NCBI GenBank assembly: GCA_964019135.1
Contig: OZ025258.1
Span: 7,707,961-7,771,960, forward strand
Reading direction: 5' to 3'
Length of the DNA stretch: 64,000 bases
From: Arenicola marina
Taxonomy: Eukaryota; Annelida; Polychaeta; Arenicolidae
In this document: piece after piece, positions 1-64,000 of the stretch
How positions within the stretch are numbered: position 1 is the first letter of the stretch
Layout of the letters: the number at the start of each line of letters is the position of its first letter
The notes under the pieces: generated by a model
Told to the model about the DNA's origin: nothing
The model's input: only the letters and a program-made list of their open reading frames with translations
The model's database searches: none
Position numbers and translations under genes: made by a program

Positions 1-1072
1 ATTGTTCCTCATTACTGCACAGATATTAAAATACTAAATATTGTTGCATTTTAAATTCGCCTTCGGGTTGACTTCATTAGTTAACGAACATTTACATTTG
101 AAAAAACAAATAATGTTGTGTTTACGTTGATCAGTATACCCGAGCCGGAACCAAGATATATTGGAACTCCCATTGTGACGTCATGGTTACATTTGGACGT
201 CACACCTACTCAGTATGACAGCAGCCGATGGGCGGTCACCAAGAGCGCTTTGCTTGGAGATTGGGAACAGACATTTAGCGCGTCGCTTATAAATTAATTG
301 TAATTTTAAGCATACATCGAGTGTTAACATTGAAAAATGTATTCGTTAATTTTGTGGGGCAGCCGATTTAAGTATTAATGCCATGACATATAGGCTTCGA
401 CCTCTCTCTGCTTGAATATATTTATGTACGGCTGATATTTACTCCGAACTCGAAAACGTCTCATGGGGGCTGTTACGCGAAATGAAAGTCCTAAGCCTAT
501 GCTTGAAGTGGACTTTGAATATGCATGCATGTTACCTTAGGAGCTCGCTTGCGCTCGCTAGAAATGTTATGCTACACATCGCACTATTACATGCATATTT
601 TCTGATGATACAAATACAGTGTTGCATCTGCTACATCTGTAATTGCTGTAGTTGATGTTCAAAATCATTCAGAAGTACCTCTCACATCAACAGGCTTTTT
701 TAGTATGCAGTGCAAACTCCCCCTCCTCCCGTTCTGTGTCAGTTGATTGCGGTGCCTGTGCCTGCATGTCAGCCTGCTGGCATAGAAGGGGGGCGTCCGG
801 TGGCTGTGCCTGTTTGGCCGTGTCGGCTGTGCCTGTGAGAACTGCCTGGCTCACTCCAAAGAGATTGAGTAAGGACTGGTAACCAGGCTGGTTATGCCTG
901 TGGGGGTGTGGCTGTGAATGGAAGAGCAAAGCATCAGTGGAGCTGTTATCCTTTGGCTAAGGCTAATTAAGCTTCAAAAAATATTTTTCAGATGCAGTCG
1001 ATCATAATGTTGCGTTTAACATGAATTATTATATCAACCGAACTTAATTACCGTTGTTAGAAATAAAGGGAA

Positions 1073-1255
1073 AATTTGGCGATGTGCAGAGAAACACCAC
1101 CAACTTTTGCGGTCTCAAACAGCCAGAAGGTGAGGGTCGTTGTTGCCAAGCGAACACGCCAGATGGAGCAACACGCAGTGGAAACAACCTTGTTTGCAGC
1201 ATCGAACCATCCCTGGGACATCGTTGACAAGCCACCCGAAACTATAGCCGGCGTT
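1073..1255. other. Best-conserved block between copies A and B
   Basis: This block matches 46,732-46,930 with about five substitutions in the first 160 bases (about 97% by eye), while neighbouring parts are nearer 90%. One short insertion follows in copy B. A minus-strand frame stays open in both copies (about 60 codons), and a plus-strand AAG/GTGAGG sequence resembles a splice donor. Either could be chance. The excess conservation may mark an exon, a regulatory element or local gene conversion. I do not recognise a protein. Confidence 0.35.
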
Positions 1256-2769
1256 GAGCCAACATCGTTGTGCTATCTGGTTGTGTTCTTACACTTTGCA
1301 CTTTTAAACCCATTCACTTTTGCTTGGCCAGATTAGCACTAGATACATGTACACCACAACCGTAATGCAGGCAAAGTCCCATGTTAACCGGCTCTTACTT
1401 TTTATCTTGCTGTATCACTGTGTAGGTACGATCGTTTCTTCTGCATGCCTATTATTGCCTCTCGCCTTGCGAAAGGTGGCCCCTAGGACAGACCTCAATA
1501 TTCCTAACAGAGGGTCGCTGAGCTCTCGCCCTGGCAACCGGGACGCCAGCTATGACGAAGTAGGATCGTGTCGTCCAATGGGGCAGTTTTGTGGGTGTGT
1601 GAGGGGTGCGTGGGGTGCGAGTGGGGGATGGGGGTGGATGGTTATGATGATAACCACATGGGATGGGATAAAACTCATTCTCAGACAGCCGTGAAACAAC
1701 CTTTTCCTGCAGAGCATGGTCGGTGGAAGGATATGACCTCACACATATACATACTCACTTAATTGGCGCAGTAATGAGGCCCGATACAGAAGCCGCCGCA
1801 TGGAGCGAGGTAATGGTTACCATGGAGAAAAAGAGACGGGGGCAGGGATAAGGAGATTGCCATAATGAAAGCCCTGTAGATTACCGACATTCCCTTCACT
1901 CGTCCCCGATATATCGTGGCAACGGCAACAAATGTCACGGATTGGGAGACGTGGGTTACCAAAACCGCCTGACTGGAACTGGGCCAAAGTTCTATCTGAG
2001 CCTCGTCTGCAAGGCATGAGCTGGGAAGACCATTTCAGCCAATGACATGCGGTCAACCATTTTTGTCCCAAACGATCCTTTGCTCAAGGGGAAAAGCAGC
2101 GCAGCCTCCACCGAAGGCAGATAGTAGAATGGGATCCTAATGAGTATAGCGGTGAATGGACAGGCATGCTGCCTTGTCATTAACAACAGACCGGATAAAA
2201 TGGATTTGCCCGCTACGGCCTCATCATGTTCACAGCTCGGAAGCCTGTCTGTAGATATCTGGATTAAATATCACCGGCTTTTACGTTCTTATGGTATGCA
2301 CGTCCTTAAGTCGTGTCATTACGTTGTTATGCATTGTTGAGTCACAATGGGGAATATCGTTTTATATATATAGGTGAACACAGCCTTTATAAGATAATAA
2401 AGCTCTAAATAAAAACTAATACATGTATACATACAGAATGTAAAGCTTTATCTCGATTCCGGCGTGAAGCTCATAATTTACCTCTGCCATACATTTTGGC
2501 ACGAATATAGTAAATGGAATGTGCGTATATTGGGCGAAGTATGGTATCGACAAGGTGGAGATACAATTAAACGTCGGTACTGAATAGCAAGCCTCATACA
2601 TTAATATGCAACTGTAGCAATCTCGTTTGCTTAATGAGTAAAAGTAGAAAAACAACTAAAAAAATAGAAAAAGTAGAAAAACAACTCTAAATAATTTGGC
2701 TAATTATGCTTACTATGCACTTAATTGGAGGGAAGACGGTGGTATTTTTCCGCCTTATTTCTACATATG

Positions 2770-3001
2770 CAGTGGCGGATCCAGGAATTTGAAAAGGGAG
2801 GGATCCAAGGGAAGCTTGCGACCGGTCGGGTGGGTCCACCATGTTTTTGACAATCGGTTAGGGGGGTCGTAGGGGGCTCGACGTCTCGTATTCTTCCTCA
2901 AAGGGGGGGGGGGGGAGTCCACGCCTAAATTTTCCATTGAAACGGCATTCTTCTCTTTAAAAAGAATGGGGGGGGGACCCACCCCCCTGAATCCACCCCT
3001 C
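2770..3001. mobile_element. hAT-like MITE (CAGTGGCGGATCC ends)
   Basis: The element begins CAGTGGCGGATCCAGG and ends with an imperfect inverted copy (GAATCCACCCCTC). CATATG lies on both sides, consistent with a 6-8 bp target duplication. The inside is G-rich and has no open frame. Termini of the type CAG(N)GGCGGATCCA are common on short non-autonomous hAT-like DNA transposons in invertebrates. A partial copy with the end CCCCTG followed by the same CATATG lies at the equivalent place in copy B (47,593-47,702), so the insertion predates the A/B duplication. A third family member lies at 43,701-43,853. Confidence 0.6.
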
Positions 3002-3482
3002 CATATGGTACGTATAATTCACGAGTTGACTCGTGAATGTATTTTTTTGCATATGCCGTGGTCAGCCGTTCATTACCAAAACGACGACAATAAACTGCCT
3101 AATTTCATTATTACTACAGAAGGTCCCCCAACGGCTTGTATGTTATTAATGCATTTTAAACAAATAATGTCGAGGGTGATCTGTCACATGTGCATCGTAT
3201 TAAGGGACTAATCGATTCACAGCGCCCCCAAGGGGCAGAGCGACTGTCTGCGAGCAGCTGGAATGTATGGGTGCTGAATCGATCGGGTATAACGACTTGG
3301 AAGAGAGTAATACCAGTGGGAGGAGAAGGGTCCTTTGTTCACACATTGTCGCTCACGTTTACACATTATCGCTCAACTCAATGGACCCAGATGCATAGGC
3401 TAAATATATGCCATCATTTGAACTGGACGACGAAAACATATATTACAAATCCCTTTCCTCCTATCCATGTAACATTTGCCGC

Positions 3483-3981
3483 GATTCAATATACCAATAG
3501 TGGGTGAAACCTTATTTCTATTAATAACCAATTTCAATACACCAATAATGGGTGAAACCTTATTTCTAGCAAGGCGGCGCACTTGTGTTTTATCGAACGT
3601 ATATACAGTTGACCACCATGCCGGGCTAGTCCCGGTCTGGCGCTACGTAAAAGTAACTTATGTACAGCTGGATAGATACTCGCAAACATCAGTATTGTAT
3701 TACATCCGCGCAGATACATCATGGCTAGCGTCACAGACATCACTTGTATAACATTATATATTTACACACTCATTCCGATGATTGGGAAGGCAACCAAGGC
3801 AGACCCTTCCCACAGTTACACAGAATTGCTAATGATTGGGAAGGCAACCAAAGCTGACCTACCCATTTGTGAATGAGGGTGGTGACTAGCATGAGGCAAT
3901 GTATGAGACTTAGATGGAGTGGCGTGTAGTGATGGGTGCCCTCCTCATAAGGAGTGCCAGGAGGTGGTGGGGAGGAGGTGG
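3483..3981 (-). repeat. YR element 3' repeat B2
   Basis: This is the outermost 3' repeat of the element, matching B1 (about 4,283-4,910) over nearly its full length. Its outer edge carries two copies of a roughly 49-bp subrepeat (ACCAATTTCAATACACC type); B1 carries three. B2 is shorter because B1 holds an additional duplicated stretch near 4,690-4,795. The boundary with A2 falls where similarity to A1 begins, at 3,982. Confidence 0.8.
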
Positions 3982-4225
3982 AAATTTCGATGTTTCTTGC
4001 TGAAGTAGCAAAATGGCGGACGGACAACAAGTGCGCGTGGGTCATGTGACGCCGCGTGACTCATCGCCCACGTGACCTAAATCCCGGGGGCTCACGATGG
4101 GGGGACGGGAGGACCCGGGGCTCCAGGTGGGGGGAATATACTTAGGAGAGGCCCCCTGCGAGTAGGGGGTTATAACTTCTATCGTTGCTGCACAACAAAA
4201 GAAATTATGGCACATAATTTCATAT
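3982..4225 (-). repeat. YR element internal repeat A2
   Basis: This 244-bp segment is a near-identical direct copy of A1 at 10,552-10,796. It includes the shared ends AAATTTCGATG and CATAATTTCATAT. Lying between B1 and B2, it completes the A1-ORFs-B1-A2-B2 plan of Ngaro-type elements. Differences from A1 cluster near 4,150-4,175; elsewhere only a couple of substitutions are visible. Confidence 0.88.
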
Positions 4226-4282
4226 TTGTTCCGCTAGCAACGACAGAACACGATAACTGGGTTTATAATTTTTTTTATTAAT

Positions 4283-4910
4283 AACCAATTTCAATATACC
4301 AATAGTGGTGAACCTTATTTCTATTAATAACCGATTTCAATATACCAATAGTGGGTGAAACCTTATTTCTATTATAACCAATTTCAATACACCAATAGTG
4401 GGTGAAACCTTATTTCTAGCAAGGCGGCCGCCTGGCGGCGCACTTGTGTTTTATCGAACGTATATACAGTTGACCGCCATGCCGGGCTAGTCCCGGTCTG
4501 GCGCTACGTAAAAGTAACTTATGTACAGCTGGATAGATACACATCAGTATTGTATTACATCCGCGCAGATACATCATGGCTAGCGTCACAGACATCACTT
4601 GTATAACATTATATATTTACACGTTTATTCCGATGATTGGGAAGGCAACCAAGGCCGACCCTTCCCACAGTTACACAGAATTGCTACTGATTGGGAAGGC
4701 AACCAAAGCTGACCTTCCCCCCTGTCCACCGTGCCGGGCTAGCCCCGGCATGGGGGTGACCTTTGCCTGACTATGAGGGTGACCTGGGCAGGCAACCAAA
4801 GCTGACCTACCCATTTGTGAATGAGGGTGGTGACTAGCATGAGACAATGTATGAGACTTAGGTGGAGTGGCGTGTAGTGATGGGTGCCCTCCTCATAAGG
4901 AGCGCCAAGA
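4283..4910 (-). repeat. YR element 3' repeat B1
   Basis: This is a direct copy of B2, lying just downstream of the recombinase frame in element orientation. It starts with three roughly 49-bp subrepeats and contains an extra duplicated stretch relative to B2 (around 4,690-4,795, motif GGCAACCAAAGCTGACC). About 55 bases (4,226-4,282) separate it from A2. Confidence 0.8.
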
Positions 4911-5032
4911 AGGTCTGACTCGTCGGAAAATGGCCGGCAGAGTCAGAGCTGGCACCCAGGAAGAGGAAGCAAAGCAGGCAAGGAGATGGAGTGAAAGGCG
5001 CGGGGAGAAAGGTAGGGGCCCATATCGCATGG

Positions 5033-5956
5033 TTAGGAGGACTTAGAGGGTGAGGGCGTAGGAAGCAAGATCTGTTTAGGACGTATGTATGCCGTGTAGG
5101 CGTTAGATTTCCAGCGTCCGGCTTGTTTAATGGTTGCGTGCGATATGTTGTCCTGTGCAAGCTGAGTGGCGCGGCCGATTCGGAACGAGTGAGTGTTGTA
5201 TCGGTGTTCCGGAAGCCCTGCTAATCGCAAGGTAAGCTTCAGGAAGTCGACCACTTGTTGGCGATCGAGTGGGCGGCCGGCCAGGGTAAGGAAGAGTGGA
5301 CCCGGGGTGCCGGGTCGTACCTCCAGGTAGGAACGGAGGCTAATGATAGGGCACGAGCCCGACCCAGGAACCCCCTGGACCGTGATCTGTGTGTTTTCCC
5401 CTGTGCTGTGTTTGTAGGAGTGGAATGTGATGCCCATGTGTTGGGCACTGGAGGCCGAAGGAGGCATGTTAATGTGTTCCAGGCGCAGTATGTTATCTGC
5501 ATTATTGTTGGAAATGACGAGTTCCCCGATTCTAAGGCAAGCGTGAAAAGCCAGCGTGAATAGCGCCTTGAATAGCAGGCCCTGGTACCGCGATGCGGTA
5601 GCGTATTTCATTTGGGATAGCAATGATTCCAACACATCGGCTGTTATCGGCAGCAGCCGTTGTGTCGGCTGAGTGGTCTTTTTTATGCCGATTAGCATTC
5701 GTTTGATGAGGAATTTAGCTGTGGGGTCCTGGTGTGATCTGATTTTGTGAGCGAACGACACTGCCGTTATGTATGTGAGAATGGTGGAGTACCTTTTTCC
5801 AGTTTTGTATAAGTGGGCAATGAATGAAGCTATTGCTTGTGGCTGTAGTGGAAGTTTCACGTTGTGCCTGAGTGTGTTCCGGATAAAGTGAAGACACTGT
5901 TGCCAGTGGTGCTGGTATGCCCTGACAGGGGACTTCGTCAGTGATCTGCCGACCAA
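5033..5956 (-). CDS. Tyrosine recombinase of the YR retrotransposon
   Basis: A 307-residue protein of the tyrosine recombinase/phage integrase family. The N-terminal part (about residues 1-95) looks like the SAM-like core-binding domain. The catalytic domain follows with the expected R-H-R-Y set: arginine in LRIGEL (about residue 142), HSFRIGRAT (about 257-265), then AGRWKSNAYTAYIR with the nucleophilic tyrosine near residue 288. In DIRS-order elements this enzyme replaces the DDE integrase and joins circular cDNA to the genome. It follows the RT/RNase H region by about 155 bases on the same strand and is followed by repeat B1. Length is usual for the family. This frame is uninterrupted. Confidence 0.9.
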   Translation of the reverse strand: MVGRSLTKSPVRAYQHHWQQCLHFIRNTLRHNVKLPLQPQAIASFIAHLYKTGKRYSTILTYITAVSFAHKIRSHQDPTAKFLIKRMLIGIKKTTQPTQRLLPITADVLESLLSQMKYATASRYQGLLFKALFTLAFHACLRIGELVISNNNADNILRLEHINMPPSASSAQHMGITFHSYKHSTGENTQITVQGVPGSGSCPIISLRSYLEVRPGTPGPLFLTLAGRPLDRQQVVDFLKLTLRLAGLPEHRYNTHSFRIGRATQLAQDNISHATIKQAGRWKSNAYTAYIRPKQILLPTPSPSKSS

Positions 5957-6110
5957 TGTGTCTATTGTAGACTGAAGTTCTTGGGCAGGAACCTGTCGGG
6001 TATAGGCTCCGGCAGGGGCTTCATGCTGTACTGACGCAGCAATTGTGGAGTCACCTGTGAACGAGATATGGCATCTGCTAGTACATTTGTCACGCCCGGA
6101 ATGTGTACCG

Positions 6111-7629
6111 CTAAGAACTTGGTATTATTGCGCAAAATAGTCTTACGATAGCCATGATCTTCGGGTCACGGGACGTTTGTGTCTTAAGAATGTGTGTTAC
6201 GGCGATACTATCGCAGTGAAAAGTGACAACCGAGTTACGCAGTTTGTGTCCGAAAACTTGCAGTAAGAGAAGGATGGGGGAGAGCTCGAGGATTGTAATG
6301 TGGCAAGATGCCCATGTGGGGGGCCATGTTCCTTGTATCCAAGAAGACCCGAAGGTCGCGCCGTATCCAGAGCCGGAAGCATCTGAGTACATGTTTATAG
6401 CGGGGGATGTAGCGAGAGAAAGGTGCGATATGATGGAGACCCCGTTGTAGCACTTCAAGAAATCGTGCCACGTCCGGAGGTCTTGCTTAGCTGGCAATGT
6501 GAGCCTCACGTAGTGTGAGAGACATGTTACCCCTTTTGACAGGTCAATGAGGCGGCGCAAGAATGGGCGGCCCGGCTGTACGACCGACGTGGCAAAGTGG
6601 AGTTTTCCTACAAGGGACTGGAGCTCCCCTAGGGTGATCTTATGGGAATCCGTGTATTTGTCAATGTCCGAAGCGTAGCGCTCGAGTTTTTCCTTTTGCA
6701 GTCGGGCCTGGAGTTTTTTCGTATCCAGTTCGATGCCTAGGAATGTAATGGTCTGCGCGGGTCCTACGGTCTTCTCCGGTGCTAAAGGCACCCCAATTTC
6801 ATTTGTAAGCTGCACGAAGGCTGATAATTGTGCCTGGCAACCTGTCTGTGTAGGGTGTAAGAAGAGGAAGTCATCTAATATTTTGGTTGTGTGACTGATG
6901 AGAGAACATTTCAAAGATGGCACATGCTGCTGCGCACCCCATGGGGAGGCATTTGTCATAGTAGTACGCACCTTCCCAGGTGAACCCCATCAGATGGTAT
7001 TGTGACGGGTGAAGGGGTAGAAGCCTAAAAGCGTTGCTTATGTCAGATTTTGCCATGAAGACGTGGCCTGTGAGGTGGTGTAAGTGTTGAATGTGTTGAA
7101 TAGCGTTGGATATGTTCTGGTATGTAACAGTGGTGGTTTGTGAGGGTATGCTTTTGTTGACCGACCGGGAGTCGTAGGGATAAGACAGGTTGTGTACGAG
7201 CCTGTATTTACCAGGTGTTGTCTTTTCCCGCAGTGCTAATGGGGAACACTTGAAGTGATGGAAGGATGGTTTGTTGAAGGGGCCAGCTATACGCCCAGCC
7301 TCCAACTCCTGTTTGATTTTTGCTCTGACAGCTGCGGGATTAAGGAGAGCTGACTGTGAATTCTTGGAGCGTATATCACCCTGTTCCCCTTCAAACCCAA
7401 CCTTGAAACCTGAGGTAAAGCCGCTTTCTATGCGGGCTTTGAGCTGAGGTGGGTATTCCTCTAGGTGATGGGCAAGCGCCCTAATCTTTACGGGCGTGGG
7501 TAGCGGGGGGACGGGTGACTGCGGGGCGTGAGGTGGGGCATTTGAAGGCGGGGTGTGACTGCTGGCAACGGTAACAACTGTGCTTAAACCTGCATTGGCC
7601 ACGCGCGATGCATCTCTGTTCGCGGGCAT
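6111..7629 (-). mobile_element. pol region: reverse transcriptase and RNase H
   Basis: This is the polymerase region of the YR retrotransposon. RT landmarks include a SPLALREK segment with KYRLVHNLS, then SDISNAFRLLPL, the LPMGCAAACAIFE block, and LDDFLF as the metal-binding DD motif. An FLGIELD segment marks the RT thumb boundary. RNase H follows with YSDASGSGYGA, the glutamate in ITILELSP and HCDS. In family members this enzyme copies the element RNA and removes the template strand. It overlaps the end of the gag-like region (7,481-8,576) and lies upstream of the recombinase. It is treated here as part of a fossil element; its frame status is counted in the element entry. Confidence 0.88.
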
Positions 7630-8576
7630 GGAATGCGAAGCAGTAGCCTGGTGGGGTGGCGTTGCGATGTTGTGTGAAAGTGTGAGTTTGGCTGAGGGGG
7701 TTTGATCTGTTGTTGTAGTTGTTGTTATAAAATAACCAATTCGCTCCCTGCTCCGCGAGGTTCTTCACGTCCCTTGCATAAGTGAGGATGTCGTTGAGCT
7801 GCCCTGGGAACTTTTGGACGTATATAGCGGTAAATATGTCCCAGGTCCGTCCCCAATCCTGTATGGTAGGAGCCCGGTGCCGGGCCTGGTTAAACTTAGG
7901 CGCCGGCTGTTGATGGTCCATTTCTAGCGATAGGGTGTAGGTGGCCTGCTGATGGGGGTTCAGTAGGTCATTAACGTCAATGTACTTATGGCACCAGATT
8001 TTTTGTTTGACTTTGAGGTCAATGTTTTGACCGATGGCTTGCCGACACCACCGGGCGTGGTCGTATCGGTTCCTGGCACAACACGGCCCCAAGGGGTAGC
8101 TCACCTTGGTCGCCCTCGGCGTGGCAGCTGGTGAAGATGTGGTCGATGCCGTCATCCGCAGCTGGGTGGCTGTCCTCCTCTGGGTCGTGGTCGCCGTTCA
8201 ATGGCGAGCCGATTGCCGCGGGTGCTGGGCCCTGCGTCATGCAGCCCCCCATGTCTGGGAGGGCGGAGGTGGAGGCGGCCCCTGGCGTTGGGTTATTGCC
8301 TTGGGCTGCGGTCAATGACGCTGCGAGCGAGGCCATGTTCTCCATACACGTCATCACTTTTGACAACATGTCAGACGTCTTGCGCAGGACGTCATCCGCT
8401 GCGCTGCCAGTGGTCGCTTGTGTGGTGGCTGCCTGGCTGGCTGTGGCAAGCGGGGCGCTGGTTGCCTTGCTGCCAGTAGTCGACGGGGTGCTGGCCTTCT
8501 TGCCACGGATGCGCCCTCTCTTTCGGCTGGACTGTGGTTGCGGGGCCGCATCCTGCGGCTTGCGTTTGGGTGCCAT
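7481..8576 (-). mobile_element. gag-like region with zinc fingers
   Basis: This is the first coding region of the YR retrotransposon. It begins with a basic, low-complexity stretch (MAPKRKPQ, then RKRGRIRGKK) that would bind nucleic acid or act as a nuclear signal, followed by Ala/Thr-rich sequence. Its distal part ends in cysteine/histidine motifs: a C-x5-C-x3-H type followed by CYRCQQSHPAFKC (C-x2-C-x3-H-x4-C). Paired fingers of this kind are typical of DIRS/Ngaro Gag proteins, which package element RNA. The array of palindromes lies just upstream (8,750-9,490). Recognition rests on position and zinc fingers rather than sequence recall. Confidence 0.75.
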
Positions 8577-8749
8577 CTGAGGTACTGTTAAAGAAAATGC
8601 AGAAGCACAGTAACAGCGAATAAAACTGGTGGAGCCTGGTTTAGTGTTGTATTAGCGATGTGGCCGGTGGCCACTTTACGTATGCGGCAGATTGCTTGGG
8701 ACATTGAGAAACAAGTTGCATGCCTAGTCAAAAACAATAAATTCTTACC

Positions 8750-9490
8750 GCCCTTGAGTCACCTATAGTGACAGGGGAACGTGCAGCATTGAGGCAGTTA
8801 TAGGGTTACAACATACGTTGGACCACTTGCGCGAATGATCAGTCACAGTACTTTTACGCTGCCTTGGGTCACGAATACCGTGACAGGCCAGACTTTGTGT
8901 CTGATGTGGGATATTAATGGCCTTGGGCCACATTGCATAGCATGCCAGGCCCAGTACACAATCTAAGTTAGTTCCCATGCCTTGGATCACAAGTAGAGTG
9001 ACAGGCGAAAGTGTGGTTTGAAATGGGATGTAGCAACCAATTCTTACCTGCCTTGAGTCACCCATACGGTGACAGGCCAAACGTCCAGCGTTGAGGCAAT
9101 TATACTGTTGCAACATACGTTGGGCCACTTGCGCAGTGGCAAGCGAATGATCAGTCCCAGTACTTTAACGCTGCCTTGGGTCACAAATACAGTGACAGGC
9201 CAGACTCTGTGTGTAATGTGGGATATTAATGGCCTTGGGTCACATTGCATAGCATGACAGGCCCAGTACGCAATCTAACTTAGTTCCCATGCCTTGGATC
9301 ACAAGTAGAGTGACAGGCGAAAATGTGGTTTGAAATGGGATGTGGCTTGCCTTGGGTCACGTTGCGTAGCGTGACAGGTGAACGAGTCGACTATGGGGCC
9401 TTTTCATATGCCTTGTGTCATGACTGAAATGACAGGCGACACAATTATGGGATATTACCAGCCTGGGATCAGCTTGCATGGGATGACCGG
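8750..9490. repeat. Array of 11 imperfect palindromes, 59-bp spacing
   Basis: Eleven copies of a 27-31 bp imperfect palindrome start near 8,750, 8,861, 8,920, 8,979, 9,050, 9,172, 9,231, 9,290, 9,349, 9,410 and 9,461. The plus-strand form is GCCTTGGGTCAC, 7-10 variable bases, then GTGACAGGC. GCCT pairs with AGGC and GTCAC with GTGAC, leaving a small bulge. Six of the ten spacings are exactly 59 bp. A block of about 300-311 bp holding the first four copies is duplicated in tandem. The array lies in the leader between A1 and gag, so the element RNA would carry a ladder of hairpins. Possible roles are RNA packaging, binding sites for the recombinase or an element protein, or transcriptional control; none is shown by sequence alone. 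Confidence 0.85.
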
Positions 9491-10551
9491 CCCACTATTG
9501 CAGCTTAGACATTGTCCCGTGCCTAAGCCATATCGAGGCTGAAGTCTCATGCTTGAAGACTCTGCCCCAAAAAGTGGTGCTGAAGCCAAATATGTATATT
9601 GACTCTGCTGAGGGTATTATGACGGAAGCCACAGGAGACTCTGTCACTCATCGAGGCTGAAGTCTCATGTTAGAAACTGACCCCAGAAGAATAATGCTGT
9701 CACCGTGCAGACAGATACGGTTTATCAGGTGTAGCAACCGTCAGGTTGTCCTAAGCGCACAGCAGAAAGCATACAGCTGTATAGCTATGTAATAATAGAG
9801 GAGTGAGCGTAACAGCTGGGGTCACATAAAGCAAAAAGTGGTAAACATACTATGTGTATCAGTGCGCATTGATTAAAACTCCCGCAAAAGAAAAAGGGGG
9901 AGGGGGGGGGGGTAAATATGAAAACGTAAACGGAATAAAGGAAAACGCAGGCAGAAACAAGAAACGAAGAATCCGAGCAGGGGACAAGCGACATAGTGCG
10001 AAACAAGTATTCCCAGTACACAGCCGTAGGCGAGAGATCATCACTGGCAGGCCGGTGACCGCAAAGCGGTGCCGCATGCGAGACCATTTAAGAAGTACCA
10101 AGGGAGCCTGACGCAGGGGCCTAACGCTGGGCGGCACTGGCTGTCAAAGCCGGCGCGGAGTCTCAAAGCCGCGCCACACACCGCTTGGTGAGACACACTC
10201 CCAGCGGCCCGGCCGAGCCCGCCTGTGTGGCGTGGCAGCCCGGCGCCCCGAGGCGAGAAAACGGCTAGCGCCGCACGGCGCGTGGCAAGATATGTTAAGT
10301 AGGAGGGTGTGACTGTGACCGGATTCTGGATCATAGAGATTGGGCTTTGGTCAGCATCAACGCTAAACGGCGAGCCGCGGCTCTGTGGTTGCGCAAATAT
10401 ATTTCGAAACCTGACAGAAAGGAATGACCGACGTAACATACGGAAAAAAAACATGTCTGTATCTACGTACCTAGCAGGGGATTTCCGTTGACTTTCTGCC
10501 TTGTAATGCGCAATAAACGAGGTAGTGTGATGATTTTTCCGTGTGCCAACA
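9491..10551 (-). other. YR element leader, with CpG-rich segment
   Basis: This part of the element leader has no convincing frame. It starts with a repeated motif (ATCGAGGCTGAAGTCTCATG type near 9,533 and 9,652). A CpG- and GC-rich segment at about 10,040-10,290 contains several short inverted repeats. The position just inside A1 and the CpG richness would suit a TATA-less promoter for the minus-strand element transcript, but no core motif is decisive. A 197-residue minus-strand frame across 10,041-10,634 enters A1 and is judged fortuitous. Confidence 0.5.
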
Positions 10552-10796
10552 AAATTTCGATGTTTCTTGCTGAAGTAGCAAAATGGCGGACGGACAACAA
10601 GTGCGCGTGGGTCATGTGACGCCGTGTGACTCATCGCCCACGTGACCTAAATCCCGGGGGCTCACGATGGGGGCACGGGAGGACCCGGGGCTCCAGGTGG
10701 GGGGAATATACTTAGGAGAGACCCCCTAGGTGGTAGGTGGTAATAACTTCTATCGTTGCTGCACAACAAAAGAAATTATGGCACATAATTTCATAT
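10552..10796 (-). repeat. YR element 5' repeat A1
   Basis: This 245-bp repeat at the 5' end of the element (minus-strand reading) matches A2 (3,982-4,225) at about 95% by eye. Host-like sequence matching copy B resumes immediately after it with TTTCGCACTT (compare 48,215). In Ngaro-type elements A1 begins the transcript template and A2 supplies the matching segment needed to close the circle. Confidence 0.88.
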
Positions 10797-13019
10797 ATTT
10801 CGCACTTGGAAGAAATAAATGGACCTGGCCCCTCACATAAAGTTGACAAGATAATCAACGCTTTCATTGACCGAAAAAAGCATCGTCACTGATTCATTGA
10901 TTTTATCCTTCGTATTATTTACCCAGGCAGTAATCAGACGACGTCCGATAAGTATGAGGACGATTAAATATGAATGATTGCAAGAACCATTTTGGAAAGT
11001 GACTTTTACAACAATTCTGAAGATGGAGCTATGGGAATAACAGTAGGGTTTGCGCAACGTTGTACCCTGGACAGCCAGTGTAGGGGTGTCTTTAAACCGC
11101 ATCCTTAGAATATCGATCGATAAATGGAGAGCAAAATGCAGGTCTACCCAAAAGCCAATATGAAGATACAGCTAGCCTTCGAGTCATAGGTCTGGGCTGA
11201 AAGGACCCAGTCGGCAAACATCCATCAGTAGATATTAACTTGACTCCAGGAAGCAACCAATGTTTGCTTGGCGACTGTGCGGGTACAGGCTGGAGGCTTT
11301 GCCCGTTGTGTCTATCTTTAGCGAATCCTCTCCCAGACAGGGCTGGAGGGGCACGGGTTTCGGTCTTGCTACGATTCACGACAGACGTGATAGAATACAG
11401 TGAAGAATAATGGCGGAGCTACGCCCGTAGAGGGAACGCAATAATCACACGTTGACAATCGTCATGCGATGGGTGATGAGTGGCACTTCATGGCTAAAAA
11501 TCAAATTTATTATTTATTTTCCAATAGCGGTTTCCAACTCATGTTTCCTGTCACATCAAGATTTTTATGTTAAAACGTGTGTCTCAATGCATGCATAAAC
11601 ATGGCCAATGAAGAATTTTAAATATGCGAGTGCATACATGTACACATATGTCTTCAGAAAACATAAATGTCTCTCTTTAACCAACATTGGACATTGGCTT
11701 GCTGGTAACAATATCGGCGTTATGCAGGTTTCCAGATCCGGTTAAATAGCATGCACGTGGTTTGCATCACAACTGGAAAACACACAAATGACACCCACTA
11801 GTGGCTCGCAAGTCTATAGATATTCTTTCATCCATCTCAAGCAAACCATATCGTAACGCCTCGCGCTTACGCAGGCAATATGCTTATCGCCTGTGTAAGC
11901 ACTTTTCGGTAGTTAGCTGCGGCGTTCCTGCCCTCAGTCCTATCAGAACCCCAAGCCTCGCAATCTGTCGTATGTATATATGTATTCCTGGTCGTGATTC
12001 CTTTTCGCCTGCGGCAACTGTGCTTGTCCATTACAACCTCGCCATTAATGATTCATAGCAGAGCCGCCTCCGCACCTACTGTATGCCCTACTACAGGGTG
12101 GGCGGTTCTCTTGGGAGTGCGACGAGGTCTGTACTCACTCCCGCGTCATTGAGAAGTGGGGTTAATCTGCCCTCGTGCTAGCCGCGACAACCTACCGTGA
12201 ACCAGTCCTGCCCCGATCCTGTCAGTATCCAAATGGTTAACATCTCGGGCGTGATTAGTTCAAGAATATAATGTATTCGTGTCTGTACAATTGGTCGTTC
12301 TGGTAAGGCCCGTTAGTTTCCAGTGGAATAAATCAGTCGACCATACACAGCTCCGTAACGTAATTGGCACACACAGCTTCAACATTCCACCAGCTATTAA
12401 TCCAAAATATTTAAGCGGTTTTATCATCCCAGATGCACATGTTTGTTCAATCTAACTGTTGAGGTCCATGTCTTTCTTCAGCATAGCGTGTTGCATTTCA
12501 GAAACCTGTCTGAAAATATGTATATATATGCGACTATAACATTGATCTGAATACATACTTGATATATAGTACTACATTAACAGCCGATGCACTGTGTTTT
12601 GTATTAGACATGCTGCAAAGGTAGTGTATATAGAGCTGAGTTACTTTAGTGAGAATAATAGTTTCACTTTTATAGGATACTGGGGTGGGGGGGGGGGGAG
12701 TATATGAAGCTCATCGAGTCACTTGGGTGAGAATAATAGTACGTTTTACTTTTAGACCTATATAACACCCATATAAAAATTCTACGGCACCGTAAAGGTG
12801 GTAATAAAAACCTTGTGTCACAAAATAAGTATTGTATTGAATTGAATTAATATGTAGTCGATTATTGTGTGCTCGCATTACTGACTAACGTTATCAGGTA
12901 GCCGTTGCGCCCGAATTATACAATTTTGAGCTTGATACCGTGATAAACACCACATAAAAACGACTTATGTTTCTTGCATCCTACAAGACCGGAGATATAT
13001 ATTTTACTATAGTACTTAA

Positions 13020-13335
13020 AGACACAATAGAATATTTTATAGAATTCTAGAGTATGCTATAGAATTGTATAGTAATAGTACCTTTACATAATTCTATAGT
13101 AATTACTATTGTAATCAATAGAATTTACCATAGTAATTTAAAATACTATAGTACTTTATAGAATTCTATAGTACCTATAGAATTCTATAGTAATTACTAT
13201 AGTAATCTATAGAATTGACCATAGAAATTTAAAATAATATAGTACTCTTATGGAATTCTATAGTACCTATAAAATTCTGTAGCAATTACTATAGTAGTCT
13301 ATAGAAATCTATACAATTCTATAGAATATTTTTTA
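13020..13335. repeat. A/T-rich CTATAG palindromic tandem repeat
   Basis: About three copies of a 91-bp unit (similar points near 13,090, 13,181 and 13,272) are built almost only from ATAGAATTCTAT and CTATAG-type palindromes. The perfect 18-bp palindrome CTATAGTAATTACTATAG occurs inside. The whole stretch could fold into nested hairpins or cruciforms. It is absent from copy B and may be part of a MITE or an AT minisatellite. Confidence 0.75.
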
Positions 13336-13344
13336 CGTGGGTTA

Positions 13345-13870
13345 CGCCGCCATTTTGACTGATTTCTACTCCATTCGGACGACGTATCTTGCAGCGCATT
13401 GGTTAATGATCACATTAAGATAATGGATGGGGGGCGGGGGAGGCAAGGAGGGTGGGGGGGGGGGGGGGTTTCAAGATTACAAAGAATAAACTTCTAATGC
13501 CAGGTCACGATAAATTAAAATGGGAAATTCGCATATTAGGAAAGGGCGAATTGCATGATAACGACAGCCGGCTAAAACCCGATTTCCAGTTCGCGAAGAA
13601 TTATTTTCCTCATTGCCAGTTTACGATGAAATGAAAAGCCCATTCCCGAGTAACGGAAATATCTCCCGCCTCCCTCCCTCCCATAATGAAATGTAACTAA
13701 CCAACAATAATCAGGACTGCTCCACACGATATATATTGGTTTCTATCGCCAATTTGCGTAACCGTACATAAAATATATCACGTTGATAATCATATAACTT
13801 CAGGTTTACTTTTCGATTTCCGTTCTTCGTATCAACGCTGGGTACTTCCGGTTCGTATAAATCTAGGTCT
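13345..13870 (+). repeat. Sub-block shared with copies B and C
   Basis: The ends of this stretch match 37,831-38,105 (copy C), including CCGTTCTTCGTATCAACGCT near the right end; the right half also matches 49,620-49,765 in copy B. Compared with copy C, copy A carries about 260 extra bases with a G-rich tract near 13,425-13,470. So this sequence exists at least three times within 37 kb. Confidence 0.75.
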
Positions 13871-15059
13871 GCCCCTCATGCAGCAAGCCGTAACAAGAGA
13901 CGCCAACGGAAGCCGTAGTTTTGCCAATAATGTCACAGATGGAGTGACACTAACGGGGCTCGGTAGCCGCACAAAATGGGTCTCCTCTCAAGTGGCTTGT
14001 ATCTCTAGAATGCTTATTCCTCCCTTGGCCACAGTCTCATTGACACAGCGATGTGTGTGGCAAATCCCGGGTGTCGAAAGGTAGTAAAGGAGTAGTGTTA
14101 ACAAGCGACCTAGTGATCCGACCTGACGTTACATTTCATTATGTGCCATTATGCGTAGAAACTCGTAGAAACTGCGTAGATTTTGATTCATTGGAAATGT
14201 ACATGACAATGACAACCTTAGGCAGGGCAGAGAGACATTTACCAAATCACGGAAAGGGGTTCTAGATTGTTTTTGTTGATGACTTTGCCTCGGCACAATT
14301 GAAATATAGGGAAGGATCCACGATGTCCAATGGGGACATGGTAAACCTCACACTATTGGCTGTACAAGACGCCCCCGAGGGCCTGACACTAGGGGGGAGG
14401 GGAGGTGGAGGGGGCTGAGGGTGGTCTGGTATGTTTCCCCCGGGAAGGTTCCCTGGCGGGCCGGTCACGGTAATCGCAGAACGCTGTCAAGTTAGGCGGC
14501 TTGCCTGGGGAAATGACGGCCCGGGGATCAATACGATACGTACCGGGCTAGTTTCAGGGAGATCCAGTTGCAGTGGCCGGTAGTTACATACATGCTTGTT
14601 CCTGACCTTGGCCCAGTCATATAGGTCGTATATCTAATTTGCTGAGAGATGAATGCACGGCCATGGCCCGAATTAGGCCGTGGTTCTAGTTAGATTCTGG
14701 TAGCCAGTGATTGGGGAATGAAAGAACGATAACGATGTGAAAGCCAACTGGATAAAAATATCCGTGTACTAAGGGCCTTAAAAAAATCGTATGTGTATTT
14801 GGTCGCAGAGTTTCACCTAATAATACGAACTCCAACGAAAGGGAACTAGCATTCTCAACAGGATTGTCCGGAATATGTACAGCAATCTTCTAGACAGTAT
14901 TGATTTCCCATGATCACTTGATAATAATATAATCATATTTATAAGGAGGAGAAGGTCTAGTCGTCAGTTAATACATAAGTACCGTACATAAGAATCAAAA
15001 TGGAGTTCAAACCGTTGCCCATCAGTAGGTAACATAGATAGCATCAGTACTTGAATAAT

Positions 15060-15255
15060 AGGGGGCCTCCCTGGTGTAGTGGTTAGCGCACTAGACCGCA
15101 GATCAATAGGTCCTGGGTTCGAATCCGTGTTCGGGCACCTAATCTGGGGCATGTTTCATTCCTTCATCCTTCATCGTCCCGGGAGGTTCCTTGGCCCAAT
15201 TTAGCCTGTATGTGCACAAAAGTGGCCTAAAACACCAACATGTCATGTCATGTCT

Positions 15256-15288
<33 letters not shown>
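15060..15288 (+). mobile_element. tRNA-derived SINE with (AAT)n tail
   Basis: A tRNA-like head has an A-box-like segment (TGGTGTAGTGGTTAGCGC) and a canonical B box (GGTTCGAATCC, near 15,116-15,126). About 120 bases of body and an (AAT)n tail follow. TGAATAAT borders both sides and is the likely target duplication. Copy B has an uninterrupted site at about 51,316-51,325 (CTGAATAATTG). The element would be transcribed by RNA polymerase III and moved by a LINE. It is not a functional tRNA gene because the cloverleaf cannot be completed and a SINE body follows. Confidence 0.8.
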
Positions 15289-15289
<1 letters not shown>

Positions 15290-15890
15290 TTGAACAATGC
15301 AGAATGAATTAAAAATAAAATGGAATTGCTTTGATTTGTCATTTGTTAAGACGTTGTACTGTGCTTCATAATAAGTCCACTTTGGCTTAGACCGAAGACT
15401 GGCAATATATTCTTACTAAATAATCACGATCATACGTTATAAACACATTATAATTATATCTGCAGGGGTAGTTGAGAACTACATATGATAAAGGTAAGCC
15501 TCAGTATTTGCCATTTAGAAAAAAAACGTAATTAAGAAATGCCGATAGGATAAACTTCGTCAATCACTGTCACAATATGAGATTTGTGGTGATACATCGG
15601 ATAATGAGTCATGTTTCTTAGCAAGTCAATTGACAAATTCTGATATGCAAGTAGAGGTCTCAACTTAAGCGATGCAACAGTTTTTTCATTTTACTTTCTT
15701 GTTATCAATACATGCCTGATCTGGGAACTCCAGAACAGTCGACATTATGCGGATATGGGGTATCGCCACATCGGTGATGGTACGATAGACTGAACTTGGA
15801 CATTTTAACGCATGATCTTGATGAAGATTATACGAGTAAGATGGAGGAGACAGAGCGGATTAACTGTGGCGCGACCGGCGCAGTGAATGA

Positions 15891-16147
15891 TGGTTGGTTG
15901 GTTAATCAGAACGCTTTAACCACTTTTGGTCATATCGCGTCAATGGGAGAAGGAAGGGAGAGTGGAGCCATGTGCCCGGGGGTAACCCCCTACTCTTTAG
16001 GAAGAAACACATGGGATCTTTATCCTGCGACCACACAGACATGGCCACAGCAGGGTTCGAACCACCGACCCACGTGCCGTTAGGCTCTCAGTTGACCAGA
16101 GCACTCAATGCGAGCACTCTAGCCCACTGAGCTGTCGGGCCGGCCCC
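15891..16147 (-). mobile_element. tRNA-derived SINE with perfect 12-bp target duplication
   Basis: A 257-bp insertion is flanked by a perfect 12-bp direct repeat, CGCAGTGAATGA, at 15,879-15,890 and 16,148-16,159. On the minus strand it starts with a tRNA-like head: an A box near CAGCTCAGTGGGCTAGAG and a B box GGTTCGAACCC-like at 16,051-16,066. Copy B shows the single unoccupied target at about 51,944-51,955. Relatives of the same family occur at 46,180-46,391 and 55,531-55,794; all three share the body segment with GGATAA and CTTCTTCGCAAAGAGTAG-like sequence. Confidence 0.88.
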
Positions 16148-16309
16148 CGCAGTGAATGAAGCCGACGATCAAATATATTCGCAGGCGATGTGAACTGTCT
16201 TGCCCTTAATTAAGAGTGGTATCAGCGAGGCAGCAAGGAGGGATAAGGGCAGCTGGCTCCGGAAGATGCCGGATGAGAGCTAGAGAGAATACCAAAAGAG
16301 ATCAACGAG

Positions 16310-16560
16310 AAAAACATAAAGGGAATAGGCGGTGACATCGGGCGAAAAAAAGGAGAAGAGGGGGACAACGAGAAGGAGACGGAAGAGAGAGGGCAGTGAA
16401 CGTCTCTAGGATAATAGGAAGAGAGAGTAATACAAACAGCAAAGAGGGAGACAGGAAGTAATGTAACAAGCAAACAGGGAGAGAGAGAGAGAGAGCGAGA
16501 GAGAGTAATACAAAAAGCAAAGAGATGGAGAGAGGGAGATAGCGAGAGATATATGACTAG
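16310..16560. repeat. Purine-rich (GA) tract
   Basis: This stretch is strongly purine-rich on the plus strand, with GAGAGAGAGAGAGCGAGAGA-like runs at 16,480-16,505. The matching tract in copy B is 52,085-52,315. The serine/leucine-rich minus-strand open frame across it follows from base composition only. Long purine tracts can form triplex DNA and act as GAGA-type binding sites; neither is shown. Confidence 0.7.
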
Positions 16561-17346
16561 ATGTAAACACCGGCCGGGTTCGAAGTAAACGTGTTGAAGT
16601 GGACGTGTCCTGACCGAGACGCTCATAGTCACGATGTACTTTGGAGGCGATGTGATTGATGAGTCGCTATGAAATTAGTCGCATTGATTTTCGCCATCCA
16701 ACCTTTGACTCGCGTCAGCCGAAGCGGAAGTCACGTTAGATAACATTTTCGGCGATAGCAACCACAAGACAAGAATGTTGCTCCCGCCTTTCTCACGCAA
16801 CTGGCTGCCGCAATCTCAAAGCAAATTTCTCGCGATACAAACGTATTCCTAGAAAATGAAAACCACGTCTGATTCTCCACATATCTCACAACCACTACCT
16901 CCCACAGAACTACTTTGGGTTTTATGTGTCGCTACACGCATACAATTATTATGAGCAGTTGTACGTACACTATTGCTCACAATAATCGCATAGCATTGAC
17001 GAATTCCCGGTACTTTAAATACCATAACCGTAGTAAAAAAATAAAAAATACCATAACCGTAATAGTACAAATGTTTATAATAATCGTACATGATTAGTGT
17101 TTGTTATGGTTTTTGCCTATTGCCTTTAATTTCAGTGACCTCTGTCAAATAATAATGTACCATCGGGTGAACTCCACAACGGATGACCTACCTACCCCTC
17201 GTAGTAACCAAGCAACCATATTCGTCATTATGTCCTAAATATACTTCTAATTGTATTGTACTATATGACGTTGGCCCTCGTTAACAAAATTTGTAATGGT
17301 CGGCTGATTTGATGTCTGATTATGCCACTATACCCGTCACTTAGCT

Positions 17347-17390
17347 TATATAACCGACCAGCAGCGTCTTCTATCGGTGCAGTCAGTCAT
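17347..17390 (+). promoter_or_regulatory. Candidate core promoter (TATA and initiator), copy A
   Basis: TATATAA at 17,347-17,353 is followed 34 bp later by an initiator-like GCAGTCAGTC (A at 17,381 or 17,385). In copy B the pair is TATATAG (53,154-53,160) and GCAGTC (A at 53,188), again 34 bp apart, while the sequence between has changed at several places. The downstream leader is also well conserved, but a short frame from ATG near 17,411 is 49 codons in A and stops much earlier in B, so a coding product is unlikely. No transcript can be inferred beyond this. Confidence 0.45.
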
Positions 17391-17751
17391 TATCACTGTA
17401 TAGAATGTATGTGTTTAGTCATGTATAAGTTATTTTCATATATGCAGCGCTCACTGATCAACCGATGCCGAGTTTACGTTTTCCCTCACATCACCGCCTG
17501 TATACGTAGTGTACCTATATCGGAGCAGAGTTGGTCTAACTGTGCGTATGGCACATAATCTGGCGGAGTAGTGCTGATTGTATCGCAGCTTGATAAGAAG
17601 GCGTAACAGTGCTACATGTATATAACGTATGCAGCACATAGCTTGGTGGTAGACAATTACGCAACAGGCTCCTGTGCCATGCTGTTGATGGAACTCTGGA
17701 TGATAGTATTGGCTTAGTCGTAAATATCGGATTGTAATGATTGTGCTGACT

Positions 17752-17812
17752 GGGTGACGTCACACCAGTGTGTGTGGCGTCACTCGCAGTTCGTGACGTC
17801 AGATCATCGTTT
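17752..17812. promoter_or_regulatory. Cluster of CRE-like sites, copy A
   Basis: Two TGACGTCA palindromes and a GGCGTCAC variant lie within 60 bases. Copy B keeps a related cluster at 53,605-53,675 with three full TGACGTCA sites and a GGCGTCAT variant. TGACGTCA is the binding site of CREB/ATF bZIP proteins. The cluster lies about 400 bases downstream of the TATA/initiator pair in both copies. Confidence 0.5.
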
Positions 17813-18435
17813 TTGAGTTAGTAATTTATTAAATTACATAACGAATACTGTTTTTCAGACACCGTTCCGTTAAAGGATCTCTCCGAAACGGACTAATGAT
17901 AATCCTGGATGTACGATACACCACCAGCTAGTCTCCCATTGGCCAGTGCTAGGTCACGTAAACAATTCACGCACTGTTCTCGCGATCGATAAATCGCAGT
18001 TTTTCTCATTCCTTTAAGCGTGGCTTTAGGAAACATTAATAGTCCTCACCTTGGCTCTCTTTAGGCTTCTTTCTCACCATGAGTATTACGCTACTCATTA
18101 TGTCTCCATTATATGCCCTTTAATTGAGCGAGGGATGCTCTTGAGTTCTGTCACTACAGCCGCCATTGGGATGCCATCGCTTCAGCTGATGGACCTCGCA
18201 CATCACATCTGTGCGTCACATCTGGTTTAGGGCAAATTCAAACACGCCCGACAGCTCAACTCATCTTTATGCGCCTCGTGTTTTGCCTTATAGCGCCCCA
18301 TACTGAGTCTGATATCTGAGAACCCCGTCTGCCCGTTAAAGGGCTGCCGACTCTTGGTACCGTCTTTAACCCGCCCGTCCCATCTGCGGACGTGGTTCTA
18401 ATCCAGGCTGTGTGAGTGGTACATGCCAGGCGTGG

Positions 18436-18491
18436 GGGGGGGGGGGGGGGCGGTGGCGGGGCGGGAGGGAGGGGGGTTCGGGGGGGGGGCG
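18436..18491. repeat. G-rich tract at the end of copy A
   Basis: Several runs of 7-17 guanines with short interruptions lie directly at the point where the A/B match ends. The tract has strong G-quadruplex potential and could be a breakpoint-associated sequence. Assembly of such runs is often unreliable. Confidence 0.7.
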
Positions 18492-18542
18492 GGTTTCGAA
18501 GGGTCATGGCAGGGAGAGCTCGGGTCTTTGAGTGGGGATCTG

Positions 18543-18634
18543 GGTCTAACCCGAGCCCACAAAGACCAGGTTGGCAGCCTATTTCACGCAGCGCGACTGG
18601 TCGCATGTAATTCAAAGCACCCCCGGAATCATTT
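18543..18634. mobile_element. Short interspersed repeat, second copy in B
   Basis: About 92 bases match an insertion in copy B at 51,823-51,917, where it is flanked by an 8-bp direct repeat. Shared landmarks include GGTCTAACCC, CTATTTCACGCAGCGCGACT and GGTCGCATGTAATTC. The family is not recognised and no inverted ends are visible. Confidence 0.6.
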
Positions 18635-18721
18635 GTAAGTCCATCACGTCTGATGGGGATCGTCAAAGCCGCATAGCGGGTCAGCCCCGGGCCCCCGGGC
18701 CTCCGGGCCACAGCTAACCAC

Positions 18722-18892
18722 CCCCTCTATCTTCTCTCCTCCCCCTCTCCTTCGCGCTCCTGCTCAACCTCACACTCCTCCTCCTCCTGCTCCTCCCCTC
18801 CTCCTCCTCTCCTCCTTCTCCTCCTCCTCCTTCTCCTCCTCCTCCTTCTCCTCCTCCTGCCCTTCCTCCTCCATCTCCTCCTCGGCCCCCCC
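18722..18892. repeat. Pyrimidine tract (CTC/CCT)n
   Basis: About 170 bases of nearly pure pyrimidine on the plus strand, mainly CTCCTCCTC triplets. The Glu/Arg-rich minus-strand frames (18,727-18,942 and 18,770-19,126) arise from this triplet repeat. The tract is reduced to a short purine stretch in the inverted copy near 40,350-40,400. Confidence 0.85.
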
Positions 18893-19195
18893 CCTACGGG
18901 AGGCTGACACGCGTGAGGGTGGTAGTCCGTGGAGGGCTCCACATGTGTTTGTGGGTGTAAGTGTGGGGGCGGGGGTGGCTGGGCAGGAGGGGTAGGGTGG
19001 TACCAATAAAAGCCGGGTCAGTGTGGCAGACGGAGTCCAGGACAAGCGGTCTGGGTAGATATTTGCGCTGCGGGGAAGGGAGGGGACGGGGTACATGCTC
19101 TGAATAGGGACGGGCCGCGATTTCATCGCCGCCGGCTACCACCCAAGGTCAAGCCAAGGTCATGCAGCCACCATCGAAGTGAGTGTCGAGGACCG

Positions 19196-20570
19196 TCGCG
19201 TCGCTACGCTCGTCAGAGGCCGCGACCCTGTCCACTGCATGGAGCTGTTTGTGGGCTATGGCACCCTCAACATTCGCTTTTTGGTATTTTTTAGTTTAGT
19301 AATTTTTAATAATTCTGGCATGATTAAAATTCCGTGTTTTCCTCAATACTGTTATTCTAAAATATTTCAGTCTCCTTCGCCACACAGTGAAGTACTATCA
19401 CCTTAAAGCAAGTTATAAGAAAAACACGGCGATCTCAATATTACTTTTTGTTACTTTTTGTTTCCATGGCAACGAAGCCACTGGCCTAATGATAAACATA
19501 CAGATTCTTGCCATTGAAAGAAAAATCGTCAAAAATCTGATAAACTTGCAATCTTTTCGCCAACTAGTTGCCGATAAGCATCTACAGATCACTTAATGCT
19601 TTAATCAGGCCTATGTTACCTAGTTATGGCGCTATAGCGCTTCGAATTGGGACGACACCTTTGCGGGGCCGCCAATGATGAGTTAATGGAAATTGTGTCC
19701 ATCTTGAAAAAATCGTCAAGAATCGGAAAAACATGCCAGAGCTGTGATGTTTGCGTCAAATGGTAAGGCACCTTTATCTTCAGATAACTAATTAGTTCCT
19801 GTATCACTTTGCCTGCAGTGTTCTTGTCCTCGGTCTTCGTCCCTCCCCAATGATGAACTAATGCAATTTTTGGCCATTCCGTCAAGTTATAGCTGAAGGA
19901 CTATTCTTTCTATCGCCTAGCTCTTTAATCTAATGAGTTGTGACAGTGAACTGACACATTGCTACTTGGACGTTGTCGTGCGTCACGTCATGATGTCGCC
20001 ATGACGTCATGACGTCATAGTTTAACAAAGACCACTACTGGGTTATTATACCTCATGGTGACGTTGTACCTTATATCCAGGGACAAATGCTGCCGTGGGT
20101 AACCTTTTTTCGCCGTACCGAAACGTGTTTGTCAAAAATGACGTCGAAGTTTAGGATACCCGACGAAATTGTGAAATCGTTAGCCACTCATTATTTAGCC
20201 ACTACGTAATATCACTATTAGTTTATAAGTAGATAACATGAAAGTTAGAAGCCAATTTGTTTCATTTGGTAAGCGTCAGTGACGTCATGTGTGCTAAATG
20301 GCGTCGATGTGACAGGAATAGGTGACGTCCACCTCGCGTTTAGTGGTTTTTTTAATTTTGAAGGGCCATAACTCAGTTAACATTTGAGCTAGGAAGCCCA
20401 GATTTGGCATAAAGCGAGAGACAAATGTAAGGTTGTAAAAGATAAATCGCGACATAATGGCCTTAGGACGCTTAGTTTGGCCGCTATAGCGCTCGCAAGA
20501 GGTGCACCCCACCTTGATGAGGCTCCCATTATGAGTCAATGGCGATATCGACCGGCACTCCTGCGGGTTG
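19196..20570. other. No gene; diverged internal repeats and CRE sites
   Basis: No gene is recognised. Similar phrases recur (AAAATCGTCAARAATC followed by A-rich sequence near 19,525 and 19,705; AATGATGARYTAATG near 19,672 and 19,850), suggesting an old tandem duplication with a spacing of roughly 180 bases. A dense set of CRE-like sites lies at 19,980-20,330. Confidence 0.5.
19981..20025. promoter_or_regulatory. Overlapping CRE palindromes
   Basis: Within 45 bases there are GTCACGTCATGATG and two overlapping full sites in ATGACGTCATGACGTCAT. Further TGACGTC sites occur near 20,138, 20,280 and 20,323. These match CREB/ATF binding sites. No core promoter is evident next to them. Confidence 0.45.
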
Positions 20571-21426
20571 CGATGGCCGCCGTTCGCGGCGCTAGAGCGA
20601 CGCTAGAGAGTCGGGACTGGTTGCAAAAGACGGGCAAACGTCAACTTGGGTTAGGAGTCCGCGTTTGCTTTTAGCCTAGCAGGCTTTGTTTCGGCGCCGT
20701 AGGGCTCCGTAATTTAGCAAAAATGCGTCTGAGAACAGGCATTAGGGCGTGACCAAACACGCGTAGAAATTCGGATTTGGACGTATTCACTCGAAATAGC
20801 GCCCTCTACCTGGCTAAACAGCCTGCGTTGAACAGTAGCCGTTAGATTGTGCGCAACCAGGGGTCAAATTTGGGCTAAATTGCGCTTACAGCGAGCCCAA
20901 TACAGCTTTCAGTGGACAATTTGAGCTCGAACGCCTTTAGATATCGACTTCCAAATTCATCAAGAGTTGTGGCATGGCCATCTGAATAATACAAACAGTA
21001 CGTTTTAATCCTATATCCGTTTCCAGTAATGATGGTAGTGAAAGCACGGTTTTACCGATACAAGTATGTTAATATCGGTTTATACAGTGCGCACATGGTT
21101 CAAAGTAATGCCCGCAGCGCCCAATTTGCCCTTCATAAGGTCTAAAGTGCGTACGTTGCCCACCTGCTTAGGAGACCACTACCATCACTGTGATTCCATA
21201 ATTAGTTATAATGAGACAGAAAGGGCCATTAGTAACACCGTTTACCCATGCCGCTGATGCAATTGTATATGCGATAGTCAACCAACTGGTGTGAAAAAAT
21301 GGCATTAGTTTGAATTAATAATCGTCGTATAACGTCGCGGTTTGGTTCAGCATCATGTTTCAACAGACACGCTTTTTGACTCAAAGTCGATTTACGTCAT
21401 CATCAGTGTCCCACTGAGTTCTTGTT
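20571..21426 (+). repeat. Block duplicated at 40,484-41,279
   Basis: This block matches 40,484-41,279 in the same orientation at roughly 85-90% by eye, from CGATGGCCGCCGTTCGC to CCCACTGAGTTCTTGTT. The second copy has small deletions. The first copy sits about 290 bases before the large minisatellite; the second has no minisatellite after it. No open frame is shared convincingly. Confidence 0.8.
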
Positions 21427-21711
21427 TCTTATCAGTATAATAATATAGCCTATGACTTTTTCTGTAGAAAAGGGAAGGAATGGGGGCTGGGGGAGATACG
21501 TTGAGATGGTTTCTATATTAGCGAGGGACACAATCTAAACCGAATTATCAACCGCTAGTGCCAAAAGCAGTCGGATAATTTTTGACCCGCAATATTATTT
21601 CTTCTCTAATTTCTGAGATTGAAAAGCGTTGTCGTGATGTTCTCCATCGGTTGGGACCTAGTCAGGCCACTGTTGTGCCCCCCTAGACCCTGCCACAAGC
21701 GATGGACCATA
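21427..21711. other. Unique spacer before the minisatellite
   Basis: I see nothing identifiable here. The right end (GGGCCTGATGGCAACCAGT) grades into the first degenerate minisatellite unit. Confidence 0.5.
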
Positions 21712-21889
21712 AGGGCCTGATGGCAACCAGTGGAGTGGGCGGCAGGGCTGATGGCTACCAGTGGGGCGGGCGGCAGGGCTGATGGCTACCAGTGGATTAG
21801 GCGGCAGGGCTGATGGCTACCATTTGGACGGGCGGCAGGGCTGATGGCCACCATTGGGACGGGCGGCAGGGCTGATGGCCACCAGCGGG

Positions 21890-24800
21890 GCTAGCGGCAG
21901 GGCTGATGGTTACCAGGACGGCGGGCGGCAGGGCTGATGGCTACCGGTGGGGCGGGCGGCAGGGCTAATGGCTACCAGTGGGGCGGGCGGCAGGGCTGAT
22001 GGCTACCAGTGGAGGGGGAGGCAGGGCTGATGGCTGCCAGTGGGGCGGGCGGCAGGGCTGATGGCTACCAGCGGGGCGGGCGGCAGGGCTGATGGCTACC
22101 AGTGGAGGGGGCGGCAGGGCTGATGGCTACCAGTGGAGCGGGCGGCAGGTCTGATGGCTGCCAGTGGGGCGGGCGGCAAGGCTGATGGCTACCAGTGGGG
22201 CGGGCGGCAGGGCTGATGGCTACCAGTGGGGCGGGCGGCAGGGCTGATGGTTACCAGGAGGGCGGGCGGCAGGGCTGATGGCTACCGGTGGGGCGGGCGG
22301 CAGGGCTAATGGCTACCAGTGGGGCGGGCGGCAGGGCTGATGGCTACCAGTGGAGGGGGAGGCAGGGCTGATGGCTGCCAGTGGGCGGGCGGCAGGGCTG
22401 ATGGCTACCAGCGGGGCGGGCGGCAGGGCTGATGGCTACCAGTGGAGGGGGCGGCAGGGCTGATGGCTACCAGTGGAGAGCTGAGGGCTGCCAGTGGGGC
22501 GGGCGGCAGGGCTGATGGCTACCAGTGGAGAGGGCGGCAGGGCTGATGGCTGCCAGTGGGGCGGGCGGCAGGGCTGATGGCTACCAGTGGGGCGGGCGGC
22601 AGGGCTGATGGCTACCAGTGGGGCGGGCGGCAGGGCTGATGGCTACCAGTGGAGGGGGCGGCAGGGCTGATGGCTACCAGTAGAGAGCTGATGGCTACCA
22701 GTGGAGGGGGCGGCAGGGCTGATGGCTACCAGTGGAGAGCTGATGGCTACCAGTGGAGGGGGCGGCATGGCTGATGGCTACTAGTGGGGCGGGCGGCAGG
22801 GCTGATGGCTACCAGTGGGGCGGGCGGCAGGGCTGATGGCTACCAGTGGGGCGGGCGGCAGGGCTGATGGCTACCAGTGGAGAGCTGATGGCTACCAGTG
22901 GAGGGGGCGGCAGGGCTGATGGCTACTAGTGGGGCGGGCGGCAGGGCTGATGGCTACCAGTGGGGCGGGCGGCAGGGCTGATGGCTACCAGTGGGGCGGG
23001 CGGCAGGGCTGATGGCTACCAGTGGGGCGGGCGGCAGGGCTGATGGCTACCAGTGGGGCGGGCGGCAGGGCTGAGGGCTGCCAGTGGGGCGGGCGGCAGG
23101 GCTGATGGCTACCAGTGGAGAGGGCGGCAGGGCTGATGGCTGCCAGTGGGGCGGGCGGCAGGGCTGATGGCTACCAGTGGGGCGGGCGGCAGGGCTGATG
23201 GCTACCAGTGGGGCGGGCGGCAGGGCTGATGGCTACCAGTGGAGGGGGCGGCAGGGCTGATGGCTACCAGTAGAGAGCTGATGGCTACCAGTGGAGGGGG
23301 CGGCAAGGCTGATGGCTACCAGTGGAGAGCTGATGGCTACCAGTGGAGGGGGCGGCATGGCTAATGGCTACTAGTGGGGCGGGCGGCAGGGCTGATGGCT
23401 ACCAGTGGGGCGGGCGGCAGGGCTGATGGCTACCAGTGGGGCGGGCGGCAGGGCTGATGGCTACCAGTGGAGAGCTGATGGCTACCAGTGGAGGGGGCGG
23501 CAGGGCTGATGGCTACTAGTGGGGCGGGCGGCAGGGCTGATGGCTACCAGTGGGGCGGGCGGCAGGGCTGATGGCTGCCAGTGGGGCGGGCGGCAGGGCT
23601 GATGGCTGCCAGTGGGGCGGACGGCAGGGCTGATGGCTGCCAGTGGGGCGGGCGGCAGAGCTGATGGCTGCCAGTGGGGCGGGCGGCAGGGCTGATGGCT
23701 ACTAGTGGGGCGGGCGGCAAGGCTGATGGCTGCCAGTGGGGCGGGCGGCAGGGCTGATGGCTGCCAGTGGGGCGGGCGGCAGGGCTGATGGCTGCCAGTG
23801 GGGCGGGCGGCAGGGCTGATGGCTGCCAGTGGGGCGGGCGGCATGGCTGATGGCTACTAGTGGGGCGGGCGGCAGGGCTGATGGCTACCAGTGGGGCGGG
23901 CGGCAGGGCTGATGGCTACTAGTGGGGCGGGCGGCAGGGCTGATGGCTACCAGTGGGGCGGGCGGCAGGGCTGATGGCTACCAGTGGGGCGGGCGGCAGG
24001 GCTGATGGTTACCAGTGGGGCGGGCGGCAGGGCTGATGGCTACCAGTGGGGCGGGCGGCAGGGCTGAGGGCTACCAGTGGGGCGGGCGGCAGGGCTGATG
24101 GCTACCAGTGGAGAGGGCGGCAGGGCTGATGGCTACCAGTGGGGCGGGCGGCAGGGCTGATGGCTACCAGTGGGGCGGGCGGCAGGGCTAATGGCTACCA
24201 GTGGAGGGGGCGGCAGGGCTGATGGCTACCAGTAGAGAGCTGATGGCTACCAGTGGAGGGGGCGGCAGGGCTGATGGCTACCAGTGGAGAGCTGATGGCT
24301 ACCAGTGGAGGGGCGGCAGGGCTGATGGCTACCAGTGGAGCGGGCGGCAGGGCTGATGGCTGCCAGTGGGGCTTGCGGCAGGGCTGATGGCTGCCAGTGG
24401 GGCGGGCGGCAGGGCTGATGGCTACCAGTGGAGAGGGCGGCAGGGCTGATGGCTGCCAGTTGGGCGGGCGGCAGGGCTGATGGCTACCAGTGGGGCGGGC
24501 GGCAGGGCTGATGGCTACCAGTGGAGGGGGCGGCAGGGCTGATGGCTACTAGTGGGGCGGGCGGCAGGGCTGATGGCTACCAGTGGGGCGGGCGGCAGGG
24601 CTGATGGCTGCCAGTGGGGCGGGCGGCAGGGCTGATGGCTGCCAGTGGGGCGGGCGGCAGGGCTGATGGCTGCGAGTGGGGCGGGCGGCAGGGCTGATGG
24701 CTGCCAGTGGGGCGGGCGGCAGGGCTGATGGCTACTAGTGGGGCGGGCGGCAAGGCTGATGGCTGCCAGTGGGGCGGGCGGCAGGGCTGATGGCTGCCAG

Positions 24801-25052
24801 TGGGGCGGGCGGCAGGGCTGATGGCTGCCAGTGGGGCGGGCGGCAGGGCTGATGGCTGCCAGTGGGGCGGGCGGCAGGGCTGATGGCTACTAGTGGGGCG
24901 GGCGGCAGGGCTGATGGCTACCAGTGGGGCGGGCGGCAGGGCTGATGGCTACTAGTGGGGCGGGCGGCAGGGCTGATGGCTACCAGTGGGGCGGGCGGCA
25001 GGGCTGATGGCTACCAGTGGGGCGGGCGGCAGGGCTGATGGCTGCCAGTGGG
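21890..25052. repeat. 3,163-bp higher-order duplication, copy 1
   Basis: This segment is repeated in tandem at 25,053-28,212 with an offset of exactly 3,163 bp wherever I checked: GGGCTAGCGG ends at 21,900 and 25,063, the rare TGCGAG unit is at about 24,672 and 27,835, the CAGTTGGGC unit at 24,461 and 27,624, and the identical 120-codon frames at 23,482 and 26,645. I saw no difference between the copies at the points compared, so the duplication is very recent or an assembly artefact. Confidence 0.9.
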
Positions 25053-28000
25053 GCTAGCGGCAGGGCTGATGGTTACCAGGACGGCGGGCGGCAGGGCTGA
25101 TGGCTACCGGTGGGGCGGGCGGCAGGGCTAATGGCTACCAGTGGGGCGGGCGGCAGGGCTGATGGCTACCAGTGGAGGGGGAGGCAGGGCTGATGGCTGC
25201 CAGTGGGGCGGGCGGCAGGGCTGATGGCTACCAGCGGGGCGGGCGGCAGGGCTGATGGCTACCAGTGGAGGGGGCGGCAGGGCTGATGGCTACCAGTGGA
25301 GCGGGCGGCAGGTCTGATGGCTGCCAGTGGGGCGGGCGGCAAGGCTGATGGCTACCAGTGGGGCGGGCGGCAGGGCTGATGGCTACCAGTGGGGCGGGCG
25401 GCAGGGCTGATGGTTACCAGGAGGGCGGGCGGCAGGGCTGATGGCTACCGGTGGGGCGGGCGGCAGGGCTAATGGCTACCAGTGGGGCGGGCGGCAGGGC
25501 TGATGGCTACCAGTGGAGGGGGAGGCAGGGCTGATGGCTGCCAGTGGGCGGGCGGCAGGGCTGATGGCTACCAGCGGGGCGGGCGGCAGGGCTGATGGCT
25601 ACCAGTGGAGGGGGCGGCAGGGCTGATGGCTACCAGTGGAGAGCTGAGGGCTGCCAGTGGGGCGGGCGGCAGGGCTGATGGCTACCAGTGGAGAGGGCGG
25701 CAGGGCTGATGGCTGCCAGTGGGGCGGGCGGCAGGGCTGATGGCTACCAGTGGGGCGGGCGGCAGGGCTGATGGCTACCAGTGGGGCGGGCGGCAGGGCT
25801 GATGGCTACCAGTGGAGGGGGCGGCAGGGCTGATGGCTACCAGTAGAGAGCTGATGGCTACCAGTGGAGGGGGCGGCAGGGCTGATGGCTACCAGTGGAG
25901 AGCTGATGGCTACCAGTGGAGGGGGCGGCATGGCTGATGGCTACTAGTGGGGCGGGCGGCAGGGCTGATGGCTACCAGTGGGGCGGGCGGCAGGGCTGAT
26001 GGCTACCAGTGGGGCGGGCGGCAGGGCTGATGGCTACCAGTGGAGAGCTGATGGCTACCAGTGGAGGGGGCGGCAGGGCTGATGGCTACTAGTGGGGCGG
26101 GCGGCAGGGCTGATGGCTACCAGTGGGGCGGGCGGCAGGGCTGATGGCTACCAGTGGGGCGGGCGGCAGGGCTGATGGCTACCAGTGGGGCGGGCGGCAG
26201 GGCTGATGGCTACCAGTGGGGCGGGCGGCAGGGCTGAGGGCTGCCAGTGGGGCGGGCGGCAGGGCTGATGGCTACCAGTGGAGAGGGCGGCAGGGCTGAT
26301 GGCTGCCAGTGGGGCGGGCGGCAGGGCTGATGGCTACCAGTGGGGCGGGCGGCAGGGCTGATGGCTACCAGTGGGGCGGGCGGCAGGGCTGATGGCTACC
26401 AGTGGAGGGGGCGGCAGGGCTGATGGCTACCAGTAGAGAGCTGATGGCTACCAGTGGAGGGGGCGGCAAGGCTGATGGCTACCAGTGGAGAGCTGATGGC
26501 TACCAGTGGAGGGGGCGGCATGGCTAATGGCTACTAGTGGGGCGGGCGGCAGGGCTGATGGCTACCAGTGGGGCGGGCGGCAGGGCTGATGGCTACCAGT
26601 GGGGCGGGCGGCAGGGCTGATGGCTACCAGTGGAGAGCTGATGGCTACCAGTGGAGGGGGCGGCAGGGCTGATGGCTACTAGTGGGGCGGGCGGCAGGGC
26701 TGATGGCTACCAGTGGGGCGGGCGGCAGGGCTGATGGCTGCCAGTGGGGCGGGCGGCAGGGCTGATGGCTGCCAGTGGGGCGGACGGCAGGGCTGATGGC
26801 TGCCAGTGGGGCGGGCGGCAGAGCTGATGGCTGCCAGTGGGGCGGGCGGCAGGGCTGATGGCTACTAGTGGGGCGGGCGGCAAGGCTGATGGCTGCCAGT
26901 GGGGCGGGCGGCAGGGCTGATGGCTGCCAGTGGGGCGGGCGGCAGGGCTGATGGCTGCCAGTGGGGCGGGCGGCAGGGCTGATGGCTGCCAGTGGGGCGG
27001 GCGGCATGGCTGATGGCTACTAGTGGGGCGGGCGGCAGGGCTGATGGCTACCAGTGGGGCGGGCGGCAGGGCTGATGGCTACTAGTGGGGCGGGCGGCAG
27101 GGCTGATGGCTACCAGTGGGGCGGGCGGCAGGGCTGATGGCTACCAGTGGGGCGGGCGGCAGGGCTGATGGTTACCAGTGGGGCGGGCGGCAGGGCTGAT
27201 GGCTACCAGTGGGGCGGGCGGCAGGGCTGAGGGCTACCAGTGGGGCGGGCGGCAGGGCTGATGGCTACCAGTGGAGAGGGCGGCAGGGCTGATGGCTACC
27301 AGTGGGGCGGGCGGCAGGGCTGATGGCTACCAGTGGGGCGGGCGGCAGGGCTAATGGCTACCAGTGGAGGGGGCGGCAGGGCTGATGGCTACCAGTAGAG
27401 AGCTGATGGCTACCAGTGGAGGGGGCGGCAGGGCTGATGGCTACCAGTGGAGAGCTGATGGCTACCAGTGGAGGGGCGGCAGGGCTGATGGCTACCAGTG
27501 GAGCGGGCGGCAGGGCTGATGGCTGCCAGTGGGGCTTGCGGCAGGGCTGATGGCTGCCAGTGGGGCGGGCGGCAGGGCTGATGGCTACCAGTGGAGAGGG
27601 CGGCAGGGCTGATGGCTGCCAGTTGGGCGGGCGGCAGGGCTGATGGCTACCAGTGGGGCGGGCGGCAGGGCTGATGGCTACCAGTGGAGGGGGCGGCAGG
27701 GCTGATGGCTACTAGTGGGGCGGGCGGCAGGGCTGATGGCTACCAGTGGGGCGGGCGGCAGGGCTGATGGCTGCCAGTGGGGCGGGCGGCAGGGCTGATG
27801 GCTGCCAGTGGGGCGGGCGGCAGGGCTGATGGCTGCGAGTGGGGCGGGCGGCAGGGCTGATGGCTGCCAGTGGGGCGGGCGGCAGGGCTGATGGCTACTA
27901 GTGGGGCGGGCGGCAAGGCTGATGGCTGCCAGTGGGGCGGGCGGCAGGGCTGATGGCTGCCAGTGGGGCGGGCGGCAGGGCTGATGGCTGCCAGTGGGGC

Positions 28001-28212
28001 GGGCGGCAGGGCTGATGGCTGCCAGTGGGGCGGGCGGCAGGGCTGATGGCTACTAGTGGGGCGGGCGGCAGGGCTGATGGCTACCAGTGGGGCGGGCGGC
28101 AGGGCTGATGGCTACTAGTGGGGCGGGCGGCAGGGCTGATGGCTACCAGTGGGGCGGGCGGCAGGGCTGATGGCTACCAGTGGGGCGGGCGGCAGGGCTG
28201 ATGGCTGCCAGT
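25053..28212. repeat. 3,163-bp higher-order duplication, copy 2
   Basis: This is the second copy, matching 21,890-25,052 unit variant by unit variant. Similarity ends near 28,212, where copy 1 would re-enter the GGGCTAGCGG variant and copy 2 instead continues with ordinary GGGCGGGC units. Confidence 0.9.
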
Positions 28213-31163
28213 GGGGCGGGCGGCAGGGCTGATGGCTGCCAGTGGGGCGGGCGGCAGGGCTGATGGCTACTAGTGGGGCGGGCGGCAGGGCTGATGGCTA
28301 CCAGTGGGGCGGGCGGCAGGGCTGATGGCTGCCAGTGGGGCGGGCGGCAGGGCTGATGGCTGCCAGTGGGGCGGGCGGCAGGGCTGATGGCTGCCAGTGG
28401 GGCGGGCGGCAGGGCTGATGGCTACCAGTGGAGAGGGCGGCAGGGCTGATGGCTGCCAGTTGGGCGGGCGGCAGGGCTGATGGCTACCAGTGGGGCGGGC
28501 GGCAGGGCTGATGGCTACCAGTGGAGGGGGCGGCAGGGCTGATGGCTACCAGTGGGGCGGGCGGCAGGGCTGATGGCTACCAGTGGGGCGGGCGGCAGGG
28601 CTGATGGCTACCAGTGGAGAGCTGATGGCTACCAGTGGAGGGGGCGGCAGGGCTGATGGCTACTAGTGGGGCGGGCGGCAGGGCTGATGGCTACCAGTGG
28701 GGCGGGCGGCAGGGCTGATGGCTACCAGTGGGGCGGGCGGCAGGGCTGATGGCTGCCAGTGGGGCGGGCGGCAGGGCTGATGGCTGCCAGTGGGGCGGGC
28801 GGCAGGGCTGATGGCTGCCAGTGGGGCGGGCGGCAGGGCTGATGGCTACCAGTGGAGAGGGCGGCAGGGCTGATGGCTGCCAGTTGGGCGGGCGGCAGGG
28901 CTGATGGCTACCAGTGGGGCGGGCGGCAGGGCTGATGGCTACCAGTGGAGGGGGCGGCAGGGCTGATGGCTACCAGTGGGGCGGGCGGCAGGGCTGATGG
29001 CTACCAGTGGGGCGGGCGGCAGGGCTGATGGCTACCAGTGGAGAGCTGATGGCTACCAGTGGAGGGGGCGGCAGGGCTGATGGCTACTAGTGGGGCGGGC
29101 GGCAGGGCTGATGGCTACCAGTGGGGCGGGCGGCAGGGCTGATGGCTACCAGTGGGGCGGGCGGCAGGGCTGATGGCTACCAGTGGGGCGGGCGGCAGGG
29201 CTGAGGGCTACCAGTGGGGCGGGCGGCAGGGCTGAGGGCTACCAGTGGGGCGGGCGGCAGGGCTGATGGCTACCAGTGGAGAGGGCGGCAGGGCTGATGG
29301 CTGCCAGTGGGGCGGGCGGCAGGGCTGATGGCTACCAGTGGGGCGGGCGGCAGGGCTGATGGCTACCAGTGGGGCGGGCGGCAGGGCTGATGGCTACCAG
29401 TGGAGGGGGCGGCAGGGCTGATGGCTACCAGTAGAGAGCTGATGGCTACCAGTGGAGGGGGCGGCAGGGCTGATGGCTACCAGTGGAGAGCTGATGGCTA
29501 CCAGTGGAGGGGCGGCAGGGCTGATGGCTACCAGTGGAGCGGGCGGCAGGGCTGATGGCTGCCAGTGGAGCTTGCGGCAGGGCTGATGGCTGCCAGTGGG
29601 GCGGGCGGCAGGGCTGATGGCTACCAGTGGAGAGGGCGGCAGGGCTGATGGCTGCCAGTTGGGCGGGCGGCAGGGCTGATGGCTACCAGTGGGGCGGGCG
29701 GCAGGGCTGATGGCTACCAGTGGAGGGGGCGGCAGGGCTGATGGCTACCAGTGGGGCGGGCGGCAGGGCTGATGGCTACCAGTGGAGGGGGCGACAGGGC
29801 TGATGGCTGCCAGTGGGGCTTGCGGCAGGGCTGATGGCTGCCAGTGGGACGGGCGGCAGGGCTGATGGCTGCCAGTGGGGCGGGCGGCAGGGCTGATGGC
29901 TACCAGTGGGGCGGGCGGCAGGGCTGATGGCTACCAGAGGAGGGGGCGGCAGGGCTGATGGCTACCAGTGGAGGGCGCGGCAGGGCTGATGGCTACCAGT
30001 GGGGCGGGCGGCAGGGCTGATGGCTGCCAGTGGGGCTTGCGGCAGGGCTGATGGCTGCCAGTGGGGCCGGCGGCAGGGCTGATGGCTGCCAGTGGGGCGG
30101 GCGGCAGGGCTGATGGCTGCCAGTGGGGCGGGCGGCAGGGCTGATGGCTACCAGTGGGGCGGGCGGCAGGGCTGATGGCTACCAGTGGGGCGGGCGGCAG
30201 GGCTGATGGCTACCAGTGGGGCGGGCGGCAGGGCTGATGGCTACCAGCGGGGCGGGCGGCAGGGCTGATGGCTACCAGTGGGGCGGGCGGCAGGGCTGAT
30301 GGCTACCAGCGGGGCGGGCGGCAGGGCTGATGGCTACCAGCGGGGCGGGCGGCAGGGCTGATGGCTACCAGAGGAGGGGGCGGCAGGGCTGATGGCTACC
30401 AGTGGAGGGCGCGGCAGGGCTGATGGCTACCAGTGGGGCGGGCGGCAGGGCTGATGGCTGCCAGTGGGGCTTGCGGCAGGGCTGATGGCTGCCAGTGGGG
30501 CGGGCGGCAGGGCTGATGGCTGCCAGTGGGGCGGGCGGCAGGGCTGATGGCTGCCAGTGGGGCGGGCGGCAGGGCTGATGGCTACCAGTGGGGCGGGCGG
30601 CAGGGCTGATGGCTACCAGTGGGGCGGGCGGCAGGGCTGATGGCTACCAGTGGGGCGGGCGGCAGGGCTGATGGCTACCAGCGGGGCGGGCGGCAGGGCT
30701 GATGGCTACCAGTGGGGCGGGCGGCAGGGCTGATGGCTACCAGCGGGGCGGGCGGCAGGGCTGATGGCTACCAGCGGGGCGGGCGGCAGGGCTGATGGCT
30801 ACCAGTGGGGCGGGCGGCAGGGCTGATGGCTACCAGTGGGGCGGGCGGCAGGGCTGATGGCTGCCAGTGGGGCGGGCGGCAGGGCTGATGGCTACCAGTG
30901 GGGCGGGCGGCAGGGCTGATGGCTACCAGTGGGGCGGCCGGCAGGGCTGATGGCTACCAGTGGGGTGGGCTGCAGGGCTGATGGCTACCAGTGGGGCGGG
31001 CGGCAGGGATGATGGCTACCAGTGGGGCGGGAGGCAGGGCTGATGGCTGCCAGTGGGGCGGGCGGCAGGGCTGATGGCTACCAGTGGAGGGGGCGGCATG
31101 GCTGATGGCTACCAGCGGGGCGGGCGGCAGGGCTGATGGCTGCCAGCGGGGCGGGCGGCAGGT

Positions 31164-32280
31164 CTCGCGCCCTCGTGGTGACAGCTCCCTGGACGTGGCA
31201 CTGGAAATGGTCGCTCCTGTCATAAACACAAATTGAACGAGACACGCTCCCCCTGGAGGAAAGTTCGCTGCTCTGGTGGTGCTCAAAACAAACCGTGTGG
31301 TGTATCTAATGTATGTCTATCTAATTTAGCTCTCAAGATGAATTTTGTTTGAGGTTTGCGCTGCTCTCATGGTGCTCAAAATAAAAGGTTTCTCAACAAA
31401 ACTTTAGTGTTTCTAATGTATGTCTATGTAATTTAGCTTTCAAATTGCATAGTATTTCAGCTTATTTATTGTGCCTGTTTCCGAGGAACGGTGAATAAAC
31501 AGCATTTTGGAGAAAAGCAAATATTGTTCACAAAGTTAATGTTAGTTTTTCGAAACCAAACTAAAGGATCCAGACATGTAGTTATCATTTAACTGTAATC
31601 GACTACGTATCTGCAAAAAGAAGCAAGTTCATGTATTATAATTACTTCAGCTGTGTGGAGGTAATCTTCCACGGGCCACATGCATCCACCATCGACATCA
31701 ACAATGTTCTCCGATCAGTAACGGTCGAGATACATTCACCATTCGTCGCTAATTCCGCGTCAGAAGGAAATACGGTGCGCGGAACGGGATCAATTAATTG
31801 CTACATCTTAGCCTACAGAGCATAATTATAGCTCGATTGTGTCTTTCACCTAGTAAGCAGTTTAAGTTACTTTAAAATCTGGCTTCAAGTGGTTTCGCTC
31901 AATCTCCACAGAAATGATGGACCATGGTCTACAGACACCGACAGATGTACCGACAGAATGAAGGACAAACCAAACACCGAAAGATTTAAGGACACACAGA
32001 GGACGTGAAAATAAATACCGAAACGAGGATTTAGTCTCTTGTTCTCCTCAGTATCTGGCAGCGAGACGAAGGGAACTGAGACAGTTGCAAGAGTGCGAAA
32101 GCAGGTGAACAAACTGGCGAATGGCGTAGGATTACACGCAGTTTTGCACAATGAATTAAGCAACACTTATCTGTGATCGTTTTTTCATCACATTATCAGT
32201 TTCTGGTCTGTTAATTTTGTTTGCGAAATGGCGATTTCAAGCAGTTTAAGTGAGCAGGTGAGCAAAGTTAGCATACGACC
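31164..32280. other. No gene; short local duplication
   Basis: The array ends abruptly at about 31,163. Then 31,268-31,350 and 31,368-31,450 are diverged direct copies (GCTGCTCT, GGTGCTCAAAA, TCTAATGTATGTCTAT). No gene or RNA is recognised in the rest. A 93-codon minus-strand frame at 31,885-32,166 has no recognisable motif. Confidence 0.5.
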
Positions 32281-33430
32281 AACCATTTTGTTAAACGGAG
32301 ACGCTCATAGTTTACGATGCAGGTAGGTGGCGTTCAGTTTTCGGGGGCCACTGTGCATGTGAACGCGAACCAGTCAGTGAAAGCGGAAACAGTCAGTTGC
32401 AGGTCGGGCACCAGTCCGCCTAGTAGAACACAGCCCGAGCGCCTTCTGCCGGGAGTGTGGCAAGGAATATGTAGCGCGGCGCGGATCGTTGAACTCATAA
32501 ATGTATTGTAATTTAAAGCGTAAATGAAGTGTTAGCGTTTCAATAATTTATCAGTTACCTTTTTAAGTTAGATAATTTAATTATAATTAAAGACTTGACA
32601 TAACCCATTCCGACTAGTGTTTAGGGGATAATTTTGTGGTGCCGCAGAAATTTGCCTCTTACTCAGGAACGTCTCATGGGGGCTGTTACGCGAAATGAAA
32701 CTTCTAAGCCTATACTTGAAATGGACGTTGATTATGCATGCATGTTACCTTAAAGGGAACCGCCAGCCTGGCATCTAACGTTGTTTCACCGATTTAAATA
32801 ATACCCAATGGTCTATCCTCCAAATTACAGAATTTTTCGTTCTATCTGTAGCTCACAATAAAATTTAGAAGTGACCGCCAGGCACGATTTCGCCGCCTAC
32901 TCAGGCGGCAGCCTTTTTTGGAGGCGTGTCCGCGATTGACCAATCAGGAGGCGATACTCTAATTTATTCAAACCGGAAATTGCGTCTATTGTGTGAGCAA
33001 ACGAAGAGCGCATGATAATCGCTAATATAAATAGCTGCGACTCTAACTCCAAAAATGGCATTGTTGCCTAGTCAATCGTCGCAAGAAGTATATCAATTTG
33101 TTTGGAGGGTACTTTTCCATGAAACAGTAAGATCTTGCGCTACTGTGCGACTTGGAACTGCCGCTGTTCATCTGTAAATCGCGGCCCTGGTCTCTCTCTA
33201 CGCGAGTTATGACGTAAGTTATGACGCGGCGCCATATGAATAGTCACAATACGCTGCTTGACATTGCTGGGGGCGGGTTGCCTTAATCATTTTCTCCTTA
33301 CCACTCGGCCGTAACGAAGCGTTAGCACTCGCCAATTTAATTTTAAGATGTAAACTTTTGGTGCATATCGCGATTAAATTACGTTGGACACCCGCTTTAA
33401 GAGCTCGCTTGCGCTCGCTATAATATTTAT
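32281..33430 (+). repeat. Copy D of the 190-560 block, interrupted by an insertion
   Basis: The left part matches copy A 190-535 weakly, then strongly at 32,668-32,752 (GTCTCATGGGGGCTGTTACG). The match resumes after the insertion with GAGCTCGCTTGCGCTCGCTA (compare 541-560). It shows that the copy A sequence family is spread through the window rather than present only in two large blocks. Confidence 0.7.
32754..33396. mobile_element. 643-bp insertion flanked by TTAA
   Basis: TTAA occurs at both edges (32,750-32,753 and 33,397-33,400), and copy A has a single TTAG at the matching site (about 535-538). This pattern fits a TTAA-specific DNA transposon such as piggyBac or a TTAA MITE. Terminal inverted similarity is weak (AGGGAACCGCC against AGCGGGTGTCC). 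Inside are a CCAAT box (32,940-32,944) and a consensus TATA box (33,026-33,033), followed by a 40-codon frame at 33,055-33,177 (MALLPSQSSQEV start). That frame contains an ACA/GTAAGA sequence that could be a splice donor. The insert may be the 5' end of a larger element or a captured promoter and first exon. Confidence 0.6.
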
Positions 33431-33780
33431 ATCTGTGTATGACCCATGTGATGGCCCCGTCATGGGATAGGAACAGGCGGGGCGTGGTGGGGAGTGGAAC
33501 TTGGTTTGGCAGATATCTGACAGATGGTATCTAGAAATCAAAGGCCAATAAACTACCGGATACTGACGTGTGTCAATTGACTCATATTTTGGATGTCAAT
33601 TAGAACGGAGCGTTGATAGCTTGGAAGGAAATGACCAGAGTAACCCATAGCTCCTATATGTAACCTATATCTCTGTACGCAAACAGGTACTAGGTAATAA
33701 TCATCCGGACCCTACGTCAGTCGCTGTCAGGCGATGTTTGCATTATTATCATGCGCAGCTGCCATGACATGCTTAAAATA
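33431..33780. other. No gene recognised
   Basis: Nothing identifiable is present. The sequence is of ordinary composition and ends where unit E1 similarity begins. Confidence 0.4.
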
Positions 33781-34758
33781 GGATCCATATCTGGGGAGGG
33801 TGGAAATTTTGACAGATAAATACAGAAAGCAATGACTTTATGTATTTATTTGGCAAAATGTGGAAAAAATTGCCAGAGACGCAATAAACCAACTGGCTGA
33901 CGGTCAGGTGGAGACAGGCCATCCACTTGTAGGGAGTGCCAGAAAGCCACCTGGTATGGCTCCGCACAGATTTTGTAAAAGGGCAAAATCCTGGTGGCGG
34001 CAAAGATATCGGCGTTAAATTTTTTTGTCTGTCTCATTATCATTGCTAAAAAGTAATGTTTTGCAAAAACAATAATAACGACGTCTATTGTTTATTTGCT
34101 GCACCGGCCATAAACATACATACAAACAGATATGTCAGACAACAGCAAAAGTCAAACCGTATACAAAAGCATAATGTCACAAATAAACGTGTAAACGCGG
34201 AAAAAAACACAAGCAAATATACTGAGCAAAACTAATGATCCTATATACACACATACACAGACACAAAACGAGGAAACAACCAGCTATATATCCATGTTAT
34301 CCTCCCTGAGGAACAGCTTACGTCACACATTTAAAACTTACCATGGGCCGAACTACGACACATATTCCACCAGCAGGCCGTTGACAAATTCCGACACGTA
34401 TCTTCGCCTAACTTTGATACGTATTATTGCGGACCATCGACATGTGTTGTTGCCGAATTTCGACATGTCTTTCTGCAGAGCTTGTCACCCCAGTGACCTT
34501 TTCTCCGCCTACACTTACCCCCGGAGTCTAGTTTAGTGCCCGGTAGCCTCCTACACGTTATCCAGGTATCCTCCCCGCCTCCAACCTATATACCCTCTCC
34601 CACCCATACTCCCTCCTAGCTCCCCACCCATACACCCTCTCCAGCTCCATTATTCCTCTTCCCGGCAATCAAAGCGCCATTTCCCATAGCATTTCCAAGA
34701 CGCCCACATGGCCTTACCGCCATTATATATGACGTCACACATGGTAGAGACAGCCCGG

Positions 34759-34858
34759 AACGCTATCGTAATAACGGCTGTGGGCTGGCGGCGTAACGAG
34801 CCACAACCACTCCCTTAAATACAACTGCTCGATCAGTGCCATGCTGACAGCGGTTCTC
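34759..34858 (+). promoter_or_regulatory. Candidate promoter block of unit E1
   Basis: This 100-bp block is shared with 60,178-60,278 and 62,074-62,174 at 96-98% identity. It contains a TATA-like TTAAATA (34,815-34,821) and GATCAGTGCC as a possible initiator. A full CRE, TGACGTCA, lies just upstream at 34,730-34,737. The TATA to TCAGTG spacing is only about 20 bp, short for a standard core promoter, so the true start may lie further downstream. Confidence 0.4.
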
Positions 34859-34861
34859 AAA

Positions 34862-34945
34862 CGGGGCCCCTTTTCTCTCTCTCTCTCTTTGTCTCACTCC
34901 GTCTCTCTCCCTCCCACTCCCTCCCTCTCGGTCTCCCTCTCGAAC
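34862..34945. repeat. CT-rich microsatellite in unit E1
   Basis: A CTCTCTCTC-rich tract, with matching tracts at 60,286-60,342 (E2) and 62,184-62,262 (E3). Its length varies between units and shifts any frame that runs through it, which argues against translation across it. Confidence 0.8.
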
Positions 34946-35604
34946 CAGTGTCCCAGAGTTACGGGCATGACGGTCCAGACACTTAAAGCTGATGGGGCTA
35001 CTAAAGTTTTGCACAGTAACCACTTTAATGGAATCGATCAAGAGCGACCAATGGCCCACGTGCAAAGCGTGGTAGGCGAAGTTTATGTACGACCCACAGA
35101 CAAAAGAATCCATTAGACAGACTGGTTATAAATAATAAGTTTCACCGGGGGGGGGGGGGGGGCGAGAATGGATGGTGAGTATGAAGGGGTGGGTAGGAGG
35201 GGGTGGGTGGAAGAAGGGTGGGTGGACGGGATGGGTGGAAGGGGTTGTATGAATGAAACGATTGTCATCGAAACACTCTTTGGCAAGCAGACGGACTTAG
35301 CCGTGGGCTAAATATACCTCGAGGCGATAATCCAAGAAGCGTTAATAATAATATTTTTTTCGGGTGGGACCTCTTTACTTAGTCACGCCACTAAGTGCCT
35401 TATGTTTTCTTCATTTCCGGGACAGCCTCCCGCCTCCCCACCCCTACCCTTACTCTTCCTTGCAGTATGCATCCAGTGTGCCAAATGCTGGACCCGTCGC
35501 CCGTGGTATTATAGAACCTAGCTATATCTAATTACATGTACATGTATAGGCCGGCAGTCTGACATTATATTAGGTCCTAAATATAACGTTCTTCACTATT
35601 GTAT

Positions 35605-35800
35605 GGGTCATCTCATAGTTTATATAAAGTAGGCAGCCTGTTCAGCTGTTTCAACAGTTTGAAACTGGTCAACCCAAGCGTCCGGTCCGTGGCGCGGGTC
35701 CCACTTGTATCTATGTTTGTGTAAGATACAGATTGCCATCATCACCATATTTGCCGGATAAGGTAGTCTGTCGTCCTTTCACTTCTTGGTTGTGGTCCTG
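35605..35800 (+). mobile_element. tRNA-like SINE within E1
   Basis: A tRNA-derived sequence with a degraded B box near 35,690 is present at the same place in E2 (60,525-60,745) and E3 (62,925-63,150). E3 preserves the box best (TGGTTCGAGTCC, 63,014-63,025). Its presence in all units means it inserted before unit E was duplicated. Confidence 0.55.
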
Positions 35801-36078
35801 TCCTTATATTAATCCATCTATCAGATGGCGAATATATCTCCGCGCAGCTATGTTACTATAATGTTGATGTAGTTTCATCATAATCCTGTGCTGTAAGATC
35901 CCTTCATAAGAGAAGATACAGCTTTGAGCTCAAACACACATACCATTATAACGTTTTCCTGCAAGAAGAAGGCAGGGAACTTTCTACAGCTGAAAGGTTC
36001 CAACTTACTTCATGTCTGTCATCTTCTTCGGCGAAAGAAATGACAGGTTGTCCGGCTAGCAGATGCGGAGTCGGTGGG

Positions 36079-36287
36079 TGTCCCAGGGGTAACCAGTGGC
36101 TGATTCAATTAGAGAACGGAGCCATGCCCCAGGGGTAACCATTACCTGATTCAATTAGAGAACGAATCCATGTCCCATGGGTAACTAGTGGCTGATTCAA
36201 TTAGAGAAAGGAGCCATGTCCCAAGGGTAACCAGCGGCTGATTCAATTAGAGAACGGAGCCATGTACCATGGGTAACCAGTGGCGGT
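36079..36287. repeat. 46-bp minisatellite next to E1
   Basis: Between four and five tandem units of 46 bp; ATTAGAGAA recurs at 36,108, 36,154, 36,200 and 36,246. The core is GGGTAACCAGTGGCTGATTC. The same repeat occurs at 63,805-64,000 next to unit E4, so it belongs to the E-unit structure. Confidence 0.85.
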
Positions 36288-37290
36288 ATAAATGGATATA
36301 TCACATTCTACTCCTTTCCCTGTCGGAATGAACCACTGAAAAGTTCTTATGAAACCCATACAAACCACCAGAACCTGCACCAATACTTGCAGGACGTGTT
36401 TTCAGCCCATTAGTTGTATATCGCTGCATTGGGATGACCTGTACCGCAATCTATGCAGGTATAACAAATTCCCGCTCAGATGTGATAACTGCCCTCCTTC
36501 AATGTCGGGTCGACCTGTCAAAACAAAACCACGTCATATCCCGTTTCTTCCCGAGCCGAGAGTAACAACGCGATCTAAAGGTCACGTGTGGACATCCCCT
36601 GCCTGAAGACGTTGACGGGAGATGTCGAAACACCCGGAAATAACCTAACAGCGCCTTTATGATATTTACATAACGTGACCACCAGATGAATGGAGAAAAA
36701 CTGACGCTACAATCACCGGTTGGGTCGAGGCTTTCTGACTGAAGAAAGGGAGTGCATTGTAGTCCCGGGGCCCTGAGCTTCGCCGCTATTCAGGGTGGAA
36801 CTAATCGTCACGGGAAAATGCGTGGGAATTGTAAAGGGGACTGCTGCCTGCATATCGCCATAGAGCCACTCCCCATGGCCAGCGGTGCCTCAATTTATGT
36901 GGCTGTCGACAATATCTATATAAGAGGGCAGAAAACTGTTTTACCTGATATCCCAGACCTTTTTTTTACCATTACACGTCGAAGCACCTTACTTAGTGTA
37001 AGCTTTGGTCAGGTCTCGTGACGTTATCGTGTGAGGCCTCATCTATTCTTAGGCTACCCAACCAGGCCAATTTGCCTTGTCGCAGATAGTAAATAATCAA
37101 CCAATAAATAAAATTACATCACAAATGCCAGCTACACATACTGGATTAGTTGGATTTTCTACGCCAAGGGAAATGCGTTGTTACTTCTCGAGATAAAGTA
37201 GTCAATTAACGACCGTGTAAAGCACAGGTTGGCAGCAACATTTAGTGGACTCTTATTGCCACACAGTTCTCAAATCGGACTCATTAACTT
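36288..37290. other. No gene recognised
   Basis: Nothing is identifiable beyond ordinary mixed sequence. Two plus-strand frames of 85 and 89 codons (from 36,349 and 36,752) show no motif I recognise. Confidence 0.4.
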
Positions 37291-37560
37291 GCAATAGCTG
37301 TACGAGCCTAAGTCATATATTGTGCGATTAACAGCTGCTACACATGTCTGAACGGTATATATTTATATATATTTACAAAGCATGATTACCCAAAATAACA
37401 TGTAAATGAGGTTTAAGGTTGGAGATTCGTGGAAAGAGATTGCTTTTAGCCCTAAACAAATCCTTACCCGCCCCCTGGCGGACAATTTCTCAGTCGGGCC
37501 CCAGATCTAAAGATCTAGATCTAAACTCTTTTCAGTTTTAGAGAAGTGTAAACTTGGCTG
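37291..37560 (+). repeat. Repeat shared with 43,185-43,450
   Basis: Shared segments are TGTACGAG, TTGTGCGAT, AACAGCTG and ACACATGTCTG, then CGCCCCCTGGCGGACAATTT and CTCAGTCGGGCCCCAGATCT followed by AAAGAT. Both copies then reach a TTCTCAGTTTTA-like stretch and GTGTAAACTTGG or GTGAACTTGG. Middle parts differ in length. Confidence 0.75.
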
Positions 37561-37830
37561 ATGTAATGGCTGATGTCCGCACGTCCATTAATATCCCGGG
37601 AGGATATTCATTAGCGGAAGGCAGGGCTTTATAATAGCAATTACGGACAGAGGGGGAAACATTCAGTATTTCGCCCGATTGTTGGGGAGTCACCGTGCCG
37701 TCTACTCTCTTGATTGATTGGTGGGTGGATTGATGTCACTAACCTATATATGTTGTTTTCCTGGTCGAAATGAACGACGATTCTCTCTCTCTCATTGTTC
37801 TTCGTATGAAACATGCTTTAATGATTATGT
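37561..37830. other. No gene recognised
   Basis: A short spacer between the repeat at 37,291-37,560 and copy C. I see nothing in it. Confidence 0.4.
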
Positions 37831-38105
37831 CGCGATTTTGACTGCTTTCCACTCCATTCTAGGACGACGTATCTTGCAGGCTTATGCCAGCACATTGGGT
37901 AATAATTACATTAAGAAAATGAAGTGTAATTAATCAACAAAAAACAATACTGCTCCATGGGATATATGTTTGATTCTCCCGAAAAATTCCATTACTGTAC
38001 AATCCAATATAACACGTGGATGATCATATAGCTGCAGGTTAACTTTCCGATTTCCGTTCTTCGTATCAACGCTGGGTACTTCCAGTTCGTAGATATCTAT
38101 ACTCA
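37831..38105 (+). repeat. Copy C of the 13,345-13,870 sub-block
   Basis: This is a same-orientation match to copy A (ends of 13,345-13,870) and to copy B (49,620-49,765), with shared CGACGTATCTTGCAG and TTTCCGTTCTTCGTATCAAC. It lacks the extra G-rich part present in copy A. LINE sequence follows within 200 bases. Confidence 0.75.
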
Positions 38106-38279
38106 TATTCATTAATGTCGTTCACACTGTTTTTGGCCGATATTTTCATTAAAATTGGAGTGAGCGCTCGGAAATTTACGGACAGGCTGCAGAACCCAGA
38201 GACCCAACCAATTCAATCCTACTTTCCTTTATGGGCCAATCTATTTTTCCTATCATATCCAAAGTAATCTTGAACATGA

Positions 38280-40003
38280 TGAAGCTCCATTAACCACAAA
38301 CATCAGTCAACAAGCCAACAAGCCGGATTTAGAAAAGGATAATCAACCATAGACCACATGTTTGCATTACAAGGTATGGTACAGAAATGTATTAGTAAGG
38401 CAAGAGGAAAATTCGATTGCATTTTTGTTAACTTAGAGAAAGCATTTGACACTATACCGCATCAGTTCATTTGGTATAGACTGCTAACAGAAGGTGTCCA
38501 TAGGAGAATACTAAAGGTCTTGCAATCAATGTATAGCCAACTTAGGTCACGTGTAATAACACCAGAGGGGCTAACTGATTTGTCTGAATACAACACAGGA
38601 ACCAGACAGGGGTGACAACTTAGCCCCTTTCTTTTTAACTTTTGCCTGAACAACTTCAGAGAATGTTGCAAATCGAATGATTTCCCTGGGGTTCAGATAA
38701 GCCATATAGATCATATTGTGTACCGGCTACTGTTTGCAGACGATATGATTGAAGCAGCTGATACTGTGGGTAGATTACAGAAACTTATTCATAAACTTAG
38801 CGAGTTCTGTGAAAGCTGGGGATTATCAATTAATTTAAATAAGACAACGGTTATGGTTTTCAGGAATGGGGGGATAGAGAAAAGAAATAAAAAATGGTTC
38901 TTAAAAGGAAAGAGGATAGAGACTGTATCATCTTGTAAGTACCTAGGGCTGGTTGTTACCCCTAAGCTAGTCTGGACCTTCGCTCAGCAAACCCTCTCCG
39001 CACAAGTTGGAAAGGCTCTGAATTTTATTAAATCTGTAAATAACAAATGTAGTGGGTTAGAACCTATTAAGATCCAATTCGAATTATTTGATAAAATGAT
39101 ATTGCCGATTCTAACCTATGGAGCAGAGATTTGGGCATATAGGGTGAAGGACGTTATAGAGAGTGTCCAAGTGAAATATTGCAAATGGATATTAAAACTA
39201 CCTACATCGACATCAAATGCAGCTGTTATGGGAAAAGTTGGAATGTACCCAGTACAAATAATGTGTGTGATGAAGATGCTAAAGTTCTGGATGAAGCTCG
39301 TCAGGAATGAGGACCAGTCCCTCCCGAGAGAAACATATACTATGCTATTTGAATTAGATTATAGGGGGAGGCCCACATGGGCCACTGAAGTGAAAATAAT
39401 ATTGTTAGAGCTCGGTTTTGAAGGAGCCTGGACGCATCAGCAAATAGGAGATGAGGGTCTATTTTTAAAAACAACTAGGGGTGAATTGATTACACAGCAC
39501 ATGCAAATTGGCTCAACTGCCTAGAGGAAAATAACCGACTTGACACATATAGAAAGTATAAAAGAACCTTTACAACAGAACCGTATAAATTTGCTATTAA
39601 GGAAAGCTATATTGGAAAACTCCTGGCCCAATTTCGATGTTTCACACACCCACTAAACATAAAAAAAGGCAGACATTAAGGAATCCCAAGGGAAGAAAGA
39701 CTGTGTATTTATTGTAAATAATTATAAATGGTGAAAGTGTTATAGAAGATGAGATACACCTAATCTGTTCTTGCCCTTTGTATCAAGCGTCACGAAACAA
39801 ATACCTTTTTTACCTTTTTGATGATGTCAATAGATACCCCCACCCTATATAACATTGTGCTATTTCTCCGCGATGCGTACAAATTAAGGGAAAACTGTTT
39901 CAAAATGTTACCTTATTTACTTGATGTTATTTGTATATACATATATTTGTACTTTGAGGCTGCGCGCCTACATTGCACAATAAACTCATTATTATTATTA
40001 TAC
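38280..40003 (+). mobile_element. LINE (non-LTR retrotransposon) relic
   Basis: Translated segments give an RT of non-LTR type: AGFRKG near 38,320, NLEKAFDTIPHQF (RT motif with catalytic D), RTRQG-like GTRQG, and LLFADD carrying the DD pair. SINLNKTTVMVF and LGLVV follow, then ILTYGAEIWAY typical of the region after RT. A C-terminal zinc-knuckle-like segment (EDEIHLICSCPLY) lies near 39,745-39,785. AATAAA and a (TTA)n tail end the element at about 40,003. The sequence resembles jockey/CR1-group elements. It is dead: in-frame stops occur at 38,340-38,342 and 38,613-38,615, the 5' two thirds are missing, and the frame changes after 39,524. The longest frame, 38,718-39,524, has 268 codons. Confidence 0.85.
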
Positions 40004-40129
40004 TAAACACATTGAGAATGACAGTATTGAGGAAAACAGGGAATTTTAATCATGCCAGAATTATTAAAAAAGTACTAAACTAACAAATACCAAAAAGCGA
40101 ATGTTGCGGGTGCCATAGCTCACAAACAG

Positions 40130-40483
40130 CTCCATGACGGTCGTCGACACTCACTTCGATGGTGGCTGCATGACCTTGGTTTGTCCTTGGGCGGTAACCG
40201 GCAGCGATGAAATCCCGGTTCGTCCCTATTTAGAGCGTGTACCCCGTCCACCCCGCTCCCCACAGCGCCAATGACCCACAGACCGCTTGTCCTGGAGTCC
40301 GTCTACCACACTGACCCGGCTTTTATTGGTACCACCCTACCTCTCCTGCCCAGCCGGAACGCGTAGGGAGAGGTGGAGGAGAGGAAGTAGAGGAGATGGT
40401 TAGCTATGGCCCGGGGGCCCGGGGGCCCGTGGCACGGCGAGCCCCGGGCCGCAGATGGGACGGGCGAGTTAAAGACGGCACCA
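40130..40483 (-). repeat. Inverted, shortened copy of 18,355-19,195
   Basis: The reverse complement of three pieces of 18,355-19,195 lies here in the expected order, including CTGACCCGGCTTTTATTGGT (compare about 19,000-19,020). Most of the middle, including the G-rich and pyrimidine tracts, is missing. Its right end joins at 40,483/40,484 to a direct copy of 20,571 onward, marking an inversion or template-switch breakpoint. Confidence 0.75.
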
Positions 40484-41279
40484 CGATGGCCGCCGTTCGC
40501 TTAATGGCGACGCTAGATAATCGGGAATGGTTGCAAAATACGGGCCAAACGTCGACTTGGGCTAGTAATCCGCGTTTGCTTTTATCCTGGCACGCTTTGT
40601 TTCGGCGCCATAGGGCTTCGTATTACAGGCATTACGGCGTGACCAAACACGAGTGGAAAGTCGGGATTTGGACGTATTCAATCGAAATATCGCCCTCTAC
40701 CTGGGTAAACAGTCCGCGTTGAACAGCAGCCGTTAGATTGTGCACATCCAGCATTCGCATCCAAGGGATCCAATTTAGGCTAAATTGCGCTTACTGCGAG
40801 CCCAATACAGCTTTCACAGGACAATTTAGGCTCGAACGCCTTCAATCATAGACTGCCAAATTTATCAAGAGCTGTGGCATGGCCATCTGAATAATACAAA
40901 CAGTACGTTTCAATCTTACTTCCGTTTCCAGGAATGATGGTAGTGAAAGCACAGTTTTACCGATACAAGTATGTTAATATCGGTTTATGCAGTGCGCACA
41001 TGGTTTAAAGTAGTGCCCGCATCGCCCAATTTGCCCTTCATAAGGTCTAAAGTGCGTACGTTGCCCACCTGCTTAAGCATGACTATGACTCCATAATTAG
41101 TTATAATAAGACAGAAAGGGCCATTAGTAACACCGTTTACCCATGCCGCTGATGCCTTAGTTTGAATTAATAATCATCTTATAACGTCGCCGTTTGGTTC
41201 AGCATCATGTTTCAACAGACCCGCTCTTTGACCCAAAGTAGATTTTCGTCATCATCAGTGTCCCACTGAGTTCTTGTTA
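40484..41279 (+). repeat. Second copy of the 20,571-21,426 block
   Basis: Same-strand match to 20,571-21,426, from CGATGGCCGCCGTTCGC to the same CCCACTGAGTTCTTGTT end. It carries small deletions, for example near 41,155. The 108-codon plus-strand frame at 40,396-40,722 is not open in the other copy and is unlikely to be coding. Confidence 0.8.
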
Positions 41280-42088
41280 TGATTTAAAAAAAAAATTAGT
41301 CTTATGTTAGTCGGTCGTGTTTGTTATGACGAACATTTTTAATTTACGGCATATGTCAGTCGGTCGTGTTTGTTAAGACGAAATATCATAGAGAGATGCG
41401 ACTAGCGTTAAAATGTTTCACTGATTAAGGCACACAACTATAATATGGATCATTTTTTGCGCGTATAAAGAGGTTTCATGCAAAATGACGTAATAGTCCA
41501 CCTTGTCCTTATGTTCAAACTAGATGCACGCTGTTTTCCCACTTTAACTTTCTCAATCGTCGTCAACCTCCAAAGATGTATTAAAAAAGATGTATAACCC
41601 ATTTCCCGCAGAAAAATTCACCGTCAATGAGGTCACATGACGTCAAAAATGAAATGTTTAAATACGAAGTGAATTCACTGTACAATTAATATTGGGAATA
41701 GAGAGATCGGATTCGGGTGACAGGACGTCTAATTTTACCGCATAGTTGTTTCTTAGTTAAAAAAAACAAACTTTCTATTTTACTTTTCCCCCTAGAGGGG
41801 CAAACATTCCTTATGGCGATGCCAATGTTAAAGTCTATATATAATCAATCACACTGGTGCTGTTAGTGGTGAGCTCCAGTGATTGATTGCTAGCCCCACC
41901 CCATACCGCTACCCCCTAGCACTGACTACCATTTACATCATTGTCGCGTCGCGCGCTTGTTTTCACTATCTCCAGCTTGGCTTGTCTTATTGACTCGCTC
42001 GCTCTACTCGCCTCGCCGCAGTGGGATTATATCGTTTTCGCTTTCGCTATAATGTTCTGATACGTCATAGAAATATGAATAGGAATAA
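41280..42088. other. No gene; short tandem repeat at its left edge
   Basis: AGTCGGTCGTGTTTGTTA occurs twice (near 41,310 and 41,355) with a period of about 47 bases. The rest shows nothing identifiable. Confidence 0.5.
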
Positions 42089-42258
42089 GAGTCCCTGGGG
42101 ACACAAGCCATAAGAAACATCCAGGGGACATAAGCCATAAGAGAGTCCCCGGGGACACAAGCCTGAAGGAAAGTCCCCGAGGCACAATCCCTGACACAGT
42201 CCCCGGTGACGCACGCCACAAGGATCAAGGAGAGTCCCCAGTGACGCACGCCATAAAA
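42089..42258. repeat. 27-bp degenerate tandem repeat
   Basis: About six units of 26-35 bp, each with AGTCCCCGGGGACAC-like and AGCCATAAGA-like parts, start near 42,089, 42,116, 42,142, 42,171, 42,197 and 42,232. GTCCCCGGGGAC is itself a 12-bp palindrome. The minus-strand frames with repeated GLCP-type residues are products of this repeat. Confidence 0.8.
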
Positions 42259-43095
42259 AGATGTATAGGCTATGGAAAAATTGCCTACATTGTTTGCATA
42301 TATAGTATAAACGCAACCCAACAATAAATAGTAAATGTATTCTTTATTTTGATGGCCAGAGAGTAAATTCATGCCTTTTTTTAACAGCGATAGAGTAAAT
42401 TCGCAATTATTTAGAGATATGTGCAAATAAGTAATTAAGGTTGAAAGGGCATGCCATAGCAATGAATATCGCATCTTGAACAGCCAAGTCAACAAGCATC
42501 GCTACCCCGCCTACGTTTGAACATGTCGTCCCTGTCACCAACGAGCGAAATGAACAACTCTGCAGAAGTAGTAATGCACAACACGGGCTGGCGAGAGAGT
42601 GGGTGGAGGGTGTCTGTGACTCAATAATCGATTTCCTGGGCCAACCCCGAAAAGGCAAGGCACAAATGGGGCCTGATGAATTTTGACTTCACTGTCATAT
42701 CTCATCACGTGAACATTATTTCCTTTCAGTCGTTTTCAGTCCCTCAGCAATATAATAATAATTATAACACATTATAACAGATTCACATATATACCGGAAG
42801 TGTAGCAACGAGTACAAACAAACAATACATTACCTTACAATTATAACAATGATGTCGGTGCTATAATAATATACAAGTGCACAACTGAAAGGACTAAAAT
42901 GTATATAATTTAGATAATAAATTGATGTGCTACACATCGGCTGCAAAGACAAAAATAAAATGGCGATAGGTGGGTTTGAATTGACCTTATTGACGTGAAA
43001 TGTAGGCACTAGTTGCATATACAAATGTCTGTTTGCCACAGTATTTCCTTCCACACGAGCATCATTAGACATGAATTATGTATAAAGTTATGTAG
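42259..43095. other. No gene recognised
   Basis: Mostly A/T-rich sequence with nothing identifiable. Short frames lack motifs. Confidence 0.4.
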
Positions 43096-43183
43096 GCCAG
43101 AAGCCAGAAGCCAGAAGCCAGAAGCCAGAATCCAGAATCCAGAAACCAGAAGCCAGAAGCCAGAAGCCAGAAGCCAGAAGCCA
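43096..43183. repeat. (GCCAGAA)n microsatellite
   Basis: A 7-bp tandem repeat, GCCAGAA, of about 12 units with a few TCCAGAA and ACCAGAA variants. Confidence 0.9.
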
Positions 43184-43184
43184 A

Positions 43185-43450
43185 ATGGCCCTGTACGAGT
43201 CTAAGTCATACATTGTGCGATAAACAGCTGATACACATGTCTGGACGGTACATAAATATGTTCTCTAGGCGTGGCGCACGGCCAGCCAAGTTCCGCCCCC
43301 TGGCGGACAATTTCTCAGTCGGGCCCCAGATCTAAAGATGTCCTCGCCTCGGATAATTACAACAGGGAGACGGTTTCTTTGTCACGGATTCTCCGATGAA
43401 TGTGGAAGCCTTGAACAAAAGGTCTTCTCAGTTTTACACGCATGTGAACT
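43185..43450 (+). repeat. Repeat shared with 37,291-37,560
   Basis: The second copy of the repeat described at 37,291-37,560. It carries extra sequence at about 43,340-43,415 that is missing from the first copy. Confidence 0.7.
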
Positions 43451-43700
43451 TGGCGTTTGCAGGGGTGGGATTCGCACTATGTATCGGCCCCTTAGGCTGG
43501 CCTACCAGCGCAACGAAATGATAGCCAAATGCCCACAAGGTCACAGGGTGTTGACGGTCTTAAACATGTTAACGTATCTCAGGGGATCAACCGGACTTAA
43601 TCATTTATTTCATGCCGGCATATCCTCATTGCACTATTACATACTTTTGCCTTATACTTTTGTTATGCGCACTCTCGGGCAAGCAATGTATCTTCACGTG

Positions 43701-43853
43701 CAGGGGCGGATCCAAAACATCTGGATAGGGGTGGTCGGTTTCAGAATCGAATCCAGAAATGCTGGATAGGGGGAGAGGGGGGCGGGCGGTTTCTATTCTT
43801 AGATGTTAAAGGGCATAATTTTCGGTCCTAAAAGTCCAAAACATCCACCCCTG
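43701..43853. mobile_element. hAT-like MITE, short copy
   Basis: It starts CAGGGGCGGATCC and ends ATCCACCCCTG, an inverted repeat of about 11 bases that matches the termini of the element at 2,770-3,001. Length is 153 bp. The flanks CACGTG and ACGTAG show at most a 4-base target duplication. Confidence 0.65.
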
Positions 43854-45744
43854 ACGTAGCCGTGTTCATTTCGCCTTTTTTTCTGGTATGCAAAGTTCCC
43901 AGTTCAGTTACATTGACCTCTATGACGAACCCCATGCGAGCCACGTGCTGGGGGACGTACAACAGGCGACCTTAGTGATAATATTGACCTCTATCACAAA
44001 CCCTATCAAATTCACATGTTTAGGATGCGGCACTGTTTCCACACAGCCAAGCAGACCTCTTCTCACGTCTTACCTCTGCAAGGACGTCCCTGGGCGGAGG
44101 ATGGGGCTAGGGGGGCCGGCATTCTGAGGGACAATCTCGCTAACTAACACCAAGGGTCCCCGTGTTGGCCGGGGGCGGACATCATCAGCCATTCCTGCTA
44201 TCTCCCACTCCTAGTTTACCTAATTAGCCTCGCGTCACTCCCCAACAGCCATTCCTTCCGGACCTCCCTTCGATTGGCCGGTCAGGGTGACTACGTGAGG
44301 CGCACCGCGTGGCAGGGGGAATGAAAGTAAACCTAATATCGCCCAACCACTCCCCACATACCCATGGCAACACGCCCAACTTCCCTCCTCTGCATCCACT
44401 TTCTTCCTTTACGGTCCGTGCGCTCCCCCCCCCCCCCCCCCTACACACACACCAACTCCCGCCACGGGTGACGCAACATTACGACCACCACCCACCAAGA
44501 CATCCTCAGAACGCCTTGCTGTCAGTCCTGTCTGGCGCGCAAATTATTATTTGGGAGCGACCCTTTTTTTCCCATAAGATGATGTCCTCCAACGGTTGTG
44601 TGTGCTCCGATGAGTAACTTGCGGCTGATTTGTCGATGTCAATTATTTTCTGGCAAATGACGTTGGAATTAATTTGGGTGCCTAGCTTTATTAGGATTGT
44701 TATCACCATAAATGTATTAACGACAGGTAGTTACTGCCGAAGTGTTATTGATATCGTTGCCGTATGGTATAAATATATGCAACTAGATGTATATGTCATA
44801 ACGAGCACCTAGAGAAAAAAAACATCGACCAAAATGTAACAATTTTATTAGGTATTTATTTAATAACATATTTATTTGTTTGGTTAATGAACTGAATTTT
44901 GGCCAGCCGCATGGTTTAAATATATGCAACTAAATGTATGTTATGATGAGCACCTAGAGAAAGAAACCTCGACCAAAATGTAACAATTTGGAATTAATTT
45001 GGGTGCCTAGCTTTATTAGGATTGTTATCACAATGTGGATATGAGGCATAGTCCCCCAAACCGCCAAACGGGTGCCATGCACCCGAGTGATTTACAACCA
45101 ATAATGTGCGGGATGGCGCGTTTCTGCGGAACTATAATGGCGTCTGGCTGTTGACATGAATGCGTCGCGCGGACGGTTCATGCTCTCGGGCTTTCACGCT
45201 GCCATCTGTAGTACTGTTGGGCGGCAAGGTGCCTGCGCGGGGCATTTCAGAAGCTGCACCATACCGTATTAGCTATTGAATGGGACAGGTCGACATCCTT
45301 CGGTCCCGTCATTTAATAAATACCCTGTTGTTGTCGCCTCTCCCTCTGAGTAGTAAATCCCGGGGTCCCAGCACCCCGGGTCGACCAGAGGTCAGTGATT
45401 CTGCTGTATAGATGACCTTGGCAGCCCTTGGCAGGTCTGTCTGACTCATGAACCTGTTGAGGGACACACCACGTGGAAGGGGGCGGGGGCAGGTAGGTTC
45501 TTACTGCATGTCGTTATAGGGTAATAGCTCAAGACGCGGATCAGCCTTAGCACTGTGCAGTAATGAAGCAATAACAGTAACATGAAGCTGGCAACACGTG
45601 TGTACGTAACACGCAGACAACTATACTATACGCCTTCTAGTTGTATGGGTGTTATCCCTCTTGTGCACAACACGAGCCTGTCATCATCATCTAGTTGCAT
45701 GGCTGTTTGCAGCCCCATGTTAAATATGTTTTTTCCTAATTAAT
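43854..45744. other. No gene; local duplication inside
   Basis: A segment with TATGCAACTAGATGTAT and CCAAAATGTAACAATTT at 44,770-44,850 recurs at 44,920-44,990. TTGGGTGCCTAGCTTTATTA at about 44,677 recurs near 44,998. A run of about 17 C lies near 44,428-44,444. Nothing else is identified. Confidence 0.5.
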
Positions 45745-46179
45745 CAATGAGATATTCAAATACAAATTACTGTTGCATTTTTTATTTCGTTTATTTCGTT
45801 AGTCTCGTTTCTGATCACTTCATCCGTTAATAAACTAAACTAACATTTACATTTGATAAAACAAATAATTGTTTATTTACTATTTATTATTGATCAATAT
45901 ACCCGAGCCCGAACCCATGTTATATTTGTTAGTCAGAAGTGCAACCCATAATTATAATGCTGCAACAGGTATTCTAGCTGTTACTATGGTGATCCCCTAT
46001 TTACCTCCAACGTAATAACGCGTCCATATTGCTGACTCACCCACTCTGCTACTTTACACTGCCTGCAGCGTAACGACCTGTATTAGACGAAGAACGCATA
46101 TCATGTATCCTTCTCTCGTACAAAGTCTGCATGTCCCCCGTATCATATGTCCACTCTATCTGGGTACTTTATCTGTCAT

Positions 46180-46391
46180 GGGGTCACCCCGTGGCCAAGT
46201 GGGTAACGCCTTAGGCCATTGCCCAGTGTGCTTTGCTGGGTCTATTCAAGCGGCTGGTGCGTGGTTCGCATCCAAACCTGTGCAAATGTTTGTGCAGGAT
46301 AAGCATCCCACGTCTTTCTTCGCAAAGAGTAGGTTACTCCCGGAGGCATGGCTCCGCTATACCCTAACCCTTCCCATTGTCGCCATCTGTA
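46180..46391 (+). mobile_element. tRNA-derived SINE in copy B
   Basis: A tRNA-like head with an A-box-like GTGGCCAAGTGGGTAACG and a B-box-like GTGGTTCGCATCC. The body has GCAGGATAAGCATCCCA and CTTCGCAAAGAGTAGG, which link it to the SINEs at 15,891-16,147 and 55,531-55,794. Its 3' side runs into a perfect palindrome (46,392-46,443). No counterpart lies at the matching place in copy A. Confidence 0.7.
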
Positions 46392-46443
46392 GGACGCTTT
46401 AACATCCATAGATGCTTTAACATCCATGGATGTTAAAGCGTCC
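46392..46443. repeat. Perfect inverted repeat at the SINE end
   Basis: Arms GGACGCTTTAACATCCA (46,392-46,408) and its exact reverse complement (46,427-46,443) enclose an 18-base loop. The loop itself repeats GCTTTAACATCCA, making a perfect 26-bp palindrome at 46,414-46,439. Confidence 0.85.
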
Positions 46444-47592
46444 GTAAAGCAACCATCTCTCATTGGTACAGCTAATGTGCAGCTTGTTTGCCATGAACAC
46501 ATGCAGGTACAAATGCATTGCTGCAGATAGTGACACATTACATTAACTATAAATGTTATGCCACACATTGCACTTTTACACGCATAATGTCCACAATGAT
46601 ACAATAGTGTTACATCTGCTACATCTGTAATTACTGTAGTTGATATTCAAAATAATGCCTGTGAGAGTGTGGCGGTGACTGGAAGACCAATGGAGCCGTT
46701 ATCCTACACTATCCTACACACTAGAGTAAAAATTTGGCGATGTGCAGAGAAACACCACCAACTTTTGCGGTCTCAAACAGCCAGAAGGTGAGGGTCGTTG
46801 TTGCCAAGCGCACACGCCAGATGGAGCAACGCGCAGGGGAAACAACCTTGTTTGCAGCATCGAACTATCCCTAGGACATCGTTGACAAGCCACCCGCAAC
46901 CGTGCCAACTATAGCCGGCGTTGAGCCAACATCGTTGTGCTATCTGGGTAATATGATCTTACACTTTGCAATTTTAAACCCATTTACTTTTGCTTGGCCA
47001 GATTACCAGTAAATACAGTTGCATCACAGCCGTAATGTAGGCAAAGTCCCATGTTAACCGGATCTAACTTATTGCTGCATCATTGCGTAGGGCACGTTTG
47101 TTTTTCCTGCATGCCTATTGTGGGAATTTGCTTTGCGAAAGGTGGCTCCTAGGATAGACCTCAATATTCCTAACAGAGGTTCACTGAGCTGTCGCCCTGG
47201 CAACCGGGTCGCCAGCGATGATGAGGTCGTGTCATCCAATGGGGCAGTTTTGTGGTTGTGGGATGGGGCGTGCGGTGAGGAGAGGGGGGGGGGGATTAAA
47301 TATCGCCGACGTTTATGACCTTAGGTTAGACACAAGTCGAGCCAATACGTTTTTATGCACTGTTATCTCACAATTGGGAATATCGTTTTATATACTAGGA
47401 GAACATCGCCTTTATAAGATGTTAAGCTCAAAATAACACTTTAAAGCTAGTACAGTGCATGCATGCGTGCGTGCACGAAGAAGATGGAATGTGCGTATAC
47501 TGTGCGAAGTATGGTATGGACAAGGTGGAGATACAAGTACACGTTGGTGCTGAAATGCATGTCATTTAAAGACTAAATACATGCTATTTGGA

Positions 47593-47702
47593 GACTTCTC
47601 GTATTCTTCCTCAAAGTTTTGCATTGAAACGGCATTCTTCCTCAAAGGTGAGGCGGGCCGGGCGGGGGGGGGGGGGGGGGTCCCCACCTGAATCCACCCC
47701 TG
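47593..47702. mobile_element. 5'-truncated hAT-like MITE in copy B
   Basis: The counterpart of 2,770-3,001. It keeps the right half with the end GAATCCACCCCTG and the following CATATGG, but the left end is missing. It contains a run of about 17 G. Confidence 0.55.
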
Positions 47703-48177
47703 CATATGGTACATATAATGCATGAGTTGACTCGAGTCTGTTTCTTCTTTGATTGTGTGTTTTTGCATGTACCGTGGTCATTATTTCATTATCACTTCAA
47801 AAGGTCCCCCAACGGTCTGTATGTTATTAATGTATTTGACACAAATAATGTTGGGGGTGATCTGTCACATGTGCATCGGATTTAGGGACTAATCGATTCA
47901 CATCTCCCATAAGGGGCGGAGCGTCTGTCGGCGAGAAGATAGAATAGATGGGTGCTGAATAGATCCGGTCTAACGACTCGGAAGAGGGTAATCAGGTCAG
48001 TGGGAGGAGACTGATCCTTTGTTCACACATTAACGCCTAACGCAATGGACCGATATGCTTTTAAGCTAAATATATGCCATCATTTGCACTGGTGGTAATT
48101 AACACAGTACGACGAAAACGTATATATGACGAATATCTTTCGTCCTATTGATGTAATATTTGCCGCCATAAAAAAAC

Positions 48178-48214
48178 ATTCTTGCTTTTAGTAAGATCTT
48201 CTAGAATAAGTTAT
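48178..48214. other. Site in copy B without the YR element
   Basis: TTTGCCGCC before and TTTCGCACTT after correspond to the two flanks of the YR retrotransposon in copy A (3,475-3,482 and 10,798 onward). Between them copy B has a few tens of bases with no counterpart in copy A. Either copy A lost these at integration or copy B gained them. Confidence 0.65.
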
Positions 48215-48684
48215 CCATATCTTTCGCACTTAAAAGAAATAAATGGCCCAGACCCCTCACTATCAAGCTGAGAAGATAATCTACGCTTTCATTTACCAAA
48301 AAAGCATCGAGATCAGTCATTACTGATTTTATCCTTCATATGTTTTTACCCAGGAAATAATTAAACCACGTCCTATAGTTATGATCAAATACGAATAATT
48401 AAAAGAACCATTTTGGGAAGTGACTTTTACAACAATTCTGAAGATGCCAATAACAACAGTGTTTTGCTCCACGTTATACCCTGGAAGGCCAGAGTCGGTA
48501 TGAGTGCCTCTAAAGCTCATTGAAAAGGAAATCGGTCGATAAATACAGAGCTAAATGCAGTTCTACTCAAAAGCCGATATTGAAATACAGCTAGCCTTCG
48601 AGTCAAAGGTCTAGGCTGATTGGACCCAGTCGGCAAACATCCATCAGTAGATATTAGCAGTAGATATGACTCCAGCAAGCAACC

Positions 48685-48822
48685 GGTGTTTGCTTGGCGA
48701 CTGTGCGGGTACAGGATGGAGGCTTTGGCCGGTGTTTGCTTGGCGACTGTGCGGGTACAGGCTGGAGGCTTTGGCCGGTGTTTGCTTGGCGACTGTGCGG
48801 GTACAGGCTGGAGGCTTTGGCC
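48685..48822. repeat. 46-bp triplication in copy B
   Basis: Exactly three tandem units of 46 bp begin at 48,685, 48,731 and 48,777, each starting GGTGTTTGCTTGGCGACTG. They differ by one base (GGATGG against GGCTGG). Copy A has a single unit at about 11,260-11,305, so this is a recent expansion in B. Confidence 0.9.
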
Positions 48823-51822
48823 GGTGTGTCTATCCTGAGCCCTCAGAGAGAGCGCAATAATCACACATAAACAATCGTCATCATGCGATAGGTCAAACTA
48901 TGGTTACAGTGACGATACAAGACGTGTCAAACAAGACAAACACTGGACGGCACATGTTATTGATGACGCAGGGATGACACCCAAGATGAAGTGCCAGCGA
49001 AATCTCGAACAGGTTTTCTGTCGCCCAATGTATGCTGTCTTGAAAGGAAGGATATTATGCCGCTCATGGCCAGAATCCGTAGTAGTTAGCTTAGTCAGTG
49101 GGTAGTTAGCTGCGGCGTTCCTGCCCTCAGTCCTATCAGAACCCCAAGCCTCGCAATCTGTCGTATGTATATATGTATTCCTGGTCGTGATTCCCTTTCA
49201 CCTCCGGCAACTGTGCTTGTCCATTACAACCTCGCCATTAATGATTCATAGCAGAGCCGCCTCCGAACCTACTGTATGTACTACTACAGGGCGGGCTGTT
49301 CTCTTGGGAGTGTGACGAGGTCTGTACTCACTCCCGCGTCATAGAGAAGTGTGGGTAATCCGCCGCCGCGCTGGCCACGACAACCTAGCGTGAAGCAGTC
49401 CTGCCCCGATCCAGCCCCAAACTGACCCACATTGTGTGAAGCCAGCCCACGTCATGTCAGTATCTAAATGGTTAACATCTCTGGCGGGATCAGTTCAAGA
49501 ATATAATGAATACAAGAATAGTAATTTGTGTAGCTATCAATCCAAAATACTTAAGCGATGTTATCATGCCAGATGCACATGTTCTGTTTCAAGCAGCCTA
49601 CTTACATGCGCCATGATCATGGCTGCTCCACGGGATATATATTTGTTTCTATCGAGAAATTTCGCAACAGTTACTGTACATTCCAATATATCACGTTGAT
49701 GATCATATAACTGCAGATTAAGTTTCAGATTTCCGTTCTTCGTTTCAACGCTGGGTATACTTCCGGTTCCGCCCCTCGTGCAGCAAGCCGTAACAACAGA
49801 CGCTCACCGGAAGGACCAGCTCACTGACCAATCAGGGACTTGTTCAACAATCGCTGCGGGCCTTCCAGCCGAGCACGTTACCAGCGGAAGCCGTAGTTTT
49901 GCCAATAATGTCACAGGCGGACTGACGGTGGCACTAACGGGGCTCGTTAGCCGCACAGAATGGGTCTTCTCTCAAGCGGCTTTTATCTCTAGAATGCTTA
50001 TTCCTCCCTTGACCACAGTCTCATTGACCCAGCAATAGATGTGGAAAATTCCGGGGGTCGGATTCAGCTGTTCTTGAAGTTTCTCTGCGTATGTGTTGGA
50101 TTTCTTTTTTCAAAAGAGAACAGGTACATTTAGGGACTAGAGCAGCGACTAGCGACTTAGTGATCCGACCTGGCGTTACCTTTCCGCCAATATGCGTAGA
50201 AATTCCGCAGATCTTGAGTTTGGAAATGAGCGTTTTTCTTGGCCATGAACGCTGACAATCAAAACCTTAGACAAGGCAGAGAGACATTTACCAAACCATG
50301 GAATGAGGTTCTATATTTTTTCACCGATGACTTCGCCTCGTCATAATTGAAATATAGAGAAGGAACCACGATGTCCAATGGTGGTATGGTAAGCCTCACA
50401 CTTTTGGCTGTATCTGACTCCCCCGAGGGCTTGACAATAAGGGGGAGGGGAGGGGGAGGGAGTTGTGGGTGGTCTGGAATGTTTCCCCGGGGAAGGTTCC
50501 CTGGCGGGCTGGTCACTGTAATCGCAGAACGCTGTCAAGTTAGGCAGCTTGCCTGGGAAAATGACGGCCTGGGGATCAATACGATACGTACCGGGCTAGT
50601 TTCAGGCAGATCCAGCTGGCGACAACCGTCAGTGGCCCAAGCCTCTCACAATTGCCATATATATAAAACAACGATAGAGGGAGAGACAGTGAGAGACCGG
50701 CAAATAGAGAGAACGGCAGTTGGTAGCGACAAAGGCCTCTGAGGAAATCAAACACGAGATCAAGAAGATATCCCATACATAGAAATATCAAAGTGTCCTA
50801 CCTGCTTGAGGTCATAATCTCTATCATGCTGTGGCCGGTAGTTACATGCATGCTTGCCCCATGACCTTGGCCCAGTCATATAGGTGGTATGTCTAATTTA
50901 CTGAGAGATGAAGGCACGGTAATGGCCTGAATTAAGCAGCAGTTCTAGGGAGATACTAGTATCCACTGGTTGGGGATAGGAACAGAACGATTACAAATAT
51001 GTGCAAACAAACCAACTGGATAAAAATATCCATGAAAGGACTTAATAAAATTGAATGTGTATTTGGCCGCGGAGATGCAGCTAATACGAAATCTAACAAA
51101 ATGTTAACTAATATCCTCCGGACGATTGTTCTAGATATTTACAGCAATCCTCTGGTATTAATTTACCATGATCACTAGATAATAATAAACTAGCATCCTA
51201 TTAATGACAAGGAGGGGCTCCAGTCGTCAGTTAATGAGTACTGTGCATAGAAATCAAAATAGGGTTAAAAAGGATGACCCTCAACATATAGTATAGATGG
51301 TATCAGTAACTGAATAATTGCTGCAGTATGAATTAAACATAAAATGGAATTGCATTGATTTGGCCTTTGCTAAGGCACTATACTATGTGAACTTTGATAG
51401 AGACCAAATACTGACAAACTGTACTTAATATATTATCGAGTTTATGTCATACGTTATAACAGGTAGTTCAGGGCTACATATGATTCTGGTATATGTCACT
51501 TAGAAAAAACGTAATAAATAATGCCGAAACGATAAAATTCGTCAATCACAATATGAGATTTGCCTTGATATATCGGATAATGAGTCATGTGTCTTAGTAA
51601 GTCGATTCACAAATTCTGATATGGAAGTCTCAACTTAAGAGCCGCAAAACTGTCTAAATTGTATAGTGTAGTTATCAATAAATACCTGATTTACAAATTC
51701 CAGAACAGTCGATATTATGCAGATATGGGATGTCGCCACATCGGTGATGGCACGATGGGCTGAACATGGACATTTTTACGCATGATCTTGATGAAGATTA
51801 TATGAGTAAGATAACAGAGCAG

Positions 51823-51917
51823 GGTCTAACCCAAGCCCACACAAACCAGGTTAACAGCCTATTTCACGCAGCGCGACTGGTCGCATGTAATTCGAGGCAT
51901 CCCCAGAATCATATATC
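51823..51917. mobile_element. 95-bp insertion with 8-bp target duplication
   Basis: Flanked by a perfect 8-bp repeat CAGAGCAG (51,815-51,822 and 51,918-51,925). It is absent from copy A near 15,850-15,862 and related to 18,543-18,634. An 8-bp duplication is typical of hAT transposons, but no inverted ends are visible. Confidence 0.7.
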
Positions 51918-52084
51918 CAGAGCAGATAAATTGTGGCGCGACCGGCGCAGTAAGTGAAGTCGACGATCGAAGATATTCGCAGGCTGTGAACTGTCTCAAT
52001 TAACTGTAACAAAATAGGTGTCATTTGAGCGAAAGAGGTTAAACAATTATGCAGAGTGACATACAATGGTTGAGGTAGCAAGGT

Positions 52085-52315
52085 TTGATAGCGACAGCTG
52101 GCTCAGGGAGATGCCGAAAGAGAGGCAGAGATACAGCGAGAGAATGATAGTGAAAGAAAAGAGACGAGGCGGTGCCATCGGGAGAGGGAGAGGAAGGGAA
52201 AGAGGAAGATCACGAGAAAGAGAAGGAGGAGAGGGGGCAGTGAGCGACAACAGGAGAATAGGAAGAGAGACAGTAACACAAAAAGCAAAGAAGGAGAGAG
52301 ACAGACAGAGATATA
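52085..52315. repeat. Purine-rich tract, copy B
   Basis: The counterpart of 16,310-16,560, rich in GAGAGGAAG-like sequence on the plus strand. The plus-strand Arg/Glu-rich frame and the minus-strand Leu/Ser-rich frames across it reflect composition. Confidence 0.7.
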
Positions 52316-53153
52316 TGATTAGATGTCAACACCGGCCGGGTTTGAAGTAAATGTGTTGAAGTGGACGCGTCCTGACCGAGGCGCTCAAGGTCACGATGTC
52401 CTTTGGTGGCGATATGATTGATGAGTCGCTATGAAATTAGATCGCATCGATTTTCGCCATCCAACCTTTGACTCGGGTCGGCCGAAGCGGAAGTCACGTT
52501 AGATGACATTTCCGGCGACAGCAACCATAAAACAAGAATTTTGCTCCCGCCTTTCTCAGGCACCGGTCAATTCAAAGTCAATTTCCCGCGATCAAAACGT
52601 ATTAAAGGAAAATGGAAAACACTTCTGACTGTTCATATATTTCACAACCACTACCTCTCACATAACTGTTTTGGGTTTCACTACACGCGATTGAAATTAT
52701 TTGTTTATTGTGTTCACATACAATTTTTACGAGCAGTGGTACGTATACTATCGCTCGTATCGCTCACAATAGTCGCATAGCGTTGATAAATCAACGGTAC
52801 TTTTAATACCATATAAGTGATAGTATATGTACAAACGTTCGTAATAATCGTGCATGATTAGTTATTATGATTGTGATTATGATCGAAACGCTGCATGTAA
52901 CAAACGCTCTTGCCTAACGCCATTAGTTTCATGACAACGACCTCTGTCAAATAGTTATTTGGCATCGGGTGAACTCCATCACAACGGATGACCTACCTAC
53001 CCCTCGTGGTAACCAGACAGCCCCATACGTCATTATATCATAAATATACTTCAAATTGTATTGTACGGTAAGACGTTGGCTCTCGTTGACGAAAGTTGTA
53101 ATAGTCGGCTGATTTGATATGTCTGATTACGCCACTATACCCGACACCTAGCT

Positions 53154-53190
53154 TATATAGCCGACGAGCAGCGTCATCAATCGGTGCAGT
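53154..53190 (+). promoter_or_regulatory. Candidate core promoter, copy B
   Basis: TATATAG at 53,154-53,160 and GCAGTC with its A at 53,188 keep the 34-bp spacing found in copy A (17,347 and 17,381). The downstream leader is nearly identical for about 80 bases and then diverges. No coding frame is maintained. Confidence 0.4.
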
Positions 53191-53604
53191 CTGTCAATAT
53201 CACTGTATAGAATGTATGTGTTTAGTCATGTATAAGTTATTCTCATATATGCAGCGCTCACTGATCAACCGATGCCGAGTTTACGTTTAGCCTCACATCA
53301 CCGCCTGTTTATGTAGTGTACCTATATCGGAACAGAGTCGGTCTAACGGTTCTCACTGCGTATATCTGACGGAGTAGTGCTGATTATGCTGCAGTTTGAT
53401 GAGCAGGCGTAACAGTGCTAAATGTATCTAATGTATGTGGCACATAGCTTGGTGTTAGAACATTCCGCAACAGGGTCGGTTAACATGCTGTGGACCGAAA
53501 TCTGGATGGTGGCATTGGGGTCGTCGTAAATATTGGTTTGTAATGAAAGACGAAAACGCGTCTAGTATTATTGTGTTGATTACACGAAATACGGCATCAC
53601 ACAC

Positions 53605-53675
53605 TGGGTGACGTCACACCCAAAATGGATGACGTCACACCGGAGTGGCGTCATGCGCAGTTCATGACGTCAGAT
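53605..53675. promoter_or_regulatory. Cluster of CRE-like sites, copy B
   Basis: Three TGACGTCA palindromes and one GGCGTCAT lie within about 70 bases. Copy A has two full sites at the matching place, so B has one more, inside a short local duplication (GACGTCACACC twice). Confidence 0.5.
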
Positions 53676-54333
53676 CAACGTTGATGGAGTTATTTATTTA
53701 AATCTATATGCAAATATTTTACAGTGCATATTGAACATCATCTCTTTCATCAGACCTCGTTCCAAAGATAAATAATCTCTCTACAACGGCCTAAGGACAA
53801 TCCTGAATGTTCAAGACATCACCAGCCAGTTTTCCATTGGCCAGTGGTAGGTCACTTGAACAAGCCTCTCACGCACTGTTCTCGCGATCGATAAAGCGCA
53901 GTTTTTCTTATTCCTTTAAACGTTGCTTTAAGGGATGAAGGCACGATCATGGCCCGAATAGAATTAATATTCTCCACCTTGGTTCTCTTTAGGTTTCTTT
54001 CTCACCATGAGCACCCGTATTAAGCTACTCATTATGTCTCCATTAAATGCTCTTTAATCGAGCAAGGGATGCTCTTGAGTTCTGTCACTACAGCCGCCAA
54101 TGAGATGCCATCGCTTCAGCTGGTGCAACTCGCACATCACATCTGTGCGTCACATAAACTCATCAACTCATCATCTTTTTGCGCCTCGTGCTTCGCCTTA
54201 TAGCGCCCCATCCCATCTGAGGACCCCGTCTGCCCTTTGAAGGGATGCCGACTTTTGGTGCCGTCTTTTACTCGCCTGTCCCATCTGCGGACGAGGTTTT
54301 AATCCAGGCTATGTGAGTATTGCATGTCAGGCG

Positions 54334-55530
54334 TAGTATCAATATAATATGGGAGAAACGTGACCGCTCATGAGATGTGAAAGGTGAGTCTGTGTGTTGT
54401 GGTTGTAATGTCGTCATCTGGCCCCCCTGGGACTGGTGAACGTTTCATATGCCATTCCTTTTATCACCCCTAGCCCCACCCACACCCCCTCCATGGAATT
54501 TCGGGGCCTGGTTTATCCCCAAAAGGATGTACAGAGTCCCGCCAAGAGTTCTCCAAAAGCACCGTCGTATATGTTATATATGGGCGTGAACTGCCAAGTT
54601 GAACAAATGCCCCTGCCACCCACAAGGTAGGACGGGAGTGAGCGCCCTCTAGCGAATGAAGGAAAGGGCGAAGCGCCACCTACCGAGAGAGACTGAGGTC
54701 GACTGTCCATAGGGATGGTTGAATTAATATTCTGCAATTTTCTCAACCTGGCGTTGACGAGCCGATGCCATTAACAATGTGAAATAACCAAGTATTTATC
54801 AAAAGGACGATTCGAGCAATTGGGCGGATATGACTGTTTAGCGACAAATGTCCTTTGGGGACGGTGGGGACTACCCCCTCTGAATTGCGAATCCCCAAGG
54901 ATTATCGAGAGCAATATCCAATCTCCAAGATTATGACATTTTAAAGCTGGCCGGGGAAAAAAAGCCTTAATGATGATATCGCGAATATCCAGAAATTCGC
55001 AGACTGCTACAACAGATCGCGGTAAATAGGCAAAGGGTCTTCGCGTTGAACCAGGAATTGTACGGGTAACGATCCGCACAAATTGTCAACATCTCATCGC
55101 GAATCTCCAAGAATTCCCGGATGGCAATCCCGGAGATAGGAAAAGGTCTGATACCGTATTGTTTTTCGTTTTTCTTCTGAAAAAAACCTGAATCATATAT
55201 ACTTAAGACGAGAAGCCGGACGTTGCCCGATCGACGTTACGAACAGCCCTGAGATTGCCTACAGACACGCTGTAGAGAAAGGCTTAGCGTTGCCTGGTAA
55301 GGCGGCGTGCCGTACTGGTGCTTCCGGTTTGTTTACCATGGCAGCGTGTCCCGACCAATAACCTAGTCCTATCATTGCATTGGGCAATCCATCTCAAGGT
55401 GTAGTTACTCAAGTCAATCTCTCCGTTGGCGTCCTTCGGACGCTAGGTGGCTCTGTCGCCTGTCGCTTGTATTGGATGCAAAACGGTTTTTGATAAAGAT
55501 ACTGCAGCGCGTTGCTGCCACGAGCCACAG
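54334..55530. other. No gene recognised
   Basis: Sequence unique within the window. A motif GCGAATMTCCARGAATT recurs in degenerate form near 54,887, 54,980 and 55,099. Nothing else is identifiable. Confidence 0.4.
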
Positions 55531-55794
55531 TGGTTGTTGGTTGGTTGTACATTCAGAACGCTTTAACCACTTTTGGTCATATCGCTTCAATGGGAGATGG
55601 AAGGGAGAGTGGAAACATGTCCCCTGGGATAACTGCCTAGTCTATGCGAAGAAGGATATGGGAACCTTATCCTGTGACCACACAGACAAGGCCACAGCGG
55701 AGCTCGAACCACCGATCCACGCGCCGTTAGGCTTTTACGTGGCCAGAGCGCTGAATGCCAGCGCTCCAACCCACTGAGCTATCGAGGCAGCCCC
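55531..55794 (-). mobile_element. tRNA-derived SINE, minus strand
   Basis: On the minus strand it starts with a tRNA-like head (GATAGCTCAGTGGGTTGGAG, then GGTGGTTCGAGCTCC as a B box). The body has AGGATAAGGTTCCCATATCC and ends in a TGGTTAAAGCGTTCTGAA-like tail. It is highly similar to 15,891-16,147. No clean target duplication is seen. Confidence 0.75.
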
Positions 55795-56024
55795 GTATGT
55801 ATAAATGAAGCAATCTTCATATTTCTGACCTGTGATCGGAACTTGAGCAGGACCATGTACTGGTTGGGTGTTCCATCTCTGATTTCAGTGGTGGCACAGG
55901 CTGTTTGTTTTGCCACTGGGTCACTTATTTTGATGTGACTTTTTACAGCAAAAAGAAATGAAATGTGCACATGCAGCAAACCAAACATCCCAATGACAAT
56001 GAAATAGTTTTGATGAAGATTTCC

Positions 56025-56110
56025 CCAGATGCAGGTACCAAGGTTCGAACCCACGACCTGTTGATCTCATCAGCTCAGCCCGAATGGCAACTGCGCTAGG
56101 GATGATAGCC
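56025..56110 (-). mobile_element. tRNA-like SINE head
   Basis: On the minus strand there is a B-box GGGTTCGAACCTTGG and, upstream of it, CCTAGCGCAGTTGCC as a weak A box. The acceptor stem is not complete, so this is a SINE fragment rather than a tRNA gene. Confidence 0.5.
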
Positions 56111-57483
56111 GTTCCACTGCCTTTCTCGACTGGACGTCTCCGTTATTTGCCATCTCGACCGCGATCTCCATCACCTAATTTATGCGCGACTTCACCTCCG
56201 TTCGCCTGCCAGCGGGCCAGAATCGCCGATAGAACACCGCTTTAGTGGGCGATAAAGGGAGCGGTACATCAACATCAACTTCAATTTCACTGACATGCTA
56301 GGCCTTCGGTTCCCTTGTGGTGGTTTGGTTTTCTTCTTCAACATTGTTGATTGAATCGAAATCAATCTAATCGAAGATTTATTCGCAATTTGGTATCACA
56401 AACATCACTGTGTCGCATATTCTGTGCCATATACTGTGCCATATACTGTGCCGGTGCATATACTGGTACCGTACCGGGGGATTGTTTCGATTTTGATTAA
56501 TTGGAAGCCATGTTACTTTGGAACTATGTTTACGACTTCGATCGAGGTCAAAGGCGTGAATCGCCTTGAACCTTGACCCCGTGTTATTTTGAAATATTTT
56601 TTCGTTTAACCCTTCCATTATGATTGTACGACAACGGAATATCTATAGTTTTCAATTTAGTCATCAATAGTGAATTGTCAAATGCAAAATTCAGCCATCT
56701 AAAACCATTCGTGACCCCAGCACCGTTGAGGTCAACCGTGGGACAGTGGGGCAGATGTGATGTGAGGAACGAGCTCCCCCTACTGGCAGAGTGCTCCATG
56801 GCCATTGAATCGCTCGAAGCGCATTACATCAAAGACTCTTGCCCTTTTCCTTAGTCCTGTGACATCCCATCATGGTTCGCGTTCTTCTGTTCATTATGCA
56901 GCCGTTGTAACGGATGGAGGCCAACGTGGTACACGATCCTACTAACGGTTAAAACGGTTGCCGCCACCGATCCCGCACGCTCCTTCGACCCCACTACCCC
57001 CGTCTATGGCCCCCTTTGCAATATCTATCTTTCCCTTTATGCTGTGTTCCATTCTTTTACGACTATATGTTTTGCTACCAACTTCGGGATAACATGCCCC
57101 TGGATTTCCATATCCCTCACAACACCCACCCCCATCCCTACCACGCCACCACCGCATCCTCCATCCCTCTCGCTTTGTGACCAAGGGCATCATCATCAAA
57201 GGGCAAGGTCATTTTTATAAAATTAATGTATATCTACTCCGTTATAATTATTTGTTTGTGTATATCTATTAAAATGAATGTAAATATTAGGCTATTATTA
57301 GTCGAGTTAATTCCTTATTTTTGCAGTTTTCATGTGAGCGTTTCATACAGTTTCTCTTGATTACCTAACTAATCCTCCTGGCCCTTACCGCATCCTGGCA
57401 TTACACCATTAGGCCTAATAATTCAGGAGTAGCTTCGAGCCGGAATCTCATGCTATGCTTCCATTAGTAGTCTTACTGTCTTT
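56111..57483. other. No gene recognised
   Basis: Mixed sequence with nothing identifiable. ATACTGTGCC repeats three times near 56,415-56,455. Confidence 0.4.
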
Positions 57484-57488
57484 GTCTA

Positions 57489-57507
57489 CCCCCCCCCCCC
57501 CCCCACC
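57489..57507. repeat. Poly-C run
   Basis: A run of about 16 C followed by a short C/A stretch. Its length is likely unreliable in the assembly. Confidence 0.8.
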
Positions 57508-57744
57508 CACCGTTGACCTTGACCTTGCGTTGGCCCTCCGCAGGAAGTCTCGTTTCTGGGACATTCGGCGCCGAGTCCGTGTTCTTTGACCTTTGCACGA
57601 ATGACCTTGGACAGAGAGCGGTACGGCCATAAAACTGCTCGTTTCGTTTTGCCTTCACTGCTCCTTGCTTCTAGTCAAAGGTTGGCCACCCTGGCTGTCT
57701 GTTTATCTACTGATACGGGGTGCGATGACTCTTTGGCGGCAGTG

Positions 57745-58065
57745 GAGGGGGTAACAGGGGTTAGGTTTTCAGTGGGGGAGGTGGTGGGCTGGTGGGGGGG
57801 CGGGGGTTAGGGGTGTTATCGGTGATAGCGGTGATATTGATAGTGGGGTGGGGGTTCAGATGAAGTGATGGTGATTGTGGCAAAGGAATAGTGGTGGTGG
57901 TGTGGGGATGATGCTGGTGGCGATGGTGGTGGTGATGGTGGTAGTGGCGATGGGGGTGGTGATGGTGGTGGTGGCGATGGTGGTGGTGGGGTAGTTAGTG
58001 ACATTGGCGGTGATGGTCAGAGGGAGTGGGGTGGCGGTCGCGGGTCGGGGGGTGGTGGCGCATTT
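57745..58065. repeat. GGT/GATGGTGGTG-rich microsatellite region
   Basis: About 320 bases rich in GGTGGTGGTG and GATGGTGGT triplets on the plus strand, with GTGGGG runs at both ends. The Pro/Ser-rich minus-strand frame (57,816-58,004) comes from this repeat. There is some G-quadruplex potential. Confidence 0.8.
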
Positions 58066-59422
58066 TAATTCAACAATTTTATTAGAGGTTCGAATGCTAT
58101 TTTATGAATTTAGTTTGTAATGACTTTCTCAAACTGGCGGGTATCTACATCAGCAACTATTTCTATCAAGGGTAGAGAGATTTTTCCTGAGGATCACCCC
58201 ATCTGGCTTTATTCGAAGAATGATATAGGATCTTTGTCCGCGAAAATCGATCGCGAGGCTCCGAACCCTCAGCGGGATGGCTGGCCTGGCAAAGGCCACA
58301 CAACCATCAGCTCATGCGGGTGACCACGTGTCATGGACATAGAAACGGAAAACACCGCTGACCGAGGCAACCAGTGGCTTGCGGAGATGGTTAGTTCCAT
58401 CTGCCCCAAGTGATGAATATTATGGCCAGCGGCGGCAGGGGGGGGGGGGGCAAGACGCAAAACACATTAGGAGTGAGCTTGGGATGGGGAATTGGGTGAT
58501 GATGAGGGAATGCCAAGCCCATCCGGCAATGCCTTGGAATAGGTTGGACAGCAAGGGTTAGGAAGAGGGGTGGGGGCGTAGCAGGAGGAGGCGGAGAAGG
58601 AGAAGGTACAGGGAAGGGCGGGGAAGGATGAGGCACACGGAGAAGAGAATGAGAGGAGATGAGTGAGTGAAATTAAGATGAGGTCCGGGAGATAAAAACC
58701 GGAGGGCGTACAGTCATGTGGGAGTATTGCGGGAGGGGGTGGTGGGATGAAACGTTGGTGAGGGAGGGGCTAAGTGGGGTCAGGGGGGTTAAGGGTGGCT
58801 GTTACTAGGGGGGATGATGGGGAGGTCCCAGCCTCGGAGGCCTCAGGCCCGGGGGTGATGTCTTCTGGCTACCTGCCACGCTGCCATCAGTTGCTGCCAT
58901 CGGGACATGGACAGAAGGATAGCCGGACTGGTGTGTTTGCCAACATGAACAAAGAGGCAAAATTAGGACGAAATCCAGAAGGAAAAAAGGCCGGACACAG
59001 GTGCAGGTTGAATCTGGCGCTGATTGGTCTGCAGCCGAGTACGAGAGAATCACACAACTGATTTGCGACATGGAGGAACAAATTGAAGAGCAGCGAAGAG
59101 ATGACAAGAGGTAGTCACGCTGAAAGAAAGGTCGCGAAATAACAAAAGAGCTATAGTCACGTAGTGAGAAAGATGTTGAAATGATCAGAGAGGGAGTGAT
59201 GCGGGGAGAACGAAGGAAAAACAGAGCCAGACAGAGCACGAAAGAAAAAAAAGACAACGAAAGAGTCATGTGAACAGAAAAAGAGAAGGAGCCATGCATA
59301 GAGACAGGGGACAACCCTAGGACATAAATGACAGACACGTTAGGCGAAAGAGCAACAGGGTGAGATCGGAGACACACAACGAGAAAGAGCAACAGCGCGA
59401 GATTGCTTTTTCGCGTTTGACG
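58066..59422. other. No gene; G-rich then purine-rich sequence
   Basis: 58,436-58,840 is G-rich on the plus strand and 59,050-59,420 purine-rich. The 214-codon minus-strand frame at 58,805-59,449 is explained by this purine bias (Ser, Leu and Phe-rich translation) and shows no domain. Confidence 0.5.
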
Positions 59423-60999
59423 AAAGAAATGACAGCCTGTCTTCCCCATCTCCGGCTAGCAGATGTAGACTCAGTGGATAAATAGACTAAATACAGAGAA
59501 GTGACAACATGGAAAGAATACAAAAACCAGGATTTGCCAGAAAGTCACTTAGTATGGCTCTGCACCGTTTGAGATTTTGAAAAGGGTGAAAGCAGTCTGA
59601 GCTAGGTTGCAAAAGAGTGAAATCCTGGTGACGTCAAAGATATGGGAGTTTTTATGTCATTATTATCGCTAAAAGTAGTGTCTTAAAAAAACTGAATTTC
59701 TATTGTCTATCTGCTGCACCGGTAATAAATAGTACATATATAGTCAATATATGACGCAGACAACAGCAGAAGTCAAACCTTATGTTCCAATAAAAATATA
59801 ATGTCACAAATATATCTCATTCTCAAGCAAATATACTGATCAAACCAAATAAACACACCATCATACACTTACATCACCAGGCACAGACACCAAGACACGC
59901 GTTCTTGCCGAACTTTGGCATGTGTTGCTTCCGACCTTGTCACCCCAGTGACCTTTCCGCCGCTTACACTACCCAAGAGTCTAGTTTACTACCAAGACCA
60001 CCCATACACCCTCCCCGCCTCCACCCATACACCCTCTCCAGCTCCATTATTCCTCTTCTCGGCAATCAAAGCGCCATTTCCGATGGCGTTTCCAAGACGC
60101 CCGCGTGACGTCGCGCCTGGTGTTTATGACGCATAACCGCCATTGTTTATGACGTCACACATGGTGGGGAGAGCCGGAACGCTATCGTAATAACGGTTGT
60201 GGGCTGGCGGAGTAACGAGCCACAACCACTCCCTTAAATACATCTGCTCGATCAGTGCCATGCTGACGGCGGTTCTCATGCAGGGGTCTCTCTCTCTGTC
60301 TCCTCCCTATCCCTCCCTCTCCCTCTCTGTCTCCCTCTTGAACCAGTGTCCCAGAGTTACGGGCATGACGGTCCGGACACTTAAAGCTGGTGGGGCTACT
60401 AAAGTTTTGCACAGTAACCACTTTAATGGTATTATAGAACCTAGGTATATCTAATTACATGTACATGTATAGGCCAGTAGTCCCACATGTGTAACAGGTT
60501 TTAAATATGACGATCTTCACTATTGTATGGGTAATCGCGTGGTCTATATGGAGTAGGTAGCGCGTTCAGCTGCTATTTGTTCTGCCAGGCGAACCCAAGC
60601 GCCCGGTCCGTAGCTCGAGTCCCTCTTGTGCAATTATCTATGTGTGTGTATGATCCCGATTTCAATCACATTCCAACATCACCATAGTGGCAAGGTAAGG
60701 TGGTGGTTCGTCCTTTTACTCCTTGTTGGCGGTCCTGTCCTTATATTAATCCACATATCAGGCTGTAGTGGCCAATGGATATCCGCGCAGCTATGTCGCT
60801 ATGATGTTGATGCAGTTTCATCATAATCCTATGCTGTAATATCCCTTCATAAGAGAAGAGACACATCTACCTCTGTAACGTATTCCTCCGTCCAAGGGAT
60901 CGTGTTAACAACAGCAAGAAGAAGGCAGGAAACCTTCCGCAGCTGACATGTTCTAACTTCCTTCATATCTTTTTTTGTATCTGGCATCTTCTTCAACGA
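59423..60999 (+). repeat. Complex repeat unit E2
   Basis: Tandem neighbour of E3. It starts with GACGAAAGAAATGACAGC and CTAGCAGATG and runs to the AAGAAGAAGGCAGGAAACC end piece. It is shorter than E3 because a stretch after ACCACTTTAATGG (60,418-60,430) is missing and the sequence passes straight to TATTATAGAACC. It includes the promoter-like block (60,178-60,278), a CT tract and the SINE at 60,525-60,745. Confidence 0.85.
60178..60278 (+). promoter_or_regulatory. Candidate promoter block of unit E2
   Basis: Two differences in 100 bases from E3 and four from E1. Upstream lie GTGACGTCGCG, CCGCCATT (a YY1-like site) and a full TGACGTCA at about 60,149-60,156. A TATA-like TTAAATA ends at 60,240. 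Confidence 0.4.
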
Positions 61000-63311
61000 A
61001 AGAAATGACAGTTTTCACCCCCCCCGTCTCTGGCTAGCAGATGCAGTCAGTGGACAAATAAGACTAAATAAAGAGAAGTGACAACATGAAAAAAATACAA
61101 AGAACGAGCGAAGAGGGAAACGCGGAAGGGAAGCAAGAGAAGCAACAAACGAACTGGCTGACCGTCAGGTGGTGACAGGCCAACGACTTGTAGGGAGTGC
61201 CAGAAACCCACTTGGTATGGCTCCGCGCCGTTTGAGATTGTAGGGTGAAAGGACATTCTGGGGTGGTACAAGGGTGAAATCCTGGTGGCGGAAAAGATAT
61301 CGGCGTTAGATTGTTTCTCCATTATTATCGCCAAAGTAGTGTTTTACCCAAATAAAATAATAACGCCTATTGTCTATCTGCTGCACCGGCAATAAAGAAA
61401 CATACACATGTATATATGCCATGGACAACAGCAGAAGTCAAACCTTATGTCCTAACAGAATTATCATGTCACAACTAGGCATGTAAAAACAAAAACAAAA
61501 ACACCGAAATGTATTGATCGAACCAAATGAAGATATGCACCCCATGCCCTCACACACTTACACAACTAGGCACAAACACAAAGAGACGAACCAACCAGCC
61601 ATTTCTTAATGTTGTCGATTTCTCAATGCGGCTCAGCGTCCCATCTTTAAAATTTACCATGCGCCGAACCACAACACGGGTTGTACCAGCAGGCCGGTGA
61701 CGAATTCCGACGTCACTTGTCACCCCAGTGACCTTTCCTCCGCCTACACTTACCCCCGGAGTCTAGTTTACTGCCAGACAGCCCCTTACACGTTATCCAG
61801 ATAACGACTCTGCAAGCTATTGTCTCTCCAAAAGACACCCCGCCCCCCACCCATACACTATCATCGCTCTCCACCCATACACCCTCATTGCCTCCCACCC
61901 ATACACCCTCCCAGCCCCCCACACATACACCCTCTCCAGCTCCATTATCCTCTTCTCGGCAATCAAAGCGCCATTTCCGATGGCGTTTCCAAGACGCTCA
62001 CGTGACGTCGCGCCTGGTGTTTATGACGCATAACCGCCATTGCTTATGACGTCACACATGGTGGGGAGAGCCGAAACGCTATCGTAATAACGGCTGTGGG
62101 CTGGCGGAGTAACGAGCCACAACCACTCCCTTAAATACAACTGCTCGATCAGTGCCATGCTGACGGCGGTTCTCAGGCAGGGCTCTCTCCCTCTCCTTGC
62201 CTCCCTCCCTCCCTCTCCCTCCCTCTCCCTCACTCTTTCTCCCTCTCTGTCTCCCTCTTATGCCAGTATCCTAGAGTTACGGGCATGACGGTCCGGACAC
62301 TTAAAGCTGGTGTGTCTACTAAAGTTTTGCACAGTAACCACTGTAATGAAATGGATCAAGAGCGACCATGGGCCCACGCACAAAGCGTCGTGGGCGAAGT
62401 TTATGCACGACGCACAGACAATAGAACCCATCGGACAGCCTGGTTATCAATAGCAAGTGTCACTGGGGGGTGGGGGTGAGTCTGGAGGGTGAGTGGGAGG
62501 GGAGTGAGTTGGAGCGGGTGATTAGCAGGGTGGGAGGGTATAATGGGGTGGACGGAAGGAAGGTGCATGGATGGAGCGATCATCAGCAAAAAACTCTTCG
62601 GTAAGAAGCCGGATTTAGCCGTGGGCTGAATATACCTTGAGGCGATAATCTAAGAAGCGGTAATAATAATATCTTTTGGCGGGTGGGACCTCTTTACTTT
62701 GTCGCACCACTAAGTGCCTTGTGTTTTTATTCATTTCCGGGACAGCCTCCCGCCTCCCCATCCCCACCCTTACTCCTCCTTGCAGTGTGCATCCAGTTTG
62801 CCGAATGCTGGATCCGTCGCATGTGGTATTATAGAACCAACCGCTATTATTTAATTACATGTACATGTATAGGCCGGCAGTCTGACATTATATTAGGTCC
62901 TAAATATAACACTCTTCACTATTGCATGTGTCATCCCGTGGTCTACATATAGTAGATAGCGCGTTCAGCTGTTTTCTTATGTGTTCTGCTGGTCAACCCA
63001 AGCGTCCGGTCCGTGGTTCGAGTCCCTGTAGTGCAAGTATCTATGTCTGTGTCAGCTACAGATTCCCATCAACATCTCCATAGTTGCCGGATCAGGTAAG
63101 GTCTTTCGTCGTTCCACTTCTTGTTGGCGGTCCTGTCATTATATTAATCCATCTATCACGTTCCAGTGGCAAATGCACACACACCGTTATAACTTTTTTC
63201 CTTCGTCCAATTTCTCGTGTTAACAACAGCAAGAAGAAGGCAGGAAACCGCCCACAGCTGAAAGGTTCCAACTTCCCTCGTGTCCCTTTTGTATCTGTCA
63301 TCTCCTCTGAC
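61000..63311 (+). repeat. Complex repeat unit E3
   Basis: The longest unit, with every shared part present: unit start, CTGGCTGACCGTCAGGTGG segment, A-rich stretch, CACCCCAGTGACCTTTCC segment, promoter-like block (62,074-62,174), CT tract (62,184-62,262), conserved ATGACGGTCC segment (62,285-62,479 open), G-rich stretch, SINE (62,925-63,150) and end piece. E2 and E3 are about 95% identical around the promoter block. Confidence 0.85.
62074..62174 (+). promoter_or_regulatory. Candidate promoter block of unit E3
   Basis: Closest to the consensus of the three copies. A CACGTGACGTCG site (about 61,999-62,010) and TGACGTCA at about 62,048-62,055 lie upstream, and TTAAATA lies inside at about 62,131-62,137. 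The CT-rich leader follows. Confidence 0.4.
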
Positions 63312-64000
63312 GAAAGAAATGACAGCATGTCTCCCCTGCCTCCGGCTAGCAGACGCGGAGTCAGTGAACAAAAAGATGAAATAAAAAGAGGAGCGACAAC
63401 ATGGAAAGAATATAAGGAACAGACTAAGAGGGAAACACGGAAGGGAAACAAGAGACGCAACAAACCAACTGGCTGACGGCCAGGTGGAGACAGACCAACC
63501 ACTTGTAGGGGAGTGCCAGAAACCCACCTAGTATGGCTACGCCCAGAGGGTAAAAGGATAAAAGCATTGTACTGCTTGTTGGCGCAAAGGTATTGGGGGC
63601 AGTTTTTTCCCGTCCCGTTATTATTGCTAAAAGGAGTGCAATGGTTAAAACAATAATGTTCATGTTTTGTCCTACGTATCTGCCATAAATAAACATGTAC
63701 GACATAGCCACCCGCAGCAAAAGCCACGGTTGTATCTTAAGAGCTCATTTTAAGTATCAAGTAGACCTGCAGGATATGTACAGCCAGAACTAAATTGAAA
63801 TATTGATCGGAGCCATGTCCCAGTGATAACGAGTGGCTGATTCAACCAGAGAAAGGAGATATGTTCCAGTTTTAACCAGTGGCTGATTCAATTAGAGAAC
63901 AGAGCCGTGGCCCAGGGTAAAACCAGTGGTTGATCCAATTAGAGAACGGAGCCATTTCCCATGGGTAACCAGTGGCTGATTGAATTAGAGAACGAAGCCG
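63312..64000 (+). repeat. Complex repeat unit E4, running off the window
   Basis: This starts like E2 and E3 (CGAAAGAAATGACAGC, CTAGCAGACG) and keeps the CTGGCTGACGGCCAGGTGG segment. From 63,805 it passes into the 46-bp minisatellite also seen at 36,079-36,287. The 211-codon minus-strand frame at 63,092-63,727 is not preserved in E3 or E1 and is judged fortuitous. Confidence 0.8.
63805..64000. repeat. 46-bp minisatellite, open at the window edge
   Basis: At least four units with AATTAGAGAACRGAGCC and AACCAGTGGCTGATT cores, the same family as 36,079-36,287. The array continues beyond the last base. Confidence 0.85.

Follow-up and report, generated by a model that had tools for sequence, protein, structure and literature searches.

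The leader of a Ngaro-type retrotransposon in the lugworm Arenicola marina holds a real, conserved and recurring array of palindromes whose arms pair. The array lies between the A1 repeat and gag, keeps a single orientation common to all its units, recurs in other copies and in related families, and shows both arm conservation and compensatory changes. Reading from sequence, we tentatively favor the interpretation that selection maintains this ladder as a series of bulged stem-loops, which would act as repeated protein-binding sites on the element's RNA.

The analysis began from the window, a 64,000-nucleotide stretch of contig OZ025258.1, in which a minus-strand element runs from 10796 to 3485 in the order A1, leader, gag, RT, YR and B1-A2-B2 (Table 1). 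An initial annotation made from the letters had called this host Ngaro-type, and split direct repeats in the arrangement A1-[ORFs]-B1-A2-B2, together with a YR gene and an RT gene whose PF00078 match falls below the curated cut-off, bear that out. The same plan, A1-[ORFs]-B1A2B2, is given for Ngaro elements in the available text of PMC8547959. A general Pfam scan of five ORF stretches (E 0.001) gave no methyltransferase match; DIRS elements have such a domain according to the part of PMC4157794 consulted. The repeat plan and the gag-like, RT and YR ORFs thus support a Ngaro-type assignment within the Ngaro superfamily (DIRS order), from whose examined accounts the leader hairpin ladder of the window element is absent. 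The leader itself is about 2.0 kb long.

Table 1. Features of the element and its leader, in window positions
Feature	Position	Strand	Remarks
A1 repeat, element 5' end	10552..10796	-	outer end is the palindrome GAAATTATG-GCA-CATAATTTC; 96.3% identity to A2
Ladder, 11 clear bulged palindromes and a degenerate twelfth	8751..9491	-	between A1 and gag
Unit 12, decayed, loop 10	9461..9491	-	
Unit 11, TGTCAT/ATGAC compensated pair, loop 7	9410..9437	-	
Unit 10, loop 10	9349..9379	-	
Unit 9, loop 7, GGATCAC/GTGAC, one-sided change	9291..9318	-	
Unit 8, loop 10	9232..9262	-	
Unit 7, loop 7	9173..9200	-	
Unit 6, degenerate, GGCCAC/GTGGC compensated pair	9117..9144	-	not listed in the initial annotation
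Unit 5, loop 7	9050..9077	-	
Unit 4, loop 7, GGATCAC/GTGAC	8979..9006	-	
Unit 3, loop 10; two changes absent from other family 1 copies	8920..8950	-	
Unit 2, loop 7	8861..8888	-	
Unit 1, loop 5, CCC/GGG compensated pair	8751..8776	-	
Duplicated block, copy 1 (units 1-4)	8740..9034	.	87.7% identity to 9039-9346
Duplicated block, copy 2 (units 5-9)	9039..9346	.	
Gag-like ORF from its ATG (at 8576)	8019..8576	-	no Pfam match
Reverse transcriptase (RT) ORF	6871..7764	-	PF00078, E 1.1e-5, 25.7 bits; below curated cut-off 29.6
Tyrosine recombinase (YR) ORF	5033..6121	-	PF00589, E 3.1e-8, 34 bits; above cut-off 27.1
B1 repeat	4269..4910	-	sequence comparison
A2 repeat	3982..4225	-	96.3% identity to A1
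B2 repeat, element 3' end	3485..3962	-	sequence comparison

All eleven palindromes that the annotation had placed upstream of gag (upstream being the minus direction) were recovered, each of the form GCCTTGGGTCAC-loop-GTGACAGGC with a 3-nt bulge, and a degenerate twelfth unit, ACGTTGGGCCAC-TTGCGCA-GTGGCAAGC, was found at 9117. Three additional, TGG-like bases in the left arm give each hairpin a one-sided bulge, so that in the sense (minus-strand) RNA a unit reads GCCUGUCAC-loop-GUGACCCAAGGC, with a 5-bp inner stem, a 4-bp outer stem and the 3-nt bulge between them. Loops measure 5, 7 or 10 nt, with 7 and 10 alternating in part of the array. Spacings between the starts of the clear palindromes are 110, 59, 59, 71, 123, 59, 59, 58, 61 and 51, the 123 resolving into 67 + 56 once the 9117 unit is counted; exactly 59 bp therefore occurs in four of ten spacings and not the six first reported, and two of those four arose through block duplication. 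That duplication, described in the annotation as a block of four units, was detected by BLAST, whereas a tandem-repeat finder did not report the whole array, which is too diverged. The label "CRISPR-like" did not hold, and a CRISPR array was ruled out, since the repeats are degenerate and the spacers recur within the array (three repeat families, D1, D3 and D5).

When the leader was used as a query against the 867-Mb genome, 32 matches were returned and 20 copies (L009-L028) were fetched, 19 of which have the ladder, a count that is non-independent since the leader was the query. The exception, L020 (C613), is without the part corresponding to window 7679-9385, comprising the array, gag and part of RT; its flank is identical to that of L013 (C373), which has the array, and the gap probably arose when one of two copies of a single insertion later underwent a deletion. 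The occurrence of one insertion flank on two contigs, C373 and C613, would fit haplotypes or a segmental duplication with internal deletion. Unit number differs between copies. A second family, with YR identity of 83-84%, has 7 to 14 units per copy and includes two members (L026 and L027) whose A repeats are identical over 242 bp, so they were recently inserted.

An independent test came from loci picked by YR position only (L029-L032 and L036-L045). A related ladder was present in four of four loci at 52-57% YR identity, with the motif GCCGTGCGCCAC-loop-GTGACTGGC or GTGACTAGC and with spacers unalike. These ladders advance in 47-bp steps in L029 and in steps of about 62 bp in L030-L032, which share one unit type, and a single scan counted 27, 13, 10 and 12 units in L029, L030, L031 and L032, respectively. 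Among the ten loci at 31-49% YR identity the motif array was found in none, and L039 had one single match. Other tandem arrays of at least 250 bp occur in seven of these ten (L036-L041 and L045, with none in L042-L044), about 2-4.5 kb upstream of the YR genes and so at about the ladder's place; their units of 20, 38, 9, 41, 65 and about 113 bp are mutually unlike, apart from one unit common to L040 and L045. Outside the element, such an array was found in 5 of 22 segments of the window, all of them one 31-bp minisatellite. The recurrence that the annotation had proposed testing thus extends, with the ladder, its step of about 59 bp and paired arm changes, to other copies, and with other steps to more distant families, and stops short of the 31-49% loci. 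The outcomes that it had named as refuting it, an array missing from copies or arms drifting unpaired, were not encountered in the family or in its closer relatives.

The degenerate pattern GCCNTGNGYCAC-N3-14-GTGRCNGGC matched 128 times genome-wide versus 2 for its backward reading, showing that the ladder is not a product of chance. Among 100 pattern matches listed, 67 lie within 15 kb of a YR whose strand and side are as expected; no same-strand YR was found either for the remaining 33, which include known copies without a YR gene and a satellite on C20, in a test that used 47 of 117 YR matches and whose same-strand neighbor count skipped matches already assigned. The C20 satellite (L033 and L046, 6.8645-6.8737 Mb) has a 37-bp period, extends for several kb and has a unit, GCCATGTGTCAC-N10-GTGGCTGGT, that matches the ladder motif. 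No YR was seen in the adjacent 5-kb stretch, which looks like more satellite, and we treated the satellite as unlinked, its resemblance to the ladder being either accidental or a sign that it arose from a leader array. It was included in the YR-neighbor test, the wobble count and the 47/62/37-bp covariation set described below, and left out of the motif column counts, the inner-stem test and the test of all distinct arms.

Other repeats in the window include a 9.4-kb minisatellite at 21712-31162 (31-bp unit, about 312 copies), an A+T-rich array at 13034-13324 with short palindromic pieces (CTATAGAATTCTATAG-like) and a 91-bp higher period, and one 46-bp unit that forms two arrays of different phase, 27 kb apart, at 36079-36284 and 63808-63999.

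Comparison of the window ladder with diverged copies showed arms changing at about half the rate of spacers. Differences from L018 numbered 24/252 in arms, 84/435 in spacers and 16/94 in loops, and those from L019 were 24/243, 73/436 and 15/93. Against family 2, for which the alignments were partly seeded on the arms and may join unlike slots, the counts were 33/208, 118/300 and 34/77 for L023 and 29/210, 120/287 and 32/77 for L026. Recent copies gave no clear difference between arms and spacers (L010, 6/252 and 7/439; L014, 8/241 and 16/439; L017, 9/252 and 23/439). Since the constraint appears in old and not in recent comparisons, it seems to act on the arms as long as the lineage is transposing and to lapse once a copy has inserted. 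The motifs of different families agree at 17 of 21 positions, and T and G in the bulge hardly vary despite being unpaired. Family 1 spacers compared with the 62-bp spacer scored 5-7, like shuffles (mean 5.5, maximum 11).

Compensatory changes were counted in a hand-read table of 23 slots drawn from families 1 and 2. Being block duplicates, slots 7-9 were merged with 2-4; the table leaves aside the 47- and 62-bp families, units past the AACAACA slot (present in L014 and L019) and, in L025-L027, the second AACAACA unit. Of its 207 cells, 29 were changed, 9 of them on both sides and 20 on one side (10 left, 10 right). Six of the nine two-sided changes led to another Watson-Crick pair, which substantiates the claim that the arms pair beyond chance: six or more were reached in 1 of 20000 trials when columns were redealt, in 2 when whole arms were redealt and in 23 under the strictest null, in which changes were moved within a slot. 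When decayed or possibly related slots were omitted, in three different ways, 4 compensated changes remained each time, a number reached in 17, 24 and 8 of 20000 trials. Examples of compensated changes are G-C to C-G at 8751, C-G to T-A at 9410, T-A to C-G both at 9117 and in family 2 (possibly a single event) and, also in family 2, an outer-stem change from C-G to T-A. The TGTCAT/ATGAC pair singled out in the annotation is truly paired, as are two that it had not listed, CCC/GGG (8751) and GGCCAC/GTGGC (9117). Its other example, GGATCAC/GTGAC, is not a paired shift, as A faces C and forms at best G.U in minus-strand RNA.

Arm-shuffling tests gave a mixed picture. For recurring arms in families 1 and 2, 239/297 paired versus 217.8 expected (sd 3.8), and the true partners ranked 92 of 20000. 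The 47/62/37-bp set, in which 10 of 23 rows come, by difference, from the unlinked satellite, gave 150/207 versus 151.3 and ranked 11524 of 20000. All distinct 47- and 62-bp arms, in rows that include one-off, decayed and perhaps spurious units, gave 237/342 versus 222.6 (sd 3.9). We placed most weight on the 23-slot test because related units can beat arm shuffles without selection.

Among non-Watson-Crick cells, those that would form G.U numbered 80 in sense RNA versus 85 in antisense in the overall count, satellite included, and whole-array folding energy was lower in antisense in four of four arrays. Folding z-scores were mostly unremarkable, with 1 of 12 window units below -2 in sense. 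Inner-stem probabilities in sense versus antisense were alike in families 1 and 2 (0.59 v 0.60, 0.38 v 0.44, 0.46 v 0.40) and differed in the 62- and 47-bp families (0.58, 0.63 and 0.80 v 0.14, 0.14 and 0.43), because in the latter the commonest units contain pairs that can form G.U in the sense strand alone. This modeled bias lends modest support to RNA, with DNA site arrays a close rival. Stem scores for units of the 47-, 62-, 37-, 20-, 38-, 9-, 41- and 65-bp arrays fell within the range of 25 shuffles; in family 1 the 9410 unit exceeded all 25 and the 9173 unit did not, and the L041 unit exceeded all of just 8 shuffles run. The idea that all leader arrays are hairpin ladders was not supported, as most array units score within the shuffle range.

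We lean, with reservation, toward RNA hairpins because, relative to L018 and L019, arms have changed at about half the pace of spacers, because six of nine two-sided changes are Watson-Crick, and because an arm-to-arm distance that ranges from 4 to 12 is tolerable as a hairpin loop. The near-invariant T and G of the bulge point the same way, as do the 17 of 21 motif positions kept in four of four loci at 52-57% YR identity with unmatched spacers and the 62- and 47-bp inner stem found mainly in sense RNA. In this mechanism, the sense leader RNA would fold into bulged stem-loops that act jointly as repeated sites for a single protein. The best candidate would be Gag or RT of the element itself, binding genomic RNA during packaging or assembly; many weak sites would provide avidity, and unit number would change through duplication and deletion. 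Counting against it are the lack of wobble polarity, the lower predicted antisense energies and the stems of families 1 and 2 modeled as alike on both strands, as well as the negative ranks of the 47/62/37-bp covariation set and the preponderance of one-sided changes. More doubtfully, this Ngaro clade (families 1 and 2 and the relatives at 52-57% YR identity) may carry a multi-site RNA packaging or assembly signal of about 7 to more than 20 bulged hairpins, an old selected motif of both sequence and structure.

By analogy with gypsy, the ladder might instead work as duplex DNA, with its units bound by a protein of the host or of the element and the whole serving as an enhancer, silencer or insulator, a possibility that we regard as doubtful yet serious. 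Conservation of arm sequence and bulge bases would suit it, as would a strand polarity that is weak or absent overall. The A repeat (10552-10796 and 3982-4225) also contains a block of about 50 bp kept between families 1 and 2, GTGGGTCATGTGACGCC...GTGACTCAT...CCCACGTGACC, with three copies of GTGAC, the core of the ladder arm, one CACGTG and one TGACTCA, the last two of which match the motifs named E-box and AP-1. This block could be a promoter, and one GTGAC-reading factor may serve both A repeat and ladder. The ladder's position further matches that of the gypsy Su(Hw) sites as given in the consulted part of PMC2374998. However, an arm distance of 4 to 12 is odd for a dimer site, and different compensated pairs within one array suggest that pairing there outweighs base identity. 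A neutral leader minisatellite, generated by template switching in reverse transcription with the palindrome as a by-product, perhaps of hairpin-templated correction from arm to arm, is unlikely. It would explain why copies differ in unit number and why seven of ten loci of other YR families carry tandem arrays of other kinds in that position, most of them no more palindromic than usual, and tandem repeats are common in plant Ogre element UTRs in the portion of PMC7004042 consulted. Neutrality does not sit well with arms conserved relative to spacers and loops in old (though not recent) comparisons, with a motif that survives at 52-57% YR identity without spacer likeness, or with retention of a bulge that arm-to-arm correction would erase.

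Two further readings give the palindromes a role in DNA. The paired form could be a cruciform or single-stranded cDNA used in replication, second-strand priming or circle formation, which pairing without strand polarity would allow, and YR elements are believed to have circular DNA intermediates. The stems are short, under RNA parameters those of the 62- and 47-bp families form chiefly on the sense strand, and the available evidence places the ladder at no priming site, making this reading improbable. Lastly, inverted arms flanking a short center have the look of a YR core site, which raises the idea of an attC-like array of recombinase sites. We consider this very improbable: the centers vary in length, and the units are unlike the terminal palindrome GAAATTATG-3 nt-CATAATTTC at the element's outer end (window 10770-10796), so the shared recombinase-site motif that the annotation had suggested seeking in the terminal repeats did not emerge, and the array was rejected as a set of such sites. 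The terminal palindrome is the same in family 2 (L026 and L027) and occurs in a slightly shorter form in L030-L032; kept across families, it is itself a candidate recombinase site.

Integron attC sites resemble the ladder in form, being imperfect hairpins that have extrahelical bases and accompany a tyrosine recombinase, but the ladder has no core-site likeness to the element's end, and the number 59 is a coincidence of names. The nearest precedents seen, from partial texts, are the gypsy insulator (PMC2374998) and Ogre tandem repeats (PMC7004042). In the former, the 5' untranslated region of Drosophila gypsy contains 12 Su(Hw) sites, which shares with the ladder a cluster of about a dozen degenerate sites in a retroelement leader; the gypsy sites are 12-bp, AT-flanked, not described as hairpins in PMC2374998 and span 340 bp, whereas the ladder covers about 740 and its binder is hypothetical. 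Plant Tat/Ogre LTR retrotransposons likewise carry variable tandem arrays in a noncoding part, but these are 3' UTR repeats of hypervariable sequence in the text consulted (PMC7004042), unlike the ladder's conserved motif and paired arms. The main texts of four DIRS/Ngaro papers (PMC3266345, PMC3783388, PMC4157794, PMC9210276) are silent on tandem arrays, hairpins, palindromes and satellites, and the consulted text of the Cafeteria Ngaro paper (PMC8547959) on tandem repeats, hairpins and palindromes. Leader arrays in YR elements were untreated, judging by titles and the starts of abstracts, in the open literature searched, which mostly excludes subscription papers and has Repbase reports outside its scope. 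This silence is weak evidence of novelty. An account of how YR retrotransposon RNA is marked, packaged or regulated was likewise absent from the parts of the literature examined.

The presence of unlike arrays at about one place in several other YR families raises the question of why these leaders collect arrays. Within the Ngaro clade, a repeated motif with compensatory changes provides a concrete cis-element, a candidate site for Gag, a host DNA-binding protein or the recombinase. If the packaging or assembly reading is true, the ladder would, to our knowledge, be the first multi-hairpin cis-element of this kind in YR retrotransposons.
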